Source of the DNA: Chryseolinea serpens
Lineage (GTDB): Bacteria > Bacteroidota > Bacteroidia > Cytophagales > Cyclobacteriaceae
Reading direction: 5' to 3'
Assembly (NCBI RefSeq): GCF_900129725.1
Contig: NZ_FQWQ01000002.1
Span: 930,001-994,000 of the forward strand
DNA: 64,000 bases
The notes under the pieces were generated by a model. It saw only the letters and a program-made list of their open reading frames with translations, was not told the DNA's origin and made no database searches. Position 1 is the first letter of the stretch; the number at the start of each line of letters is the position of its first letter. Below are positions 1 through 64,000 of the stretch, piece by piece. The translations under genes and the position numbers were made by a program.

Positions 1-398
1 TCGGTGCTGATCTCGGCGGTGAAGTCGTTCGATACCGACGGCACTTTGGGGAAGTCGGTAGCGTTTTCGCCGGAAAGTTTATAGCGGCCGTTGTCGGAGA
101 TGATCTCTACGCTGTAGGTAGATTCGTCGATCGAGAACGTAACGGGCTGTTCGGGAAGGTTTTTGAGGGTATCCAGCAAGATGCGGGCGGGCACGGCGAT
201 GCTGCCTTTTTCTTTGGATTCAACCTGAAGTTCGGTGATCATAGACGTCTGCAGGTCCGAAGCCGTCACCGTCAGGCCGCCTTTCTCCAGCTCGAAAAGG
301 AAATTTTCAAGGATCGGCACTACGGGGTTGGTGGTGATCACGCCGTTAATATTGGAGAGTTGCTTAAGCAGGTAAGCAGAGTTTACAATAAACTTCAT
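1..398 (-). CDS. dnaN: DNA polymerase III beta subunit (sliding clamp), N-terminal part
   Basis: The first ~132 residues of the beta sliding clamp, which tethers the replicative polymerase to DNA. The reverse-strand translation begins MKFIVNSAYLLKQLSNING and continues with ITTNPVVPILENFLFEL and TASDLQTSMITEL, a very recognisable clamp domain 1. The start is the ATG at 396-398; the rest of the gene lies beyond the left edge. The gene runs in the same direction as the gld operon to its right, with a ~100-base gap (399-496). Partial only because of the window boundary; nothing suggests a broken gene. Confidence 0.93.
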   Translation of the reverse strand, partial: MKFIVNSAYLLKQLSNINGVITTNPVVPILENFLFELEKGGLTVTASDLQTSMITELQVESKEKGSIAVPARILLDTLKNLPEQPVTFSIDESTYSVEIISDNGRYKLSGENATDFPKVPSVSNDFTAEIST

Positions 399-496
399 TC
401 GAAAGAGTGGTTGGTTTTTAAAGCGGGGTAAAGTTAGAAAGAAAACCGAAAAATAAAACCGCCCTTTTTGGTCAAAAAGGTGCTTCTGATCCGGTC

Positions 497-1426
497 CTAT
501 TTTCCAAAGAAATGGCGGGGCCGCAGAATGGGAATCACCTTATCCTCAGCGATTAACGCCCACTGTTCTCCATCGATCAACCCCTGGAACGGCCCGTGCA
601 CTGCACGTGGCGCATAGAGGCTCAAAACGTATTCTTTCTTGCCAATGTCCTTCACCCGCACGGTCATCACCGCAGGCGTTTGCGAAAGACTGTCCAGAAC
701 GCCGCTGGCGGGCACAAACTCGTCGACTGTCAAAAGTGAAACGGCATCCAGGTAGTCGTTCAGTTTCGTGGTGTCGGCCTGCGAAAGGCCCTGGACGGTA
801 AAAAAGCGGTCTTGCAAGGCCACGGCAAAATTATCGGAAGGCTTCGAAGGAAACTCCGTCTCCAAGCGTTGGAAATTGCGCCAGTTAAAGCCAAACACAA
901 GTTTGTTGCGCCAGCCGCTTTCGGGCAATTCAAAAATTCCCGCCACATAAACGCGATAACCGGGAATGGTCACCAAATAGGGCTCGCCGTTTTCTTTGCT
1001 GAAATACGTTTGATTTTTTGCCTGGATCCCCCCGGAATAAAACGTTTCCACCGGTTTTCCCCCGGCCTGCAACACGATCTTCACACCGCGATCTTTCACC
1101 AAAGCACTCACCGAATCTTTCAAAGCTGCTGCCACGGGTCGTTTGGGTTCTGCTTGCAACAGGGTGGCCAGCAGCACTTCGATCATGTTGCGGTCGGCGT
1201 CGTAGCGGTCGTTCACTTTCCAGCGGCTGCCGTTGTATTTTAGTTGCACGCTGCCGGTTTTGGACGTTAGCGTCACCGCTTCGATGGTTTTCAGGTCGTA
1301 GCCTTTGAAAAGATTCTTGTCCACCTCGAACGTGCGCTCTTCGCGGGTCAGCCATGCGGTGGCGACGGTGGCCACCACGAGCACCACCAACAGGATCAAC
1401 AGCCGTTTATTTCTTTTTTCCTGCAT
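497..1426 (-). CDS. DUF4340-domain membrane-anchored protein, last gene of the gld operon
   Basis: A 309-residue protein with one N-terminal membrane segment (roughly residues 8-27, LLILLVVLVVATVATAWL) followed by a soluble extracytoplasmic domain of the DUF4340 type. In known genomes DUF4340 proteins commonly follow GldG-like proteins in ABC-2 transporter operons, and here the gene lies 2 bases after the gldG stop. The start was placed at the ATG at 1424-1426 because the longer reading frame runs back into gldG and its first 33 residues do not look like a signal. The function is unknown; a role as an accessory subunit of the GldAFG transporter is an inference from context. Confidence 0.82.
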   Translation of the reverse strand: MQEKRNKRLLILLVVLVVATVATAWLTREERTFEVDKNLFKGYDLKTIEAVTLTSKTGSVQLKYNGSRWKVNDRYDADRNMIEVLLATLLQAEPKRPVAAALKDSVSALVKDRGVKIVLQAGGKPVETFYSGGIQAKNQTYFSKENGEPYLVTIPGYRVYVAGIFELPESGWRNKLVFGFNWRNFQRLETEFPSKPSDNFAVALQDRFFTVQGLSQADTTKLNDYLDAVSLLTVDEFVPASGVLDSLSQTPAVMTVRVKDIGKKEYVLSLYAPRAVHGPFQGLIDGEQWALIAEDKVIPILRPRHFFGK

Positions 1427-1428
1427 CG

Positions 1429-3114
1429 CTAGAACTTGGCAAATTTTTTCTTCCTCCAATACGCACGAAAAACGCCATAGGCGATCAAAAGCAAAATGGG
1501 AACCACCAGGTTTATCACTTGCCACTTTGTGCGCTCTGCGGTCACCTTCGTTTTATCCAGGGGCCGGATCGTCACCCGCTTGTTGCGGGCTTGGATCAGG
1601 CCATCGTCCTCGGCCAGGTAGGTCACGGCGTTCACCAGGAAATCGCGGTTGGCAAAGGTCTGGTTTGTGAACGGATCAAATCCCAGTGCCTGGATCTGGC
1701 GCGTGCGTGGGTTGATGTCGTTGCGCGCCAGGTCGCCGTCGCCAATCACCACGAGTTTCGTGGCCACGCCATCCGCTTTGAATCCTTGTTCGGGGGCGCC
1801 ATCGGGCAACAAGCGATTTTTGTAAAGGGATGTGAATTTCCCTTCCAGCAAATAGCCCACAGCAACATCACCCTGTGAAAAATCTTCCGGCCTCACATTC
1901 TTTCGCAGTTCGTTCACACTCACTTTCACGGGGGCGGCAAACTTTCGCGAATACGGCGAGGTGGTCATCAACGGGGTCTTCCGGATGCCAGCCGCCTTCA
2001 CGGTGTCCACGCTGCTCACAAATTTAGTCACCACCGCATCGAGGTTGCGCGTCATGGGATGGGTTGCATAGCGGTTCAACAAGGGAAAGAAAGGCCACTC
2101 CATCAATTGCACCTGCGGCTTCCCTCCTACTTGTCCTGTAATGATCGGGTAGAGCCCGCACGTGCGGTCCAGCACCAGATCGGGATTGATGCGAACACCG
2201 TATTTGAACAACTGATCATCCAGGCCCAACTCATAGGGCAAAGCAAAATAATTTTCACTCGAAGCGCTGTCCATGCTGGCGTTCAGCCGGTCGATGAGAA
2301 ACATCACCTTGCCGCCCTGCATGATGTATTGGTCCAACGCAAATTTATCTAACGTCGAAAAAGTTGATGTCGGTTTTGCGATCACCAACACGTCTACATT
2401 TTGCAAGGACGGTGGTTGATCGAGTCGCACGCGTCCCACATCATAGGCTTCACGCAACGCAGCCTTCAGGCTGGCCACGTGCACGGAGTCAAGCTCGCCA
2501 TGACCGATTACAAAACCAATTCTCTTTCTGTCCTCATTGGTGAGTTCGTGGATGGCGCTGGCCACTTCGTATTCAATTCCCTCAATGGACTGGTTGATTT
2601 CCTCCTCCGGCGTGGCCGCCTTGTTTCCCTTCAACAACATCACGCCCTTCTCACGTCCACCATAGGAGATCACCACGCCGGGAAAAATGATTTTCTCCAG
2701 ACGCTGGCCGTTCTTGTTGTCAATAACGTTCGTAGGCTGTATCCCTTTCGCGGCCAGGTCGGCCATAAATTCTTGCCGGGCCTTGTCGCTCAACGCCACC
2801 CCGGGATCGGTGACGCGGTATTTTATTTTATTGTGCGAATAGATCCGGAACTCCTCTAATGTTTCCTGTATGGCTTTTTGAAAACGCGTAAAGCCCGCAT
2901 TCAAATCCCCTGACAAAAAAATCTCTACATACACCTCGTCCTCCAGTGTATTCAAGATCTCCTTCGTTTGTGGCTTTATGCTGTAGCGCTTTTCCTCTGT
3001 CAGGTCCAACCGGAAAAAATAGTGCGACACCAGCAGGTTGATCAGCACCAATGCCACCACGCCGTTGGCAAACCACAGCACATCGCCCAGCTTTCTGCTT
3101 TTCCAGTTCACCAT
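1429..3114 (-). CDS. gldG: GldG, gliding-motility-associated ABC transporter auxiliary protein
   Basis: A 561-residue protein with an N-terminal membrane segment (about residues 16-34, NGVVALVLINLLVSHYFF), a large extracytoplasmic ABC_transp_aux domain beginning DLTEEKRYSIKPQTKEIL, and a C-terminal membrane helix (VINLVVPILLLIAYGVF) followed by a basic tail. This is the standard GldG architecture. GldG forms an ABC-2-type transporter with GldF (permease) and GldA (ATPase), required for gliding in Flavobacterium johnsoniae though also found in non-gliders; its substrate is not firmly known. The gene overlaps the end of gldF by 7 bases, suggesting translational coupling, and is followed after 2 bases by the DUF4340 gene. 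Confidence 0.92.
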   Translation of the reverse strand: MVNWKSRKLGDVLWFANGVVALVLINLLVSHYFFRLDLTEEKRYSIKPQTKEILNTLEDEVYVEIFLSGDLNAGFTRFQKAIQETLEEFRIYSHNKIKYRVTDPGVALSDKARQEFMADLAAKGIQPTNVIDNKNGQRLEKIIFPGVVISYGGREKGVMLLKGNKAATPEEEINQSIEGIEYEVASAIHELTNEDRKRIGFVIGHGELDSVHVASLKAALREAYDVGRVRLDQPPSLQNVDVLVIAKPTSTFSTLDKFALDQYIMQGGKVMFLIDRLNASMDSASSENYFALPYELGLDDQLFKYGVRINPDLVLDRTCGLYPIITGQVGGKPQVQLMEWPFFPLLNRYATHPMTRNLDAVVTKFVSSVDTVKAAGIRKTPLMTTSPYSRKFAAPVKVSVNELRKNVRPEDFSQGDVAVGYLLEGKFTSLYKNRLLPDGAPEQGFKADGVATKLVVIGDGDLARNDINPRTRQIQALGFDPFTNQTFANRDFLVNAVTYLAEDDGLIQARNKRVTIRPLDKTKVTAERTKWQVINLVVPILLLIAYGVFRAYWRKKKFAKF

Positions 3115-3836
3115 TGTCTGCTGCCCAGGATTAGTTTGGTGATGGACAGCATGAGAAAGATCACGCTGATAAAATACACGACATCGCGCGCGTCGATCAA
3201 CCCGCGGCTCATGGACTCATAATGAAACAGCAACCCCAGTTGCTTCACCTGCAAAGCATTGGCCGACCAAAACTCCAAGGTCGACAACGAGTCAAAACCC
3301 GAAAACACGAGGAAGCTGAGAAACGCCGCCACGATAAACGCAACGATCTGGTTAGGCGTAATGCACGACGCAAAAATGCCCACCGCACAAAACACGGCTG
3401 CCAGCAAGGCCAGCCCGATATAGGAACCCATCACACCCGCCGTGTCGATATTGCCCACGGGGTTGCCCAGGCGATAGATAGAATAGTAATAGACCAGCGT
3501 TGGGATCAACGCAAACCATACCAGCAGCAGGCTGGCAAAATATTTTCCCAACAGAATATCCCAATCGGTCAGGGGCTTGGTGAACAGCAGTTCCATCGTG
3601 CCCGCTTTCTTTTCCTCTGCAAAACTGCGCATGGTAATGGCCGGCACCAGGAACACGAACACATAGGGGCCGACGCTAAACAGCGTCTCCATGTCGGCAT
3701 AGCCATAGTCGAGCACCGACGTTTCGGGGAACACCCACACCAGCAGCCCCATGCTCAGCAAAAACACGCCGATCACCACGTAGGCGATTAGGGAGTTGAG
3801 AAAGCTGTTAAATTCCTTTGAGAGTACCTGGAGCAT
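3108..3836 (-). CDS. gldF: GldF, ABC-2 type permease
   Basis: A ~242-residue integral membrane protein with about six hydrophobic segments and the ABC-2 permease hallmark PAITMRSFAEEKKAGTMELL. The length matches GldF. The start was set at the ATG at 3834-3836 (MLQVLSKEFNSF), which resembles known GldF N termini; an in-frame upstream start would add seven residues. It sits between gldA (38 bases upstream) and gldG (7-base overlap). Together with GldA and GldG it should form an inner-membrane transporter. Confidence 0.92.
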   Translation of the reverse strand: MLQVLSKEFNSFLNSLIAYVVIGVFLLSMGLLVWVFPETSVLDYGYADMETLFSVGPYVFVFLVPAITMRSFAEEKKAGTMELLFTKPLTDWDILLGKYFASLLLVWFALIPTLVYYYSIYRLGNPVGNIDTAGVMGSYIGLALLAAVFCAVGIFASCITPNQIVAFIVAAFLSFLVFSGFDSLSTLEFWSANALQVKQLGLLFHYESMSRGLIDARDVVYFISVIFLMLSITKLILGSRQW

Positions 3837-3874
3837 ACCGCGGGGGTCGTGGCGCAAAAATAGATTTTATTTCC

Positions 3875-4804
3875 TTATGGCATAGTGGGATCCTGGGCCG
3901 TCAGCTCCCGGAAAATGTTTTCCAGCGAGCTTTCCTCCTGCTTCAACCCGATGAGCGATAAATTATTGTCTGCCGCAAAACGGAATATTTCCGGGCGCAG
4001 ATCGGTCTCGCCGTCGGTGGTGATCCGGAATTTGAAACCTTCTATCACCGTCACCTGGCGCACGCCTTTGAGTGCGCTCAATTGCTGGGCCGTCACGTTC
4101 CCTTCAAATTCGGCCAGCAGGGTGGTGCCCTTGCCGTCGCGGCGCAGCAGGTTGGTCAGGGTGTCGTCGGCCACCAGTTCGCCTTTGTTGATCACCACCA
4201 CGCGGTCGCAGAGGGCCTGCACTTCCTGCATGATGTGGGTGGAGAAGATCACGGTCTTGTTGCGGCTAATGTCCTTGATCAGCTTGCGGATCTCCACCAG
4301 TTGGTTGGGGTCCAGTCCCGACGTGGGCTCATCCAGGATCAGCACTTTGGGGTCGTGCAACAACGCCTGGGCCAGTCCCACGCGTTGACGATAGCCTTTC
4401 GACAGGGTTTCGATTCTTTTATTTTGCTCATTGGTGAGGCCGCAAAGTTCGATCATCTCCCGGGTGCGGTCCTTCAGTCGTGCGCCGCGCAGCCCGTAGA
4501 GTCCCCCGATAAAGGCCAGGTACTCGTGCACATACAAATCCAGGTAGAGTGGGTTGTGTTCCGGTAAATAGCCGGTGATCTGCTTCACCAACATGGGCTG
4601 TTCCACCACGTCGAATCCTCCCACCAGCACGCGTCCCGACGTCGGGGGCAGGTAGCAGGTGGCGATTTTCATGGTCGACGACTTTCCCGCGCCGTTCGGT
4701 CCCAGGAAACCCACGATCTCGCCCGTCTGCACCGTGAACGAGATGTTGTTGATGGCTTTTTGTTCGCCATAAATTTTCGTAAGGTTTTGTATGACAAGCG
4801 ACAT
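3875..4804 (-). CDS. gldA: GldA, ABC transporter ATP-binding protein
   Basis: A 309-residue ABC ATPase. Walker A GPNGAGKS is at residues 35-42, the signature region reads LSKGYRQRVGLAQAL, and Walker B is VLILDEPTSGLDPNQ, followed by the H-loop STH. The C-terminal ~80 residues form the extension typical of GldA/CcmA-type proteins. It is the first gene of the minus-strand operon gldA-gldF-gldG-DUF4340. In F. johnsoniae gldA lies apart from gldFG, so the contiguous arrangement here differs from that model. No convincing TAnnTTTG box was found upstream. Confidence 0.92.
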   Translation of the reverse strand: MSLVIQNLTKIYGEQKAINNISFTVQTGEIVGFLGPNGAGKSSTMKIATCYLPPTSGRVLVGGFDVVEQPMLVKQITGYLPEHNPLYLDLYVHEYLAFIGGLYGLRGARLKDRTREMIELCGLTNEQNKRIETLSKGYRQRVGLAQALLHDPKVLILDEPTSGLDPNQLVEIRKLIKDISRNKTVIFSTHIMQEVQALCDRVVVINKGELVADDTLTNLLRRDGKGTTLLAEFEGNVTAQQLSALKGVRQVTVIEGFKFRITTDGETDLRPEIFRFAADNNLSLIGLKQEESSLENIFRELTAQDPTMP

Positions 4805-4969
4805 GGAGATCGTTTAAGCTGAGGCCTTGGGTTCCGACTTCAAGTTTAGAGGATTGCGCCCGGAAACGCGAACGATCGCGGCCGAAACTTTGAATTTTAC
4901 CGTCAAAAGCAATCGGGCGCGATTGAAAAACGATGGCCAAACAGGATTGGCGGCCCCCCTCGTTCCTCG

Positions 4970-5045
4970 GGGCGGGCTATCCGTTCCAAGTCCGTCAGCA
5001 CGCGGGCCTGCGCACTTCGGGCTTTCCACTACTATCCCTGGCCGG
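4970..5045. repeat. Structured intergenic repeat (GGGCTATCCGTT ... CTATCCCTGGC)
   Basis: The stretch from GCGGGCTATCCGTTCCAAG (about 4972-4990) to CTACTATCCCTGGC (about 5029-5042) resembles a short structured repeat, GGGCTATCCG...CTATCCC, that I recall as recurring in Bacteroidota intergenic DNA. Only one copy is visible here, so membership rests on recollection rather than comparison within the window. It lies in the 838-base non-coding gap between gldA and the thioredoxin-like gene. Confidence 0.35.
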
Positions 5046-5154
5046 TGCAGAAGGAAACCCTCAGTGTTTGATGATAGGCTCATCGGGTTTATGATTGAAA
5101 AAAGTGTTTGCCATGAGTGTAAACCTACTCCAGTGCGGTGCACATGGTCTCCTA

Positions 5155-5199
5155 AGCCCGTAGGGCTTTCCCATCATAACCCCCAGTGAAACTGGGGGT
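5155..5199 (-). repeat. REP-like double palindrome, inverted copy
   Basis: The element is made of two adjacent palindromes: AGCCCGTAGGGCT, then a spacer TTCCCATCATAA, then CCCCCAGTGAAACTGGGGG. Read on the minus strand it matches the two plus-orientation copies at 5351-5397 and 5433-5478. Differences in the stems are largely compensated, as expected for a folded repeat. Confidence 0.75.
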
Positions 5200-5350
5200 C
5201 AGGGATAGGGTGTATTTCAACCCGCCTGGGCGGGTTACCCACGGCGTCCAGCACATTTAGAGGAAGAAACACTAAAAGGACGGAAGGGTCAACCAACACA
5301 TATCCCCACAGAAGGGGAAACCCCTCCGGGGTTGATCATTCGATCGCTGT

Positions 5351-5397
5351 AACCCCGGGTTTCACCCGGGGTTATGATGGGAATGCCCTACGGGCAT
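5351..5397 (+). repeat. REP-like double palindrome, copy 2
   Basis: AACCCCGGGTTTCACCCGGGG followed by TTATGATGGGA and ATGCCCTACGGGCAT. The same layout occurs at 5433-5478 and inverted at 5155-5199. Further simple palindromes (AACCCGCCTGGGCGGGTT at 5219-5236 and AACCCCTCCGGGGTT at 5319-5333) fill the space between, making the whole 5150-5545 stretch a cluster of small hairpins. Confidence 0.8.
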
Positions 5398-5432
5398 TTT
5401 GTTGCCGGGGATACCCTGTTCGTTAAACGATG

Positions 5433-5478
5433 ATCCCGGGTTTCACCCGGGGCTATGGTCGGGATGCCCTCCGGGCAT
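5433..5478 (+). repeat. REP-like double palindrome, copy 3
   Basis: ATCCCGGGTTTCACCCGGGG followed by CTATGGTCGGG and ATGCCCTCCGGGCAT. It is nearly identical to the copy at 5351-5397 and separated from it by a spacer carrying GATACCCTGTTCGTTAA (5410-5426), a motif that recurs further right. Confidence 0.8.
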
Positions 5479-5511
5479 TTGTTGCTGGAGATACCCTGCC
5501 CGTTTGCTGGG

Positions 5512-5545
5512 GATGCCCTGTTCGTTAAGATGCCCTGTTCGTTAA
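5512..5545 (+). repeat. Perfect tandem duplication of a 17-bp unit
   Basis: GATGCCCTGTTCGTTAA occurs twice head to tail at 5512-5528 and 5529-5545, and once more with one change (GATACCCTGTTCGTTAA) at 5410-5426. It forms the right edge of the REP-like cluster, about 100 bases before the thioredoxin-like gene. Confidence 0.85.
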
Positions 5546-5642
5546 AAAGTTGTTAATAGGGATTACTTGCGGTGGTCAGGGGGCATGAATGCATTGAATG
5601 GTATCTATAAATTATTGAAATTTGGCACCGAAATACACGATT

Positions 5643-7088
5643 ATGCGCCTCACCGTTTTCATTACCGCTCTTTTCCTCACCACCATGGCTTTTGGCCAGG
5701 GGGGCTACCAGATAAAATTCCAGGTCACCGGCCTCAAAGACACCACCATCTACCTCGGCAACTATTTTGGGGAAAGCACCTACCTGAAAGACACCGCCAA
5801 GGTGAACAGCAAAGGCGAGTTCGTGTTCGAGGGCAAAAAGAAACTCGAACGCGGCGCCTACTTCCTGGTGCTCAACAAGATGAAGGTCATGGAAATGGTC
5901 GTCGGCCACGACCAGCACTTCAGCATGGTCACCAGCACGGAAGACTATGTAAAGAACATGAAAGTGACGGGCGACATCGACAATAAATTGTATTTCGACA
6001 ACATGCTCTTCAACATGGAGCGCCACCACGAAGCCGAACCCTTCATAAAAGTCCTCCAGGACAGCACGCTGGCCGCCGACAAAAAAACCGCCGCGCGGGA
6101 AGCCTACAACAAAGTGAACGACCAGGTGACGGCCTATCAACAGGACATCATCAAAAAATATCCCCGCACCATCACCGCCGCCACCCTCAAGTCCGTCCAA
6201 ATCCTCAAAGTGCCCGACGCGCCCAAGAAGCCCGACGGCTCCATAGATTCTACTTTCCAACTGCGCTGGTACCGTCAACACTTCTTCGATAACTTTGACC
6301 TGGCCGACAGTGCCCTGCTTCGCATGTCGCGACCGTTGTATCGCGACAAAGTGTTTGAATATCTCGAAAAGCTCTACGCCCCCAACCCTGACACCGTCAC
6401 CAAGGCCATCGGACCCATGGTAGACAAAGCCAAGAGCAACAAGGAGACCTACAAATACATCACCTTCATCCTCCTCATGAAATACCAGCAACCCGAGATC
6501 ATGGGCCTCGACGAGGTGTATGTGAACGTGTTTGACAAATATTTTGGCACGGGCGAAATGGATTTCTGGATCAACCCCAAGACCAAGAAGGACTTGAAAG
6601 AACACGCCGACCGCCTGCGCAAAAGCCTCGTGGGTCGCAAAGCCCCCAACCTCATCATGCAGGACACCAACTTCAAACCGAAGTCGATGTATGACATCAA
6701 GAACAAATACACCATCCTCTTCATTTTCGATCCCGACTGTGGCCATTGCCGCGAAGAGACTCCCAAGCTGGTGACCTTCTATAACCAGAAAAAATACAAC
6801 CTTGAAGTATACGCCGTCAGCGCCGACACCTCGATGGCCAAGATGCGCGACTACATCAAAGAGATGAAAATGCCCTGGATCACCGTCAATGGGCCGCGTA
6901 CGTACGTGGGGCCTTACGGCGACCTTTACGATGCTATCACAACGCCATCGTTGTATGTGATCGACGAGAAGAAAATGATCATTGGCAAAAAGATCCCGGT
7001 CGAAAAACTGGACGAATTCCTCACCCAGTACGAGAAATTCCACAAGACCAAACCGGCCGAAAAGGGGAAACCCACCACAAAGTCATAA
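5643..7088 (+). CDS. Secreted thioredoxin-family protein with DUF4369-type N terminus
   Basis: A 481-residue exported protein. The start at the ATG at 5643 gives a clear signal peptide, MRLTVFITALFLTTMAFGQ; the longer frame from 5622 would bury it. The N-terminal ~100 residues resemble DUF4369 (beta-rich, GLKDTTIYLGNYFGESTYLK). A helical middle region follows, then a C-terminal thioredoxin-like domain with the redox motif CGHC (Cys366 and Cys369) inside FIFDPDCGHCREETP. Such Bacteroidota proteins are thought to act as periplasmic disulfide reductases; the partner is unknown. It stands alone, separated from gldA by the repeat cluster, and ends in a lysine-rich tail. Confidence 0.85.
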   Translation: MRLTVFITALFLTTMAFGQGGYQIKFQVTGLKDTTIYLGNYFGESTYLKDTAKVNSKGEFVFEGKKKLERGAYFLVLNKMKVMEMVVGHDQHFSMVTSTEDYVKNMKVTGDIDNKLYFDNMLFNMERHHEAEPFIKVLQDSTLAADKKTAAREAYNKVNDQVTAYQQDIIKKYPRTITAATLKSVQILKVPDAPKKPDGSIDSTFQLRWYRQHFFDNFDLADSALLRMSRPLYRDKVFEYLEKLYAPNPDTVTKAIGPMVDKAKSNKETYKYITFILLMKYQQPEIMGLDEVYVNVFDKYFGTGEMDFWINPKTKKDLKEHADRLRKSLVGRKAPNLIMQDTNFKPKSMYDIKNKYTILFIFDPDCGHCREETPKLVTFYNQKKYNLEVYAVSADTSMAKMRDYIKEMKMPWITVNGPRTYVGPYGDLYDAITTPSLYVIDEKKMIIGKKIPVEKLDEFLTQYEKFHKTKPAEKGKPTTKS

Positions 7089-7273
7089 CCGGTCACCGCT
7101 GCGTACAGAATCGTACAGTGCGCCTGATTTTGGAAAGCGTGAGGGCCGAAATTGGCCCAAAAAGCGCCTTTTGTAACATTTTATAAGAATTAACAGTCTA
7201 ATATGCAACTATTCACCCCTCGGTGAGTATCTATTGGAAAGAAACGTGAACCGAAACTAAACGAATATAAGTT

Positions 7274-7744
7274 ATGGCATTCCTGGATAAACTTCTTGGC
7301 AAAAAGAAAAAGACGACACTAAAGGCGAAGTGTCCCATCACCAAAGAACCCATCGAAGAGGGCTTTGGCTTCATGCTCACAACGGCCCAGGTAGTGACTT
7401 CAAAGAAATACTGGGATATGGTAATGACCGAACCCGAGACCATGTCGTACACCGTGTCGCACTTCAAGAACCAGTCCAGCGGCACCCAAATGCGCAACAT
7501 GATCTTCGAAAAATATAGCAGCATCGAAAAACCCTGGATGATCTCCGATTCCTGCATCAACCTTTTCGAACAGGTAGACAAAAGCTCGGCCCGCGAGAAC
7601 GCCAAAAAATGGTGGGCCAACGAAGGCAACTTCAACCCCGAAAATTCCGGTCCCGCCACGGTGGCGCTAGACCCCAAGACATATCAGGATCTCAAAGACT
7701 ACGCCGTGCTCGAAGCCGGCCGGTCAAGAATAGTTTTACAGTAG
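7274..7744 (+). CDS. Conserved hypothetical protein
   Basis: A 156-residue protein with no signal peptide or membrane segment that I do not recognise as a named family. It opens with a short amphipathic lysine-rich stretch (MAFLDKLLGKKKKTTLKAK) and then CPITKEPIEEGFGFML, whose single Cys and spacing do not form a zinc site. The start ATG at 7274 follows an AT-rich leader. It is monocistronic: a strong terminator hairpin sits 25 bases after the stop. Codon use matches the neighbours, so it is probably a real chromosomal gene. Confidence 0.75.
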   Translation: MAFLDKLLGKKKKTTLKAKCPITKEPIEEGFGFMLTTAQVVTSKKYWDMVMTEPETMSYTVSHFKNQSSGTQMRNMIFEKYSSIEKPWMISDSCINLFEQVDKSSARENAKKWWANEGNFNPENSGPATVALDPKTYQDLKDYAVLEAGRSRIVLQ

Positions 7745-7768
7745 TTTTAGGTTTAGGTTAGGTAAAGA

Positions 7769-7796
7769 AGCCGCTCCACAAGAGCGGCTTTTTTTA
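7769..7796 (+). terminator. Rho-independent terminator
   Basis: Perfect 8-bp stem AGCCGCTC / GAGCGGCT with a 5-base loop, followed by TTTTTTTA. It lies just after the conserved hypothetical gene. Confidence 0.9.
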
Positions 7797-7885
7797 TATG
7801 GCAGGACGATCGCTGAAGACAAATCCTGGAGGTTAACTAAAAATAGTAGTGTAGCACATTCGTTGCGGCTACTTTCCGACGCTCA

Positions 7886-8254
7886 TTATTTTGGCACCGC
7901 TATAGACTTCTGCTTTATCAGGTGTTTACCAAACCTATGCAATGAATCGATTACTTTTAATGATCGCTTCCCCAGTGGGGTAAGTTTGTAGGCGACGCGC
8001 GGAGGCTTCTCTTTATAAATTTTCCGGTCAATCATTCCCGTTTCCTCCAGTGCCCTCAATTGAGAGAATAACATTTTGTCCGTGATATGCGGAATCGCTT
8101 TTTTTAACTCACCATACCGGAGCGCACCTTTGCGCAACGATAATATGATGGGCATTTTCCAAGTGCCTCCGATAAACGTCATGGTTAACTCTATTGGAGT
8201 ATAATAGATACGCCCCTGATATTTAAAGTCTGCCATCCCCCTAAATGTATTCAT
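7886..8254 (-). CDS. HxlR-family winged-helix transcriptional regulator
   Basis: A ~122-residue regulator. The hallmark regions are visible: ELTMTFIGGTWKMPIILSL, LRYGELKKAIPHITDKMLFSQL for the winged helix, and KPPRVAYKLTPLGKRSL for the wing. HxlR proteins usually repress an adjacent gene in response to aldehydes, quinones or redox stress. The start was chosen at the ATG at 8252-8254, because the long frame to 8371 overlaps the divergent promoter and gene. The Cys usually near the N terminus of redox-sensing members is absent from the chosen form. Divergent to the VOC gene at 8340, a likely target. Confidence 0.85.
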   Translation of the reverse strand: MNTFRGMADFKYQGRIYYTPIELTMTFIGGTWKMPIILSLRKGALRYGELKKAIPHITDKMLFSQLRALEETGMIDRKIYKEKPPRVAYKLTPLGKRSLKVIDSLHRFGKHLIKQKSIAVPK

Positions 8255-8319
8255 AAGTTCTCGTTGTCGTGCTTTACCTACAAAGAAGTATGTAAAATGA
8301 AATTTATTTTCACCGGAGC

Positions 8320-8327
8320 TATGTTTG
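8320..8327 (+). promoter_or_regulatory. -7 promoter box of the VOC gene
   Basis: TATGTTTG is an exact match to the Bacteroidota -7 consensus TAnnTTTG. It lies 12 bases before the ATG at 8340, implying a very short leader. No clear TTTG -33 box was found at the usual distance, so activity may depend on the neighbouring HxlR regulator. Confidence 0.5.
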
Positions 8328-8339
8328 CAAAAAAAGATC

Positions 8340-9029
8340 ATGCAAATGAAGCAAAGAGAATGGTTACCCATTCCAGTTCTTAATTGTGGGCCCCTGGAAC
8401 AAACCTTTCTATTCTGGGAGAATCTTGGGTTTACAAAAACCTATTCACAAAAGAGTCCCTACCAGTATGGCGTCATGAGACGAGGCGACTATGAGATTCA
8501 CTTCCATGGCGCAAAAGATTCGGCGACCGGTGTTACATGCCTGATGATCGTTACCGGTGTAGAATCGATACACGCCGAGTTTACGAAACGCCTAAAGCAA
8601 TTCTATGGCAAAGTGTCTTCCGCGGGCGTCCCGCGCATTTCACGGATGAAGCCCGGCCAGACGCGGTTTACGGTCGTCGACCCATCCCATAACGCCGTGA
8701 TCTTTATCAAACGCGGCGGCGAGGACCATGAAGTTTATACGAATGCCGACCGGAAAGAATTGACTCCCCTGCAGAAATCCCTGGCGCTGGCGATTCGGCT
8801 CCGGGATTTAAAACTCGACTACCCGGCCTCATCCAAAGTAATAAGCAATGGCCTGCGCAAGGCTCGGGACGAAAAATCAATTGATTTTGCCAGGGCACTT
8901 CATGTAAAAGCGGACCTGGCACTCCTGATGCATGACGTCGATCTCCAGCAAACGACGCTAGCCGAACTGGCGAAAGTTCACTTAACCATTGAAGAACAGG
9001 AGCGCCTTAAAAAGGAATTTTCCGTCTAG
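8340..9029 (+). CDS. VOC (glyoxalase/bleomycin-resistance fold) protein with helical C-terminal domain
   Basis: A ~229-residue protein. The first ~125 residues look like a VOC domain (IPVLNCGPLEQTFLFWENLG, YEIHFHG, TRFTVVDPSHNAVIFIKRG); the remaining ~100 are helical and resemble no domain I know. ATG codons at 8340 and 8346 are both possible; a TTG at 8325 is unlikely because it overlaps the -7 box. It is divergent from the HxlR regulator, a classic regulator-target arrangement. The substrate cannot be told from the sequence. Its TAG stop falls in a CTAG palindrome that also supplies the stop of the convergent DUF6194 gene. Confidence 0.75.
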   Translation: MQMKQREWLPIPVLNCGPLEQTFLFWENLGFTKTYSQKSPYQYGVMRRGDYEIHFHGAKDSATGVTCLMIVTGVESIHAEFTKRLKQFYGKVSSAGVPRISRMKPGQTRFTVVDPSHNAVIFIKRGGEDHEVYTNADRKELTPLQKSLALAIRLRDLKLDYPASSKVISNGLRKARDEKSIDFARALHVKADLALLMHDVDLQQTTLAELAKVHLTIEEQERLKKEFSV

Positions 9030-9460
9030 ACGTCCCGCTGGCGGCCCACAGCCTTTTTATAGGAAAGGGAAAGCAGGGCGTTCAACCGTGTATACGTCTC
9101 CCTTTCCGGATTGATGATGCTGATCCAGTACATACTTCCATATACCGGGTGAGGAAATAATTTGTTCTTTTCTGTAAAGTCGATCCCTGAATCGAGATAC
9201 CCACCGATACCGGCCTTCGCCGCTATCGATCCAAACATCGCGGCAAATGTGCTTTTGTCAATACCAATGTTCAGACGAAAGAGCCCTCCCCTATTCAGGT
9301 TGGAAACATGGTCATACTCGTTGTCACTGGTAACAATTGTCGCAAAAGGAAATTTCTCTTCCGCCGCGTAAAAGAAAAAATAATCGCCATCCTTTTCCTG
9401 AACACGCGTTTTTTCAAAGTCGGCGGTGATCGTGTCTATTAATTCTGTCAGTTCCATCAT
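9026..9460 (-). CDS. DUF6194-family protein
   Basis: A 144-residue soluble protein. The pattern DYFFFYAAEEKFPFATIVT, SNLNRGGLFRLNIGIDKSTF and HPVYGSMYWISIINP matches DUF6194 as I recall it: a conserved FF-YA start, an R-LNIG core and a conserved H-P-Y-W segment. The function is unknown. Two adjacent ATG codons (9460 and 9457) are equally plausible starts. It converges on the VOC gene with a 4-base overlap. Confidence 0.7.
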   Translation of the reverse strand: MMELTELIDTITADFEKTRVQEKDGDYFFFYAAEEKFPFATIVTSDNEYDHVSNLNRGGLFRLNIGIDKSTFAAMFGSIAAKAGIGGYLDSGIDFTEKNKLFPHPVYGSMYWISIINPERETYTRLNALLSLSYKKAVGRQRDV

Positions 9461-9701
9461 GCGTTGTTCCTGGTTTAGATTTAAAAAATGGCCATTCGCT
9501 TGTTAACGGGACAAAGAACAAAGGGGTTGCTTACATTCAGAGAAAATTATAGCACAGGAAAACTTATCGCTGATGACAGTTGAATGTTTTCCAACATCAG
9601 GTATGGGCTAGCGACAAAAAGTATCTTTTTTGTAGAAACACCTGATTCCTTTCGCTCGCTTACTAAAATCCCTATCTTTATTCACCAAAATAAAAAAGAC
9701 C

Positions 9702-10331
9702 ATGGCTGCTGTCGATTGGCAAAAAGAAATCCAACCCCTGTTAAAAAAATACAAAGGAAAAAAACATCCGCTGGAGTATAACAACATGTATGAGCTCCTG
9801 GTGATGGTTGTGCTGTCTGCACAAGACTCCGACGCGCACATCAATAAAATCGCACCCGATTTTTTCAAGGCCTTCCCCGATATGAAAGCCCTGTCCAAAG
9901 CCGACGACACCTCGCTCTATCCCCTCATTGGCAAAGTGCGCAACTTCGGAAATAAGACCAAGTGGTTGTTGGGCATTGCGGCCCAGATCAAAGAGGATAA
10001 AAACATTCCTCAAACCTTAGAAGAACTCACCGCCCTTCCGGGCATTGGACGAAAGTCGGCCAACGTGATCATGCGCGAGTCGGGTTTGAAAGCCGAGGGC
10101 ATCATTGTCGATCTACACGTGGTGAGAGTGGCTCCGCGCCTGGGGATCGCTACGGGCACCGATCCGAAGAAAATAGAAAAACAAATGATGGACGTGTTGG
10201 ATCCCAAAGTCTGGGGTGAAGTGGGGATGGCCATTTCCTTCCTGGGCAGAGAAACCTGCCGCCCCACCAATCCGAAACACGCTGATTGTGTGATGAAAAC
10301 AGTGTGTGCTTATTATAAGGAATCGAAATAA
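9702..10331 (+). CDS. Endonuclease III-like DNA glycosylase with an altered Fe-S ligand
   Basis: A 209-residue HhH-GPD protein of the Nth family, which removes oxidised pyrimidines in base-excision repair. The helix-hairpin-helix LPGIGRKSANV carries the catalytic Lys118, and the catalytic Asp137 is in IIVDLHVVRV. The C-terminal 4Fe-4S loop, normally C-X6-C-X2-C-X5-C, reads C186-X6-H193-X2-C196-X5-C202, so the second ligand is His. The length is close to E. coli Nth (211). The usual VDTH after the catalytic Asp is VDLH here. The family is certain; substrate range and cluster state are not. No operon partners. Confidence 0.88.
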   Translation: MAAVDWQKEIQPLLKKYKGKKHPLEYNNMYELLVMVVLSAQDSDAHINKIAPDFFKAFPDMKALSKADDTSLYPLIGKVRNFGNKTKWLLGIAAQIKEDKNIPQTLEELTALPGIGRKSANVIMRESGLKAEGIIVDLHVVRVAPRLGIATGTDPKKIEKQMMDVLDPKVWGEVGMAISFLGRETCRPTNPKHADCVMKTVCAYYKESK

Positions 10332-10400
10332 GCCAACAGCAGGCTGGCTAATAACACAGACACTGATCCTTGCCGGCGCAAAAAACGAAAAGCACAATTT

Positions 10401-10883
10401 TTATTTTCTAAACTCGCTGAACACGTGATCACTTTGCTTGAGGTGACACTGGTAGCATTTCGTGACCGTCTCGTCTGTCAGTGCCCTGGGGTCACCGTTC
10501 CCTTCAAACTGCGCGTACCCCCAGCCCCCGGTGGCCGCAAACTTAACAGCATCTTTCACCATGACATCCATGTGATCCCGCTTTCCCTCGGCAGTATAGT
10601 TATTGCTTGTGGAGGCTTCGATCACGTCAAAAACAATGATCGATCCTTCCGGGAATGTTCCGGATTCAAAACCCTGAAAGGCTTTGTCGTTGGCATACAC
10701 ATGATTGAAGCCGCGGTATTTCACATTGGGATGTTCCGGGCCGACGATCCCTGTTTTAATATGCGTCCACCTTCGATAACCCTCCGGGTAGGGTATCGTA
10801 TTGCCCGTTGGCTCGTTGAATGTAAAACTGGTAGCACTAATAAAGGCAACAATCGCCAGGCTGATAATGTAATATCCTTTCAT
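10401..10883 (-). CDS. Cytochrome P460-family exported haem protein
   Basis: A 160-residue protein with an N-terminal signal peptide (YIISLAIVAFISATSFTF) and a cytochrome P460 domain: YPEGYRRWTHIKTGIVGP, then GSIIVFDVIEA and GWGYAQFEGNGDPRA, ending with the c-type haem motif CYQCH near residue 148. Characterised P460 proteins oxidise hydroxylamine or handle NO in the periplasm; whether this member does so is unknown. It runs in the same direction as the cytochrome lipoprotein gene upstream, separated from it by ~280 bases containing a large hairpin. The P460 Lys-haem cross-link residue was not identified with confidence. Confidence 0.82.
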   Translation of the reverse strand: MKGYYIISLAIVAFISATSFTFNEPTGNTIPYPEGYRRWTHIKTGIVGPEHPNVKYRGFNHVYANDKAFQGFESGTFPEGSIIVFDVIEASTSNNYTAEGKRDHMDVMVKDAVKFAATGGWGYAQFEGNGDPRALTDETVTKCYQCHLKQSDHVFSEFRK

Positions 10884-11048
10884 GTTCGTATGTTTTAATC
10901 CTTTAAAAACTGTCTTCCCTTATTTACAAGATCGCGATTTGATCGAAGGGCAGATCCCACCGCGAACGAAAGTAAAGTACAGTTTAAAACGGGAATAACA
11001 GACGACAAGATGCTGATCGGGACTGTATTGGAGAAGTTTGCCGCAAAT

Positions 11049-11089
11049 TGGGTCACGCTGAAGATTCGAAAATCTTGCAGCGTGACCCA
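11049..11089. repeat. 18-bp-stem hairpin in an intergenic gap
   Basis: TGGGTCACGCTG (11049-11060) pairs with CAGCGTGACCCA (11078-11089), and AAGATT (11061-11066) pairs with AATCTT (11071-11076) around a CGAA loop, with one bulged G. No T-run follows on either strand. It is the only notable structure in the gap 10884-11162, and no second copy was seen in the window. Confidence 0.8.
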
Positions 11090-11162
11090 GCGTATGTCAG
11101 CAATCCGACCGCAGAAAAAAATTACGGATCAGTTCTTAAACATTACCAGATGCAACGATTCA

Positions 11163-12923
11163 TTAGGGTTGTGACCGTACCGTCCGCACTTCTTCCGAAG
11201 AAACCGGTGCGCCACCGTGGGTCATTCTAACTCTTACATAGGAGAGGATTTCCGCCACCTGCTCATCGCTCAGGAAGGCATGCGAGGGCATCACGCCATC
11301 AAACGATTTGCCTCTGATCGTGATCGGGCCCGACATGCCTTTCAGCACAATTTCAATCAGTTGTTTGTTTGGCCCACTCACATAGGGCGAACCGAACAAC
11401 GGGGGATAACGGTTTCCATCGCCTTGGCCGCCCGGAAGGTGACACGACGCACAATAGCGGGTATAGGCTATCGATCCGGTCGATTGTTTACCCTCGAACA
11501 GGTTGTCCTTCTTTTCGTCGGGTGTCTTCACGTTGGTGCGGTTCTTCCGTTCGTCCATTACGGCAAGCTGTTTCTCGCCGAACTCCGTCTTGTTGCCCTT
11601 GAACATGATCCTCCAGATCTTTCCCCTCACACTTTCCGTGACGTACAACGAACCATCCGGTCCCTCCGAGAGCCCCATGGGGCGCGCTTTCGCATCGGAG
11701 GTGTTGACGATGGTGTCTTGCTCTGCGAACCCATCGGCAAACACTTCCCAAGGGCCAGAGGGTTTCCCATCCTTGAAGGGCACGAAGCCAACGAAATATC
11801 CGGCTTGCGGGTAGGGCGCACGTATGGTCGATCCGTGAAAGGCTATGAATGCCCCGTTCTTATAGCGCGCGGGGAATTGATCGCCCTTATAGAAAAGGAG
11901 ATCGTTGGGCGAGAAGTGTCCAGGGAAACCGATGAGGGGCATCGTCACCGTATCGGCACCCTCGTTCTTTTTGCCATCGCCGCCGTATTCCGGGTTCAGG
12001 ACTTTCTTGTTCTGCAGTTGGTCGTAATAGAAGTAGGGCCAGCCGCCATTGGTGCCTTCGGTGATCCGGAAGAATTCTTCCGCGGGCAGCAACGCACTTT
12101 GGTAGGCGGTGTAGAGGTCAGGCCATGTACGGAAAAAGTCATCGCGTCCGTGTTGAACGGCGAAGAGGTTTCCGTCCTGAAAATTCCAGGCCATCGCCAC
12201 CAGGCTGCGGATACCCGTAGCGTAGCGCTTCCCGTCCGCCTGGATCTGGCCGGGCTTGTTGGCATCGAACTGCCAGACACCGCCGTGAATATCGAGTTGG
12301 GGACAAGGAAGCATGCCGGGAGATCCGGGTGTTCGGTTTTCGACCTGGCACACATCGCCGGGGGCGCCAAAGGGCACATAGATATGGCCCTTGTCGTCGA
12401 AGGTGATGGGTTTGGTGATATGTTCCGTGCCGCGGGGATTTTGACGGTAGGCATCATCGATCACGATGGCCTCGGCGGCCGTGTCGGGCAAGAGTTGTCC
12501 GGGAACGAGTTTGCTTCGGTAGACCACACCGGTCGTGCTGAAATAGATATAGCCATTGTAAATGCGCATCGCGGTGCTGTAGGAGCCCCGGTCCTTGTAG
12601 TTGCCAAAGTATTTTATAATATCGGCTTTGCCGTCGCCGGTGGTGTCGCGAAGGGCTACGGCGCCGCCCCGCTCTGTCGTGCCCCGGAGTTTCACGTAGA
12701 TATCACCGTTTTCGTTGACCGCCAGGTGCCTGGCTCTTCCCAGGCTGTCCACCACGACCACCGCTTCGAAGCCGTCGGCCATGGTGAGTTTCCCATTGTC
12801 AGGATCGCCTTTTGGAACAGTGGTTGCTGCATCATTTTGTTTACACTGGCTGCAGAGCAGGATGGTCATGCCGGCAACGGCATAGGCTATACGCCGGCTG
12901 TTTAGAAAAAAGAATCGCTTCAT
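11163..12923 (-). CDS. Lipoprotein with L-sorbosone-dehydrogenase-like beta-propeller and C-terminal cytochrome c
   Basis: A ~586-residue exported protein. The N-terminal hydrophobic stretch (YAVAGMTILLCSQC) is probably a lipoprotein signal, although the residues before Cys are not a textbook lipobox. Residues ~35-460 form a beta-propeller of the PQQ sugar/sorbosone dehydrogenase type (GDIYVKL, THITKPITFDDKGHIYVPFG-like blades, EGTNGGWPYFYYD, SEGPDGSLYVTESVRGKIWRI). Residues ~490-580 hold one cytochrome c with CASCH and a distal Met in GVMPSH. The start ATG at 12923 is preferred over one ten residues upstream. It is the last gene of a probable minus-strand operon with the PLP enzyme (47-base gap) and the CBM9-like protein. 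Substrate unknown. Confidence 0.85.
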   Translation of the reverse strand: MKRFFFLNSRRIAYAVAGMTILLCSQCKQNDAATTVPKGDPDNGKLTMADGFEAVVVVDSLGRARHLAVNENGDIYVKLRGTTERGGAVALRDTTGDGKADIIKYFGNYKDRGSYSTAMRIYNGYIYFSTTGVVYRSKLVPGQLLPDTAAEAIVIDDAYRQNPRGTEHITKPITFDDKGHIYVPFGAPGDVCQVENRTPGSPGMLPCPQLDIHGGVWQFDANKPGQIQADGKRYATGIRSLVAMAWNFQDGNLFAVQHGRDDFFRTWPDLYTAYQSALLPAEEFFRITEGTNGGWPYFYYDQLQNKKVLNPEYGGDGKKNEGADTVTMPLIGFPGHFSPNDLLFYKGDQFPARYKNGAFIAFHGSTIRAPYPQAGYFVGFVPFKDGKPSGPWEVFADGFAEQDTIVNTSDAKARPMGLSEGPDGSLYVTESVRGKIWRIMFKGNKTEFGEKQLAVMDERKNRTNVKTPDEKKDNLFEGKQSTGSIAYTRYCASCHLPGGQGDGNRYPPLFGSPYVSGPNKQLIEIVLKGMSGPITIRGKSFDGVMPSHAFLSDEQVAEILSYVRVRMTHGGAPVSSEEVRTVRSQP

Positions 12924-12970
12924 AAATAGGTTTGGAAGTATCTGGATTTTCATTTTGTAAAAAATGCCCG

Positions 12971-14182
12971 TTAAGCCTTAGTCGCTTTTTCAAGTTCTTC
13001 TTTAAGCCTCCTCGCCACAATTTCAGTCTCTCCTGTTTTCAACATAAACACGGTCACCTTCACGCTGTCCTTTTCTTCCCAGGAAACGATCTCTACAGAG
13101 GGTGATCCTGTGCGGAGCTGCTTGCCCAGCGCTTCGCTGGTGAGCGTGGTGACATTGGGGTCCCACGTGATCTTCAGTGCCGGTGTGTGGTTGGCGACCG
13201 GGGGCACGATCACCTCGGTCTTTACACCCTTCACTTTCTTTACCGCGGTGTCGATGACGGCGATCTTTTGTTCCCACTCCTTCCATTCTTTGGTGTGGTC
13301 CAGCTTCACATAGCGGTCGAGGGAGGCATACATGCCAATGATCTCTTCCTTGTTCACTTTATGACCCCGGGCGATGCCCGAACGCGGCGGGGCGCTCAAC
13401 CGGGCCGCAGCGATCAACTGTTTTTTACCCATCAAGACGCCTGCGCTTTGCGGGCCCTGCAGCGCTTTGCCGCCGGAAATGCACACGAGATCAAATCCCA
13501 TTTCATTGTATCGCCACAAATTTTCAACCGGCGGCACGTCCGCGGCAATGTCGATCATGGTAGGAATTCCTAATTCTTTACCCAGGCTTAACCACTCCTC
13601 ATGCTTGATGGCACCCACCGGTGCTTCGCGGTTGAGAAACCAGAGGCATGCCGTTTTTTCATTCACGGCCTTGCGCAGTTCATCGCTCGTCTCCACGGTC
13701 ACGATCTTCACGCCCGTGTGGGTTAAGGCCATGTGATATCCGTTGGCGTGCGATTTCTGGACGATCACTTCCGATTTCATCCCCGATCCTTCGAGGAAGG
13801 GAAGCATGGCCACTTTCTTGTCGTCCATACCCGTGAGAATACCCGCCATGCCAAGCACCAGGGCCGACCAGCATCCGGCAGTGACCATGGCCGCTTCTGC
13901 TTTGCAGAGTTTGGCGATCTGTTCTCCCACCTTGTCCTGAACCTCATCGAGGATGGCGAATTGTTTCGCGCTTACGCGGATGGCTTCGACCACTTCCGGC
14001 GGCATCAGCGAGGCGGTCATAAAGGTGTAGGTGCCCGCTGCGTTTATGAATACCCGGATGCCGAGCTCTTTAAAAAAATCGCGCTCCGGTGGTGGCAGGG
14101 CCGTTGCATGGCCGAGCGATACCGTTGATCCGCCCACGAGGGGGAACAGGGTAATGCCTTTGATTAAATCTCTTCTGTTCAT
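12971..14182 (-). CDS. Tat-exported SelA-like PLP-dependent enzyme
   Basis: A 403-residue protein. The N terminus MNRRDLIKGITLFPLVGG has a twin-arginine motif with a hydrophobic stretch and an AxA-like end (GHATA), so Tat export is likely. The body resembles the SelA/D-glucosaminate-6-phosphate ammonia-lyase branch of fold-type I PLP enzymes: INAAGTYTFMTASLMPPEV, AAMVTAGCWSALVLGMAG, and the probable PLP lysine in CISGGKALQGPQSAG. Related proteins act as ammonia lyases or racemase-like enzymes on amino sugars and amino acids. Exported members are unusual, since PLP is made in the cytoplasm, but Tat carries folded holoenzymes. Neighbours: a cytochrome lipoprotein and a CBM9-like protein. Confidence 0.82.
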   Translation of the reverse strand: MNRRDLIKGITLFPLVGGSTVSLGHATALPPPERDFFKELGIRVFINAAGTYTFMTASLMPPEVVEAIRVSAKQFAILDEVQDKVGEQIAKLCKAEAAMVTAGCWSALVLGMAGILTGMDDKKVAMLPFLEGSGMKSEVIVQKSHANGYHMALTHTGVKIVTVETSDELRKAVNEKTACLWFLNREAPVGAIKHEEWLSLGKELGIPTMIDIAADVPPVENLWRYNEMGFDLVCISGGKALQGPQSAGVLMGKKQLIAAARLSAPPRSGIARGHKVNKEEIIGMYASLDRYVKLDHTKEWKEWEQKIAVIDTAVKKVKGVKTEVIVPPVANHTPALKITWDPNVTTLTSEALGKQLRTGSPSVEIVSWEEKDSVKVTVFMLKTGETEIVARRLKEELEKATKA

Positions 14183-14247
14183 AGGGTTGATTGGATTGTT
14201 TCGCGTTCATGGAGGTCGTCGACGGGCTTACCGGTTGGGAAATGTCA

Positions 14248-14967
14248 TCAGTTAAAAGTGAGTGTTCCAAAGTAGGCCGGCAAATGAAAATCCGGTTCCG
14301 GGTTCGATACGGGCGACCACGTGTAATAGTGTGGGTTGCTCGTATGGCTCGCGGTCTTGTAGAAGTTGGCTCGCCAGGTCACGCCCGGTTTTGGGATGGT
14401 GACGTCGGTAAACTGCTTGAGGATGCTCAGGGGAATGCGGTATTCGATCGTCCAGGTGGTCTCTTCTGCCCTTTCGGGATCGACCACGCGGGGAAGCGAG
14501 TGCGCGATCTCGATCTGATCGATCGCCGCGTCGGGCAGTTCCTTGAATTCCTTCCGGGGCTTGGTGACAAAAAAAATCAGGGGAGTTCCTCCCGCATTCA
14601 CTTCGAGATTAAAGTAGTGGCCCGGCTGAGCGCTGTTGGGTGAAAAGAAAAATTCAACACACGAGTCGCCGGATACGTCTCCATTGTACGCCGTCACCGT
14701 GCTTTTGACGAACTTGTCGTGCACGCGGAAAATGACGTAAACATTGGCCGCATCGTAGAGCATCTTTGCCTCTGTTACGGGGCGGAACCGGGGCGCATCT
14801 CCCATCCTGTTCTCGATCCGGATCGGCTTTACTTTTTTCCAGACGGGCTTGTCCCACTTCCCATCCATGGTCATCGTTTCACGAACAGGCATGACCTGGT
14901 AGGTTAGCTGGGCGTGCACGGTTTCGCACACGCACACCAAGAGTAAGAAGAAGTAAAGTCTAAGCAT
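14248..14967 (-). CDS. Secreted carbohydrate-binding module family 9-like (DOMON-type) protein
   Basis: A 239-residue protein with a signal peptide (MLRLYFFLLLVCVCETVHAQ) followed by one CBM9-like domain: MDGKWDKPVWKKVKPI, AKMLYDAANVYVIFRVHD, GDVSGDSCVEFFFSP, YFNLEVNAGGTPL and TWTIEYRIPLSIL. This resembles the family 9 beta-sandwich found at the start of many Bacteroidota exported proteins; carbohydrate binding is known for a few members only. It is the first gene of the minus-strand group with the Tat PLP enzyme (65-base gap) and the cytochrome lipoprotein, which suggests that the three products meet in the periplasm. Confidence 0.82.
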   Translation of the reverse strand: MLRLYFFLLLVCVCETVHAQLTYQVMPVRETMTMDGKWDKPVWKKVKPIRIENRMGDAPRFRPVTEAKMLYDAANVYVIFRVHDKFVKSTVTAYNGDVSGDSCVEFFFSPNSAQPGHYFNLEVNAGGTPLIFFVTKPRKEFKELPDAAIDQIEIAHSLPRVVDPERAEETTWTIEYRIPLSILKQFTDVTIPKPGVTWRANFYKTASHTSNPHYYTWSPVSNPEPDFHLPAYFGTLTFN

Positions 14968-15158
14968 CGAAAGCTAATATCACGAATATAATCTATCCGA
15001 AAAATATAAGCAGCTGTTGGCAAACTTCATTGCAATTTTGTTCTGCATGGTTAGAAGTAAGGATTGAGTGGCAAATGGCAGAGGGGCCGGACACTGATAT
15101 TCGAAAGCACATCGCACACAACGATATCATGCCATAACTTTATAAAGGGTGTACCCTT

Positions 15159-15380
15159 TCAAATTTTTATCAGCCTCTTCCATTTCCTGTACCAGATGAA
15201 CAGCGATAAGAGCCCAATAAAGAATCCGGCAATTCCGTATGGCATCAGCTCTATCGCTGACGGGGCGCTATCTTCCAGCACATAGCACATCAGGCTAAAG
15301 GGTAAGGATATAATGATAATGAACAGGGAATACCAAGTGTACATCTTTGCTTCTCTAAGCTCAGGTCTTTCGGATTTCAT
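15159..15380 (-). CDS. Small two-helix membrane protein
   Basis: A 73-residue frame with two clear membrane helices (YSLFIIIISLPFSLMCYVL and GIAGFFIGLLSLFIWY) and a basic end (RKWKRLIKI), consistent with a small inner-membrane protein. The stop codon lies inside a small palindrome, AAAGGGTGTACCCTTT (15146-15161). No family recognised. The regular hydrophobicity pattern favours a real gene, but there is no operon context. Confidence 0.5.
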   Translation of the reverse strand: MKSERPELREAKMYTWYSLFIIIISLPFSLMCYVLEDSAPSAIELMPYGIAGFFIGLLSLFIWYRKWKRLIKI

Positions 15381-15639
15381 TCTCGTTGTTGGCTATTTCA
15401 ATGGATCAGCAGGATGATGTACAGCTTCCATCAGGTGTGAACACCTTCACGCTCAAATTTACCACAATAGTTTTTCACACGCGTCGATAGATCAATGGCA
15501 TTGGTCTATTATTCCCTGTGCTTCGAACAACGGATCGGACCAATCGTTATCTTGACAAGATCAGGTAGCCGCAAAGGAATTCCAGCAAGGGAATCCGCAC
15601 GCTGATCCTGTCATCATTCAAAAACGAGCATTGCAGATC

Positions 15640-16806
15640 ATGATAAAATCTCAAACCAATTGGTCACGACGCGACTTCTTTGCTGCCCTGGCAGGAACAA
15701 GTGCTGCGATGATGTTGAACCCACCGACATCATGGGCCGCGGACGAAGTCGACCCACAAGTGGCCAAGATCGTTGCGTCAACCCTGGGCATCGACACGCA
15801 TAATCATATCGATATACCTTTCGCCACAGCCGAAGTGCCCGGTCCAAACATCGACCTGGCCGGTGAGATGAAACGCTCAGGACTCCTGGCGATCTGCATG
15901 ACCTTTGCCGTCGACCGCCCCGAGCTGCGAAACCCCGGTGAGGCTTACGAGCGGTTCAAGAACGCGATGGCTTCGCTGGACAAGCAACTCGTCAATAACA
16001 ACATGAAGCGCGCCTTAAACCTGGCCGATCTTCGCACGGCGCATAAGAACCACCAGCCGACCGTCATTCAATCCTTGGAAGGAGGTCATTTTCTGGAAGG
16101 ACAGCTGGAGCGGCTCGCAGAAGCGTATGACCGGGGCCTGCGACATCTCACGTTGCTTCACGACAATGATGCGTCCGTGCCCCTGGGCGACGTGTTCACC
16201 AATCCGCCACGTTGGGGTGGACTCACGCCGTTTGGAGCCGAGGTGATCAAGGAATGCAACCGGCTGGGCATTCTTGTTGACCTGGGCCACGCCAACGCCG
16301 ACACGGTTTCGGCCGCGCTCAAATTGACGAGTCATCCCGTGATCATCTCTCACACCGGTCTGGATACACAATTGGGTCAGAACGCTTCCATGGCCAACAT
16401 GATGCGACCCCGACTCATCAGCAAAGCGCAAGCGAAGATCGTGGCCGACACGGGCGGAGTGATTGGCGTGTGGACACACTTGTCGGACACGCCGCTGGAA
16501 TATGCCCAGAATATCCGGGCGTTGGTGGACGTTGTTGGCATTGATCATGTGTGCATCGGCACCGACACCAAGTTAACCCCAACCTATAGACCGGCTGGCA
16601 GTGGTGGCCCGGGCGGCAATCAAAATCGCGAAAGAATCGGGGAGCGCACAAACCAGGCCTGGCAGGACCAGAAGTCGGGGTTCTACTATGCCATCGTAGA
16701 GGCGATGTTAAAGATTGGTTTTACGGCAGACGAAATTGGCAAGGTTGGCGGCGACAACTTCTGTCGCGTGTTCGATGCCGCCACGGCCAACCCGACGAAG
16801 CATTAA
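15640..16806 (+). CDS. Tat-exported membrane dipeptidase (peptidase family M19)
   Basis: A ~388-residue protein. The N terminus has the twin-arginine motif SRRDFFAALAGTSAAMML, ending near PTSWAA. The M19 fold follows, with zinc ligands His54 and His56 in IDTHNHID, the bridging Glu in SLEGGHFL, and later ILVDLGHAN, VIISHTG and HVCIGTD. M19 enzymes hydrolyse dipeptides, often with a C-terminal D-residue, and some split beta-lactams. The ATG at 15640 is preferred over the TTG at 15631. It ends 20 bases before the convergent xseB. Two Tat-exported enzymes within 3 kb, here and at 12971-14182, are notable, but the genes are divergent and a shared pathway is only a guess. Confidence 0.88.
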   Translation: MIKSQTNWSRRDFFAALAGTSAAMMLNPPTSWAADEVDPQVAKIVASTLGIDTHNHIDIPFATAEVPGPNIDLAGEMKRSGLLAICMTFAVDRPELRNPGEAYERFKNAMASLDKQLVNNNMKRALNLADLRTAHKNHQPTVIQSLEGGHFLEGQLERLAEAYDRGLRHLTLLHDNDASVPLGDVFTNPPRWGGLTPFGAEVIKECNRLGILVDLGHANADTVSAALKLTSHPVIISHTGLDTQLGQNASMANMMRPRLISKAQAKIVADTGGVIGVWTHLSDTPLEYAQNIRALVDVVGIDHVCIGTDTKLTPTYRPAGSGGPGGNQNRERIGERTNQAWQDQKSGFYYAIVEAMLKIGFTADEIGKVGGDNFCRVFDAATANPTKH

Positions 16807-16826
16807 TTTAATAGGGGACGGCTGTT

Positions 16827-17033
16827 CTATTCTTCCGTTCCCTCCAGGTCCTTCAAGATCTTGTTCACGTTCTCTTCCGTGGTGGTGAGCTTGGCCTTGC
16901 AAATGCGGATCAATTCCGTGGCCCGCTTCACCTTGTCCGACAGTTCGTCGACAGAGATTTCGCCGCTTTCAATTTCGGTAACGATGACTTGCAATTCATC
17001 AAAGGCATCGGTATAGCTGGTGTTGTTGCTCAT
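16827..17033 (-). CDS. xseB: Exodeoxyribonuclease VII small subunit
   Basis: A 68-residue helical protein of typical XseB length and pattern (YTDAFDELQVIVTEIESGEI, DELSDKVKRATELIRICKAKL). It binds XseA in the multi-subunit exonuclease VII, which digests single-stranded DNA. It overlaps the end of xseA by 4 bases (ATGA type), the usual translational coupling. Confidence 0.93.
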   Translation of the reverse strand: MSNNTSYTDAFDELQVIVTEIESGEISVDELSDKVKRATELIRICKAKLTTTEENVNKILKDLEGTEE

Positions 17034-18433
17034 GGGTTTGCGTTGGGTTGAGTTGAACTGGTCGTGCTGGTGATTTGGCCCTCCGCCAGTTGCGTAATGA
17101 TGACGTCTCCAGGTTTTACGTCGGCTGCGCTCTTCAAAGCTTTGCCATCTTTCAAAGTAATGGTGAAGCCGCGACGCAAGATATGAATCGGGTCCAATAT
17201 GCGCACTTGCGCTTCGAGATGTTGAAGCGACACTTTGTTTTTAGTCAGGCTGGCCTGGGTTTGGCGCACCAGGTTAGCGGCGGCCCGTTCCAGGGCTTCC
17301 TCACTTTCGCGCAGGGTGTTCAGGGCGTCGCCTTGCATTTTACCTGCCGTGGCGCTGAGCGTGCGGGCTTCTTGTTTCATGAGAAATCGCGATTGCTGCA
17401 CCACCGACTTCGTCTGCCCTTCAATGTCATGGCGGCTGCGCAGCAACCGGTTGTGCGTCACCGACTGAAAATAGCGCACGGCGTGATGCAACCGCTGGTT
17501 TTCATCCTTCACGATCCGGATGGCACGCTCGCTGATGAGCTTCTCCGCTTCGCGCACCGGCACCGAAAAATTGTGAAAGGCCTGGATCAAAAAATCGGCA
17601 AGCTCCGTCGGGGTAATCGCATTCCGGTGCGACACCATCTCCGTCACCGTCTCGTTGGTGGAATGGCCGATGCCCGTGATCACGGGAATGGGAAACAAAG
17701 CGATCTCACGAGCCAGCATGTAATTGTTAAACGACGACAACCCCACGTCACCCCCACCCCCGCGAATGATGGCCACCACGTCGAAATGATGGAGCACTTT
17801 CTTTATCCTCCTCAATTGATAGATGATGGACGACACCGATTTGTCGCCCTGCAACAACGAAGGAAAGAGAAGATTGAAAAACGCATAGCCCCACGGGTTG
17901 TGATCGATGATCTTGAGATAATCAGAATACCCCTTGCTGGTTTCCACCGAGATCACGGCAATGCGTTGTGGAAGACGCGGAAAATCGAGCCGCTTGTTTT
18001 GGTGGAAGATGCCTTCGCGGGTCAGCTTTTCGATGGTCTCTTGTTTCTCGCGTTCCAACTCACCCAGCGAGAACACGGGGTCGATGTCGAGGATGTTCAG
18101 ACTCAGTCCATGCGAAGGATCAAAGATGATGGAGGCACAAAACAAGATCTTGATGCCGTCTTTGATGGGTTCTTTCAGCGTCTCTAAAAAAGCGGCATTC
18201 ACGCGCAGGTAGTCCGTTCGCCACAAGATGGATTTCATTTGGGCGATCACTTTGCCGTCTTTCTTTTCCACGAGCTCCGGGTAGCAGTGGCCGGAGTGTG
18301 AGTAATGGTTGAGCTTGTTCATTTCGGCCTTCACCCAGAAGGTGCTTTTGTAGCGCTCGGCCAAGGTCTTCTGGATGCTTTGGGCAACTTCCAGGAGGGA
18401 GAAGACTTGTTTTTGGCTGATGATTTCCGGCAT
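17030..18433 (-). CDS. xseA: Exodeoxyribonuclease VII large subunit
   Basis: A 467-residue catalytic subunit. An N-terminal OB-fold (TFWVKAEMNKLNHYSHSGHCY) is followed by the XseA catalytic core with RIAVISVETSKGYSDYLKII, IIRGGGGDVGLSSFNNYMLA and PVITGIGHSTNETVTEMVSH, then a long coiled coil (about residues 290-400) and a C-terminal RGFTITLKDGKAL strand. All are XseA hallmarks. It forms a two-gene unit with xseB. Confidence 0.95.
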   Translation of the reverse strand: MPEIISQKQVFSLLEVAQSIQKTLAERYKSTFWVKAEMNKLNHYSHSGHCYPELVEKKDGKVIAQMKSILWRTDYLRVNAAFLETLKEPIKDGIKILFCASIIFDPSHGLSLNILDIDPVFSLGELEREKQETIEKLTREGIFHQNKRLDFPRLPQRIAVISVETSKGYSDYLKIIDHNPWGYAFFNLLFPSLLQGDKSVSSIIYQLRRIKKVLHHFDVVAIIRGGGGDVGLSSFNNYMLAREIALFPIPVITGIGHSTNETVTEMVSHRNAITPTELADFLIQAFHNFSVPVREAEKLISERAIRIVKDENQRLHHAVRYFQSVTHNRLLRSRHDIEGQTKSVVQQSRFLMKQEARTLSATAGKMQGDALNTLRESEEALERAAANLVRQTQASLTKNKVSLQHLEAQVRILDPIHILRRGFTITLKDGKALKSAADVKPGDVIITQLAEGQITSTTSSTQPNANP

Positions 18434-18577
18434 GGGTTCGAGGGTCTGCGGTGGGGGTAAAGTTATTGAGATATTCGAAATATCCGAGGTGGGCGTGGTG
18501 ATGGTTGTGGGGGGCGTTGTGTTCGAAAATTTTCGAGATACACGGGGTTTTGTTTATGGGGTGGTTGTGTCCGGATC

Positions 18578-18713
18578 TTTGTTGGTGGGACACCAACAAA
18601 GGGGTGGGTAGTGCTATTGGGCGTGCTGTATATGAATTGGTGGCTGGCCCAATTGGGCAACTACTATTGGGGGGTTTTGTATCCGAATGTTGTTGGTGAA
18701 GAACACCAACAAC
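18578..18713. repeat. Diverged relative of the 169-bp hairpin-ended element
   Basis: Two perfect 10-bp hairpins ~90 bases apart: TTTGTTGGTG-GGA-CACCAACAAA (18578-18600) and GTTGTTGGTG-AAGAA-CACCAACAAC (18689-18713). The second matches the end hairpin of the elements at 31804-31972 and 35293-35461, including the loop and the following GGCG. The interior is only weakly similar. It sits in the 295-base gap between xseA and the polyprenyl synthase gene and runs up to the latter's stop. Confidence 0.7.
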
Positions 18714-18728
18714 GGCGTGGGGCGCGGG

Positions 18729-19703
18729 TCAGTTGCTTCGGTCGATGGTGAATTGGACCAGTTGGATGAGGGACGTTTTGTAGGGGGATTCGGGGAAGTC
18801 TTTCAGGAGGGCGAGGGCATCGTGGTGATAGCGGTCCATGACCTGCTGGGCGTAGTCGATGCCGCCGGATTTTTTTACAAAGGCGATGACCTCTTTAACT
18901 TTTTTAGGTTTGTCGCCGTCGTTTTTTACGATGCCGATGATGCGGCGTTTGGTGAGCCAGTCGGCCTTGCTCAGGGCGTGGATGAGGGGCAGGGTCATCT
19001 TCTTTTCTTTGATGTCGATGCCCAGGGGTTTGCCGATTTCGTCTTCGCCATAGTCAAACAAATCGTCTTTGATCTGGAAGGCCATGCCGATGTTTTCGCC
19101 AAAGCGGTGCATCTTTTTCACCACCTCTTCGGAGGCGCCGCTGGAGCTGGCGCCCACGGCACAGCAGGAGGCAATGAGGGAGGCGGTTTTTTGGCGGATG
19201 ATGTCATAGTAGACGGCTTCGTTGATGTCGAGGCGACGCGACTTTTCCATTTGGAGGAGCTCGCCTTCGCTCATCTCGCGAACGGCTTCCGTGACGATGC
19301 TCAGGAGGTTGAAATCTTTGTTCTCCAGGGAAAGGATCATGCCACGGGAGAGCAGGAAATCGCCAACCAAAACGGCGATCTTGTTTTTCCAAAGGGCATT
19401 CACGGAAAAGAAACCGCGGCGGTAGTTGGCCTCGTCCACCACGTCGTCGTGCACCAGGGTGGCCGTGTGGAGGAGTTCGATCAGGGAGGCGCCGCGGTAG
19501 GTGGAGTCGTTGATGGTGCCGCTCACGCCGGCGCTGAGGAACACGAACATGGGGCGCATCTGCTTGCCCTTGCGCTTTACGATATAGCCCATGATCTTGT
19601 CCAGCAACAGGACACGGGTTTTCATGGAGGCCCGGAATTTTTGTTCGAATTCTTCCATCTCACGGGCGATGGGAATCTTAATATCATCCAGGCGTAAAGG
19701 CAT
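18729..19703 (-). CDS. Polyprenyl (trans-isoprenyl) diphosphate synthase
   Basis: A ~324-residue all-helical prenyltransferase. The first aspartate-rich motif is in LVHDDVVDEANYRRG (DDxxD) and the second in FQIKDDLFDYGED. GKQMRPMFVF carries the conserved KxxRP. Such enzymes build octaprenyl- or similar diphosphates for menaquinone side chains; product length cannot be read with confidence. The start was set at the ATG at 19703 (MPLRLDDIK), which agrees with known Bacteroidota homologues; an ATG six codons upstream is also possible, while the long frame to 19805 has an implausible N terminus. The gene diverges from corA. Confidence 0.9.
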   Translation of the reverse strand: MPLRLDDIKIPIAREMEEFEQKFRASMKTRVLLLDKIMGYIVKRKGKQMRPMFVFLSAGVSGTINDSTYRGASLIELLHTATLVHDDVVDEANYRRGFFSVNALWKNKIAVLVGDFLLSRGMILSLENKDFNLLSIVTEAVREMSEGELLQMEKSRRLDINEAVYYDIIRQKTASLIASCCAVGASSSGASEEVVKKMHRFGENIGMAFQIKDDLFDYGEDEIGKPLGIDIKEKKMTLPLIHALSKADWLTKRRIIGIVKNDGDKPKKVKEVIAFVKKSGGIDYAQQVMDRYHHDALALLKDFPESPYKTSLIQLVQFTIDRSN

Positions 19704-19906
19704 CGCCGCAATAATACGCATTGATTTCAAAGCGTTGAAGTATTTTAGTGTATTAAGTATCGCCCAACCTAAGCCTGGGGGAGCCCAAAAGAAACAAGAA
19801 GACAAAGGATACCACCCCGTGCCTATATTTACTATTTTAGAAGAACTTTACCCCCCAGCCCCCGTAGAACAACCCCCATAAATACCTGTTTTAAAGATTA
19901 AGACCC

Positions 19907-20923
19907 ATGCTGACCAAAGCAACCGACATGTCTCCCGCAATAAAGCCCGGAGTGATCCTCGAACTGATCTCCTACAACCGCGAAAAATACAACAAGATCG
20001 ATAGCGCCGATCCTGATGAGCTGCTCACCCACCTCCAACCCGACCAGGTGAACTGGGTCAACCTGGACGGTCTGAGCAACATCGAAATCATCGAAAAGCT
20101 CCAGGCCTACTTCTGCCTCCACCCCCTTTTGGTGGACGACGTGCTGGCCGACCAGCGCCCCAAGGCCGAGGAATACGACGACTACCTGTTCTTTACCCTG
20201 AAGATGCTCTACAAGATCGAAGGCACCTCCATTGACTACGAGCAGATCAGCTTTGTGCTGGGCAGCAACTTCCTCGTGTCCTTCCAGGAAAAAGAAGGCG
20301 ACCTTTTCGAAGGCTTCCGCGAACGGATCCGGCTGGACCTGGGCAAGGTGAGAAAGAAACACGCAGACTACCTGCTCTACCGCCTCATCGACATCATCGT
20401 CGACAACTACTACAACGTGCTCGACCGCGTGGGCGACATCATCGACGAGATCGAAGAGACCGTCTACGAAAATCCCAGCAACGAAACCTTCTACAAGATC
20501 CAATCCCTCAAAAAGGAATTGATCTACCTCCGCAAAGCACTCTACCCGTTGCGCGACGCGTTGAGCAAGATCGTGAAAGGCGAATCGGAATACGTGAAAG
20601 AAGAGAACATCCGCTATTTCAGCGACGTGTATGACCACGTGTCCCACATCATCGATTCCATGGACACCTTCAAGGACCTTACCTCGAGCCTCATGGATAT
20701 TCACATCAACGCGATGAACACCAAGATGAACGAGGTCATGAAAGTGCTCACGGTGATCTCCACCATCTTCATGCCCTTGACCTTCATCGTGGGCGTGTAT
20801 GGGATGAACTTTAAGTTTATGCCGGAGCTGGACTGGAAGTATGGCTACTATGTGGTGTGGGGCATCATGGGGCTGATCTTCATTTCCATGATGATCTACT
20901 TCCGCAAAAAGAAATGGTTCTAA
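19907..20923 (+). CDS. corA: CorA-family magnesium/cobalt transporter
   Basis: A 338-residue protein with a large N-terminal cytoplasmic domain and two C-terminal membrane helices. The first helix is followed by the ion-selectivity motif YGMNF (IFMPLTFIVGVYGMNFKFMP), and the protein ends with the basic tail FRKKKWF. CorA forms a pentameric Mg2+ channel. An ATG 7 codons in (MSPAIKPG) is an alternative start. A one-mismatch -7 box TATATTTA lies at 19824-19831. It converges on the CBS-domain gene with overlapping stops. Confidence 0.92.
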   Translation: MLTKATDMSPAIKPGVILELISYNREKYNKIDSADPDELLTHLQPDQVNWVNLDGLSNIEIIEKLQAYFCLHPLLVDDVLADQRPKAEEYDDYLFFTLKMLYKIEGTSIDYEQISFVLGSNFLVSFQEKEGDLFEGFRERIRLDLGKVRKKHADYLLYRLIDIIVDNYYNVLDRVGDIIDEIEETVYENPSNETFYKIQSLKKELIYLRKALYPLRDALSKIVKGESEYVKEENIRYFSDVYDHVSHIIDSMDTFKDLTSSLMDIHINAMNTKMNEVMKVLTVISTIFMPLTFIVGVYGMNFKFMPELDWKYGYYVVWGIMGLIFISMMIYFRKKKWF

Positions 20924-22215
20924 TCCACGGGGCTTTCGCCTTCCCAGGTGGCTTCCACCAACTCGGGCAGGGTCTTGTTCAGTTTGAGGATCTTGAATTT
21001 ATAGCCCAGCAGCACAAACGTGTCGCCTTCTTTCAGCGACGGCTTGTGAAAGGTTAACAAGCCCGACAGGGTCTCGTATTCTTCGGATTCGGGGAACGGC
21101 TCATCCACAAATTTATTGATATCATGAAGCGACGACTGGGCCACAATCTGATAAACGCCCTTGTCTTGCGGGATCACGATCTGTGCTTCGTGGTCGTGTT
21201 CGTCCTGGATCTCGCCCACTAATTCTTCAATGATATCCTCCAACGTGACAATGCCAATGGTGCCGCCAAACTCGCTCACCACAATGGCCATCTGTGTTTT
21301 GCGCCGTTGGAATTCGCGCAGCAGCACATCGATGGGTTTGGCTTCCGGAATGAAATGAGCAGGACGCATCACATCTTTCAGCCCTTTGCTGCCTTTTTGC
21401 ACATACACGGCAATGATATCTTTCGCGTGCACGATGCCGATGATCTCGTCCAGCGAGTTTTCGTAGACGGGATAACGCGAATAGCCTTCTTTCAACACGT
21501 GGTCCATCGCCTCCTGAATGGTCAGGCTGGCGTGCAGGCCGGTGATCTTCACGCGGGGCACCATCACCTGACGCACCACACGGTCGTCGAAGTCGAACAC
21601 ATTCTGGATCAGTTCGCGTTCGTTGGGTTCGATGGCGCCGCCTTCTTCGCTTTCGGCGATGATCAATTTCAGTTCATCTTCGGAGTGGATCTCCTGTTCC
21701 GTGATCGGCTTTACGCCAAACACTTTCAGGATGATGTTGGCCATGCCGTTCAACAACCAAATGAAAGGGCGGAACACATAATAGAAAATGCGCAGGGGGA
21801 CCGATACCCGCAGCGTGGTGGAGGTGGAGTAACGAATGGCCAGCGACTTGGGTGCCAGCTCCCCGAACACGATGTGCAGGATCGTGAGCATAGCAAACGC
21901 GATGGGCAATGCAATGCGGTGGGCCAACGCTTCGCTGAACGTCAATCCCAACCATGACATCGTATCCAAAATGATGCGCGACATCACATCCTCTCCCACC
22001 CAGCCTAAGCCAAGACTGGCCAGGGTGATACCCAACTGCGTAGCCGCCAGGTAGCCATCGAGGTTGTTGATGATGTTTTGTGCGGCCCGCTTGGACAAGT
22101 TTCCTTTCTCCAGCGCGATCTGCGAGGAGCGCACCTTCACGATGGCGAATTCGGCCGCCACGAAGAAACCATTCAGTAAAACGAGGAGTAAGGTTACAAT
22201 AACATCAAAGGCCAT
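20920..22215 (-). CDS. Hemolysin-family (CNNM/DUF21 + CBS + CorC_HlyC) membrane protein
   Basis: A 431-residue protein with an N-terminal DUF21/CNNM membrane domain (four hydrophobic segments; LLLVLLNGFFVAAEFAIVKVR is the family signature), two CBS domains (VMVPRVKITGLH to IIGIVHAKDII, and QMAIVVSEFGGTIGIVTLEDIIEE) and a C-terminal CorC_HlyC transporter-associated domain. Members are linked to Mg2+ or Na+ efflux, and the name hemolysin is historical. Convergence with corA, overlapping stop to stop by 4 bases, puts two probable Mg2+ genes side by side. A -7 box is present upstream. Confidence 0.9.
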   Translation of the reverse strand: MAFDVIVTLLLVLLNGFFVAAEFAIVKVRSSQIALEKGNLSKRAAQNIINNLDGYLAATQLGITLASLGLGWVGEDVMSRIILDTMSWLGLTFSEALAHRIALPIAFAMLTILHIVFGELAPKSLAIRYSTSTTLRVSVPLRIFYYVFRPFIWLLNGMANIILKVFGVKPITEQEIHSEDELKLIIAESEEGGAIEPNERELIQNVFDFDDRVVRQVMVPRVKITGLHASLTIQEAMDHVLKEGYSRYPVYENSLDEIIGIVHAKDIIAVYVQKGSKGLKDVMRPAHFIPEAKPIDVLLREFQRRKTQMAIVVSEFGGTIGIVTLEDIIEELVGEIQDEHDHEAQIVIPQDKGVYQIVAQSSLHDINKFVDEPFPESEEYETLSGLLTFHKPSLKEGDTFVLLGYKFKILKLNKTLPELVEATWEGESPVD

Positions 22216-22232
22216 ACAGGGATTGAGAATTG

Positions 22233-22240
22233 CAAAGGTA
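22233..22240 (-). promoter_or_regulatory. -7 promoter box of the CBS-domain gene
   Basis: The plus strand reads CAAAGGTA, i.e. TACCTTTG on the minus strand, an exact TAnnTTTG, 17 bases before the ATG at 22215. No -33 TTTG was seen at the usual distance. Confidence 0.45.
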
Positions 22241-22283
22241 GTAAGAAACTGAGGGTTGTATTGCGATATTTTTTATAAAGGGG

Positions 22284-22338
22284 CCAGAAAATAGAAAGAC
22301 CCCTGCGGATACCCGCAGGGGTCTTTTCTATTTTCTGG
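22284..22338 (-). terminator. Long near-perfect terminator hairpin, possibly bidirectional
   Basis: CCAGAAAATAGAAAGACCCC... pairs with ...GGGGTCTTTTCTATTTTCTGG around the centre TGCGG-ATAC-CCGCA. The stem core AGACCCCTGCGG is GC-rich with flanking A and T runs on both sides, so it can terminate on either strand. It lies 7 bases after the stop of the coiled-coil lipoprotein gene. Confidence 0.85.
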
Positions 22339-22344
22339 GTGTCA

Positions 22345-23091
22345 TTATAGTTTCGCCTCCAGGGTAGTGATCTTCTCCTGGGCTTCGGCTTTACCAAGCG
22401 ACAAGGCTTTCTTATAAAGCTCAATCGCTTCTCTGTACGTATCTTTTTTCTTGCGGGGAGCCAGTTTGGTGCGGGCGGCAGCTTCTTCCACGGCCTGTCC
22501 ACGGGCGTAGTAGGCGTCGGCTTCCGTCATTTTGCTTTGGATCATGATCTCTTGCACGCGGGCTTCGATGAGGGCAAGCTCTTGTGTTTTGGTTTCGATC
22601 TGGGTCTGTTTGTCGGTGAGCTCGGCTTCCTGCATCCCTACCGTGGTGATGAGGTTCGCGTTCTCGTTGCGATATTTATCCACCTGCTCTTGCAAGCCCG
22701 CGATTTCCTGTGTTTTGGCTTCCAGGTCGGCTTTCAGTTTCTTGATGGTCTTGGAGAAGGCGTTGGCGTTAGACTTGGAGGTCTTCAACGATTTTTCGAG
22801 GTCGTCGATCTTCTTTTGGGTATCGCGCACATAACCATTGATGTCCTTCATGCGGGTCTTGTAGTCATCGTAGGTTGTTCCTTCGACCATGTTCACCCTC
22901 AGCAGTTGACGGCTGGCGTCGATAGAATCCATCATGGCGCCGACTTCGGTCAACGTTTGCGCCATCTTTTGACTGGTTTCCAGTTCAATTTTCAGGGAAT
23001 CTACCTGCGATTGCAGTTGTTCCTTTTCTTTGGCTCCACAGCCAGCAAGAAGGGCAGCTACAGGTATAATAAAAGCAAGCTTTCTAGTCAT
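22345..23091 (-). CDS. Coiled-coil lipoprotein
   Basis: A 248-residue lipoprotein with lipobox LLAGC (Cys18). From residue ~20 to ~190 it is almost entirely heptad-like coiled coil (QLQSQVDSLKIELETSQK; DDLEKSLKTSKSNANAFSKT), and a short TPR-like helical end follows (EAIELYKKALSLGKAEAQEK). Such proteins may act as periplasmic spacers or scaffolds; the exact role is unknown. It diverges from kup, has its own -7 box, and ends in a strong terminator, so it is probably monocistronic. Confidence 0.8.
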   Translation of the reverse strand: MTRKLAFIIPVAALLAGCGAKEKEQLQSQVDSLKIELETSQKMAQTLTEVGAMMDSIDASRQLLRVNMVEGTTYDDYKTRMKDINGYVRDTQKKIDDLEKSLKTSKSNANAFSKTIKKLKADLEAKTQEIAGLQEQVDKYRNENANLITTVGMQEAELTDKQTQIETKTQELALIEARVQEIMIQSKMTEADAYYARGQAVEEAAARTKLAPRKKKDTYREAIELYKKALSLGKAEAQEKITTLEAKL

Positions 23092-23117
23092 AAAGGATTG
23101 GTTTTGGGGTTATTGAA

Positions 23118-23125
23118 CAAAAATA
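23118..23125 (-). promoter_or_regulatory. -7 promoter box of the coiled-coil lipoprotein gene
   Basis: The plus strand reads CAAAAATA, i.e. TATTTTTG on the minus strand, matching TAnnTTTG, 26 bases before the ATG at 23091. Confidence 0.45.
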
Positions 23126-23248
23126 CCATTGATTTCGATGCTAAAAGAGGCGGTCTGGCAAATTATTTTTTTTAACGGTTAAGGTGCGGATTGAGCCGTT
23201 AACCCACCCCGGCGAGCGAGAACAAGGCCAACATTATCTTGTTTTACT

Positions 23249-23278
23249 TTTGGTATTATTTAAAGGAAGTTAAATTTG
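23249..23278 (+). promoter_or_regulatory. Bacteroidota promoter (TTTG-N18-TAAATTTG) driving the kup leader
   Basis: TTTG at 23249-23252 and TAAATTTG at 23271-23278 are separated by 18 bases, the best full match to the Bacteroidota vegetative promoter found in the window. Transcription would begin near 23285, about 285 bases before the kup start codon. Confidence 0.65.
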
Positions 23279-23284
23279 CGACGT

Positions 23285-23569
23285 TAAGAACGATACTTAG
23301 AGCCATTTCATGCCCCCACTAAATAACCACGCGTATGCGTATTGCTGACCCGGGCAAACCCCATATCCTTACCGGGGAAAGTTCCTTAAGCCTGGCGCTG
23401 GCACCCGGCTTTTCGCTCATCGTGTTTCTGGTCCGAACCCTTCTCGTGCTGCTCCCCATACCTTACGCTTCTTCAACACAATTCGAAAAGCGATTAAGCT
23501 CCGCTTTCCATTTTAAGCAACGCAACTCTTTCTACATGACAACCCCCTCGGAAGGCGGGGTATAAAAGC
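23285..23569 (+). other. Long structured 5' leader of kup
   Basis: An untranslated stretch of ~285 bases between the predicted transcription start and the kup ATG. It contains a terminator-like hairpin AAGCCTGG-CGCTGGCA-CCCGGCTT followed by TTTC (23388-23414), a preceding CCCC...GGGG pairing near 23359-23377 that could compete with it, and a small hairpin ACCCC...GGGGT ending 7 bases before the start codon. This layout would suit attenuation or a riboswitch. I could not match it to the c-di-AMP (ydaO) class or any other class by eye. Confidence 0.35.
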
Positions 23570-25525
23570 ATGGCCATATCAAACGAAAAATATCAGACCC
23601 CACTGTCGTTCGGGGGTGTCCTCGTTTCGCTGGGAATCATTTACGGTGACATCGGCACCTCGCCGCTGTACGTTTTCAAAGCCATCGTCGGCACACAGGT
23701 GATCAACGAGGAACTGATCCTCGGCGGCCTCTCCTGCGTGGTGTGGACGCTGACCCTCATCACCACCCTCAAATACGTTTACCTCGCCCTCAACGCCGAT
23801 AACAAAGGTGAAGGTGGAATTTTCGCACTCTATGCGTTGGTGCGCCGCTACAAAGCACAGTGGGTGATCTTTCCCGCCGTGATCGGCTGCTGCACGCTCA
23901 TCGCCGACGGGTTTATCACACCGGCCATCAGCGTGTCGTCGGCCATCGAAGGGTTGCGCATTTTGAATCCATCTATTCCCACCGTCACCATCGTGATCAC
24001 CATCATGGTGGCGTTGTTCATCTTTCAGCAGTTCGGCACCAGCGTGGTGGGCAAAACCTTTGGACCGATCATGTTGGTGTGGTTCGTGGTCATCGCCGCC
24101 GTGGGCATTCGTGAATTCTACGATCATCCCTATATCTTCAAGGCGTTAAACCCGGTCTACGCCTTCAACCTCATCACCAAATATCCGGGTGGCTTCTGGT
24201 TGCTGGGCGCAGTGTTCCTGTGCACCACGGGGGCAGAAGCGTTGTACTCCGACCTGGGCCACTGCGGCAAAGAGAACATCCGCTTTGGATGGGGCTTTAT
24301 CAAAGTGTCGCTGCTTTGCAATTATTTCGGACAGGGCGCGTGGTTATTGGAACACCAAGGCCTCCCGCTGGGTGACCAGATCCCTTTCTACGCCATCATT
24401 CCCGAACCCTTCCTCATCTTTGGGATCATCATCGCCACCATGGCGGCCATCATCGCCAGCCAGGCGTTGATCTCCGGCACGTTCACACTGGTGAACGAAG
24501 CCATGAAACTGAAACTGTGGCCCAGCACGCGCGTGCGCTACCCTAGCAAACTGAAGGGACAAATTTATGTGCCGGCCATCAACTGGATCCTGCTGGCAGG
24601 TTGCATTGCCGTGGTGCTCATCTTCCAGGAGTCGTCGGCCATGGAAGGCGCCTATGGCTTGGCCATCACCGTCAACATGTTGATGACCACGTCGCTACTC
24701 GTGTTCTATTTCATGACCGCCAAAAAATCGACGTTCCGTTCGGGCGCGCTGGCGTTTCTGTTCTTCTCGGTGGAGGGCATGTTCCTCATCTCCAACCTCA
24801 ACAAATTCCAGCACGGCGGCTGGTTCACGTTCTCCATTGCGTTCCTGTTCTTTATCATGATGTACATTCTCCTTCACGCCCGCGGCCTGCGCGACCGGCA
24901 TACGGAGTTTGTGGATTTGAAACACTATGTGGGCATGATCCAGGACCTGCAAGCCGATGTTTCGGTGCCCAAGGAATCGACCAACCTGGTGTACCTCGCC
25001 ATGGCCGACAGCAAGCGCTACATCGACTCGAATATTATTTACTCCATCTTCAAGAAACGCCCCAAGCGAGCGGATGTATTTTGGTTCCTGCACGTGGAGA
25101 CCGTCGACAGTCCGTTCAGCAGCAAATATGTGGTGGATACCATCATTCCAAAGAAGTGTTTCTTTGTACGCATCAAACTGGGATTCAAGACCGACCACCG
25201 GGTAAATCTTTTGTTCAACAAGATCATTCACGAGATGGCCGACTCTGGGGAGATCGATCTCACCAGTCCGTATCCGTCGCTGCATAAGTATAGCATGATG
25301 TCGGACTTTAAGTTTATCATCTTGCATTCGTGGGCGTCGTCGGATAGTGAGATCTCGAGCTTTGACCGCGTGATCATCCAGGGGTACCGTTTGTTGAAGG
25401 AGCATAGTCTTTCGACAGAAGAGCTTTATGGTATTGAGGCGGCTAACTTAGAGGTGGAGAAGGTTCCGATCCAGGTGGGGCCGATGGCGAAGGTGAAGAT
25501 CAAGCGGGAGCGGACAGACGTATAG
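23570..25525 (+). CDS. kup: KUP/HAK/KT-family potassium uptake transporter
   Basis: A 651-residue membrane protein. The family signature is at the N terminus (LVSLGIIYGDIGTSPLYV), followed by about 12 membrane helices to residue ~440 (DNKGEGGIFALYALVRR; GAEALYSDLGHCGKENIR) and a ~200-residue cytoplasmic C-terminal domain (HRVNLLFNKIIHEMADSGEI). Kup takes up K+ with protons. The length matches the family. It is preceded by a strong promoter and an unusually long leader, and followed 18 bases after the stop by a 38-bp perfect inverted repeat. Confidence 0.95.
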   Translation: MAISNEKYQTPLSFGGVLVSLGIIYGDIGTSPLYVFKAIVGTQVINEELILGGLSCVVWTLTLITTLKYVYLALNADNKGEGGIFALYALVRRYKAQWVIFPAVIGCCTLIADGFITPAISVSSAIEGLRILNPSIPTVTIVITIMVALFIFQQFGTSVVGKTFGPIMLVWFVVIAAVGIREFYDHPYIFKALNPVYAFNLITKYPGGFWLLGAVFLCTTGAEALYSDLGHCGKENIRFGWGFIKVSLLCNYFGQGAWLLEHQGLPLGDQIPFYAIIPEPFLIFGIIIATMAAIIASQALISGTFTLVNEAMKLKLWPSTRVRYPSKLKGQIYVPAINWILLAGCIAVVLIFQESSAMEGAYGLAITVNMLMTTSLLVFYFMTAKKSTFRSGALAFLFFSVEGMFLISNLNKFQHGGWFTFSIAFLFFIMMYILLHARGLRDRHTEFVDLKHYVGMIQDLQADVSVPKESTNLVYLAMADSKRYIDSNIIYSIFKKRPKRADVFWFLHVETVDSPFSSKYVVDTIIPKKCFFVRIKLGFKTDHRVNLLFNKIIHEMADSGEIDLTSPYPSLHKYSMMSDFKFIILHSWASSDSEISSFDRVIIQGYRLLKEHSLSTEELYGIEAANLEVEKVPIQVGPMAKVKIKRERTDV

Positions 25526-25543
25526 AAATATTAAACCGCTAAG

Positions 25544-25631
25544 GCGCCCTCCTTCGCTAAAGCTACGGCGGGCAAGCAAAGTCAACGCAAAGGCTTTGCT
25601 TGCCCGCCGTAGCTTTAGCGAAGGAGGGCGC
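25544..25631 (+). repeat. Perfect 38-bp inverted repeat (hairpin) behind kup
   Basis: The left arm 25544-25581 (starting GCGCCCTCCTTCGCTAAAGC) and right arm 25594-25631 are perfect reverse complements around a 12-base loop TCAACGCAAAGG. This is far longer than a normal terminator and has no clean T-run. A 31-base piece of the left arm recurs with a single mismatch at 62848-62878, so it belongs to a dispersed repeat family. It may still work as a terminator or RNA-end stabiliser for kup. Confidence 0.9.
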
Positions 25632-25687
25632 TCTTTTGCTTTCCAGGGTTTTTACTTCGATCTTCATCACCATAACCCTCTCATGCC

Positions 25688-26058
25688 ATGAAAACTCCCG
25701 ACTATTATCTTCCGATCATGCCCTACCTCGTCATCGACAACGCTATGGCATTCATCGAATACATCAAGAAAGTTTTCGATGCCCAGGAGAAATATCTCCA
25801 CAAACACGACGACGGGAGCGTGATGCATGCTGAGTTCAGTATTGGGAAGGCTGTGATCATGTTCACGGATTCAAAAAAAGAATACAAGGCTTTTCCAGGG
25901 GGTATGTTCCTGGTGACATCCGATGTCGACGAGTTTATGCCAAAGGCCTGGCTCATGGCGGCGCGTCTTCGCAGGAACCGGGCGATCGCGACTATGGTCG
26001 CAGCGCTGGTTTCAAGGACCCTTTCGGCAATCAATGGTGGCTTTGCAAGACGGAATAA
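25688..26058 (+). pseudogene. Frameshifted VOC/PhnB-like gene
   Basis: The frame from the ATG at 25688 reads as a PhnB-type VOC protein (MPYLVIDNAMAFIEYIKKVF, DGSVMHAEFSIGKAVIMFTD, GGMFLVTSDVDEF), but then turns into arginine-rich nonsense to a stop at 26107. In another frame the expected family C terminus is intact from ~25935: YAKGLAHGG, then GRSAGFKDPFGNQWWLCKTE and a stop at 26056-26058. A single missing T in the run GAGTTTATG (about 25931-25936) would explain the break. It is either a recently broken gene or a homopolymer sequencing error. Confidence 0.75.
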
Positions 26059-26193
26059 GAATTATCCGATTGCGGACACCTTCGTTCGGTTATGGCCGGA
26101 TATTTAATCAAAATCGCATTTTAAGGCCCTAAAAGCCACTCTTGCCGACTGGCATTGATATTGGGTACAACGTTTCCAATCTATCTCATCGCT

Positions 26194-28617
26194 ATGCTCA
26201 AAAATTATATCACGATCGCGCTGCGCAACATCAGCCGGAATAAAGCTTACTCGGCCATCAACATTTTCGGGTTGTCGCTGGGTGTGGCTTGTTGTTTATT
26301 GCTGGCGTTCTATATCCAGGACGAATTCAGTGTCGACAAGCACCTGGCCGACAGCGACAACCTCTATCGCATTGTCACCCATTTCGATAGCGAGATGGTC
26401 ATCGACGAAAGCGGCACGGCTTCGCCCCCCATCGCCATGACGGCGAACGACGAAATTCCGGAGGTGGTGTCGGCCGCGCGATTGGTCAGTCCTCCCGGTG
26501 TGGGCGAAAGCCTGATCAAATACGAAGACAATATCTTCTACGAAGCCGGAGGCTACCTGGCCGACTCGACGCTGTTCGACGTGCTGACCTACACGCTCAC
26601 GGAAGGCAATCCGAAAAAAGCGTTGGTGGACGCCAACAGCGTGGTGATCTCCCAAACGATCGCGAAAAAATTATTTGGGAACAGCGAAGCCCTGAACAAG
26701 ATCATTAGTATTAGCCAGGGAGGTCCGGCCGTCGATTTCAGGGTCACCGGCGTCTTCATGGACAACCACAAAAGTCACGTGATGCCGCACTTCTTCACCT
26801 CCATGACCAGCACCGGTTGGGCCGAATACATGCGCTCGGATCAGGCGCAAGGCGAATGGGCGGGGCAGAATTTTGTGCCTTCCTATCTCAAACTCGCCCC
26901 CGGTCACAATTTGAAGACCGTCGAAAAGAAATTGAATGAAATGCTGCAGCGTCACGGCGCCGAAGACATGAAAGCACTGGGTATCCCAAAGACGCTTTCG
27001 CTCGAGCTGGTGAAGGACATTTACTTGTATTCGGAGGTACACCAAAGCCCGCGCATCGTCTACATCTATATCATCGCCTCGATCGCGGTGTTCATCCTGT
27101 TGATCGCCTGTATCAATTTCATGAATCTCTCCACCGCCAAAGCTACCAAGCGCGCGGGCGAGATCGGGTTGCGCAAAGCGATGGGTGCGGTTCGCAGTTC
27201 GCTGATCGGGCAGATCCTGGGCGAGGCCATGATCATCGTGCTCATCTCCATTTTGATCAGCCTGGTGATGGTGCAGCTTTCCCTTCCGTTCTTCAATGTC
27301 CTGACGGGAAAAGACATCTCGTTCAACTCCGGCAACGCAGCCTATGTGATCGGCGCGTTGGGCGCGCTTACGGTCGTCACCGGTCTGTTGGCCGGCAGTT
27401 ATCCCGCGTTCTACCTCTCCTCGTTCCAACCGGCACAGGTGTTGAAGGGAAAAGCTATCGTGAGTGGAGGCTCCGGGCTCTTGCGCCAATCGCTGGTCGT
27501 GTTCCAGTTCATGATCGCCATTGCGTTGGTTTGTGGCATGCTCATTATCGGAAGTCAGCTGCGGTATATTGAAAACAAAAATCTCGGTTTCAATTCCGAC
27601 GCGCTCATCGTGCTGCCGATGCGCAGTGGCGACGCGCTGAAAAATGCCAAGGCCCTGCAACTTGAATTGCAGCGCGTGGCGCATGTGAAACAAGTTTCTT
27701 CGGCCGCCTATGTGCCGGGCTCACAAGTCTGGAGCGATTTCTCGCTGTATGCCCAGGGCGGCAACATGGACAACGCGGTCGATCACCTGAACATTCACGT
27801 GGGTCCGGGCTTCACGGAGATCCTCGACCTGAAAATTCTCGCCGGCCGCACCTTCTCGGAAGATACGGCACAGGAAAAAGAAGGCAACCTGGTGATCAAC
27901 CGCACCGGCGCCAAAACCCTGGGCTTCGAACCCGAAAAGGCAGTAGGCCAGGAGTTGTTCACCGAGTGGCAGGGAGTTAAATACACGTTCCAGGTTATTG
28001 GAGTGATCGAAGATTACCACCAGAGCACGCTGAAAGAAAAAATCAGGCCGATGCTGTTTCAACTGTTTGAGACCCGGAGCCCCGACTATGTACTGCTGAA
28101 AACCGATACCCGGTATTTCAAAGAAACGATCGCCGACGTGGAAAAAGTCTGGAAGCAGATGATCGACGACACCCCTTTTGAATACACGTTCCTGGACGAG
28201 AACATCCGCAAGAACTATGAGCAAGACCGCAAAGTGTCGGCCATCATTACCACGTTCACGCTACTGGCGATGCTGATTTCGTGTTTGGGATTGTATGGCT
28301 TGTCCACCTTCATGGCCGAGCGCCGCTTCAAAGAGATCGGTGTGCGCAAAGTGTTGGGTGCCGATGTGCGCCAGATCGTGGCCCTGATGTCGAAGGAGTT
28401 TGTGAAGTTGGTGCTCATCGCCTTTGTCATTGCCGTGCCGCTGGCGTGGTATGCCATGTCGCGATGGCTGGAAGGGTTTGAATACAAGACCACCATCGAC
28501 GTACTCATCTTTGTGTATAGCGGCCTGGCGGCCCTGGTCATCGCGTTGACGACGGTGAGTTTTGAGTCGATCAGAGCGGCCATCGCCAACCCGGTCAACG
28601 CCCTACGAAACGAATAA
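26194..28617 (+). CDS. FtsX/MacB-type ABC transporter permease (~800 residues)
   Basis: A ~807-residue permease with duplicated halves. Each half has an N-terminal helix, a large periplasmic MacB_PCD domain and an FtsX bundle: NISRNKAYSAINIFGLSLGV, FMNLSTAKATKRAGEIGLRK, then LISCLGLYGLSTFMAERRFK and EIGVRKVLGADVRQIVALM. It ends with the typical IANPVNALRNE. These proteins need an ABC ATPase, but none is nearby. The start ATG at 26194 (MLKNYITIALRNI) agrees with paralogues; the longer frame from 26155 does not. It is followed after 32 bases by a paralogue, probably in one operon. Substrate unknown. Confidence 0.9.
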   Translation: MLKNYITIALRNISRNKAYSAINIFGLSLGVACCLLLAFYIQDEFSVDKHLADSDNLYRIVTHFDSEMVIDESGTASPPIAMTANDEIPEVVSAARLVSPPGVGESLIKYEDNIFYEAGGYLADSTLFDVLTYTLTEGNPKKALVDANSVVISQTIAKKLFGNSEALNKIISISQGGPAVDFRVTGVFMDNHKSHVMPHFFTSMTSTGWAEYMRSDQAQGEWAGQNFVPSYLKLAPGHNLKTVEKKLNEMLQRHGAEDMKALGIPKTLSLELVKDIYLYSEVHQSPRIVYIYIIASIAVFILLIACINFMNLSTAKATKRAGEIGLRKAMGAVRSSLIGQILGEAMIIVLISILISLVMVQLSLPFFNVLTGKDISFNSGNAAYVIGALGALTVVTGLLAGSYPAFYLSSFQPAQVLKGKAIVSGGSGLLRQSLVVFQFMIAIALVCGMLIIGSQLRYIENKNLGFNSDALIVLPMRSGDALKNAKALQLELQRVAHVKQVSSAAYVPGSQVWSDFSLYAQGGNMDNAVDHLNIHVGPGFTEILDLKILAGRTFSEDTAQEKEGNLVINRTGAKTLGFEPEKAVGQELFTEWQGVKYTFQVIGVIEDYHQSTLKEKIRPMLFQLFETRSPDYVLLKTDTRYFKETIADVEKVWKQMIDDTPFEYTFLDENIRKNYEQDRKVSAIITTFTLLAMLISCLGLYGLSTFMAERRFKEIGVRKVLGADVRQIVALMSKEFVKLVLIAFVIAVPLAWYAMSRWLEGFEYKTTIDVLIFVYSGLAALVIALTTVSFESIRAAIANPVNALRNE

Positions 28618-28649
28618 CCCCGACTGAGTTCACCCCTAAACCTACCGAT

Positions 28650-31007
28650 ATGCTGCGTAACTATCTTGTCATCGCCTGGAGAAGCCTGCAGAAAAGCAGG
28701 GTGTATTCCTTCATCAACATCGCGGGCCTTTCCATTGGGTTGGCATGCAGCATGTTTATTTTTCTGTGGGTGGCCGACGAGCGGTCGTGGGATAATTTTC
28801 ATGAAAAGAAAAGCGAGCTGAACCGCGTCTACATCAACTGGCTTGGCGACCGCGGTGTGCAAACACAGATGGCGGTGAACTTGCCGCTGTGGGAAGAACT
28901 CAAGCATGATCGCGACATCGTGCACGTGGCGCCCACCGACTGGGGTCGCGAGTTTTTGCTGACCTATGGCGAAAAGCGATTGTACCGGACCGGTTATTAT
29001 GCCGGCGACGACTTCCTGAAGATGTTTTCATTCCCTGTGGTGCAAGGATCAGCCGAAAACCAATTGAAGGATCCGTCCACCATGGTCATCACCGAAAGCA
29101 CGGCGAAAGCGTTGTTTGGCGACGAAGACCCGATCGGAAAAATGATCCGCGTAGACGACCGGGGAGAACTCACCGTGACGGGCGTAACCAAAGATGTCCC
29201 CACCAACTCCACGTTCCAGTTCCAATGCCTGTTGCCCTTCAGCACCTACGCTATCCGCGAACCCTGGACAAAAGAAGCGATGACGCAGTGGTCCAACAAC
29301 TCCTTCAATCTCTATGTAGAATTTGCAAAAGGCGCCGAGGCACAAGCCATTGAAAGCCGTTCAAAAGATATCATCAAAAAACACCGGGAGAATTCCACCC
29401 AGGAAGTAACGTTCCTGCCCATGGAGCGCTGGCGTCTTTTTGGCGAATTTGAAAACGGCAAGAGCACTACGGGCACCATCGTGTATGTGCGTATGTTCAC
29501 TATCATCGCCCTCTTCATCCTGGTGATCGCCTGCATCAACTTTATGAACCTGGCCACGGCCCGCTCCGAACGACGCGCCCGTGAAGTAGGGATCCGCAAG
29601 AGCATCGGCTCCAAACGCAAAGACCTTGTGGTGCAATTCCTGGGAGAAACTTTTTTTATAACGATCCTCGCGTTCATTCTCGCAGTGGGATTGGTAGAAA
29701 GCCTGTTGCCGCTCTACAACGACCTGGTGGACAAAAAGCTGTTTATCGACTTCACAAACCCTTTGCTGTGGCTGGTTTCGGTTGGCGTGATCGCGATGAC
29801 CGGTTTTATTTCCGGCAGCTATCCCGCGCTCTACCTTTCCTCGTTTCAACCCGCCGCGGTGCTGAAAGGAAAAATGCAGATGGGCAAGAGCGGCACCACG
29901 CCCCGCCGGATGATGGTGACCCTCCAGTTTTTCTTTTCCATCGTGCTGATCTTTTCCACGATGGTAATCTACAAACAACTCAACCACCTGAGAAACCGTC
30001 CCACCGGCTACGACGGCGCACGCCTGGTCACCATTGGTTCTGTAGGCGACATTCCCAAGAACTATAACACCATCAAACAAGAGCTGCTGGCTTCCGGCCT
30101 GGCCGAAAACGTCATGCGATCGTCGAGTCCCATCACGGCCATCTATGGTTTCAAGGAAGTGGGCTGGGCCGGCAAACGCGAAGATCAACGATCGTCGTTT
30201 GCCATCATCGGAACGGACTATGATTATACGAAAACCCTCGGTGTGAAAATGCTCCAGGGCCGCGACTATTCGGATGCCTACAACGATTCCTCCTCGATCA
30301 TCCTAAACCAGACAGCCGTGGAATATATCGGTCTCAAAAATCCCATCGGCGAAACCCTGACCATAGACGACCACAAGTTTACCGTCATCGGCGTAACCGA
30401 AAATGTGATCATGAATTCGCCACAGCGGCAGATCGATCCCACCGTACTCGTCTTTGATCCCAACTGGATGAGCGACGTGACGCTCCGGCTGCCGGAAAAT
30501 AAAAATACACAGGAGGCATTGGCCGGGGTGGAAGCGATCTTCAAGAAATACAACCCCTCGTATCCGTTCACCTTCCGTTTCACGGAAGACGAGTTCAACC
30601 GCAAATTCACCAACATTCAACGCGTCGGCCGCCTGGCCAATCTCTTTGCCGGCCTGGCCATTCTCATTTCTTGTCTCGGGCTTTTTGGACTTGCCGCCTT
30701 CACGGCCGAACAACGCACGAAAGAAATCGGCATTCGGAAAGTGTTGGGGGCTACCGTGTCGAGCGTGGTCGTTTTGCTGTCGAAAGAATTTACCCGGCTG
30801 ATCATTCTGGCCTTTGTGCTGGCGGCGCCGTTGGCTTGGTGGGCCATGAACCAATGGCTACAGGAATATGACTACCGTATATCCATTCCATGGTGGATTG
30901 TGGCGAGTGCCGGTGGTCTGGCGTTTGTACTGGCGGTTGCCACGGTAAGTTTTCAGGCCGTCAAGGCTGCGGTGGCCAATCCTGTGAAGTCGCTGCGAAA
31001 CGAATAA
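28650..31007 (+). CDS. FtsX/MacB-type ABC transporter permease (~785 residues)
   Basis: A 785-residue paralogue of the preceding gene with the same architecture: MLRNYLVIAWRSLQKSRVYS, INFMNLATARSERRAREVGI, LISCLGLFGLAAFTAEQRTK and the ending VANPVKSLRNE. It lies 32 bases after its neighbour and is probably co-transcribed. The two are clearly related but diverged, so the pair is not a recent duplication. Function is inferred from the family only: mechanotransmission or export driven by an ATPase encoded elsewhere. Confidence 0.9.
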   Translation: MLRNYLVIAWRSLQKSRVYSFINIAGLSIGLACSMFIFLWVADERSWDNFHEKKSELNRVYINWLGDRGVQTQMAVNLPLWEELKHDRDIVHVAPTDWGREFLLTYGEKRLYRTGYYAGDDFLKMFSFPVVQGSAENQLKDPSTMVITESTAKALFGDEDPIGKMIRVDDRGELTVTGVTKDVPTNSTFQFQCLLPFSTYAIREPWTKEAMTQWSNNSFNLYVEFAKGAEAQAIESRSKDIIKKHRENSTQEVTFLPMERWRLFGEFENGKSTTGTIVYVRMFTIIALFILVIACINFMNLATARSERRAREVGIRKSIGSKRKDLVVQFLGETFFITILAFILAVGLVESLLPLYNDLVDKKLFIDFTNPLLWLVSVGVIAMTGFISGSYPALYLSSFQPAAVLKGKMQMGKSGTTPRRMMVTLQFFFSIVLIFSTMVIYKQLNHLRNRPTGYDGARLVTIGSVGDIPKNYNTIKQELLASGLAENVMRSSSPITAIYGFKEVGWAGKREDQRSSFAIIGTDYDYTKTLGVKMLQGRDYSDAYNDSSSIILNQTAVEYIGLKNPIGETLTIDDHKFTVIGVTENVIMNSPQRQIDPTVLVFDPNWMSDVTLRLPENKNTQEALAGVEAIFKKYNPSYPFTFRFTEDEFNRKFTNIQRVGRLANLFAGLAILISCLGLFGLAAFTAEQRTKEIGIRKVLGATVSSVVVLLSKEFTRLIILAFVLAAPLAWWAMNQWLQEYDYRISIPWWIVASAGGLAFVLAVATVSFQAVKAAVANPVKSLRNE

Positions 31008-31039
31008 GCGCAGCGATGGTGAGGTGAAACACTCCGCTC

Positions 31040-31648
31040 CTATTTCACTTCGTAATACAATTTATTCAGGTCCTGTAGTTGACCGGGAAAGATCTCCACG
31101 GTTTCGGCGCAGCGCACGATCATCTTTTTTATGTCCGCTTCATCCTTTCCTTTTTCCAAGGGAGCGTTGAACGTGAGCATCTGGTCGAAACAGATGGCGA
31201 AAATGTAGAATTGCTTGCTGATCGATGGATTGTCCTTGGGCATGGTCAGCGTCCAGAGCAGCATGGGTTTGTTGTTGATGTTCAGGTATTCGGCTTTGCC
31301 TTTCAAGGGCCCTGCGTTCAATTCTTTTTCGATATAAGCTTGTTCATACTTCCGGTAGGCTTCGAGGAGGCGCTTTTGTTCGGCTGCGTCGGGGGCCTTT
31401 GGATTTTGAAGGAAGGGGATGATCGTGGCCTGGAAAAGTTTGCCGTCGACCCAGAGGAAGTTGGGGTCCTCGGTGTTTTTCACCGAGTCGGCTTCGATGC
31501 GAAAAGTAAAGGAATTGGTGTGACCATTGTAGACCACCATCACACCATAACGGGCTTTAAGCTTGGCGGTTAGGAATTCTTCGGCTTGGTATTGGGCTTG
31601 GGTACTTAATGATGCGAGGAGAAGGAAGATGAGGAAGAAGTTTTTCAT
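31040..31648 (-). CDS. Secreted hypothetical protein
   Basis: A 202-residue protein with a clean signal peptide (FFLIFLLLASLSTQAQ) and a soluble mature part. No known family recognised; the pattern YGVMVVYNGHTNSFTFRIEA and the hydrophobic core FYIFAICFDQML suggest a small folded beta domain. It converges on the permease pair with a 32-base gap and is read toward it. Upstream lies a repeat-rich gap with an ACCGCAAAGGCGCAAAGACGC motif and a full 169-bp element. Confidence 0.7.
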   Translation of the reverse strand: MKNFFLIFLLLASLSTQAQYQAEEFLTAKLKARYGVMVVYNGHTNSFTFRIEADSVKNTEDPNFLWVDGKLFQATIIPFLQNPKAPDAAEQKRLLEAYRKYEQAYIEKELNAGPLKGKAEYLNINNKPMLLWTLTMPKDNPSISKQFYIFAICFDQMLTFNAPLEKGKDEADIKKMIVRCAETVEIFPGQLQDLNKLYYEVK

Positions 31649-31708
31649 GGTGTAAGTTTAACCGCAAAGGCGCAAAGACGCAACTTCCACGCGCAGGCTT
31701 GGTGTTTT

Positions 31709-31740
31709 TCGCCCGTCCTTGTTGATGTTTTTCTCCGCCA
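31709..31740. repeat. Decayed end of the 169-bp element
   Basis: CGCCCGTCCTTGTTGATGTTTTTCTCC resembles the left end CGCCCTTGTTGGTGTTCTTCACC of the full elements, with several changes and a lost stem. Assigned by position and wording only; a chance match is possible. Confidence 0.35.
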
Positions 31741-31803
31741 AAAAGTTGGGCTGGAACAGGTTTATATTCCACCACCTATTGCCACGAATTCCTCAAATTA
31801 CCC

Positions 31804-31972
31804 CGCCCTTGTTGATTTCTTCACCAACAAGAATTAGGGCACTAAATCATTGACGTATCGGAATACATAATGCAAGGGAATGCCCATTGTTTTTAAAGGC
31901 CGTTCACATCAGGTGCTTTTGGCCTATTGATTGTCACCCGATGCTTGTTGGTGAAGAACACCAACAAGGGCG
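31804..31972 (+). repeat. 169-bp MITE-like element, copy 1
   Basis: Runs from CGCCCTTGTTG to CAACAAGGGCG. The ends are inverted repeats of each other, and each end can fold by itself: the right one is a perfect 10-bp hairpin CTTGTTGGTG-AAGAA-CACCAACAAG (31944-31968). The reverse complement of the element at 35293-35461 aligns over the whole length at roughly three-quarters identity, with shared blocks such as AAATCATTGACG, AAGGGAAT and CGATGCTTGTTGGTGAAGAA. No reading frame, and no clear target-site duplication. It occupies most of the gap 31649-31984 between two minus-strand genes. Confidence 0.85.
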
Positions 31973-31984
31973 AGGCGACCGTGC

Positions 31985-32545
31985 TCAATTAATCACCCGC
32001 TCTTTCACTTTGTCTTCCACCGGCACAAACGTATAACCTTGCTGCTTCAGGGCATCGGCTTCATTGTAATACGATGATGCGTAAGTGATCTTTCCATCGA
32101 TGACTTTGTACACCACGTGGATCTTGATCGACACCGGTGGACGTCCATTTTTATACGTAACACCGAGTGAGCCCCACTCCAGCACCCAGTCACCTTTGAG
32201 CGGGCCCTCCGCTTCGGTGTGTGACAGCGCAGTGATGCGGTCGTATTTCATGGAACCGTAGACGGTTTCCCAGTTCTTGCGTGTCCTTTCCAGGTAGCTG
32301 GCACGTCTGGTGGTATCGCCCTTCACAGGGCCGTGATCTTTGAAATTGGGGGCCATAAACATTTCCATGGTGGCGACGTCGCCGACCAGGCTGGCCTGGA
32401 TGTATTGATTCACGATGGCTTTGTTCCGTTCACCCACTTCTGTCGCATTAACCGTTTCGTCTTTTTGGGGAGCAGCGGTGGGTTTGTCGCACGAGGTCAC
32501 GCCCATCACTATGATGATCATGGCCATAAAAGCTAAACCTTTCAT
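31985..32545 (-). CDS. NTF2/SnoaL-like lipoprotein
   Basis: A 186-residue lipoprotein with lipobox GVTSC (Cys19) and a SnoaL/NTF2-like fold: ERNKAIVNQYIQASLVGDVA, MEMFMAPNFKDHGP, and the closing strands VSIKIHVVYKVIDGKITYAS. Many Bacteroidota carry such exported NTF2-like proteins of unknown activity; a small hydrophobic ligand is possible. The stop lies 12 bases from the end of the 169-bp element, which may therefore shape the 3' end of the transcript. Confidence 0.78.
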   Translation of the reverse strand: MKGLAFMAMIIIVMGVTSCDKPTAAPQKDETVNATEVGERNKAIVNQYIQASLVGDVATMEMFMAPNFKDHGPVKGDTTRRASYLERTRKNWETVYGSMKYDRITALSHTEAEGPLKGDWVLEWGSLGVTYKNGRPPVSIKIHVVYKVIDGKITYASSYYNEADALKQQGYTFVPVEDKVKERVIN

Positions 32546-32869
32546 ATTCTGAGTTGGTCAGTATTCAAAGCAATACAAACACTCCTCATCATGGTTCGCC
32601 GACGATGAACAACACGGCAGGAAAATATGTGTTTTTTATTACCGGCTAACGCGGTCTGGTGTCTATCTAAATTTACGTATAACGCACCGAAAAGTAACGG
32701 CTTCGGCACTGAATTTTAGCGATCCCTTCAACCCCTTGTCGCCCGGTGGCGGACGATTTTGCACGTGTTCGTCCAACCTGATTTAGCGCCAACCCGTCAA
32801 ATCACTTCCATTCGACGTTTTGTGCGTGGCATTGGAATTGACTTGGCGTGATCGACTAATCCGCTCCCT
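32546..32869. other. Intergenic region, no clear feature
   Basis: 324 bases between the divergent NTF2-like lipoprotein and the third permease gene. A one-mismatch -7 box TAAATTTA near 32667-32674 was noticed; no repeat, convincing promoter or small gene was seen. Confidence 0.5.
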
Positions 32870-35257
32870 ATGTTCAAAAGCTACTTCATCACCGGTCTGC
32901 GCAATCTGACGAAACAGAAAGCCTACTCCTTCATCAAGATCATCGGACTCGCCTTCGGACTCGCCGCCAGCATGATGATCTATCTCTACATCGAAGAAGA
33001 CCTGAGTTACGACACGTTCCACCACAACTACGACCGCATCGTGCGCCTCCTCACCATCGATAGCGCCGAAGGGGTGAGCAGCAAGCACGTGGGCGTGACC
33101 CAACCCATGCTAGCGCCCACCGCCGAGGCCGAATTGCCCGAAGTGACGGAAAGCGTGCGCTTCACCGGTGGCGGCCGCTACGACCTACGCTATGGCGACA
33201 ACATCCTGAAATGCGAAGCCGCCTTTCGCGTAGACCCTTCTGTGTTCGACGTATTCGATTTTCCCATCCTGGATGGCGAGAAAAAAGGCGCACTCGACAA
33301 ACCGGGCTCGATCGTGATCACCAAGACCCTGGCAAAGAAAATATTCGGCAATGAAGAACCGGTGGGCAAGACCGTGAAGCTCAACCAAACCACCGACTTG
33401 TTTGTGACGGCCGTCATCGCCGACCTTCCCAAAACGTCGCACCTGCAATTCGACCTGCTCCACTCGCTGGTGCCCGGCCAAAATGACGACGGGCTGCGCC
33501 AGGCATTGGAAACGTGGCAAGGGATTTTCACTTTCTCTTATCTGCTCCTGGACAAACCCGCCAATATCCCCGACCTCAATGCAAAACTCCAGGCCATCAC
33601 CAAAAAGAATAACGCCTACCAATTTTTCACACCCGATGTGCAGCCGCTACGCGATGTTCATTTGAAGTCGAAGGAGATCTTGTTCGAAACCAACGCAAAC
33701 AAATCGGATATCCTCAATGTGTATGTACTCTCCACCATCGCCGCCCTCATCCTGATTTTGGCGGCCGTGAATTTCATGAACCTCGTCACGGCAAAATCGG
33801 CCGGACGGGCCAAGGAAGTGGGCATGCGCAAAGTGATCGGCGCCGTGAAATATCAACTCATCGGACAACACCTGATCGAATCTATTGTCGTAACCACCGT
33901 GGCCGCCATATTGGCTGTGGTGATCGTATTTGCCGCGGTACCCGTGCTGAACAGCACGTATCAACGGTTTGCCGACGTCATGATCCTGTTGCAGCCTTCA
34001 AGCCTCCTCATGCTGGGTGGTTTGGTGCTGGTGGTGGGCGTATTGGCCGGAATTTATCCGGCATTTGTGTTGTCGGCTTTCAAACCGATCCTGGTGCTGA
34101 AAGGATCGTTCAAAAATTCTACACGCGGCATTCAGCTGCGCAAGGCCCTGGTGGTACTGCAGTTCACCATCTCCATCGCGCTCATGGTGGGCACCGGCAT
34201 TGTCTACCAGCAAATGCGCTTCATCTACAGCGCCGACCTGGGCTATAGCCGCGACCAGGTGATCACCATCCAACAAAACGGCGACGCCGTGACCCGCGCC
34301 ACCGCCCTGAAAACGGAATTGATGCGCAACGAAAACATTGTTTCCGCCGGCACCTCCTCCGCGCGTCTCGGACAACAACTGGGGCGCACCAACATTTTCC
34401 CCGAAGGCTCCACCAGCGAAACCAACATCATCACCAGCGTCATGGTGGCCGACGAAAACTTCATTCCCACCATGGACATGAAAATGGCCGCCGGCCGGAA
34501 TTTCTCCGTCGAGTTCGCCGACTCGCTGTCGATCATCGTGAATGAGGAAATGCTCCGGCTTTTGAAGTGGAACGATGCCCTGGGTAAGAAGATCGGGTTG
34601 CAATCGGGGGCCACAGTGGCCGACCAAACACAATACACCGTCGTTGGTGTCGTAAAGGATTTTCATTTTGCTACGATCCGGCATAAGCTGGAGCCTATGT
34701 TTATGCTCTACAACAAAGACAACAACGCTTTGTCGATCAAAATCAAAGCCGGCGACATTCAGAATACACTGGCTTATGTGGAAGCTACTTGGAAAAAAGT
34801 GAATCCGGGCACGACTTACGAGTACGCTTTCCTGGATGAACAATTCGCAAACCTCTATCGCAATGAGCAGGCTTTTGCCAACATGTTTACGCACTTCACG
34901 GTTTTGGCGTTGGTGATTGCTGGGTTGGGATTGTTCGCGTTGTCGGCCTTTACGGCGGAACAACGCAAGAAAGAAATCGGAATCCGAAAAGTACTGGGGG
35001 CCAGCAATGCCACGATATTCTATAAGCTCTCATCCGAGTTCATCATGCTGATCCTGGTGGCGTTTGTGCTTGCCAGTGGCGTGGCCTATTTTGTGATGAC
35101 ACAATGGTTGAAGGATTTTCAATACAGCATTCAAATTGGCGTGGGCATCTTCGCGTTGGCGGGCGCTGCTTCGGTGATGATTGCTTTGCTGACGATTAGC
35201 TTTCAGGCGTTGAAGGCGGCGTTTAGCAATCCTGCGGATGCATTACGGACAGAGTAG
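32870..35257 (+). CDS. FtsX/MacB-type ABC transporter permease (~795 residues)
   Basis: The third large permease: 795 residues with MFKSYFITGLRNLTKQKAYS at the start, NFMNLVTAKSAGRAKEVGMR in the first FtsX unit, GLFALSAFTAEQRKKEIGIR in the second, and the ending FSNPADALRTE. It stands alone on the plus strand and is not adjacent to an ATPase. Downstream, 36 bases after the stop, begins the second full 169-bp element. Confidence 0.9.
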   Translation: MFKSYFITGLRNLTKQKAYSFIKIIGLAFGLAASMMIYLYIEEDLSYDTFHHNYDRIVRLLTIDSAEGVSSKHVGVTQPMLAPTAEAELPEVTESVRFTGGGRYDLRYGDNILKCEAAFRVDPSVFDVFDFPILDGEKKGALDKPGSIVITKTLAKKIFGNEEPVGKTVKLNQTTDLFVTAVIADLPKTSHLQFDLLHSLVPGQNDDGLRQALETWQGIFTFSYLLLDKPANIPDLNAKLQAITKKNNAYQFFTPDVQPLRDVHLKSKEILFETNANKSDILNVYVLSTIAALILILAAVNFMNLVTAKSAGRAKEVGMRKVIGAVKYQLIGQHLIESIVVTTVAAILAVVIVFAAVPVLNSTYQRFADVMILLQPSSLLMLGGLVLVVGVLAGIYPAFVLSAFKPILVLKGSFKNSTRGIQLRKALVVLQFTISIALMVGTGIVYQQMRFIYSADLGYSRDQVITIQQNGDAVTRATALKTELMRNENIVSAGTSSARLGQQLGRTNIFPEGSTSETNIITSVMVADENFIPTMDMKMAAGRNFSVEFADSLSIIVNEEMLRLLKWNDALGKKIGLQSGATVADQTQYTVVGVVKDFHFATIRHKLEPMFMLYNKDNNALSIKIKAGDIQNTLAYVEATWKKVNPGTTYEYAFLDEQFANLYRNEQAFANMFTHFTVLALVIAGLGLFALSAFTAEQRKKEIGIRKVLGASNATIFYKLSSEFIMLILVAFVLASGVAYFVMTQWLKDFQYSIQIGVGIFALAGAASVMIALLTISFQALKAAFSNPADALRTE

Positions 35258-35292
35258 TCACCCGATCGCCACACGCCGTCACCCTCCGCGCA

Positions 35293-35461
35293 CGCCCTTG
35301 TTGGCGTTCTTCACCAACAAGCATCGAACAATAGTCATTCAAGTTACACGCGCTTGATGCGACCAGCATTTAGAGCGATGGGTATTCCCTTGGATCATGT
35401 ATTCTGGGCGTCAATGATTTGTCCCCTAAATTCTTGTTGGCGAAGAACACCAACAAGGGCG
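35293..35461 (-). repeat. 169-bp MITE-like element, copy 2 (inverted)
   Basis: The same length as copy 1 at 31804-31972 and its homologue when read on the minus strand. Both ends form near-perfect hairpins: CTTGTTGGCG-TTCTT-CACCAACAAG (35297-35321) and CTTGTTGGCG-AAGAA-CACCAACAAG (35433-35457), each with one C/A mismatch that reads as a G-U wobble on the other strand. It sits between the third permease and the promoter of the secreted unknown gene. Confidence 0.85.
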
Positions 35462-35480
35462 GGAGGGCGGTGGGATCATG

Positions 35481-35514
35481 TTGTGTGGCCATTGACTTAG
35501 ATGAATTATATTTG
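35481..35514 (+). promoter_or_regulatory. Probable promoter of the secreted unknown gene
   Basis: TATATTTG at 35507-35514 matches TAnnTTTG exactly, with a TTG at 35481-35483, 23 bases upstream, as a possible -33 element. Transcription from ~35521 would exclude the ATG at 35520 and supports the start at 35583. It begins 20 bases beyond the 169-bp element. Confidence 0.5.
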
Positions 35515-35582
35515 CCGGCATGCCACCCGAAGCCACTCCTAAAGCGCACCCAGATCGCAACATCCGTCACTTTCGCCAGCAA

Positions 35583-36293
35583 ATGAAAATATTACCATTT
35601 ATATTTTTTCTTCTCAATTGCGCTGTCACCTATGGGCAAAAAAGTCCGTATCGACCGTTTAAAATGGTGATTATCGTCCCAGATACGGCAGTAATACATA
35701 ATGAATTGGAATATTACGTAGACACTGTTCAGACGGCATACATTCGAAGATATTATCATTCGATAACACAAATGGAGAAGCTATTGGATTATTATAACTC
35801 TCCTGACGAGAGGGACAAAGATACCGAGGAACGCAAGAAACGTCTCGTCGAGCAGTTGAAAGCTGCCAAGGCCATGGAACCGGAGATCAAAAAGTCTAAA
35901 TACTATGAGCTCATCCCAACCTACTCGGCCGAAGTGCTTCAATTATACTTTAATGAATATCCGCCCCATTCAATTTTCCAGGTAGTGAGACGGCGCGAAC
36001 TGCATTCTGAAGATCTCGGCCAGGTTTCCGGTCAATTTAAAGCAGACTATGTCGTGAAGTACGATAACATTCATTCCGTACACAAAGGCGACCAAATCAC
36101 TATGCGATTGACTACCACGTTGTACTCCAAGAAAAAATCCAACATTTTATGGAAAAAGGAAACCAGCGGAGAGATGAGAAGTGATGGAGATATGTGGACC
36201 TGCACGGACCCATTGACCTGTTTATTAATAACATGTGTAGAGTCCTCCTTTGAGGAGATCTTTCAAACGGTGAGTAGGTTGCAAAGCAGATAG
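35583..36293 (+). CDS. Secreted protein of unknown function
   Basis: A ~236-residue protein with a signal peptide (MKILPFIFFLLNCAVTYGQ) and a mature part rich in Lys, Glu and Tyr (YYVDTVQTAYIRRYYHSITQ, a charged helical stretch DERDKDTEERKKRLVEQ), ending with a Cys-containing segment DPLTCLLITCVES. I do not recognise a family. The start at 35583 is favoured by the signal peptide and by the promoter position. The gene is visibly AT-richer than most of the window. A fragment of the 169-bp element lies just after its stop. Confidence 0.65.
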   Translation: MKILPFIFFLLNCAVTYGQKSPYRPFKMVIIVPDTAVIHNELEYYVDTVQTAYIRRYYHSITQMEKLLDYYNSPDERDKDTEERKKRLVEQLKAAKAMEPEIKKSKYYELIPTYSAEVLQLYFNEYPPHSIFQVVRRRELHSEDLGQVSGQFKADYVVKYDNIHSVHKGDQITMRLTTTLYSKKKSNILWKKETSGEMRSDGDMWTCTDPLTCLLITCVESSFEEIFQTVSRLQSR

Positions 36294-36300
36294 TTCTCAA

Positions 36301-36324
36301 TGGTGTTCTTCACTAACAAGGGCG
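36301..36324. repeat. Terminal fragment of the 169-bp element
   Basis: TGGTGTTCTTCACTAACAAGGGCG matches an end of the full elements with one change in the stem. It starts 7 bases after the secreted unknown gene, so that gene lies between a full element and this fragment. Confidence 0.55.
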
Positions 36325-36335
36325 GAGAACGAGGA

Positions 36336-36653
36336 TCACCCCAAATTCTTCAATTGTTCGATCTTTTCGGCTAAACTCAGACGTCTGCCAAAAATAATTT
36401 CCACCTCTCCGTTAAGCCATTTTTTTCGATACGATTCCCAGCTTTTAGTGTATGGTGGGCAGCCTCCGTCATCGAACCCAAATTCAAATCCGCAGGAACA
36501 GATGTCATAGGAAGGATTGCCATCTTCATCATAAGGTCTCCAATCCTTGTCTTTCGACTTTTCGCCACAAACGGGACAAAAACAATAGCCGTCTTCGCTG
36601 ATGACAAGTACGAATTCCTCGCCATCCCAAGCTTTAATTTTCTCCTTACTCAT
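36336..36653 (-). CDS. Small cysteine-rich zinc-binding-like protein
   Basis: A 105-residue acidic protein with six cysteines: Cys24, Cys26, Cys29 in GYCFCPVCGEK, Cys52 and Cys54 in YDICSCGFEFGFDDG, and Cys65. The layout resembles the CPCC-type cysteine-rich proteins, several of which are found as immunity-like genes in polymorphic toxin loci; that link is tentative. The start overlaps the preceding gene by 8 bases, so it is probably translated from the patatin operon. AT-rich compared with the neighbours. Confidence 0.65.
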   Translation of the reverse strand: MSKEKIKAWDGEEFVLVISEDGYCFCPVCGEKSKDKDWRPYDEDGNPSYDICSCGFEFGFDDGGCPPYTKSWESYRKKWLNGEVEIIFGRRLSLAEKIEQLKNLG

Positions 36654-36990
36654 TTAATTTTGCAATAACGCTGGGATTCAGGCAATCTTCGATATTACCC
36701 TTTTTCAATAAGTTCTCAATAGCGCTCTCAATACAAGGACGTGTTAACTCTTTCACAAAAAGATCAGGTGGCACGAGGTATAATCCATTCAAATTAGCGC
36801 CGGAAGCTTCATCGTTCTTTACAGCGGTTTCCAGAAATTTGTAGGTCCAGACATTTATTCCATACCGTCGCCCATCAGGCAATTCAACTAGAACATTTGC
36901 GAAGTCATTTTCAACGTCCCCGTTTCCTGGATCAACGGCCTCAAATTCCAACCAAAGTTTGAATTCTTTCACTTTATACCTCTTAATCAC
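36646..36990 (-). CDS. Hypothetical protein between the patatin and Cys-rich genes
   Basis: A 114-residue soluble protein starting with GTG (36988-36990) directly after the patatin stop, and overlapping the Cys-rich gene by 8 bases. It has an alternating beta pattern (VKEFKLWLEFEA, VLVELPDGRRYGINVWTYKFLE) and a helical end (CIESAIENLLKKGNIED). I recognise no family; the size and organisation resemble immunity proteins, which is only an impression. AT-rich. Confidence 0.6.
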   Translation of the reverse strand: MIKRYKVKEFKLWLEFEAVDPGNGDVENDFANVLVELPDGRRYGINVWTYKFLETAVKNDEASGANLNGLYLVPPDLFVKELTRPCIESAIENLLKKGNIEDCLNPSVIAKLNE

Positions 36991-39303
36991 CTACTTCAGC
37001 AACCCCTCCAACCGCTTCAACTCCGCCTTATTATCCTCCGAGTTAATCGAAGAAATAATCCCATACTTCTCCCGCGTAGTCAACCGCCAGCTCAGCGAGG
37101 CGCGTGAGTTGTTTTGACGGATGCTGTCCATCTTCTGAAGAATCGGTGTATAGGATTCAGACTGGTACTGTATGTCAACGCGATCGATCTTATTATGAAA
37201 CCAATACTTTGCCTGGTTGATAAACATATCGCTGTTGATATCCTGAAAATTCTCAAAGTTATTATAAACGCTGCTGATAGGTTGCGTCATATCGTCAATG
37301 ATGGTCTGTCCAACCTTGGGGGCAATAGCACCGAGCTTCGGTGAATCGCGTATGGATACGAAGACGATACCCGATGTGTTTTCAGCAATCCAATCTTTAT
37401 AGGCATAAACAAAACGCACCGCATCCGTCAATCCAAAGTTATCGGAAATGCCCGCATCCATGATCTTGATGGCGGGTTCCGTGGGCAGGGTTGTGTTGGG
37501 CGTTATGTACGGGAAAGTAGCGCTCATGCGCAACGCGGAAAGGAAACGGAGGTCGCCCGCATTTTGCTCCTTGAACAAGGTGAAAAAATCGATGCCCGCA
37601 TATTTGGAGAGGTCATAGTCGGGGAAGCTCATGATGTCGTAGTTCATGAACGACACGGGGCGGGCGGCGATGTAGAGTTTGCGGCCGTCGTTCACGATGG
37701 TGGGCGCGAGGATCACCATGGGGACGATGGCCTGCAGTTCCACGCTGTCGTAGGCTTTGATGGGTTTGTCCATCATGCGCTCGGTGATCTGGTTCAGTTG
37801 CTCTTCGAAGGTGTAGCCGCGGTCGCGATAGTAATAGTTGCCGTTGTATTCGAACTTGGTGAAGCCCACAAACAGGTCGTTGGCCATGAGGCTAAAGATG
37901 AGTGGGTTCAGGTTATCGGTCGAGATGCGTTGGCGGTGGACTTCGGAATAGGGGTGTGGGTTCTGGCCTTGCTTCTCGCGGAGTTTGAGCTCGCGGAAAT
38001 AACTAGCGCCAATGAGGCCGCCGGATGCACCGGTGATGAGGATGCTTTGTTCCATGAGCGCGCCGTGGGTAAGGCTGTCGGCCGTTTGCAGGGCCGTGAG
38101 CGTCCAGAGTGCTGCGCGCTTGCCGCCGCCACTGGCGCAGAGGAATACCATTTTGGGTTTCTTGTCGTCCGGAAATTTCTTGCGCCAGTTTTCCAGCATC
38201 GGAAAGTTTGTGTGCCAGTCGCGTTGCAGGTGCGTGGTGTCGTTGAGCGCGCGGAGCGAGTTGACGGAATATTCGGAGGCGGGTCTGAAATAATCCAACC
38301 CAAACGCTTCATAGCGCCGGGTGAGATACTCCTCTCCTACCAGGTGATTCAGCACCAGGAAAAGAATGAGGGCTGTCGTGGCGGACCATCCGCCAAACCA
38401 ATACGAAAAGGCGCCGGCCATCATCACGAAAATGGTGAGGAAGATGATGAAGCTGGCCGCGGCTGGGAGCTGGAACGCAGGGTAGTCCTTGAACAGGCCC
38501 AGCAACAGCACGAAGCCAAAGATGAACAGTTCGATGACGACGAGGTTGAAATGGTTTTGGTCGAACACTTGCAAAATGGTGGCCTTGTCGTAGAAGCCGG
38601 AATCCTCCACGGGCCTCACTTTCAAATCGAAATCCAAATAGTTGTCGACGCGGATCTGTTTCTTGCGGGCGATGTCCAGCTTCTTCATGGCACTGGCGCG
38701 CGTGACTTTCACATTTTGTTTGATCTTCTCGTCGATGCGGCAAACCACATAGCGGAAGATGTCTTTGTTCGTCAGCCAGAAATAAACAAAGAAGATGGCC
38801 GACATCACCAGGTAGCCTGCAATGAGTCCACCCAGGTTCCACGCCAGGTCGCCGGCGCGGCTGTATTCATTGTTGATTTGAAACTGGATGATCTCCGTCA
38901 CATAGACAATGAGGAAGGCGGTGGGAATGATGCTGTTGTTCAGGACGAACTTTGAAAAGGGCCGGCTCAATGCGCCCACAAACGAAAAGCGATGACCGTC
39001 GGTGATATAACACGTGATGTGAAAGGCTGTGGTGAAGCCCGCCGACACCATGCCGATGATAAAAAAGCTGCGGAAGTTTACTTGGTTGAGGTATTCGGGG
39101 TCCAGGAAAAGGTAGGGGATGCCGAGGTATTTGCCAAAGCTGCCCGTGACCATGGCAAACAGGATGATCCAACACAGGATCAGCACGTGGTTGCGTTTGA
39201 TGTTGTTCAAGAGCAACTGTGCCGGAAAAGAGTAAACAAGCCTTGGAACTAAAAAGTACAGTTTTCTCATAGACCGCTTCAAGGTATGGAATTTTGCTAT
39301 CAT
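36991..39303 (-). CDS. Membrane-anchored patatin-like phospholipase
   Basis: A 770-residue protein. Residues ~40-330 contain about seven membrane helices in two groups, split by a soluble loop (~185-250). A patatin domain follows: oxyanion loop CASGGGKRA (about 389-397), nucleophile Ser427 in GASGG, and catalytic Asp616 in MDAGISDNFG. The Ser/Asp dyad is intact, so acyl-hydrolase activity is expected; the substrate is probably membrane lipid. It is the first gene of a tight three-gene unit with two small unknown proteins. Its GC content looks normal, unlike that of the two small genes. Confidence 0.88.
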   Translation of the reverse strand: MIAKFHTLKRSMRKLYFLVPRLVYSFPAQLLLNNIKRNHVLILCWIILFAMVTGSFGKYLGIPYLFLDPEYLNQVNFRSFFIIGMVSAGFTTAFHITCYITDGHRFSFVGALSRPFSKFVLNNSIIPTAFLIVYVTEIIQFQINNEYSRAGDLAWNLGGLIAGYLVMSAIFFVYFWLTNKDIFRYVVCRIDEKIKQNVKVTRASAMKKLDIARKKQIRVDNYLDFDLKVRPVEDSGFYDKATILQVFDQNHFNLVVIELFIFGFVLLLGLFKDYPAFQLPAAASFIIFLTIFVMMAGAFSYWFGGWSATTALILFLVLNHLVGEEYLTRRYEAFGLDYFRPASEYSVNSLRALNDTTHLQRDWHTNFPMLENWRKKFPDDKKPKMVFLCASGGGKRAALWTLTALQTADSLTHGALMEQSILITGASGGLIGASYFRELKLREKQGQNPHPYSEVHRQRISTDNLNPLIFSLMANDLFVGFTKFEYNGNYYYRDRGYTFEEQLNQITERMMDKPIKAYDSVELQAIVPMVILAPTIVNDGRKLYIAARPVSFMNYDIMSFPDYDLSKYAGIDFFTLFKEQNAGDLRFLSALRMSATFPYITPNTTLPTEPAIKIMDAGISDNFGLTDAVRFVYAYKDWIAENTSGIVFVSIRDSPKLGAIAPKVGQTIIDDMTQPISSVYNNFENFQDINSDMFINQAKYWFHNKIDRVDIQYQSESYTPILQKMDSIRQNNSRASLSWRLTTREKYGIISSINSEDNKAELKRLEGLLK

Positions 39304-39413
39304 TTAATACGGTATCGCATCTCGAGGTAATACGCTCCCGGTTGGCGGCGTTGCGATGATAAAAAGCTTGCTTTCGCGGAATATCCATCCCCGTTCGTTG
39401 CGTTTGTCGCGGA

Positions 39414-42400
39414 TTGTTCCGTAAGTTTCCGGTTCATTTTTTTGCCTGTCATCACCTTAACATTTCGCATTTTCTGGATAAGCTTTTCTCGATATATCGT
39501 TCCTCGGCCGGCTCCGGCAAAACGCGTACGCTAGCCAAAGCGTATCTGCTGCTGGCCTTGCGCTACCGGGCCGACTACTTCAAGCACATCCTGGCGGTGA
39601 CCTTCACCAACAAGGCCACGCAGGAAATGAAGGACCGTATCCTGGCCTACCTCGACGACTTTGCCAACGGCCGTGCCAACGAACTGGCCGAAGAGCTGAA
39701 AAAAGAACTCGAACTCGACGACAACACGTTTCAGCAATACGCCCAGGAAGCTCAGGCCGCCATCCTTCACAAATACGCCCAGTTTTCCATCAGCACCATC
39801 GACGCCTTTTTTCAGAAAGTGATCCGCTCCTTCACCCGCGAGGCTGGGTTGGTCGGCGACTACCGCCTGGAGATCGAGCAGGATGCCGTGCTCGAAGAAG
39901 TGATCGACAACCTCATCGACGAATTGGGTGCCAACAAAGAACTCACGGATTGGGTGGTCGAGTTTGCCAAGGAGAACCTGGAAAACGAGCGGGCCTGGGA
40001 TGTGCGGCAAAGTCTCCTGGAATTCAGCAACGAGATCTTTCGCGAGGAGTTCAAAGACATCGAAGACCAGGTGATCAAAACCACCGGCGACCGAAAGTTC
40101 TTCAACACCTTGCGGGCCACCTTGTGGCAACAGCGAAACTTCTTCACCAGCAAAGTGACGGGCCCGGCACGGGAGGCGGTGGCCATTCTCTCCGAATGGG
40201 ATCCGTCTGACATTCACTATGGAAAAGGCTCCGGCATCTACGGCTTCCTGGAGCAATTTGCTTCGGAGAAAAAATTAAAAGAGATCAACCCTCCCGGCGG
40301 CCGCCTGCCCACGTACTTAACCGCCGAAAACTGGCCCAGCAAAAAATGTCGTGACCGGCGGGGACTGATCGCGGTGGCCGACCAAAAGCTCATCCCGATC
40401 CTGCGCCAGCTCATGGAAGACTATGAGCTGCACTACAAAAAAAGTCTCAGCGCCGAAGTGGCATTGCAAAATCTATATGTCTTTGGCCTCCTCTCCGACA
40501 TTTCACGCAAACTGCGCGAATACAAAGACGAGAACAACCTGATGCTGCTGGCCGACGCCCCCAAATTTCTCAACGGCGTTATCCAGGACAGCGACACCCC
40601 TTTTATTTATGAGAAGGTTGGCTCGTTCTACCGGAACTATCTCATCGACGAATTCCAGGACACGTCGGCCATGCAATGGAAAAATTTCCTTCCCCTCCTG
40701 GTCAACAGCCTCGACCAGGGCTACACCAGCCTCGTCGTGGGCGATGTGAAGCAAGCGATCTACCGGTGGCGTGGGGGCGATCTCAAGTTGCTGCAACAGG
40801 AGATCGAACAACACATTGGTCCGGCACGCGTGTCGGTGAAGGAGTTGAGCAGCAATTTCAGGAGCGCGCTGGTGGTGGTGGACTTCAACAACAAAGTGTT
40901 TGAAAAAGCCTCGGCTATCGTGGCGCTGGAAACCGGGCAGTCCATTCCGAAGGAAGCCTATCACGACATCACCCAAAAAATATCACGCACGGAAGAAGGG
41001 TTTGTGCAGGTAAAATTCTTGCAGGAAGACGCCGACGTGAATTGGAAAGAGCAGGCTTTGGAGGAGGTGCCGCGCTACCTGGAGAAGCTCCAGGAAATGG
41101 GCGTGCCGTTAAAAGACATTGCCTTCCTGGTACGCAAAAACGAAGAAGGCCAGGAGATCGTGTCACACTTGCTGCAATACAAAAACTCCGGCCACGCCAA
41201 GCCGGGATGTTCCTATGACGTGGTGTCGAACGAGTCGTTGCGCCTGGATGGTGCCGCATCGGTGAACTTGTTGTTGGGGGCCATGCGCTACCTGCTCAAC
41301 CCCGACGATGCCATTGCGCGCGCGCAACTCGGTTATGAATTTGCAAAATTGCATGAGCCGGATCGCTCGCTCACGGAAGTGTTTGCCGTGACCAACCAGG
41401 TGTTCTTTGAAGGCAATCTTCCCGACGCGTTCAAGAAAGAAAAGGCGGCGTTGAAAAAACTGCCGCTCTTTGAATTGACAGAAACGCTGGTGGACATTTT
41501 TCAGATCGGCAACATCAGCGGTGAGATCGCCTACCTGCTGGCGTTCCAGAATTTAGTATTGGAATTTTATACCCGCGAAAAAAACGACCTCGGCGCTTTC
41601 CTGGAGTGGTGGGAGGCCAACAAACAAAAAAAATCCGTGCAGGTTTCGGGTGATGTGGACGCGGCGCAGATCCTCACCGTCCACAAGTCGAAGGGATTGC
41701 AGTTCAAGTACGTGATCATCCCGTTTTGTGCCTGGAATCTCGACCACGATAGCATGCGCGCGCCGCACCTCTGGGTGACGGCTCCCGAACAGCCTTTTGC
41801 CGACGCCGGTTTTATGCCCGTAAAATATTCGAGCACCCTGCAACAAACTTATTTCGCCGGCTACTACGAAACCGAGCGCACCCGCAGCTACCTCGACAAC
41901 CTCAACCTTTTGTATGTGGCGCTCACCCGTGCAGAGGCAGGCCTCATCGTCATGGCCCCGCACCCCGACGTGCGCAAGAAAAATGTGGCGCAGCTTTTAT
42001 ACAACAGCCTTCCCAAAGAAGACGAAAAGCAATGGAACGAAGCGCGCCAGGAATTTAACACCGGCACCTGGACAGCCTCCGCCACCCCTGCCAAACACGA
42101 CGACACGGCCCTGGGTCTCCCGGTCTACACGTCGTTTCGCTGGCGCGATAAATTGGTGATGCGTCAGTCGGCAAAAACGTTTTTTGAAGACACCCCCACG
42201 GAACAACAGGAGAAGATCTCGTACGGCATTTATCTCCACACCGTCCTTTCCCGTATCGCGTATGCGCAAGACATTCCCGACACACTCGACCGCATTGTGC
42301 TCGAAGGACTGATCACCCTCGAACAAAAAGAAGTGCTCTATGAGCAGTTGCAAGAATTGATGCGCAACGATCAGATCGCCTCGTGGTTTAGCGAAGCGTG

Positions 42401-42692
42401 GGATGTGCGCACGGAAATCCCCATCCTCATGCCCGGCGGCGCCGAGAACCGGATCGACCGGTTGCTCATCAAAGACAAAAAAGCCGTGGTCATCGATTTC
42501 AAAACGGGCGAGCCGGCCAAGGCCGATCAGCAACAAGTTTCGGAATACATGGAGATCCTCCGGCAGATGAATTTCACCGACATCACCGGATATTTGCTTT
42601 ACATCAGAAAAGGCGAAGCCATCTCCGTGCCCCGCGGCAAACCAAAGGCCGTGCGCAAAATCGACGACAAGCAGTTGGGTTTCGGATTCTAA
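39414..42692 (+). CDS. AddA/UvrD-like helicase-nuclease
   Basis: A ~1090-residue superfamily 1A helicase with a C-terminal RecB-type nuclease. Visible motifs: Walker A SSAGSGKT (about residue 31), TFTNKATQEMKDR, YLIDEFQDTSAMQWKNF, VVGDVKQAIYRWRGGD, LTVHKSKGLQFKYVIIPF and LLYVALTRAE; near the end RIDRLLIKDKKAVVIDFKTG carries the nuclease D...DxK pattern. It should process DNA ends for recombination. There is no in-frame ATG or GTG before Walker A; the only standard candidate is TTG at 39414. No AddB-like partner lies next to it. Confidence 0.88.
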   Translation: MFRKFPVHFFACHHLNISHFLDKLFSIYRSSAGSGKTRTLAKAYLLLALRYRADYFKHILAVTFTNKATQEMKDRILAYLDDFANGRANELAEELKKELELDDNTFQQYAQEAQAAILHKYAQFSISTIDAFFQKVIRSFTREAGLVGDYRLEIEQDAVLEEVIDNLIDELGANKELTDWVVEFAKENLENERAWDVRQSLLEFSNEIFREEFKDIEDQVIKTTGDRKFFNTLRATLWQQRNFFTSKVTGPAREAVAILSEWDPSDIHYGKGSGIYGFLEQFASEKKLKEINPPGGRLPTYLTAENWPSKKCRDRRGLIAVADQKLIPILRQLMEDYELHYKKSLSAEVALQNLYVFGLLSDISRKLREYKDENNLMLLADAPKFLNGVIQDSDTPFIYEKVGSFYRNYLIDEFQDTSAMQWKNFLPLLVNSLDQGYTSLVVGDVKQAIYRWRGGDLKLLQQEIEQHIGPARVSVKELSSNFRSALVVVDFNNKVFEKASAIVALETGQSIPKEAYHDITQKISRTEEGFVQVKFLQEDADVNWKEQALEEVPRYLEKLQEMGVPLKDIAFLVRKNEEGQEIVSHLLQYKNSGHAKPGCSYDVVSNESLRLDGAASVNLLLGAMRYLLNPDDAIARAQLGYEFAKLHEPDRSLTEVFAVTNQVFFEGNLPDAFKKEKAALKKLPLFELTETLVDIFQIGNISGEIAYLLAFQNLVLEFYTREKNDLGAFLEWWEANKQKKSVQVSGDVDAAQILTVHKSKGLQFKYVIIPFCAWNLDHDSMRAPHLWVTAPEQPFADAGFMPVKYSSTLQQTYFAGYYETERTRSYLDNLNLLYVALTRAEAGLIVMAPHPDVRKKNVAQLLYNSLPKEDEKQWNEARQEFNTGTWTASATPAKHDDTALGLPVYTSFRWRDKLVMRQSAKTFFEDTPTEQQEKISYGIYLHTVLSRIAYAQDIPDTLDRIVLEGLITLEQKEVLYEQLQELMRNDQIASWFSEAWDVRTEIPILMPGGAENRIDRLLIKDKKAVVIDFKTGEPAKADQQQVSEYMEILRQMNFTDITGYLLYIRKGEAISVPRGKPKAVRKIDDKQLGFGF

Positions 42693-42700
42693 TACATCTC

Positions 42701-42738
42701 AAAAAAAATAGCCCTTGCTGCATTCGCAACAAAGGCTA
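42701..42738 (-). terminator. Terminator of the DUF2807 gene
   Basis: On the minus strand TAGCCTTTGTTG-CGAATG-CAGCAAGGGCTA is followed by TTTTTTTT. The stem has minor mismatches. It lies 20 bases after the stop at 42759 and may also end the helicase-nuclease transcript arriving from the other side. Confidence 0.75.
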
Positions 42739-42758
42739 CTCTCCTCACGATATAGTCG

Positions 42759-43511
42759 TTAATTATTCAGCTTGTTGATTTCGGCGTGGCCAAAGATCAG
42801 GCCTCTGTTTACACTGGCATCGCCTTGATAGGAAACCTGCGACTCGCCAAAGGCATTCACCTTCAGTTGGTCTCGGGTGTTCAGTTTGAGGTTGCTTTCG
42901 CCAAAAATGTTGGCCGTGGTGGAGTAGCTCTTCAATTCCTGCGTATCGATCTTGTTCTCTCCAAAGAGTTTATATTTCTGGTATTCGGCTTTACCCCCTT
43001 TGATCCGGAGCTTGTTCTCGCCATACAGGCTGGTCTTCATATATTCGGCTTTCACCGAGGCGAGGGTGATCTCGTTCTCGCCATAGGCCTTCAAAACAAA
43101 TTTTTCGGCGCGCAGCGGGCTGGTGCAGGTCAATTCCTGGTTGCCGCGGATTTCGAGGTGTTCCAATTCTTTATAGGTCACATAAGCTGTGATGCTCACA
43201 TTGTGGTAGATGCCGTGTCTGCTGTGCGAGTTTACATATTCGTTCCGCTCGGTCACCTTGGCGTCGTCCAGGTAGACGCGGAGGGTGTGGTGTGACACTT
43301 TGATATTGATTTTGTCGGCAGTCACGTTGTTGTAGACCAGGCGGATGCCTTCATGGTCGCCTTGTTCCAGGATGAGGTTCACGCGGGGGGAGACGATCAC
43401 TTTGCGGAAGGGCTTCAGGTCTTTGGTAATTTCTTTTGATTCTTGGGCGCAGGCCACCTGCACGGCGGCAGCGAACAACGCGAGGGAGAGGAGGTTTTTC
43501 GGAAATTTCAT
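42759..43511 (-). CDS. Secreted DUF2807 (auto-transporter-like head GIN domain) protein
   Basis: A ~250-residue protein with a signal peptide (FPKNLLSLALFAAAVQVACAQ). The rest is a repeating beta-helix-like DUF2807 domain: FRKVIVSPRVNLILEQGD, YKELEHLEIRGNQELTC, and repeated GEN/GES turns (AYGENEITLA, LYGENKLRIK, LFGENKID, IFGESNLKL, AFGESQVSY). The regular spacing of these turns fits a right-handed beta-solenoid. The function is unknown; exported, perhaps surface-exposed. The start was set at 43511, where the signal peptide begins. Confidence 0.85.
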   Translation of the reverse strand: MKFPKNLLSLALFAAAVQVACAQESKEITKDLKPFRKVIVSPRVNLILEQGDHEGIRLVYNNVTADKINIKVSHHTLRVYLDDAKVTERNEYVNSHSRHGIYHNVSITAYVTYKELEHLEIRGNQELTCTSPLRAEKFVLKAYGENEITLASVKAEYMKTSLYGENKLRIKGGKAEYQKYKLFGENKIDTQELKSYSTTANIFGESNLKLNTRDQLKVNAFGESQVSYQGDASVNRGLIFGHAEINKLNN

Positions 43512-43660
43512 AAAACTTGTATTAATGCGTTTCAGTTTTTTAAAGGGGTTTGCTGTTAGACACCCCACCTTTGGTTTACCCCTATTGCCCATCCGGATTT
43601 TTTTTCCGGCCGGCCTGGATACTATGTAGACTAAAAAAGAAAAAGAAAGGTTGCACCAAC

Positions 43661-46081
43661 CTATTCATTTCTCAAGGATTTTACCGGATTCCCGGACGCG
43701 GCCTTCACGGCCTGGAAGCTCACCGACACAAAGGCAATGACCAATGTGATGCCCCCGGCAATGAGGAAGGCCGACCAGGGAAAGGCGATCCGGAAAGCAA
43801 ACTGGTCCAGCCACCGGTGCATGGCCCACCCGGCCACCGGCCAGGCCAGCAAGTTGGCGGTGACGACCAGTTTTAAAAAGTCCTTGTTGATCATCAACAC
43901 CATGTCGCCCACCGTGGCGCCCATCACTTTGCGGATGCCGATTTCCTTGGTGGCCTGCTCGGCTTTGAAGGTGGCCAACCCCAGCAGGCCCAGACAGGCG
44001 ATAAAAATCGCCAGCGAGGTGAACACCGTGAAGATCATGCCGAGGCGTTTCTCGGCCTGTTGCTTGGCTTCGAAGTTCCAGTCCAGGAACTCGTACTCAA
44101 ACGGGGCATCCGGCGCATATTTTTTCCAGAACGACTGGATCAGGGCCAGCTTTTCTTCCGCATTTCCCTTGGTGATGCGGATGGCCATTTCCCAGTTCGG
44201 CTCCGGTCCCAGCACCACGGCCAGGGGCTGCAGCGGCTCCTTGAGCGACTGAAAATTAAAATCCTGTATGATCCCGATCACTTCGCGCTGCCGCCCGTCG
44301 TGATCGTAGTTGGTAACGAGCTTTTTGCCTTTAAATTCTTCCCACCCCAGTTTTTTTGCTGCCGTCTGGTTTAGGATGATCGCATTGCTGTCGCCGGGGA
44401 TCTGCGCGGAAAAGAATCGGCCCTTGACCATGGTGTAGCGCATGGTTTCCAGGTGGTCGGCGTCCATTTCGTAGAGGGCCAGCAGGTATTCGTTGTCGGA
44501 ATCCACCGGTTTGAATACCGATTGCCAGTCCACCTGCGGTGGCAGGCGGTTGGCATAGCTGGCCGAACTGATCTCGGGATATTCCATCAGCGCCCGTTTA
44601 AAAGCCACCCCGTTGTCGCGAAGGTTCTTGGTGTGTAGGAGATTGATGACATTGGCCTTGTCGAACCCGATGTTGGCGCCCTGAATAAAACGCAGTTGCT
44701 GGTAGACCACGATGGTGGAAACGATGAGCACGGTCGAAATAAAAAACTGGAAGATCACCAGGAGGTTGCGCAGGCTGAAAGGCTTGCGCGGCGATCGCAT
44801 TTTCCCCGTGAGCACTTCCACCGGGTTGAATCGCGCCAGGTAATAGGCCGGGTAGCTCCCCGCCAGCAGGCCCACCATCGCCACGAAAATGAGGAGCCCT
44901 CCCAGGAAAACCGGCGTAAAAAGGCTATCCAAGGTCAGCCCCTTGTTGGTAAAATAGTTGAACACCGGCAGGGAGACCATCACCATAAAAAGGGAAATGA
45001 ACACCGCCACGATCACATAGCTAAAGGATTCCACCAGGAACTGACCGACCAGGTTCCGGTAGGGCGCCCCGATCACCTTGCGCACCCCCACCTCGCGGGC
45101 ACGCGTGGCCGAACGGGCGGTGGACAGGTTCATAAAATTGATGCAGGCCAACACCGTCACCAGCAGGGCCACGGAACCGAAGATGTAGATGTATTGAATG
45201 TCGCTGTTGGGTTCGATCTCGTCGCCGAGTTGCGAATGGAGGTGAATGTCCAGCAGGGGCTGGGCAAAGAAATGCAGGCGGTTGCCCCGCGATGAGAACG
45301 CAACCCAATCCGAATGATTCTGGTGGCCCAGTTCGTGGCCCACTTTCTTTTCCGTCAAACCGTTCAGGCGGCTCATGGCCTCGTCGGCCGGGGCGCCGGG
45401 TTTGAGTTTGAAATAGGTCACGAGCCGGCGGGTCAGCCAGTCGCGGGAGTTGGCTTCGTCCCACGACGACAGGGAGAGCAGCATCGTGAAGTGGAAATGC
45501 GAATTGAGCGGCGGGTCTTCGGCAATACCGCTCACGTGTGCATTGTAGCCCTGGGCCAACGCGAGGATTTTCCCGATTGGTGTTTTATCGCCTCGGCCCT
45601 TGTAGTCAAAATAACGACGGGCCGCCGATTCGGTGATGACGATCTTTCGCTCGCCCCTTAACACCGAGTCGGGGTTGCCTTCGATCAAATTAAAATGAAA
45701 GAACCGGAAAAAATTCTCGTCCACCAGCAGCAGCTTGGGTTCGGTGAACGCCCGGTCTTTGTAGCGGACCGGAAAGGTAGCCCAACACGCCATGCGCAAA
45801 GTGCCGTCCACACCCGGGATCTCTTTGCGCAAAACGTCCGCCACCGGACTGCCGGTTTGGGTTGAGCTGAACGAGCGACCTTCCAACGCGCCCGAGAATC
45901 CCAGCCGGTAGATGCCGGCCGCATCGGGATGGAATGTGTCGTAGCGCAGTTCGTCGCGAATGTAAAGGATGATGAGCAGTGTGCTGGTGATCCCGATGGT
46001 AAGGCCCGCGATGTTGATCAGGGAAAATCCTTTATGCCGCAGCATGAAGCGGATCACTATTTTCAGATAATTCTTTACCAT
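43661..46081 (-). CDS. FtsX/MacB-type ABC transporter permease (~806 residues)
   Basis: The fourth large permease in the window, on the opposite strand. It starts MVKNYLKIVIRFMLRHKGFS, with CINFMNLSTARSATRAREVG in the first FtsX unit, ACLGLLGLATFKAEQATKEI in the second, and the ending SGNPVKSLRNE. Same fused MacB_PCD/FtsX layout and no adjacent ATPase. An ATG at 46081 is preferred to one four codons upstream, by comparison with the paralogues at 26.2, 28.7 and 32.9 kb. Confidence 0.9.
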   Translation of the reverse strand: MVKNYLKIVIRFMLRHKGFSLINIAGLTIGITSTLLIILYIRDELRYDTFHPDAAGIYRLGFSGALEGRSFSSTQTGSPVADVLRKEIPGVDGTLRMACWATFPVRYKDRAFTEPKLLLVDENFFRFFHFNLIEGNPDSVLRGERKIVITESAARRYFDYKGRGDKTPIGKILALAQGYNAHVSGIAEDPPLNSHFHFTMLLSLSSWDEANSRDWLTRRLVTYFKLKPGAPADEAMSRLNGLTEKKVGHELGHQNHSDWVAFSSRGNRLHFFAQPLLDIHLHSQLGDEIEPNSDIQYIYIFGSVALLVTVLACINFMNLSTARSATRAREVGVRKVIGAPYRNLVGQFLVESFSYVIVAVFISLFMVMVSLPVFNYFTNKGLTLDSLFTPVFLGGLLIFVAMVGLLAGSYPAYYLARFNPVEVLTGKMRSPRKPFSLRNLLVIFQFFISTVLIVSTIVVYQQLRFIQGANIGFDKANVINLLHTKNLRDNGVAFKRALMEYPEISSASYANRLPPQVDWQSVFKPVDSDNEYLLALYEMDADHLETMRYTMVKGRFFSAQIPGDSNAIILNQTAAKKLGWEEFKGKKLVTNYDHDGRQREVIGIIQDFNFQSLKEPLQPLAVVLGPEPNWEMAIRITKGNAEEKLALIQSFWKKYAPDAPFEYEFLDWNFEAKQQAEKRLGMIFTVFTSLAIFIACLGLLGLATFKAEQATKEIGIRKVMGATVGDMVLMINKDFLKLVVTANLLAWPVAGWAMHRWLDQFAFRIAFPWSAFLIAGGITLVIAFVSVSFQAVKAASGNPVKSLRNE

Positions 46082-46183
46082 GGAGTTTTGCAATATAGCA
46101 GTTTCAACGGCGCGCTCCGCCAGAGTTTACACGACGGTGTAAGAAATACGGAGACGCTCACTTCACTTCTACGAATTCGTGGT

Positions 46184-46618
46184 TCAGAGGATGCTGGAAG
46201 CTTCATTGCTTACACCGGAAACCGTGATCTGGTGGTTGATCGCTTTCAGTGATTGGACAAATCCCACCTTATCCTTCGGAGAGACGATGACGTAACGCAA
46301 TCCATTCCCATAGACGATCTCGATCCGGTCCAAAGATAACGCGGGAGCGCTTATCGGATTCCGTGTTTTGCTCACGCTGGTGATTCTTAAAATGTCGACG
46401 TCGATCCGAATAATAAACGCGCATCGTATTTCAAGAACGTGACCTTGAATTCTATAATGCGTGCCCAAAAGAAACGGAATCGCAATGACCGGGGCGATAA
46501 TCAATCCCACGATCAGCCCGTTCGGGTCGAACGGCGTTATCACCAAAGGCAGGAGAATGGGGAGGACGATCGCCGCAGACAGGATCAATCCAACTTTTGA
46601 TCGGTACGTTTTTATCAT
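46184..46618 (-). CDS. PH-domain-like small membrane protein
   Basis: A 144-residue protein with two N-terminal membrane helices (LILSAAIVLPILLPLVI and LIVGLIIAPVIAIPFLLG) and a C-terminal soluble domain resembling bacterial PH (bPH) domains: GHVLEIRCAFIIRIDVDILR, ITSVSKTRNPISAPALSLDR, KVGFVQSLKAINH. Function unknown. It is followed at a 102-base gap by the permease in the same direction, but co-transcription is unproven. Confidence 0.7.
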   Translation of the reverse strand: MIKTYRSKVGLILSAAIVLPILLPLVITPFDPNGLIVGLIIAPVIAIPFLLGTHYRIQGHVLEIRCAFIIRIDVDILRITSVSKTRNPISAPALSLDRIEIVYGNGLRYVIVSPKDKVGFVQSLKAINHQITVSGVSNEASSIL

Positions 46619-46639
46619 TTGTGAAATGTAAATCGCTGT

Positions 46640-48226
46640 TTATCGCGCCACCACAAAGCCTGGCCCGTGCAGCACCACACCGCTTCGTGTCCCGGTATGT
46701 TTTCCTTCCTCCACCACCAATTGACCGTTCACGATCACATAACGAAAGCCGTTCGAATACACGTGAGGCTTCGCGAATGTGCTTTCATCGCCCACGGTCT
46801 TTTCATCAAACACCACGAGATCGGCAGCCATACCTTCGCGCACCAGACCGCGGTCGCGGAGTTGAAATTTCTGGGCGGGCAGCGAGGTCATGCGGCGGAC
46901 GGCTTCTTCCAGCGGGATCACTTTTTGGTCGCGGACATAACGTCCCAACACCCGTGCATTGGTGCCATACCCACGGGGGTGAGGCACACCGGAACCAAAA
47001 CGGATAATGCCGGCATCGGATGCAAACATGTTGAAGGGGTATTTCATAATGTTCTTCAAATCGTCTTCATTCATGCTGAAGAACACCATTTGTGCGCCGC
47101 CTTTGTCCACCATCTCCAGGATGGTCTCCGCTTCTTCTGCAGCCTTGGCCCTGCGCCCTTTCGCGAGGTTTACTTCCGAAATATTTTTGCCATTCATCAA
47201 GGTGTCGGCGCTGTACCGCGCCACCACGGCATAGCTATAGCTTTTCAGTTGTTTGCCTTTTAAGATGGCCAGCATTTCTGTTTTTATTTTCTGATGGATG
47301 GCAGCATTGTTCAATCGATAGTGCAGCGAGTCGGTGCCCCCGGAAAAAGCCCAGGTTGGCAAAACGGTGTTCAACGAGGTGCTGCTGGCAACGTACGGAT
47401 ATTGATCCACTGTAACATCAACCCCTTCGCGCCGTGCTTGCTCTACTTGTGCCAGCGTGCTGGCCGAACGCCCCCAGTTAGGTTTGTAAGTAACTTTGAA
47501 GTGCGAGATCTCTACGGGCATGTGCGCCTGCCGCCCGATGTTGATCGCCTCTTCGATGGCCTGTGTCACATGATCGCCTTCATCGCGGATGTGCGACGCA
47601 TATACTCCGTTGTATAACGACGCGGCCTTCGCCAGGCCGATCACTTCGGGTGTTTTGGAGTAGGTGCCGGGCACATAGATGAGCCCCGTGGAAAAACCTA
47701 CCGCGCCATCTTTCATCGCCTGCTCCACCAGCGCCTCCATTTTCTTTTGTTCTTCCGGTGAAGGGTCGCGCTGGGTATCACCCATCACGGCGCGACGCAC
47801 GCTGTTGTGGCCGATGAGCGTGGCTACATTCACAGACGTCTTCACGCTATCGAGCTGCCCGAAGTAGCGGGCCAGTTCGGTGTTGGATGAGCCACAGTTG
47901 CCGGTCACCACCGAAGTAACGCCGTCATAGATGAAGTTGCCCGCGGTGGGTACGGTGAGGTCGTTGCCTTCGATGTGGGTATGCACATCGATGAAGCCAG
48001 GTGCTACGACCAGCCCTTTCACGTCCAATACCTTGCGGGCCTCGCCTGCGCTGAGCTTGCCCACGGCCACGATCTTCCCATCGCGAATGGCCACGTCGCC
48101 ATAGAACCAGGAGTTGCCGGAACCGTCGATGATCTTGCCGCCCGTGAGCAGCAGATCATACGTTTGCGCCGCCAGCGGGGCAACGGAGAGAACAAAAGCA
48201 GAAAGAAACAGGAAGAACGATCGCAT
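46640..48226 (-). CDS. Exported D-aminoacylase / N-acyl-D-amino-acid deacylase-like amidohydrolase
   Basis: A 528-residue protein with a signal peptide (FFLFLSAFVLSVAPLAAQ) and an amidohydrolase fold: YDLLLTGGKIIDGSGN, FIDVHTHIEGND with the metal-binding HxH, TSVVTGNCGSSN, YASHIRDEGDHVTQA, PVEISHFKVTYK, and late FASDAGIIRFGSG with the catalytic Asp. These residues match the D-aminoacylase branch, which releases D-amino acids from N-acyl forms. Exported, so the substrate may come from the environment or the cell wall. The tail ends in a C-terminal VVHGPGFVVAR-like strand (VVLHGPGFVVAR). Confidence 0.85.
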   Translation of the reverse strand: MRSFFLFLSAFVLSVAPLAAQTYDLLLTGGKIIDGSGNSWFYGDVAIRDGKIVAVGKLSAGEARKVLDVKGLVVAPGFIDVHTHIEGNDLTVPTAGNFIYDGVTSVVTGNCGSSNTELARYFGQLDSVKTSVNVATLIGHNSVRRAVMGDTQRDPSPEEQKKMEALVEQAMKDGAVGFSTGLIYVPGTYSKTPEVIGLAKAASLYNGVYASHIRDEGDHVTQAIEEAINIGRQAHMPVEISHFKVTYKPNWGRSASTLAQVEQARREGVDVTVDQYPYVASSTSLNTVLPTWAFSGGTDSLHYRLNNAAIHQKIKTEMLAILKGKQLKSYSYAVVARYSADTLMNGKNISEVNLAKGRRAKAAEEAETILEMVDKGGAQMVFFSMNEDDLKNIMKYPFNMFASDAGIIRFGSGVPHPRGYGTNARVLGRYVRDQKVIPLEEAVRRMTSLPAQKFQLRDRGLVREGMAADLVVFDEKTVGDESTFAKPHVYSNGFRYVIVNGQLVVEEGKHTGTRSGVVLHGPGFVVAR

Positions 48227-48293
48227 GACGTTTAGGTTTTTAGACGCATTGAAAATAAGGGATGACCGGCAGTTATGCCAACATAAATGACTC

Positions 48294-48301
48294 TATCTTT
48301 G
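48294..48301 (+). promoter_or_regulatory. -7 promoter box of the UPF1-like helicase gene
   Basis: TATCTTTG is an exact TAnnTTTG, 7 bases before the ATG at 48309, which predicts a leaderless or nearly leaderless transcript. No -33 TTTG was seen. Confidence 0.45.
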
Positions 48302-48308
48302 CCCGCTC

Positions 48309-50234
48309 ATGACGTCATCGCGCGAACAACTGCAGAAAACCCTGGAGCTCATCAAGCTCGAACGCCAGGCCGACCTGGAATATTACCGGCAGAAAGTGTT
48401 GCTCCGGTCCCTTCACCAACGCACCCAGGACGGCACCACCTGGTATCCCCTGCGTTTGAAGCGTGACTATATCGGCACGGGCGAACGCCTCATCATCGAA
48501 GTGGAACGCACCAGCCACCGCGAACAACCCCACGCCTTCCAAAGCGGCAAGTCGGTGAATGTTTTCTCCAACGGCTCCGGCAAACCGGACCGCGATCATG
48601 TCAGCGGCGTCATCAACTACGTGCGCGACGACAACATGGTCATCACCCTCAACGCCGAGGACTTGCCCGATTGGATCGGTGACACGCTGCTGGGCGTGGA
48701 CGTGATGTTCGAGGAAATGACCTATCGCGAAATGGAGTTCGCCTTGAAAGAAGTGATGAGGGCCGAAGAAGATCGCGTAGCCGAATTGCGCGAGATCCTC
48801 CTGGGGACCACCATGGCGCAACGCGAACCAGGACGTCCCGAAAAACCAACTCCTGTTCCCGGGCTCAACGCCAGCCAGCAAGCGGCCCTCGACCGCATCG
48901 ACGGCATGGATGTTGGCTTCATTCATGGACCACCCGGCACCGGCAAAACAACGACCCTGGTGCAGGCCATCGCGCGCACGGTCAAAGAAGAACAACAGGT
49001 GCTGGTCTGTGCACCCAGCAACGCTGCGGTCGATTTGCTCACCGATAAATTGAGCGATCAGCAACTGAGCGTACTCCGCATCGGCCACCCTGCCCGTGTG
49101 ACCGAACAAACGCTGAGCAAAACGCTCGACGTGCGCATCTCCGAGCATGCCCACTACCAGGAGCTTCGCGCCCTGCGAAAAAAAATGGAACAGATCCGAA
49201 GCTCCGCCTTAAAATACAAACGCGACTTCGGCTACCAGGAACGCCAGCAACGGAAGATGCTGCTCCAGGAATCCAAAGCCCTCAAAGCCGACGCCGACTT
49301 ATTGGAATTCTATATTGTGAACGATCTGCTGCAAAACACGCAAGTGATCTGCTGCACGCTGGTGGGCTCGTCGCACCCCGTGCTGCGCGGCAAGAAGTTC
49401 AAGACCGTGTTCATCGACGAAGCGGCCCAGGCATTGGAGCCCGCCTGCTGGATCCCCATCCTGCGAAGTCGTCGCGTGATCTTTGCGGGCGACCATCAAC
49501 AGCTTCCGCCCACCATCAAATCCAACGAGGCGGCTAAGCAAGGCCTGGCCAAAACGCTTTTTGAAAAAGGCATGGGCCGCCAGCCACAAACCTCCACCAT
49601 GCTCACCGTGCAGTACCGCATGCACGAAGCCATCATGAAATTCTCGTCAACCTATTTCTACCAGGACGAACTGATCGCCGACGAAAGCGTGAAGCACGAA
49701 TTGCTGCGGCCCAACGAGCTCCCCATCGATTTCATCGACACCGCCGGTTGTGGCTTCACCGAAGAACAAGACAAAGAAACCCTGAGCCGCTTCAACGAAG
49801 AAGAAGGACGGTTGATGATGACCCAGGTGGAGGCGCTGGTCGAAGGGATCGGGCAGGATGAATGGATGGAGCGCGGCCTAACCTTGGGAATTATCACACC
49901 GTATCGCGCGCAAGTTGACTACCTGCACAAACTGGCCGAAAGCTCTGCGATCCTGGAACCGTTGCACCGTCTCATCACGATCAACACCGTGGATGCCTTC
50001 CAGGGACAGGAGCGCGACATCATTGCCATCAGCTTCGTACGCAGCAACGACAAAAGTGAAGTGGGATTTCTGGGAGACATCCGTCGCACGAATGTGGCGA
50101 TGACGCGCGCACGGAAGAAACTGATCATGATTGGCGATAGTGCAACGTTGGGATCGCATCCGTTTTATTTGGATTTGATTGAGTATGTTCAGGAGGGGGG
50201 ATTTTATAAGAGTGCGTTCGAGATCATGGGGTGA
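48309..50234 (+). CDS. Superfamily 1B (UPF1/IGHMBP2-like) DNA/RNA helicase
   Basis: A 641-residue helicase. An N-terminal beta-barrel region (YPLRLKRDYIGTGERLIIEV) precedes the motor with Walker A HGPPGTGKTT (about residues 207-216), VLVCAPSNAAVDLL, VFIDEAAQALEPACW, AGDHQQLPPTIKSNEAA, LTVQYRMHEAIM, LGIITPYRAQVDYL, TVDAFQGQERDII and VAMTRARKKLIMIGD. This is the standard set of SF1B motifs of UPF1/IGHMBP2-like proteins, common in Bacteroidota. The cellular role is not known. A long coiled segment (~280-330) sits in the stalk. Confidence 0.9.
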   Translation: MTSSREQLQKTLELIKLERQADLEYYRQKVLLRSLHQRTQDGTTWYPLRLKRDYIGTGERLIIEVERTSHREQPHAFQSGKSVNVFSNGSGKPDRDHVSGVINYVRDDNMVITLNAEDLPDWIGDTLLGVDVMFEEMTYREMEFALKEVMRAEEDRVAELREILLGTTMAQREPGRPEKPTPVPGLNASQQAALDRIDGMDVGFIHGPPGTGKTTTLVQAIARTVKEEQQVLVCAPSNAAVDLLTDKLSDQQLSVLRIGHPARVTEQTLSKTLDVRISEHAHYQELRALRKKMEQIRSSALKYKRDFGYQERQQRKMLLQESKALKADADLLEFYIVNDLLQNTQVICCTLVGSSHPVLRGKKFKTVFIDEAAQALEPACWIPILRSRRVIFAGDHQQLPPTIKSNEAAKQGLAKTLFEKGMGRQPQTSTMLTVQYRMHEAIMKFSSTYFYQDELIADESVKHELLRPNELPIDFIDTAGCGFTEEQDKETLSRFNEEEGRLMMTQVEALVEGIGQDEWMERGLTLGIITPYRAQVDYLHKLAESSAILEPLHRLITINTVDAFQGQERDIIAISFVRSNDKSEVGFLGDIRRTNVAMTRARKKLIMIGDSATLGSHPFYLDLIEYVQEGGFYKSAFEIMG

Positions 50235-50312
50235 GAAATTCAGGAGTCAGGAGCCAGAATCCAGGAGCCAGGAGCTTAGCCGTCAGAAGTCAGAATCCAG
50301 GAGCCAAGTCAA
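50235..50312. repeat. Degenerate tandem repeat tract (CAGGAGCCAGAATC)
   Basis: Repeats of CAGGAGTCAGGAGCCAGAATC- and CAGGAGCCAGGAGC-like words in tandem, then GTCAGAAGTCAGAATCCAGG. Such CAGGAGCCAG tracts are frequent in Cytophagales intergenic DNA by recollection. It lies right after the UPF1-like helicase stop. Confidence 0.7.
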
Positions 50313-50329
50313 GATGTGCGTTTTCGAGA

Positions 50330-50412
50330 CGGTCTGGGCTGAATAACCCTGGCCTTAGGCCAGGGACAAAGCCACCTCCACTCATCGGGCTTTAGCCCTG
50401 ACTGCTCTCGTG
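50330..50412. repeat. REP-like pair of palindromes
   Basis: CCCTGGCC-TTA-GGCCAGGG (50348-50366) followed by GGGCT-TT-AGCCC (near 50387-50398), a two-palindrome unit similar in layout but not in sequence to the cluster at 5155-5478. It fills the rest of the gap before the M28 peptidase gene. Confidence 0.65.
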
Positions 50413-50496
50413 GCAAGTCGCTCCGCGCGGCGCAAATTTGATGGAGTTTGGATGGACGACAGGGAAAATATTATTTTAACGTTCAAATCTATTTGC

Positions 50497-52098
50497 ATGA
50501 AGAATACATTTCGATGGATGGCGCTGCTGGCCTTGTTGGTGGTCGGCGCTTGTAAAAATAACGGTGATGATGGTGTAGCCACCATCACGGCGGAAGGCAT
50601 TTCGCAATACATCAAGTCGCTGGCTTCGGATGAACTGGAGGGGCGGCGACCGTTTACCAGCGGGGAAAAGAAAACCCTGGACTATCTGGAGGGACAATTC
50701 AAGGCGCTTGGTTTGGAGCCCGGAATGGGCACCAGCTACCTGCAGGAAGTGCCTATGGTGGAGATCGTGCCGGATGCCGACACGGTGATGACCGTGAAAG
50801 GCGCGAAGAAAAATATGAAGCTTTCGGGGTTCAAGGATTATGTGTTGTGGTCGCAGCGTACGGATACTTTATTGAACTGGAAAGATGAGGAGCTTGTGTT
50901 TGCCGGGTTTGGGGTGGTGGCTCCTGAATATCAGTGGAACGACTACAAAGACCTGGATGTGAAGGGCGGTAACGACACCACGTTCTTCAAAGGCAACACG
51001 ATGACCTACTACGGCCGTTGGACCTACAAATTTGAAGAGGCTGCGCGACAGGGTGCCAAGGGTTGTCTCGTCATTCACAACACGGTGCCCGCCGGGTACG
51101 GGTTTTGGGTGGTGCAGAACAGTTGGAATGCACCACACCTGTATCTCGACCCGCGTGGCAAAAATGATTATTTCTGCGAAGGGGTTGGCTGGACGTCTAT
51201 GCCAGCCACGGAGAAACTTTTCGAGGCCTCTGGATTCGACTTTAATGAATGGCAAACCAAAGCCCGTCAACGCGGCTTCAAGGGTTTTAGTCTGAAGTCG
51301 AAGATCAGCACCAGGATCAAATTCAAATCCACCTACAACAAATCCTACAACGCCGTGGCGAAGATCACGGGCAGTGAGAAGCCGGATGAGTTCATCATCT
51401 ATTCTGCGCATTGGGATCACTTCGGCATTGCCAAACCCAACGCCGCCGGTGACTCCATCTACAACGGCGCGGTGGACAACGCCGGCGGCGTGGCCACCAT
51501 GCTGGAGATCGCCAAAGGTTTTAAGAGCCTGAAGCACCCCCCCAAGCGCTCCATCCTCTTCCTGGCGGTCACGGCCGAAGAACAAGGTCTTTGGGGTTCG
51601 GCTTATTATGCGCGCAATCCCATTTATCCCGCCGACAAGACGGTAGCCAACATCAACATCGACTTCACCAATGTGATCGGAAGAATGAAAGATGTGACCG
51701 TGATCGGCTTAGGCCAATCGGAACTCGACGACTACCTCAGGACCGAAGCCACCAAACAAGGCCGGTATTTAGCGCCCGACCCAAATCCGGTGGCCGGCAT
51801 GTATTTCCGGTCCGATCACTTCAACTTTGCCAAGGTGGGCATCCCGGCGTTGTTTGTCGGCAATGGCGTGGATCACATCGAGAAAGGAAAAGAATTTGGC
51901 AAAGCCCAGGAAGCCGAGTATACCAAGGACCGCTATCACCAACCCACCGACGAATTCAATCCCAACTGGGATTTGAGCGGCGCGGTTGAAAATGCACAAC
52001 TCCTGTTCCAGGTTGGAAAGCGTCTTTCCTTTGAAGATGCCTGGCCACAATGGAAAGCCTCATCCGAATTCAAGTCTCTTCGTCAGCCCAAAAAATAA
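50497..52098 (+). CDS. M28-family metallopeptidase lipoprotein
   Basis: A ~533-residue lipoprotein with lipobox VVGAC (Cys19). A protease-associated-type domain (WSQRTDTLLNWKDEELVFAG to FEEAARQGAKGCLVIHN) is inserted before the M28 core, where the zinc ligands are visible in YSAHWDHFG (His), GAVDNAGGVATMLEIA (Asp) and AVTAEEQGLWGSAYYA (catalytic Glu pair), with a late His in GMYFRSDHFNFA. Such enzymes are exported aminopeptidases. The start at 50497 is required by the lipoprotein signal; the longer frame from 50410 runs back into the repeats. Confidence 0.88.
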   Translation: MKNTFRWMALLALLVVGACKNNGDDGVATITAEGISQYIKSLASDELEGRRPFTSGEKKTLDYLEGQFKALGLEPGMGTSYLQEVPMVEIVPDADTVMTVKGAKKNMKLSGFKDYVLWSQRTDTLLNWKDEELVFAGFGVVAPEYQWNDYKDLDVKGGNDTTFFKGNTMTYYGRWTYKFEEAARQGAKGCLVIHNTVPAGYGFWVVQNSWNAPHLYLDPRGKNDYFCEGVGWTSMPATEKLFEASGFDFNEWQTKARQRGFKGFSLKSKISTRIKFKSTYNKSYNAVAKITGSEKPDEFIIYSAHWDHFGIAKPNAAGDSIYNGAVDNAGGVATMLEIAKGFKSLKHPPKRSILFLAVTAEEQGLWGSAYYARNPIYPADKTVANINIDFTNVIGRMKDVTVIGLGQSELDDYLRTEATKQGRYLAPDPNPVAGMYFRSDHFNFAKVGIPALFVGNGVDHIEKGKEFGKAQEAEYTKDRYHQPTDEFNPNWDLSGAVENAQLLFQVGKRLSFEDAWPQWKASSEFKSLRQPKK

Positions 52099-52103
52099 AC
52101 CAC

Positions 52104-52140
52104 GAAAAGCGCCCGTGACTCGCGGGCGCTTTTCTTTTAT
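52104..52140 (+). terminator. Rho-independent terminator
   Basis: GAAAAGCGCCCG-TGACTCG-CGGGCGCTTTTC followed by TTTTAT: a perfect 12-bp stem. It lies 5 bases after the M28 peptidase stop and 4 bases before the ATG of the next gene, so that gene's own promoter position is unclear. Confidence 0.9.
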
Positions 52141-52144
52141 CCTC

Positions 52145-52813
52145 ATGACGTTCGCCGACAACATCCTCCGCTTCTACGCTACCTTAAAAATCAAAAGCAC
52201 CTTACCCGAAGGCGTCGAGATCCTGGATCCCTATCGCAACAAAGAGACCATGGCGCTGTGCCACCTCTTCTATCACAAATATTACGGCGACGAAAAAGAA
52301 AGGACCGTCATCATCGGCATCAACCCCGGGCGGAATGGTGCAGGGCTCACGGGCATTCCGTTCACCGACCCGATCAAGTTGGAAACGCTCTGCGGCATTC
52401 CCAACGCCTTTCCAAAAAAAGCAGAACTGTCGGCGGATTTTATCTACACCATGATCCAGGCCTACGGTGGTCCCGCTGCCTTTTATAAAAAGTTTTTCTT
52501 CAGCGCCGTAAGCCCCTTGGGATTTGTCAAAGACGGAAAGAACCTGAACTACTACGACATCCGCGAACTTCAGGACAGCCTGCGCGACTACATCATCGCT
52601 TCGCTCAAGAAGCAACTTACATTCGGGATCAATACCCGGATAGCGTTCTGTCTGGGAGAAGGTGAGAATTTCAAATACATAAGCCGCTTGAACGATGAGC
52701 TTAAGATCTTCAAAGAGATCATACCCTTGGCCCATCCGCGTTTTATTATGCAGTATAAACGCAAGCTCGTAAACGAGTATGTAGAAAAATACCTGCAGGC
52801 CTTAAGCCGCTAA
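52145..52813 (+). CDS. SMUG2-type uracil-DNA glycosylase family protein
   Basis: A 222-residue protein of the uracil-DNA glycosylase superfamily, SMUG2-like branch. The motif TVIIGINPGRNGAGLTGIPF is the N-terminal catalytic loop and AHPRFIMQYKRK near the end supplies the second, His-containing loop. These enzymes remove uracil or related damaged bases. The start is the ATG at 52145, right after the terminator; the longer frame from 51986 is the tail of the peptidase gene in another frame. It converges on hrpB with a 20-base gap. Confidence 0.8.
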   Translation: MTFADNILRFYATLKIKSTLPEGVEILDPYRNKETMALCHLFYHKYYGDEKERTVIIGINPGRNGAGLTGIPFTDPIKLETLCGIPNAFPKKAELSADFIYTMIQAYGGPAAFYKKFFFSAVSPLGFVKDGKNLNYYDIRELQDSLRDYIIASLKKQLTFGINTRIAFCLGEGENFKYISRLNDELKIFKEIIPLAHPRFIMQYKRKLVNEYVEKYLQALSR

Positions 52814-52833
52814 AAAATAACTCATTTCTGTAC

Positions 52834-55311
52834 TCAGCTCCCGGATTGTCTCCGCTTCGCCCCTCTCACAGCCTCCGCGGTCCAGGGATCTTCTGGCCAA
52901 TGATGACGTGGGTAGCGCATGCGCATTTCCTTGCGCACTTCGTGATAGGTAGTCTGCCAAAAACTTTTGAGGTCTTGCGTCACTTGCACCGGCTTATAAC
53001 CCGGTGAGAGCAAGTGAAGAATAATTTTGTTTCTTCCTTCATTCACGGCCGGTGTCTCCGTCAGGCCAAATACTTCCTGGAGACGCACTTCGATGTAGGG
53101 CGGTCTTCCATCCGCACCATAATGTAACTTGATCATCGACCCGCTAGGCACCAAAAGTTTTGGGGGCGCGAGAACATCGAGACGACTGCTTAGATTCCAG
53201 GGAATAAGTCCCGCGAGGATAGCCTCGAGGTCGAGTTTGTTAAAGTCTTGCTGACGCGTCACCGCGGTCAGATAGGGTGCGAGCCATTCGTGCGTGGTCT
53301 GCAGCAAATGCGCCTCGCTCACGTCGGGCCATTCTTCATCGGGACGCCAGGTGCGCAAACTCATCACGCGGGCTTGCCAGGCGTCGTGCACGTCGGTCCA
53401 GGGCAACATCTTTATGCCTTCCTGCTGCACGGCGTCGCAGAGAATTTCAATGCGCAGGTCGTCGGGCACTTTGGTCAGGGGCTTGCTGGACAGCATCACG
53501 TTGCCCACGCGTTTTTCCAGCGCGGCGGTGATCATTCCTTTTTCGCGGTTCCAGGTCACCACTTCTTTTTCTTCAGCACGGTGCACGAGATCTTCTTCGT
53601 CCAACGGGGCGGCGAGAAATATTTTGCCTTCACCGCTGCCGCTGTCGAGTTGCGCCACGGCGAGCCAGGTTTCGCGCATCAGGGGATCGTGATCCGGCAG
53701 TCGCACCACACGGCCGTTGGCCAGTTTGAAGCGCACACTGTGTTTTTCCATTTGACGTGCAATCCGCTCCGGGTAGGCTTCTGCCAAAAGCTTGCCCACA
53801 TCCGAGTCGATCGGCCCTGCATTGTCCACCCCAATCTTAAAGATCTTCCGCCACGAGGAGGCCACACGCTCAATGCGCTCCAACGCAGACCGCTCGGCGT
53901 TCACTCTCTCTCCTGCCCTCCACTTGCGCAACACCTCCACCCGCAGGGAAAGATCGGCGCCCGCGGTCTTTGCCAAAGGATCGCGTTCTTCCAGCAACGC
54001 CGCGATGTCTGTGGCCAATGCTGTTAAATTTCTTCCCTCCAGCAACATGTGGGCAATGCGGGGATGCGTTGGCAACCGGAGCATTTCTTTTCCCCGTGCC
54101 GTGATCGCATTCCCTTCGATCGCGCCCAACTGTTCTAATAATTCTTTTGCCTGGTTGATCGCCCCCACCGGCGGTGGGGTGATCCAGGTGAGGTCATAAA
54201 TATTTTGAACACCCCAGTGCATCAACTCCAGCAGCAATGGCGCCAGGTCGGCTTCCAGGATCTCCGGTTGACGATGGGGCTGCAATTGGTGATGCACATT
54301 CTCCGCCCACATGCGATAGGCAACGCCCGGCCCAAGCCTGCCTGCACGCCCCGAACGCTGGTCGGCAGCATCGCGTGTGACACGAATGGTCTCCAACCGG
54401 GTGAGCCCACTCCGTGGATCAAATTTCGGAACACGTGCATACCCGCTGTCTACGACGGTCGTGATGCCCTCGATGGTCAGCGAGGTCTCGGCGATGGACG
54501 TAGCCAACACCACTTTTCTTTTCCCGTGGGGATGTGGAAGGATAGCTTCTTGCTGTTTCTTGAAAGGAAGCTCACCATACAATGGATGAATGCTGGCCTC
54601 CATATAATCGGTCTCCAACAATTCGGCGACGCGATGAATATCCGCCGTACCCGGCAGAAAGGTGAGTATATCTCCCTGTTGTTCTACCAGCGCTTTGCGA
54701 ATGACGCGCGCGGTAGACGGCGCCAGGTACAGATCTTTATCCGGTGCAGCGTAATTCAACGACACCGGATACTGACGGCCCAGGCTGGTTATGATGGGAG
54801 CATTGTTCAGCAGTCCCGAGATCTTTTCGCCATCCAGGGTAGCCGACATAATGAGAATGCGCAGGTCTTCCCGCAGCACCTGTTGTGCCTGGAGACATAA
54901 CGCCAACGCCAGGTCCGCATGAAGACTGCGCTCGTGAAACTCATCGAAGATGACAAGGTTCACGCCTTCGAGTGCATTGTCGTTTTGCAGCATGCGCGTG
55001 AGAATTCCTTCGGTCACCACCTCACACCGCGTGCGGTTGCTCACCACCGCTTCAAAACGCACGCGATACCCGATGGTGTTGCCCGGCTCTTCGTCGCGCA
55101 AGAAAGCCATGCGCTGGGCTACCGAACGGGCCGCCAATCTTCGCGGCTCCAGCATGATCATTTTACTGCCCTGCAACCACGGCTCATCCAATAGCATCAA
55201 CGGCAGGACTGTACTTTTTCCCGCACCGGGAGGTGCTTGCAAGATCACCACCGGGTGCTTCAGCAAAGCTTCTTTGAGTTGTGGGACAATTTCCTCTACG
55301 GGATACGACAT
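52834..55311 (-). CDS. hrpB: ATP-dependent helicase HrpB
   Basis: An ~825-residue DEAH-family helicase with Walker A APPGAGKST (about residues 26-34), the DEFHERSLHADL box, ILIMSATLDGEKI, IAETSLTIEGITTVVDSG and DQRSGRAGRLGPGVAYRMW, followed by the HrpB-specific C-terminal domain ending PRHHWPEDPWTAEAVRG. In E. coli HrpB has no firmly assigned role. The start ATG at 55311 (MSYPVEEIVPQL) is the most family-like; the frame extends nine residues further. Confidence 0.93.
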   Translation of the reverse strand: MSYPVEEIVPQLKEALLKHPVVILQAPPGAGKSTVLPLMLLDEPWLQGSKMIMLEPRRLAARSVAQRMAFLRDEEPGNTIGYRVRFEAVVSNRTRCEVVTEGILTRMLQNDNALEGVNLVIFDEFHERSLHADLALALCLQAQQVLREDLRILIMSATLDGEKISGLLNNAPIITSLGRQYPVSLNYAAPDKDLYLAPSTARVIRKALVEQQGDILTFLPGTADIHRVAELLETDYMEASIHPLYGELPFKKQQEAILPHPHGKRKVVLATSIAETSLTIEGITTVVDSGYARVPKFDPRSGLTRLETIRVTRDAADQRSGRAGRLGPGVAYRMWAENVHHQLQPHRQPEILEADLAPLLLELMHWGVQNIYDLTWITPPPVGAINQAKELLEQLGAIEGNAITARGKEMLRLPTHPRIAHMLLEGRNLTALATDIAALLEERDPLAKTAGADLSLRVEVLRKWRAGERVNAERSALERIERVASSWRKIFKIGVDNAGPIDSDVGKLLAEAYPERIARQMEKHSVRFKLANGRVVRLPDHDPLMRETWLAVAQLDSGSGEGKIFLAAPLDEEDLVHRAEEKEVVTWNREKGMITAALEKRVGNVMLSSKPLTKVPDDLRIEILCDAVQQEGIKMLPWTDVHDAWQARVMSLRTWRPDEEWPDVSEAHLLQTTHEWLAPYLTAVTRQQDFNKLDLEAILAGLIPWNLSSRLDVLAPPKLLVPSGSMIKLHYGADGRPPYIEVRLQEVFGLTETPAVNEGRNKIILHLLSPGYKPVQVTQDLKSFWQTTYHEVRKEMRMRYPRHHWPEDPWTAEAVRGAKRRQSGS

Positions 55312-55385
55312 GGGCGCAAAATACGCATTCTGCATCACCGGATCATAACCCTCCGATGTTGGCGGCGTGGCAGAAAAATTTCAGT

Positions 55386-55829
55386 TTATAGATCGATATG
55401 ATAAACGTCCTGTTGGTTGCGCGGAATGTCTTGCACATGAAATCCACCGGGCTGGGGAATTTCTTCGATCAGATCGAATAGCGTACACGATTTGGGTAAG
55501 CCAGCGAAGATCAACAGGAAGGTATGGATGTGATTATCGGGGATGGCCGTCCACAGGGGCGCGATGGAAATATTTTCGACGTGAAGTAACCCGGCTTTGG
55601 CACCGGTCGAATGATCTACCAGGAAGGTAGTCTTCCAGATCCTGACCAACGCATCACTCCACTGGTTTTGGAAATAGCAATGAACATAGACACAGGAGTC
55701 GTTGAGCGTTTCCGGCGCGATCGACAACATCACCTCCGGGTCGACCTTGGGCCGGGCAATCGCCGGGGCAGGTTTGCTGATGGTCTTCGACCGGTTAATC
55801 GGGGCAGGATGGATTCGGAATGCTGTCAT
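55386..55829 (-). CDS. Hypothetical protein
   Basis: A 147-residue soluble protein. The N-terminal ~30 residues are proline- and lysine-rich (NRSKTISKPAPAIARPKVDP); the rest shows an alternating beta pattern (CVYVHCYFQNQWSDALVRIW, HIHTFLLIFAGLPKSCTLFD). I recognise no family. It runs in the same direction as hrpB, 74 bases before its start, but the link is unclear. Confidence 0.55.
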   Translation of the reverse strand: MTAFRIHPAPINRSKTISKPAPAIARPKVDPEVMLSIAPETLNDSCVYVHCYFQNQWSDALVRIWKTTFLVDHSTGAKAGLLHVENISIAPLWTAIPDNHIHTFLLIFAGLPKSCTLFDLIEEIPQPGGFHVQDIPRNQQDVYHIDL

Positions 55830-56036
55830 AGCATGAGTTCACCATCACAAAGTTCGGTTACTTCCGGAAGTATTTCAACAGGGAATATGCCGTTTGGGTC
55901 GTTGGTCTGGGATGAGCCTGACCCCAGACCACCCTAATTCAACCCGGAAGGCCGGTTTTCGGGGCAAACGTCGCGGTTTGGGAGGGACCCGGATTATTCA
56001 ACAAACGGAAAAAAATATTTTCGTGCGGTAGGCGCT

Positions 56037-56414
56037 TTACGAATAGAAATCCTCCAGGGCAGCAAAATATACATTATCCCAACCGTCTACGATGTCTTCG
56101 TAATCGTTGTCGGGAATGTGGGTGTGCCGCAGCTCCACCGAGGTGCCTTGCGCATGGGGGTGCAACTTTAGGGTGACGATCGAGGGCTCCTCCTGTTCGC
56201 CAAAATACCATTGCTGCACGATCTTCTTCCCGGGCTCAAATTCCAGGTTCTTGCCCACAATACTGCCATCCCACAACGAAAATTCGCTGCCCACTTCCTC
56301 CGACATTTCCGCCGGCTCACCCGACCACAGGTGGATCGTCGAGGGCGTGGTCAGAGCCAGGTATACTTCCTCGGGCGCGGCGGTGAGGGTATAATACTTT
56401 TTATAGTCTTTCAT
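56037..56414 (-). CDS. SRPBCC (AHSA1/START-like) domain protein
   Basis: A 125-residue protein with the AHSA1/SRPBCC pattern: YTLTAAPEEVYLALTTPSTI, HLWSGEPAEMSEEVGSEFSL, VGKNLEFEPGKKIVQQW, and the closing helix DGWDNVYFAALEDFY. SRPBCC folds bind hydrophobic ligands or act as co-chaperone-like modules. Divergent from the rhomboid gene with a ~100-base gap. Confidence 0.82.
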   Translation of the reverse strand: MKDYKKYYTLTAAPEEVYLALTTPSTIHLWSGEPAEMSEEVGSEFSLWDGSIVGKNLEFEPGKKIVQQWYFGEQEEPSIVTLKLHPHAQGTSVELRHTHIPDNDYEDIVDGWDNVYFAALEDFYS

Positions 56415-56516
56415 TTTCTGCGGGCAGATAAAATTTCCTGTATACTTGTGTTTTGTTCGGGTGCTGGCACCTCACAAAGGTATAAAAGCGCCGCGCATGT
56501 ATCGTTAAAAATCTTT

Positions 56517-57209
56517 ATGACGTCCATCGAGCCCTACATCACCTACGCCATCATCGGCTTTACCTGTCTCCTCAGCTTCTATGCATTCAACCGGCCCCAA
56601 GTGATGGCCGACCTGATGATGACACCCTATCTCATCCGGCAGCGCCAACAATATTTCCGGTTCGTCTCTTCCGGCTTCATTCACAACGGTACCTCCCACC
56701 TGTTGTTGAACATGTTCTCGTTCTATTTTTTTGGCGGGAGCGTGGAGATCATGTTCAAGATCATTTTTGGCAGTCGCGGGAGTCTTTATTTTATTTTGTT
56801 ATACCTGATGGGCATCATCGTGTCTGATCTTCCTACTTATTTTAAACAAAAGAACAACCCCTCCTATCATGCCCTGGGTGCTTCCGGCGGCGTGGCTTCG
56901 GTGATCTTTGCTTCGATTCTTTTGCGACCCCTGTCCGACATTTGCCTGTACGCGGTACTTTGCCTTCACGGTTTTATTCTGGGCACGCTCTACCTGGCGT
57001 TCTCTTATTATCAAGGCCGCAAAGCCAACGATAACATCAACCATGATGCTCACTTATACGGTGCGCTGTTTGGCCTTGTGTTCCTGGCCGTGCTCTATCC
57101 AAAGTCACTTCTTCTTTTCAGCGAGTACATCAAGAACTGGCTCATGTCACCCACGTTGAATAGCTCGGGCCGCGCGGGTCTGGGTCTCATCTTTTCCGTA
57201 ATTCAATAA
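56517..57209 (+). CDS. Rhomboid-family intramembrane serine protease
   Basis: A 230-residue membrane protein with about six helices. The catalytic Ser123 sits in HALGASGGVAS and His179 in NHDAHLYGALFG; the L1-loop region HNGTSHLLLNMFSFYFFG carries the conserved HLxxNM. This is an active-site-complete rhomboid. The start is the ATG at 56517; the longer frame to 56211 is the antisense shadow of the SRPBCC gene. The 3' end overlaps the convergent methyltransferase gene by 23 bases. Confidence 0.9.
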   Translation: MTSIEPYITYAIIGFTCLLSFYAFNRPQVMADLMMTPYLIRQRQQYFRFVSSGFIHNGTSHLLLNMFSFYFFGGSVEIMFKIIFGSRGSLYFILLYLMGIIVSDLPTYFKQKNNPSYHALGASGGVASVIFASILLRPLSDICLYAVLCLHGFILGTLYLAFSYYQGRKANDNINHDAHLYGALFGLVFLAVLYPKSLLLFSEYIKNWLMSPTLNSSGRAGLGLIFSVIQ

Positions 57210-57939
57210 GCCAGTCCCAGGGATAAGGCGCCTTCATCCACGAGGGAGGCGATGTAAATTCCGTGTCCCATGCATACTCCAACTTCTCCAACGCAGTGAT
57301 GTCGAGACGGGTTTGCTGGAAGATCATCTCCAGTTCGGGTGCGGTGTAGTGTTTTGTGGGAACCTTGTCGATATACACGATGCCTTGAATGAATTCGCGT
57401 TTGTTATTTTTGAAATAGTCGATGTCGGAAGCCGGGATGTCCTCCACGTCGACGCCTTCGGTCTTGTACCAGTCGATCAACCGCAAAGACGAAAACAGTG
57501 CCGAGTCCAAAGAGGGCACCACGATGAGCGCTGTGCCCCCAGGCTTCAATGCCCGCTCGATGTTCTGGAACATCTTCACATTCTTCTCCCGCTCGGGCAG
57601 CATGATCACATTGCAACAAAAGACGAAATCCACTTCAGGGAATTTTACGCTGCGCTGGGAGAGGTCGGCTCGCTTGAACGCGATGTTGGTGTAGGGTCGC
57701 TGCCGCGCGGTGGCCAGGCACTCGCCTGAAATATCCATGGCCAACACGTCTTTAAAAACGGGTGACAAATACGGGAAAGCCTTGCCGGTGCCACAACCAA
57801 AGTCGATAGCGCGGTGGCTTAGGTTGGCGTGTTTCTCAAAATAGCGGGGGAGTTTCTGGTCTTTGTCACTTTTAAACACATCGAAGATCTCATCGTTGTA
57901 CTTGCTGGCGATCGTGTTCCAGTGCGCTTCTTCATTCAT
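57187..57939 (-). CDS. Class I SAM-dependent methyltransferase
   Basis: A 250-residue protein with the Rossmann methyltransferase core: AIDFGCGTGKAFPYLSP (motif I), VLAMDISGECLATAR, VDFVFCCNVIMLPER and LKPGGTALIVVPSLDS. The substrate cannot be told. It overlaps the rhomboid 3' end by 23 bases on the opposite strand. Confidence 0.87.
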   Translation of the reverse strand: MNEEAHWNTIASKYNDEIFDVFKSDKDQKLPRYFEKHANLSHRAIDFGCGTGKAFPYLSPVFKDVLAMDISGECLATARQRPYTNIAFKRADLSQRSVKFPEVDFVFCCNVIMLPEREKNVKMFQNIERALKPGGTALIVVPSLDSALFSSLRLIDWYKTEGVDVEDIPASDIDYFKNNKREFIQGIVYIDKVPTKHYTAPELEMIFQQTRLDITALEKLEYAWDTEFTSPPSWMKAPYPWDWLIELRKR

Positions 57940-58041
57940 GGGCGAGGTTTTTTTTGTGAGCGTTAAAAAAATAAGCGATCCTAAAATAACAATTTATCGG
58001 CCATATCAATAATGGCTACCATCGCCCGCCCCAAAAAAGTG

Positions 58042-58263
58042 TCAGCCGTGGAAGGTCTCGACGTAGAACGTTTCCACCTTTTGCCTGGCCCACGGTGTCT
58101 TGCGCAAGAAGGTGAGACTCGACTTGATGCTGGGATTGTTCAGGAAGCAGTTCACGGGAATGACCTCACCCAAGGTCTGCCATCCATAGTGCGCCACCAG
58201 TTCGTTCAGGATCATCTCCAGGGTTTTGCCGTGAAGGGGATTATTTTTTTGCGCTTCCGCCAT
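58042..58263 (-). CDS. VF530-family (DUF2132) DNA-binding-like protein
   Basis: A 73-residue protein with the near-diagnostic VF530 sequence [40 protein letters not shown] and ARQKVE. The family has a SAP-like fold and is thought to bind DNA. The start at the ATG at 58261-58263 gives the family-typical N terminus; the frame extends further, but that part overlaps the neighbour. It overlaps the end of the upstream 165-residue gene by 23 bases. Confidence 0.88.
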
Positions 58264-58738
58264 ATTGCCGTAAGGGTTCGATCTCGTGTTCGTAGTCGTA
58301 TTGCAGGTCTTCCGGTAGCTTGCTGAGGGCGGCATCGATCTTCTTTAATTGCCCCACAAACAGGTTCACCAGCACCTGGCTGTTTTGCAATTTAATGCCA
58401 GACTGTTTTACGCTGGCACAAAAATAAATGCGCAACTCCAACTCCGTTTGCGCGATCCCGGAATATTTGATGTGTTTGTTAGCGATGCGCAGGATCTTGC
58501 GCAGCACCTTCTTGGCTAAGTAAAGATTGGTTTTCGGCAACGACTCGAACTGGTCGTCCATCTCGGTCTTCGCCTGCGACACATAGGCCGCTTCATCGTG
58601 CGCTTCAAACAAGAGATAGGAAAGCAGCTCTTTGTTCTCCTTCTTATATTTCGCCAGGCGGAGACAAATATCGTGCAGCTCCTTGGGTTCCAGGTGGGCC
58701 AGTTCTTTTTTTATGTCGCTGAGCGAAGCGGTTGTCAT
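58241..58738 (-). CDS. Conserved hypothetical helical protein
   Basis: A 165-residue, all-helical soluble protein ([58 protein letters not shown]). Homologues are familiar in Bacteroidota, but I cannot name a function. Co-directional with VF530, with a 23-base overlap, so probably the same transcript. Confidence 0.65.
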
Positions 58739-58793
58739 GATAGATCACCCTACACCGTTCTTTCTGTGGGTATGGTGATCCAAAGAAAGCACA

Positions 58794-58825
58794 AAAGTCC
58801 GGAAGTTTAAATGCTTCCGGACTTT
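58794..58825 (-). terminator. Terminator hairpin of the YfiR-TonB operon
   Basis: AAAGTCCGGAAG-TTTAAATG-CTTCCGGACTTT is a perfect 12-bp stem. On the minus strand it is followed by TGTGCTTTCTTT, so the U-tract is weak. It lies 16 bases after the receptor stop at 58841. Confidence 0.75.
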
Positions 58826-58840
58826 ATTGCTTTTCAGCGC

Positions 58841-60991
58841 CTAGAGTTTGAAGGTGAGGTCAACCATGAGGCGTCTGCCGTTGATGCGGTAGTCATAGGG
58901 CGATGCATACGTCTTGAACAACGCTCCGGTGGCACCAAAAAGGTTGTTCCCTTGCAACCCAATGTCCATATGGCTCGACAGGGCATAAGAAATTTTCAGG
59001 TCGGCCGTGGTCCAGGCTTTAACATTCGCGCCACGCAATTGATCGAACTCCGCGGTGTGGTCGGATTCTCTCCGCTTCACCATCCCTTGGTAGTGCGCTT
59101 GCGCAGAAAACTTCAGCTTGTCCGTAGCGGTGAACCGCAGGCCGGCGTTGGCAATATGTTGCGGATACCAGACCATCTCTTTTTTACTCACGCTGATGGC
59201 GACGTCAGTACTTTCCTCACCCATCCGCTTGGTGAAGGAATAATTGGCAAAGCCATCGAGTTTCGAAAATGAAAGCAGGACCTCATTCTCGACACCCGCT
59301 GTTTGTACAGAGAAAAGGTTGATCAATACCGTTGAACTATTGTAGGCGGTCGCGTTTCTGAAATCGGTATAAAAGACGTTCGAGCGCCAGGTTACGTTCT
59401 TATGCAGCTTTGCATCGCTGGCAAACTCGTACGTTCGGATGGTCTCCGGTTGCAACTGCACGGGATTCGCGACCGCCACGTAGGTGCTGCCCATGAACAG
59501 TTCAACGGCCGACGGCGCCCGGAAAGCGGTTCCACCCATAAGCTTGAATGTAACCCGGTCGTTAAGCGCATACACGAGGCTTATCCTGGGATTGAATTTG
59601 GTGAAATGCTTTCCGACCACCGGCGTTCCTTCGGCCGTGAGGTCGTTGTATTGGTATGCCGTATGATCGAGACGCCCTCCCAACGTCGCGGTAAATCCGT
59701 TGACGGTGGGTGTATTATACTGCGTATACACACCCACGGAACCAAATCCATTGCCATGAAGCCAGGGCAGCGACGTGCCGACATCCACCAGCTCGTTGTT
59801 GGTCGGCGTAAAGTCCGTATGCAAATTGACATTGGAAAGATGGCTGTCGTCTCCGTTATAATGAAAGCGCGACACCTCCACGCCACCCAGCAGGTTCGAA
59901 TTGCCCTGCAGGTTGTAGCTGTATTGCGCGCGACCGAAATAGTCGGTAAAACTCGTTTTCAAGATCTCGGTCAGGCCATAAGGATATGCCGCATCGTTGT
60001 TCCGGACGAAACGGATGTTATAATCTTCAGCATGATTTTGGTACTTCAGCACATACTCCTGGTTGAATCGTTTTCCCGCGTCGGGCGTTTTATACTTCAA
60101 CACGAAGATGCGTCTCCGTTCGTTCATGCTTTCGGGCTTGTCGGGAACATTGATATACCAACCGTGTCCCGTGTCGAAACTCCATTGTTGTTCATGATAC
60201 TGCAACGACCATCCTGCGAATTTTCCCTGGCCTTCGATCTTGTTGAAGAGATAGAAGTTGTTCTGCCCTTGCTTGATGTCGAAAGGCTGCGTGTTGCTTC
60301 CATCGAGGCCCTTGTAGGTGAACCCCTTGGTGTTGTACAGGCTGACCGACGACACCACTGAAACATCTTTACCCGACCACCCGGTCGTGATATCGGCAAT
60401 GTTCGTGTTCCAGCTAGCCCTCCGGTATCGTATTTCCACGGGTGATGCGAGATCTTTGGCAGAAGCAGAGTTGAAGCTGATCACGCCGTTCGTGGCGTTG
60501 GAACCATACAGTGCCGAGCCCGGTCCGCGGATGATCTCAAGCGATTTGGTAAAAGCCAGCGGCGTCGCTTCATAGGTCATGGCTGATCCGGTGAACGTCA
60601 CGTTCATGGGCACACCATCGATCAACGTCAGCATGTGGTTGCTGTTCCAGGATTCAAATACACCGCGGGAACTCACCGTCGGGCGATCGTAGTCTTGCGA
60701 CGGCGCAAAACCCGGTTGCCGATTAAGAACATCCTGGGCACTCACCCAACCGTAGTGCTGGATCTGCTTGCGGGTGATGACCGAGATCGTGCTGGGAGCC
60801 TCGCTGATCGTTTGACTGAATTTCGATGCGCTGACAATTTTGACGTTCATCAATTCCTCCAACGACATTGTGTACAAACTATCGCTATTCGCGTCGATAA
60901 CCTTTTCAGGGGTTTGCTCCTGGGCATCCGATCGAAAGCAAGGCAGGAGCATGGCACTGCTGATCGCAACAATTAAAAATATGGTCTTCAT
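58841..60991 (-). CDS. TonB-dependent outer membrane receptor
   Basis: A ~716-residue outer membrane protein. The signal peptide MKTIFLIVAISSAMLLPCF is followed by MSLEELMNVKIVSASKFSQT, typical of the start of TonB receptors found beside YfiR proteins, the plug domain (SVITRKQIQHYGWVSAQDVL, IDGVPMNVTFTGSAM, EIIRGPGSALYGSNATNGVI), and a C-terminal beta-barrel ending GRRLMVDLTFKL. The substrate is unknown. An alternative GTG at 61009 would overlap the yfiR stop by 4 bases; the ATG at 60991 gives the cleaner signal peptide. Confidence 0.88.
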   Translation of the reverse strand: MKTIFLIVAISSAMLLPCFRSDAQEQTPEKVIDANSDSLYTMSLEELMNVKIVSASKFSQTISEAPSTISVITRKQIQHYGWVSAQDVLNRQPGFAPSQDYDRPTVSSRGVFESWNSNHMLTLIDGVPMNVTFTGSAMTYEATPLAFTKSLEIIRGPGSALYGSNATNGVISFNSASAKDLASPVEIRYRRASWNTNIADITTGWSGKDVSVVSSVSLYNTKGFTYKGLDGSNTQPFDIKQGQNNFYLFNKIEGQGKFAGWSLQYHEQQWSFDTGHGWYINVPDKPESMNERRRIFVLKYKTPDAGKRFNQEYVLKYQNHAEDYNIRFVRNNDAAYPYGLTEILKTSFTDYFGRAQYSYNLQGNSNLLGGVEVSRFHYNGDDSHLSNVNLHTDFTPTNNELVDVGTSLPWLHGNGFGSVGVYTQYNTPTVNGFTATLGGRLDHTAYQYNDLTAEGTPVVGKHFTKFNPRISLVYALNDRVTFKLMGGTAFRAPSAVELFMGSTYVAVANPVQLQPETIRTYEFASDAKLHKNVTWRSNVFYTDFRNATAYNSSTVLINLFSVQTAGVENEVLLSFSKLDGFANYSFTKRMGEESTDVAISVSKKEMVWYPQHIANAGLRFTATDKLKFSAQAHYQGMVKRRESDHTAEFDQLRGANVKAWTTADLKISYALSSHMDIGLQGNNLFGATGALFKTYASPYDYRINGRRLMVDLTFKL

Positions 60992-61005
60992 TTTTCTGTT
61001 TGGTT

Positions 61006-61545
61006 TCACTTGATGATGGTGGCCATGGAGAGTAATGCGCCCGACACTTTGAATCCACCCTCTTTAATGACCGGCTCGTTGATCTCGATGACCATCTTGC
61101 CATTGACGATCACAAAATTCAATGCCGATCCTTTCTTGCCGTAAGATTCCTTGCTGGTCACGAACAAGGTGGGCTTCGCCTTGAACACGTCGCGGGCTTT
61201 TTCAAACGACTTCAACGCGTCATTGCCCAGGAAGAATAGATCACAAGTGGTAGCATCCGGCTTTTGGACGTCGACTTTGCTGACGATTATTTTCTTTCCG
61301 TCTTTTTGTTTGCTTTGAACAGCTTGTTCGAGCGCGGTGAACAAATTGTCGTCGCCGGAGATGGTCATGACAAAGGGTTCATTGCCCGGGCTGTCCGGCC
61401 AATCAATGTATTTGATGGCATTTAATAATATCGCCGCCTGCAGGTCACTGAGGCTTCGCTGTTGGGCCAGCGTGTCGTTCATGGGGAGGATGCTCGCGAG
61501 TAGGATTAGGATGAAGCATCCGTTGATCTTGAATTTTAAATACAT
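61006..61545 (-). CDS. YfiR-family (DUF4154) periplasmic protein
   Basis: A 179-residue exported protein with a signal-like N terminus (FILILLASILPMNDTLAQ) and the DUF4154/YfiR domain: LQAAILLNAIKYIDWP, MTISGDDNLFTALEQAV, CDLFFLGNDALKSFEKA and LNFVIVNGKMVIEINEP. In Pseudomonas YfiR represses the diguanylate cyclase YfiN; in other bacteria DUF4154 genes pair with TonB receptors. Here it is directly upstream of such a receptor and co-directional, and no GGDEF gene is visible nearby. Confidence 0.85.
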   Translation of the reverse strand: MYLKFKINGCFILILLASILPMNDTLAQQRSLSDLQAAILLNAIKYIDWPDSPGNEPFVMTISGDDNLFTALEQAVQSKQKDGKKIIVSKVDVQKPDATTCDLFFLGNDALKSFEKARDVFKAKPTLFVTSKESYGKKGSALNFVIVNGKMVIEINEPVIKEGGFKVSGALLSMATIIK

Positions 61546-61570
61546 GTAATGCGTCTTCGGTTTGTTGGCG

Positions 61571-61578
61571 CAAACCTA
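61571..61578 (-). promoter_or_regulatory. -7 promoter box of the YfiR-TonB operon
   Basis: The plus strand reads CAAACCTA, i.e. TAGGTTTG on the minus strand, an exact TAnnTTTG, 25 bases before the ATG at 61545. A CAAA at 61592-61595 (TTTG on the minus strand) is nearby, but at 13 bases it is closer than the normal -33 spacing. Confidence 0.5.
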
Positions 61579-61966
61579 TCGGCACACACTGCAAATGATT
61601 TTCAGCTGTAAGATTTTTGCGACGATTGTTTTTTTGTCACGCCACTGTTCGATCAAAAATGCAAAACAAGTGGCTCGCGAATTTTGTCTTGGCGCATCAT
61701 GTAAGGTGCTGTCACAGCATCGATGATCTTTGAAAAAGCGTCGGCAGCGGAGGGAACGGAAGAAGGTCTTGTCAGCTTGATCTTCTCTCTGACCCTGAAA
61801 GAAGGAACCTAGGTACAAAATCAGAAGCGACAAAGAAATGCAGCTCCGAAGTCGATTGCATGCCCTCAAAACTAAAAGATGTGCGAAATAAGTTTTGTTT
61901 ACGACACCTTCTTTAATTTACGCCCGTTAAACGTGTTCAGAAACCTTCCGGATCGATCATCTCTGT
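61579..61966. other. Intergenic region without a clear gene
   Basis: About 390 bases between the divergent YfiR-TonB and EamA genes. A 97-codon minus-strand frame exists (61576-61869), but its Arg- and Cys-rich content and lack of family resemblance argue against it. No repeat or structured element was seen. Confidence 0.5.
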
Positions 61967-62839
61967 ATGCATAAATTCTCAGCCCGCGACATTTTTATAG
62001 GATTGCTCTTCTCCATGCTTTGGTCATCGGCTTCGGTAGCCGGGAAATTCGGCTTGCGTGTGGCGGAGCCGCTGGTATTGTTCACGGTCCGCTTCCTGCT
62101 GGCCGGTGTGCTGCTGTTGGCCTATGTCTATGGTGTCCAGAAAAATCCTTTGCCCCGTGCGCGGGAGTGGAAACAGATTACCATCTTCGGCACCTTCAAC
62201 ACGGCCCTTTACCTGGGTTTGTTCATCATCGCCCTGCAATACATCACGCCGGGCATCACCACACTGGCCATTGCCCTCAATCCACTTTTCATCAGCGTGA
62301 TGACCGCCGTGTGGATGAAGCGCAGGATCCCGGCGAACGAATGGATCAGCATTGGGTTGGGCATTATGGGTGTTTTTGTGGCGGCCTATCCCCTGTTGCA
62401 AACGAGCTACGCCACACCCGGCGGCTTGGCGTTGTTGGCGTTGAGCATGCTCACCTATTCTTTCGGGGCGGTCTACTATGCGGCGGTCCGCTGGGAATTG
62501 TCGCGCATCACCATCAATGCCTGGCAGGTCTTCATCGGTGGGTTGCTCGTCCTGCCCCTGGCCTTGTTCATGCACAAAGCGGAAAACTCTTTTAATCTCA
62601 CGTTCTGGCTGTCGCTCGCCTGGTTGATCATCCCGGTGTCGGTGGTGGCGGTTAATTTGTGGTTGAGGTTGCTCAAGACCGATGCGGTGCGGGCCTCGCT
62701 GTGGCTGTACCTTTGCCCGATCTTTGGCTTTTTATATTCGTCTGTTTTCTTGGGAGAGCCGCTTACGCTCTATACGTTGGGAGGGACGGTGCTGGTGATG
62801 ACGGCCCTTTATATCGGGCAGCGGAGAGCGAAGGTTTAA
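61967..62839 (+). CDS. EamA/DMT-family transporter
   Basis: A 290-residue membrane protein with ten hydrophobic segments in two EamA halves (FIGLLFSMLWSSASVAGKFG, FTVRFLLAGVLLLAYVYG, SLWLYLCPIFGFLYSSVFLG, LYTLGGTVLVMTALYIGQ). It exports or takes up small metabolites; the substrate cannot be predicted. The stop is followed after 8 bases by a solo arm of the repeat found behind kup. Confidence 0.9.
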   Translation: MHKFSARDIFIGLLFSMLWSSASVAGKFGLRVAEPLVLFTVRFLLAGVLLLAYVYGVQKNPLPRAREWKQITIFGTFNTALYLGLFIIALQYITPGITTLAIALNPLFISVMTAVWMKRRIPANEWISIGLGIMGVFVAAYPLLQTSYATPGGLALLALSMLTYSFGAVYYAAVRWELSRITINAWQVFIGGLLVLPLALFMHKAENSFNLTFWLSLAWLIIPVSVVAVNLWLRLLKTDAVRASLWLYLCPIFGFLYSSVFLGEPLTLYTLGGTVLVMTALYIGQRRAKV

Positions 62840-62847
62840 CCACCTCA

Positions 62848-62878
62848 CCTTCGCTAAAGCTTCGGCGGGCAAGCAAAG
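62848..62878 (+). repeat. Solo arm of the kup inverted repeat
   Basis: CCTTCGCTAAAGCTTCGGCG and the following 11 bases match 25551-25581 with one change (T for A). No opposite arm follows here, so the hairpin is missing. Confidence 0.85.
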
Positions 62879-62902
62879 AAATGCCTATGGTTAACGATCC
62901 CG

Positions 62903-64000
62903 CTACTTACTGAGCTTGAGGATCAACTGCTCCATACATTGCGTCATGTATTCGCCGTTGCCTTTTCCATACCAGTTCATCAACTGGGTTTCATAGTGAT
63001 CGGTGTCGTAGTATTTTCCCGGTGTTACATAACCGATATAGCCGCCATTGAAGCTGGTCACCATCGTGCGCAGGCCCTGGTGATGCGCAACCGAGTCCAG
63101 CGTGGCATCGAACTGTCCTGAAAAATCGCAGGGCGTTCCCAGCATCACCATGTCGCCGATGCGGAGGGCGGTGAGGTACTCGGGATACTCTCCGAAGGCC
63201 GACTCGAACACCCGGGGCCGGAGACACCAGTTCTTCAAAACTTTTACCTGCGGATCGCTCAACAACAGCGGCACACGATACATGACCAACGCCCCGCCCC
63301 GAAGTGGGGTAAGCAACGCCGAATGATCGGAAAAATTTTGCGCGATCTTGTCCGCCATCCAGTTCACGCAACCCTGGCCCGACTCCGGCGAGTTGCCCGA
63401 ATGGCTTCCGACGGCGCCGGCCATGAACATGGCAAACGTGTATTTATTTTTTTCCAGGGCATCGACCAATTGTCCCGGGTAGTCGCGCGACAAGTGAAGG
63501 TCTTCATCGGGCAGACACGTGGCATGCGCCGTATAGCTCAACAATACCAGTTTGCTGCTGTCGCTGCGTTGCACCTCCAGAACGCGAAGCAGGGAATCCA
63601 CCGGGCCGTTGTCGATCAACCGGTTGGCTACAGCCGGCACGGGAATGAAGCCGGCTTTTATTTTGGCGGGAAGCATGTTCTCGGATGCTTCCTGAATGCT
63701 GGCTTTGATCTTGTCGGCCAGGAAGTGCACGATCGAGTCGTTGTAGGGTCCGTATAACAGTGCCGTGGCGCCCTTGGCCCAGTTGCCGATGCTGTTGTGC
63801 GAATGGATGGCACCCAGGTAGGTGTTGTTCAAGGTGAACCCGATTTGCGGAAGTTCTTTTTCCAGCAGGCCGGTAACCGTGGGCGGCATGATCAACAGGT
63901 CGGCGCTCACAATGGCTACACGCCGTTTGCCGTTGCTCACCACGAGGGTGCGCACGTAGATCGAGTCGTGCACCGATTCGAACAGCTTTCCGCGCCGCGT
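62903..64000 (-). CDS. Neutral/alkaline ceramidase-like hydrolase, C-terminal part
   Basis: The minus-strand frame runs on through the right edge of the window (GKLFESVHDSIYVRTLVVSN is the last part visible), so the N terminus is missing. At least 360 residues are visible. RVAIVSADLLIMPPTVTG, YLGAIHSHNSIGNWAKG with probable zinc His residues, and LLSYTAHATCLPDE resemble the neutral/alkaline non-lysosomal ceramidase N-terminal domain. Many Bacteroidota homologues have no proven ceramidase activity. It converges on the EamA gene. Confidence 0.82.
   Translation of the reverse strand, partial: TRRGKLFESVHDSIYVRTLVVSNGKRRVAIVSADLLIMPPTVTGLLEKELPQIGFTLNNTYLGAIHSHNSIGNWAKGATALLYGPYNDSIVHFLADKIKASIQEASENMLPAKIKAGFIPVPAVANRLIDNGPVDSLLRVLEVQRSDSSKLVLLSYTAHATCLPDEDLHLSRDYPGQLVDALEKNKYTFAMFMAGAVGSHSGNSPESGQGCVNWMADKIAQNFSDHSALLTPLRGGALVMYRVPLLLSDPQVKVLKNWCLRPRVFESAFGEYPEYLTALRIGDMVMLGTPCDFSGQFDATLDSVAHHQGLRTMVTSFNGGYIGYVTPGKYYDTDHYETQLMNWYGKGNGEYMTQCMEQLILKLSK

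Follow-up and report, generated by a model that had tools for sequence, protein, structure and literature searches.

Inverted 169-bp elements of Chryseolinea serpens as likely REP doublets of a REP-RAYT system

What kind of element are the two inverted 169-bp sequences that lie in the 64,000-nucleotide stretch of Chryseolinea serpens DNA analysed here (the window)? The preliminary description had taken them for full-length inverted copies of a MITE-like element, about three-quarters identical, with no reading frame and with inverted ends that each form a hairpin, and the structural part of that account holds. Copies 1 and 2 (Table 1) align in opposite orientation by BLAST over positions 1-169 with 78% identity (E 1.3e-28), which becomes 75.6% over 172 columns when gaps are counted. 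No ORF of at least 90 aa overlaps either copy. The hairpin at each end of both copies folds with z values of -3.5 to -6.5, and the whole of copy 1 (-37.6 kcal/mol, z -6.6) and of copy 2 (-38.4 kcal/mol, z -6.3) also folds into one long hairpin. The ends are 91% and 97% identical and the interior 64% over 106 columns; the interior-only alignment has a score of 33, compared to a mean of -13.6 for single-base shuffles (sd 4.8, maximum 3.0, n=2000). No Rfam family was found in the window at gathering scores. Our answer is that both copies are very probably REP doublets of the BIME/REPIN type. This reading follows from a covarying hairpin that is repeated throughout the genome, a RAYT of the same genome that is flanked by it, stems that track the RAYT across relatives, and the probable gain of a doublet.

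Table 1 REP-related features of the window. Positions are those of the whole stretch; mismatches are counted to the REP core.
Feature	Position	Strand	Remarks
Sister hairpin	18577..18601	-	stem as in REP at 18686..18717, 3-nt loop TCC; 111 bp from it, same orientation
Single REP hairpin	18686..18717	-	loop TTCTT, G-C closing pair
Possible decayed REP	31714..31745	+	5 mismatches, head CGTC
REP doublet (REPIN-like), copy 1	31804..31972		two head-outward hairpins, interior of 100-odd bp; also in sister species G148
Left REP hairpin, copy 1	31804..31833	+	head CGCC; part-decayed, 6 mismatches; intact in G148
Right REP hairpin, copy 1	31941..31972	-	perfect 10-bp stem, loop TTCTT
REP doublet (REPIN-like), copy 2	35293..35461		inverted relative to copy 1; left half only in G148
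Left REP hairpin, copy 2	35293..35324	+	1 mismatch
Right REP hairpin, copy 2	35430..35461	-	1 mismatch
Possible decayed REP	36297..36319	+	4 mismatches; followed by GGGCGG

The genome search with both copies that had been proposed returned the complete 169-bp sequence only twice; its end hairpin, with the loop TTCTT, occurs about 129 times in oriented form (reversed-pattern control, 0). The conserved unit is this end hairpin, with the head CGCC and a 10-bp stem around TTGTTGGTG/CACCAACAA; sister hairpins with the loop TCC number 66. Among 123 matches, where those with 3-5 mismatches were admitted only if three of the four head bases agreed, the head is CGCC in 108 and the closing pair is C-G in 50, G-C in 38 and T-A in 25. 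The GT[AG]G head of the GTAG superfamily was not found in these hairpins, the head being CGCC/TGCC; hairpin set A4 was gathered with GCC as a requirement and is therefore no evidence for a GCC head. Both sides of the stem changed in 45 of 570 cells, a value that none of 500 shuffles attained, and two-sided changes affect four stem pairs, a count reached by 21 of the 500. Most hairpins (97 of 116) lie outside ORFs of at least 100 aa, and some of the ORFs that contain the remaining 19 are probably spurious. What is repeated is a palindrome that occurs in many copies, mainly outside genes, and bears a conserved head at its stem foot, as in REP and REPIN sequences. A neighbour lies within 400 bp of 77 of the 116 hairpins, compared to a random mean of 1.5 of 129, and 19 of the 28 adjacent pairs 90-180 bp apart are inverted with heads outward, which is the REPIN doublet arrangement. 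When the interiors of 20 doublets were compared with one another, 8 pairs were related at E 0.01 and most were not; the related ones indicate that some doublets multiply together with their interiors.

No transposase had been noticed in the window, and a relative with the same ends had been suggested as something to look for. A transposase gene is present outside the window, about 0.93 Mb from the copies on the same contig, where an intact 176-aa RAYT (contig C8, 32.1-32.6 kb; L059:2090-2620) lies between matching inverted hairpins. It scores 90.4 bits against NCBIfam NF047646 (REP-associated tyrosine transposase, cut-off 80), stays under the Pfam Y1_Tnp cut-off (16.1 compared to 23) and matches 4er8 by sequence (E 9.4e-5); 4er8 is also the first match of the structure model of a relative (L267). 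The genome thus has a Y1 HUH transposase of the REP-associated family. With heads outward, one hairpin lies 56 bp off one side of the gene and four lie at 147-468 bp on the other, so that the gene is enclosed, like RAYT/TnpAREP genes, by inverted REPs of the type found throughout the genome. Judging from this position and from covariation of hairpin and protein, the RAYT is the probable cognate transposase of the CGCC hairpins. A PF01797 search of the genome had returned two genes with differing surrounding sequences, one IS200-like and one a RAYT of another clade, which had pointed to loss of the cognate enzyme; the gene was then found by a protein search in which the G118 RAYT served as query.

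Across Bacteroidota, hairpins were counted, whatever their sequence, up to 250 bp from 28 RAYTs and lay on both sides of 17, on one side of 8 and on neither side of 3 (background 0.040 per side). The corresponding values within 300 bp at 50 RAYT loci, a partly overlapping set, were 32, 8 and 10 (background 0.047). When a GCC head and outward orientation were required, 10 of the 28 RAYTs had hairpins on both sides, 9 on one and 9 on none. Stem distance is correlated with RAYT distance (Mantel r 0.479, p 0.0001, n=25, the three RAYTs without a flanking hairpin being left out), as would be seen under coevolution. At a RAYT exponent of at least 45, a cut-off chosen afterwards, 8 genomes contain both, 12 the RAYT only, 10 the hairpin only and 118 neither (p 0.0005); the p value is 0.08 at a cut-off of 50, and co-occurrence fits at four of the five cut-offs tried and fails at the strictest. 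Of the hairpin-positive genomes, 3 of 18 hold 3-mismatch matches only. In genome G093, 8 hairpins are present and no RAYT is found at E 1e-12; G015 carries a RAYT but none of these hairpins. Two further candidates were set aside. Clustering of hairpins in relatives had raised integron attC or interbacterial-defence cassette arrays, and an ORF map of 20 stretches had no regular array. A REP-interrupted RAYT in G024 had been considered as an empty-site case; the gene was not seen resuming past the element, which leaves the left border only.

Orthologous sites in G148 were compared on chosen stretches. The whole doublet at locus L046 has no counterpart in the orthologous gap of G148 or in the corresponding gaps of G136 and G149; since it is missing in the sister species and in two further ones, it was probably gained. 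This clean whole-doublet presence/absence with outgroups, together with the 8 related interior pairs, would fit a doublet that behaves as a mobile unit. The NTF2-like and permease genes of the window are bracketed in G148 too, by copy 1 on one side and the left half of copy 2 on the other. The window copies, being common to both, give no sign of movement now and predate the split from G148. By analogy with TnpAREP proteins described in the literature, among them that of E. coli, the RAYT would bind the hairpin in single-stranded DNA, with the head as guide, and would cut and rejoin the strand, by which doublets may be moved or copied in trans. The two window copies descend from one doublet, and the left end of copy 1 is decaying in this genome. 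Their location downstream of genes would suit transcript ends, a putative effect at the RNA level.

What had been proposed as a non-autonomous, hairpin-ended mobile element is therefore retained in substance as mobile DNA, and its MITE part is replaced by a genome-wide REP family with mostly unrelated interiors. Although the complete sequence occurs only twice and has inverted ends, it is extremely unlikely that it belongs to an unrelated DDE transposon as a two-copy MITE whose terminal inverted repeats are the hairpins: the end hairpins also occur alone, in tandem and paired around other interiors, the genome has a RAYT flanked by the same hairpins, and the one clean site, L046, has no obvious target duplication. 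We consider it highly unlikely that the NTF2-like and permease genes moved with the bracketing elements as a composite, as had also been suggested, or that a local inverted duplication produced the copies. The copies do lie 3.3 kb apart in opposite orientation, and among the 20 doublets compared the interior of each matches only that of the other; however, G136 keeps the gene order in one 2.0-kb alignment from the NTF2-like gene into the permease gene, at a 3.5-kb locus that lacks copy 1 and in which every stretch differs from the REP core by at least 6 mismatches. The full-length match of copy 1 also stops at the element borders. The doublet itself may have been copied locally.

The hairpins favour convergent gaps and shun divergent ones (1 of 67 hairpin clusters compared to 24 of 96 control gaps, p 1.2e-5) and paired changes maintain their stems, as non-mobile transcription terminators or RNA-stabilising hairpins under selection might. 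Such an explanation is nevertheless very unlikely, as the profile of 116 copies has no run of T and conserves head and loop beyond pairing, a whole doublet differs between sister species, and hairpins flank RAYTs and vary with them. A terminator role is compatible with mobility, and both can hold.

Within the reading as REP doublets, TTCTT and TCC hairpins less than or equal to 300 bp apart are on the same strand in 28 of 35 pairs, pairs inside one cluster being non-independent. This arrangement is like that of the left and right ends of IS200/IS605 elements, which also lie on the same strand (described in part in PMC6006769). It is a tentative and rather unlikely suggestion that the RAYT of the genus serves two doublets, the inverted TTCTT pairs and same-strand pairs of a TTCTT hairpin (CGCC head) and a TCC hairpin (C-rich head) with the same stem. 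If true, the same-strand pair would be a REP unit moving, or once moving, like the ancestral insertion sequence.

REP-RAYT is a known kind of bacterial mobile DNA. As far as PMC3116915 describes REPINs and BIMEs, they share with the present elements two inverted head-outward REPs, a variable spacer, folding of the whole unit as a hairpin, many mostly extragenic copies, singlets beside doublets, and a RAYT in the genome. They differ in the head (GTAG there, CGCC here), in the spacing of starts (71 bp in the GI doublets, 99-168 bp here) and in that many hairpins here are paired on the same strand with one of a second type. The CGTC-tagged REPs of PMC3733652 also have a C-rich head (here CGCC, and CGTC in some relatives), a 5-nt loop, head-head dimers and stems of 8-9 bp, compared to 9-10 bp here. 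The profile here has no CCA tail, the likeness being judged by description, and that source reports no transposase gene flanked by the CGTC repeats, whereas the CGCC repeats flank a RAYT. TnpAREP subclass 2.6, or RAYT group 5, is mostly from Bacteroidetes and is described in PMC6006769 by the motifs NH[LIV]H, WQ, YIH[QN]NP and SS, by a subclass insertion and by atypical, weaker flanking structures. Shared with it are the Bacteroidota host and a RAYT flanked by non-GT[AG]G hairpins with copies elsewhere in the genome; Roseivirga proteins carry NHIH, WQ, YIH[A/N]NP and SS. The RAYT of this genome has NHMH, WE, YIHLNP and SS, which differs from the printed motifs in a by-eye table comparison, and the flanking hairpins here have a GCC head and perfectly paired stems of 8-10 bp. 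Titles and abstracts of the open literature searched gave nothing describing this repeat in this lineage; the repeat itself, the GCC head in place of GTAG and the same-strand partner hairpin look new. With about 129 and 110 hairpin copies, the two sister genomes allow a direct test of how REP doublets are gained and lost and of how a non-GTAG head is recognised. The poorly described RAYT branch of Bacteroidota gains a clear flanking repeat, namely perfect hairpins with a GCC head whose changes follow those of the enzyme from genus to genus.

The paired, inverted 169-bp copies of the preliminary description are real, with copy 1 and reversed copy 2 aligning at 78% identity across 169 bases. With gaps counted, identity was 75.6%, the ends being at 91 and 97% and the interior (106 columns) at 64%, and the interior similarity far exceeds that of single-base shuffles. 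In line with the same description, no ORF of at least 90 aa overlaps either copy, and the end hairpins and the entire copies fold well below shuffled sequence. The proposed genome search (8.36 Mb) with copy 1 returned 106 matches overall, nearly all to the terminal ~30 bases; these repeat widely, and at full length the element is limited to copies 1 and 2. We denote the repeated hairpin (head CGCC, 10-bp stem, loop TTCTT) as REP and each copy as a REP doublet. Coordinates are collected in the following table, the window itself being G000:C8:930001-994000.

Coordinates of the doublets, transposase genes and associated features
Feature	Location
Doublet, copy 1	window 31804-31972
Doublet, copy 2	window 35293-35461
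End of similarity to the sister genome	window 35371; L247:11453 (G148)
Permease-type genes	window 26155-35257
REP-associated tyrosine transposase	C8:32098-32580 (L059)
Second such transposase	G000:C7:1097532-1097741 (L010)
IS200/IS605-type transposase	G000:C8:901752-902093 (L009)
Own-only stretch, TCC-loop hairpin	L045:1915-1991
Four tandem hairpins, sister genome	G148:C1:96555-96714 (L217)
Near-identical doublets, G024	L161:2387-2554; L162

An oriented pattern search of the genome found 129 REP hairpins (61 plus, 68 minus), and the reversed-pattern control found none. Conservation and arrangement were counted in the window and 50 stretches, chosen from listings that gave about 100 of the 129 places, with a looser set of 123 hairpins and a strict set of 116 (at most three mismatches, omitting the reverse reading of a palindromic copy in stretch L081). 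In the 116-copy profile the CGCC head is conserved at 95-97%, a figure raised slightly by retaining hairpins of more than two mismatches only when three of four head bases matched. Stem and loop are conserved at 91-100%, and conservation is lost within ~10 bases on the upstream side and ~20 on the downstream side. The closing pair is variable, its two bases changing together (C-G in 50, G-C in 38 and T-A in 25 of the 123 hairpins). Covariation was assessed from 80 hairpins collected in several genomes, with a GCC-type head as a requirement, loops of 5 nt and no two stems alike; 57 were aligned and 23 omitted by hand (many weak matches, some for brevity), a choice biased towards structure. Among the 57, 94.6% of cells pair compared with 87.1% in shuffles, and 45 cells changed on both sides compared with 9.7, with 0 of 500 shuffles as high. 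Both-side change was seen in 4 of 10 stem pairs, a number that 21 of 500 shuffles reach.

The hairpins are clustered, 77 of the 116 copies having a neighbour within 400 bp compared with an average of 1.5 of 129 for random positions. The 28 adjacent pairs 90-180 bp apart comprise 19 inverted with heads outward, one with heads inward and eight tandem, four on each strand. With genes called by a simple longest-ORF rule, 67 of 68 clusters have ORFs on both sides, and their gaps are convergent in 31 cases, same-direction in 35 and divergent in one, compared with 19, 53 and 24, respectively, of 96 control gaps from the same stretches (Fisher test: divergent fewer, p 1.2e-5; convergent more, p 5e-4). 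Inside ORFs of at least 100 aa lie 19 of the 116 hairpins, some of these ORFs looking spurious. A sister hairpin shares the REP stem and has a TCC loop and a C-rich head that lacks CGCC; 66 sites in the genome match it with two mismatches or fewer. Within 300 bp, 25 of its copies form 35 pairs with TTCTT hairpins, counted in stretches picked around the latter and so bearing on paired copies only, with pairs inside one cluster non-independent. The two lie on the same strand in 28 of the 35, with the TTCTT hairpin first in 18 of these.

In another Bacteroidota genome (G118, contig C7), the gene of a REP-associated tyrosine transposase (RAYT) is directly flanked by two inverted hairpins of the TTCTT kind. 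Its protein, used as query against 148 family genomes, has a homologue in the present genome (55% identical, E 7e-53), an intact ORF of 176 aa that scores 90.4 bits with the NCBIfam REP-associated tyrosine transposase model (cut-off 80) and has a sequence match to 4er8, a TnpAREP structure (E 9.4e-5). It falls under the cut-off of Pfam Y1_Tnp, which would explain why an earlier Y1 search of the genome missed it. One hairpin lies on its left and four in tandem (107-bp period) on its right, heads outward. For a relative in another genome, 62% identical over its best segment, the predicted structure (pLDDT 93.8) has 4er8 as its best PDB match (E 2.9e-9). A second RAYT of the genome, from another clade, adjoins a different hairpin, AAAGTAAGTC...GACTTACTTT, and there may thus be a second REP family. 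Separately, an IS200/IS605-type transposase lies ~28 kb ahead of the window start, with a CCCGTAGGGC-like repeated sequence (by eye) downstream.

Among 32 RAYT stretches (L059, L114, L180-L209), 28 were kept, excluding the duplicate L184 and three with no ORF passing the filter, of which L197 and L205 have hairpins on both sides and L190 none near. Hairpins with stems of at least 8, whatever their sequence, lie within 250 bp on both sides of 17 of the 28, on one side of 8 and on neither of 3 (background 0.040 per side); when the stem foot must carry GCC and the hairpin must point outward, the numbers are 10, 9 and 9. In a second set, the best 50 of 80 kept named loci (at least 594 pattern matches, 384 relatives), hairpins within 300 bp are on both sides of 32, one side of 8 and neither side of 10 (background 0.047), counts that include a few plainly unrelated hairpins, e.g. 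that of L270. This set overlaps the first, L271 being L180 and L274 looking like L182. Stems vary between clades (GTTGGTG, GTTCGTG, GTTTGTG, GTCAGTG, GTCGGTG), and RAYT protein distance correlates with stem distance (r 0.479, p 0.0001, 9999 permutations, 25 of the 28 RAYTs). The TTCTT pattern, outside which other clades' repeats fall, occurs in 18 of 148 genomes (13 of 84 genera), three of the 18 having 3-mismatch matches only, and its agreement with RAYT presence across the 148 genomes is partial.

The same-genus sister genome (G148) has 110 hairpins, and its aligned stretches are ~80-97% identical to ours, mostly 85-92%. Copy 1 is present there with its left hairpin intact. Only the left half of copy 2 is present, and since the similarity ends inside this doublet, it marks the border of a rearrangement or deletion. 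In G136, a further Bacteroidota genome, the NTF2-like gene lies next to the permease gene, with at least six mismatches to the REP core everywhere in the locus, and the gap past the NTF2-like gene is too diverged to give a clean border. This part of the window also has, near one another, three long permease-type genes that look alike and, judged by eye, resemble FtsX/MacB. Elsewhere, a 206-bp convergent gap (L046) houses an entire doublet, and the orthologous gap of the sister genome measures 30 bp; matching gaps are 26 bp in G136 and 23 bp in G149, with the same right gene and a left neighbour that may differ, and G015 gave no usable gap. From these sequence comparisons, the most plausible reading is that the doublet was gained in the Chryseolinea serpens lineage, with no obvious target duplication. 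A sister-genome doublet (L263) is missing at the matching place here, with partial duplication of the flank. Found in our genome only are a heads-inward pair (L051) and two TCC-loop hairpin stretches (L045, 77 bp with short direct repeats at its borders, and L062), and in the sister genome only a TCC-loop hairpin (L248). At a place where our genome carries one hairpin, the sister genome carries four in a 45-bp tandem, single REPs having been amplified locally. In G024, three near-identical doublets of ~170 bp (96-98%) were seen, one of which cuts short an other-clade RAYT gene.

The window hairpins and the RAYT of this genome very probably form a REP-RAYT system of Bacteroidota, a kind already known. 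Headed REPs, doublets, RAYTs between inverted REPs and RAYT-REP coevolution are established (PMC2817692, PMC3116915). According to PMC6006769, subclass 2.6 RAYTs are mainly from Bacteroidetes and have atypical flanking structures, without GT[AG]G, with copies elsewhere in the genome; our RAYT, compared by motifs alone, agrees partially. By analogy with TnpAREP, which cuts single-stranded REPs with the head helping to choose the cut (PMC8266576), it would act likewise on the REPs of this genome. Although similar to the CGTC head of repeats reported without a transposase in PMC3733652, the CGCC head is not identical to it. What is notable here is the GCC head, its covariation with the enzyme from genus to genus, and the partner hairpin on the same strand.
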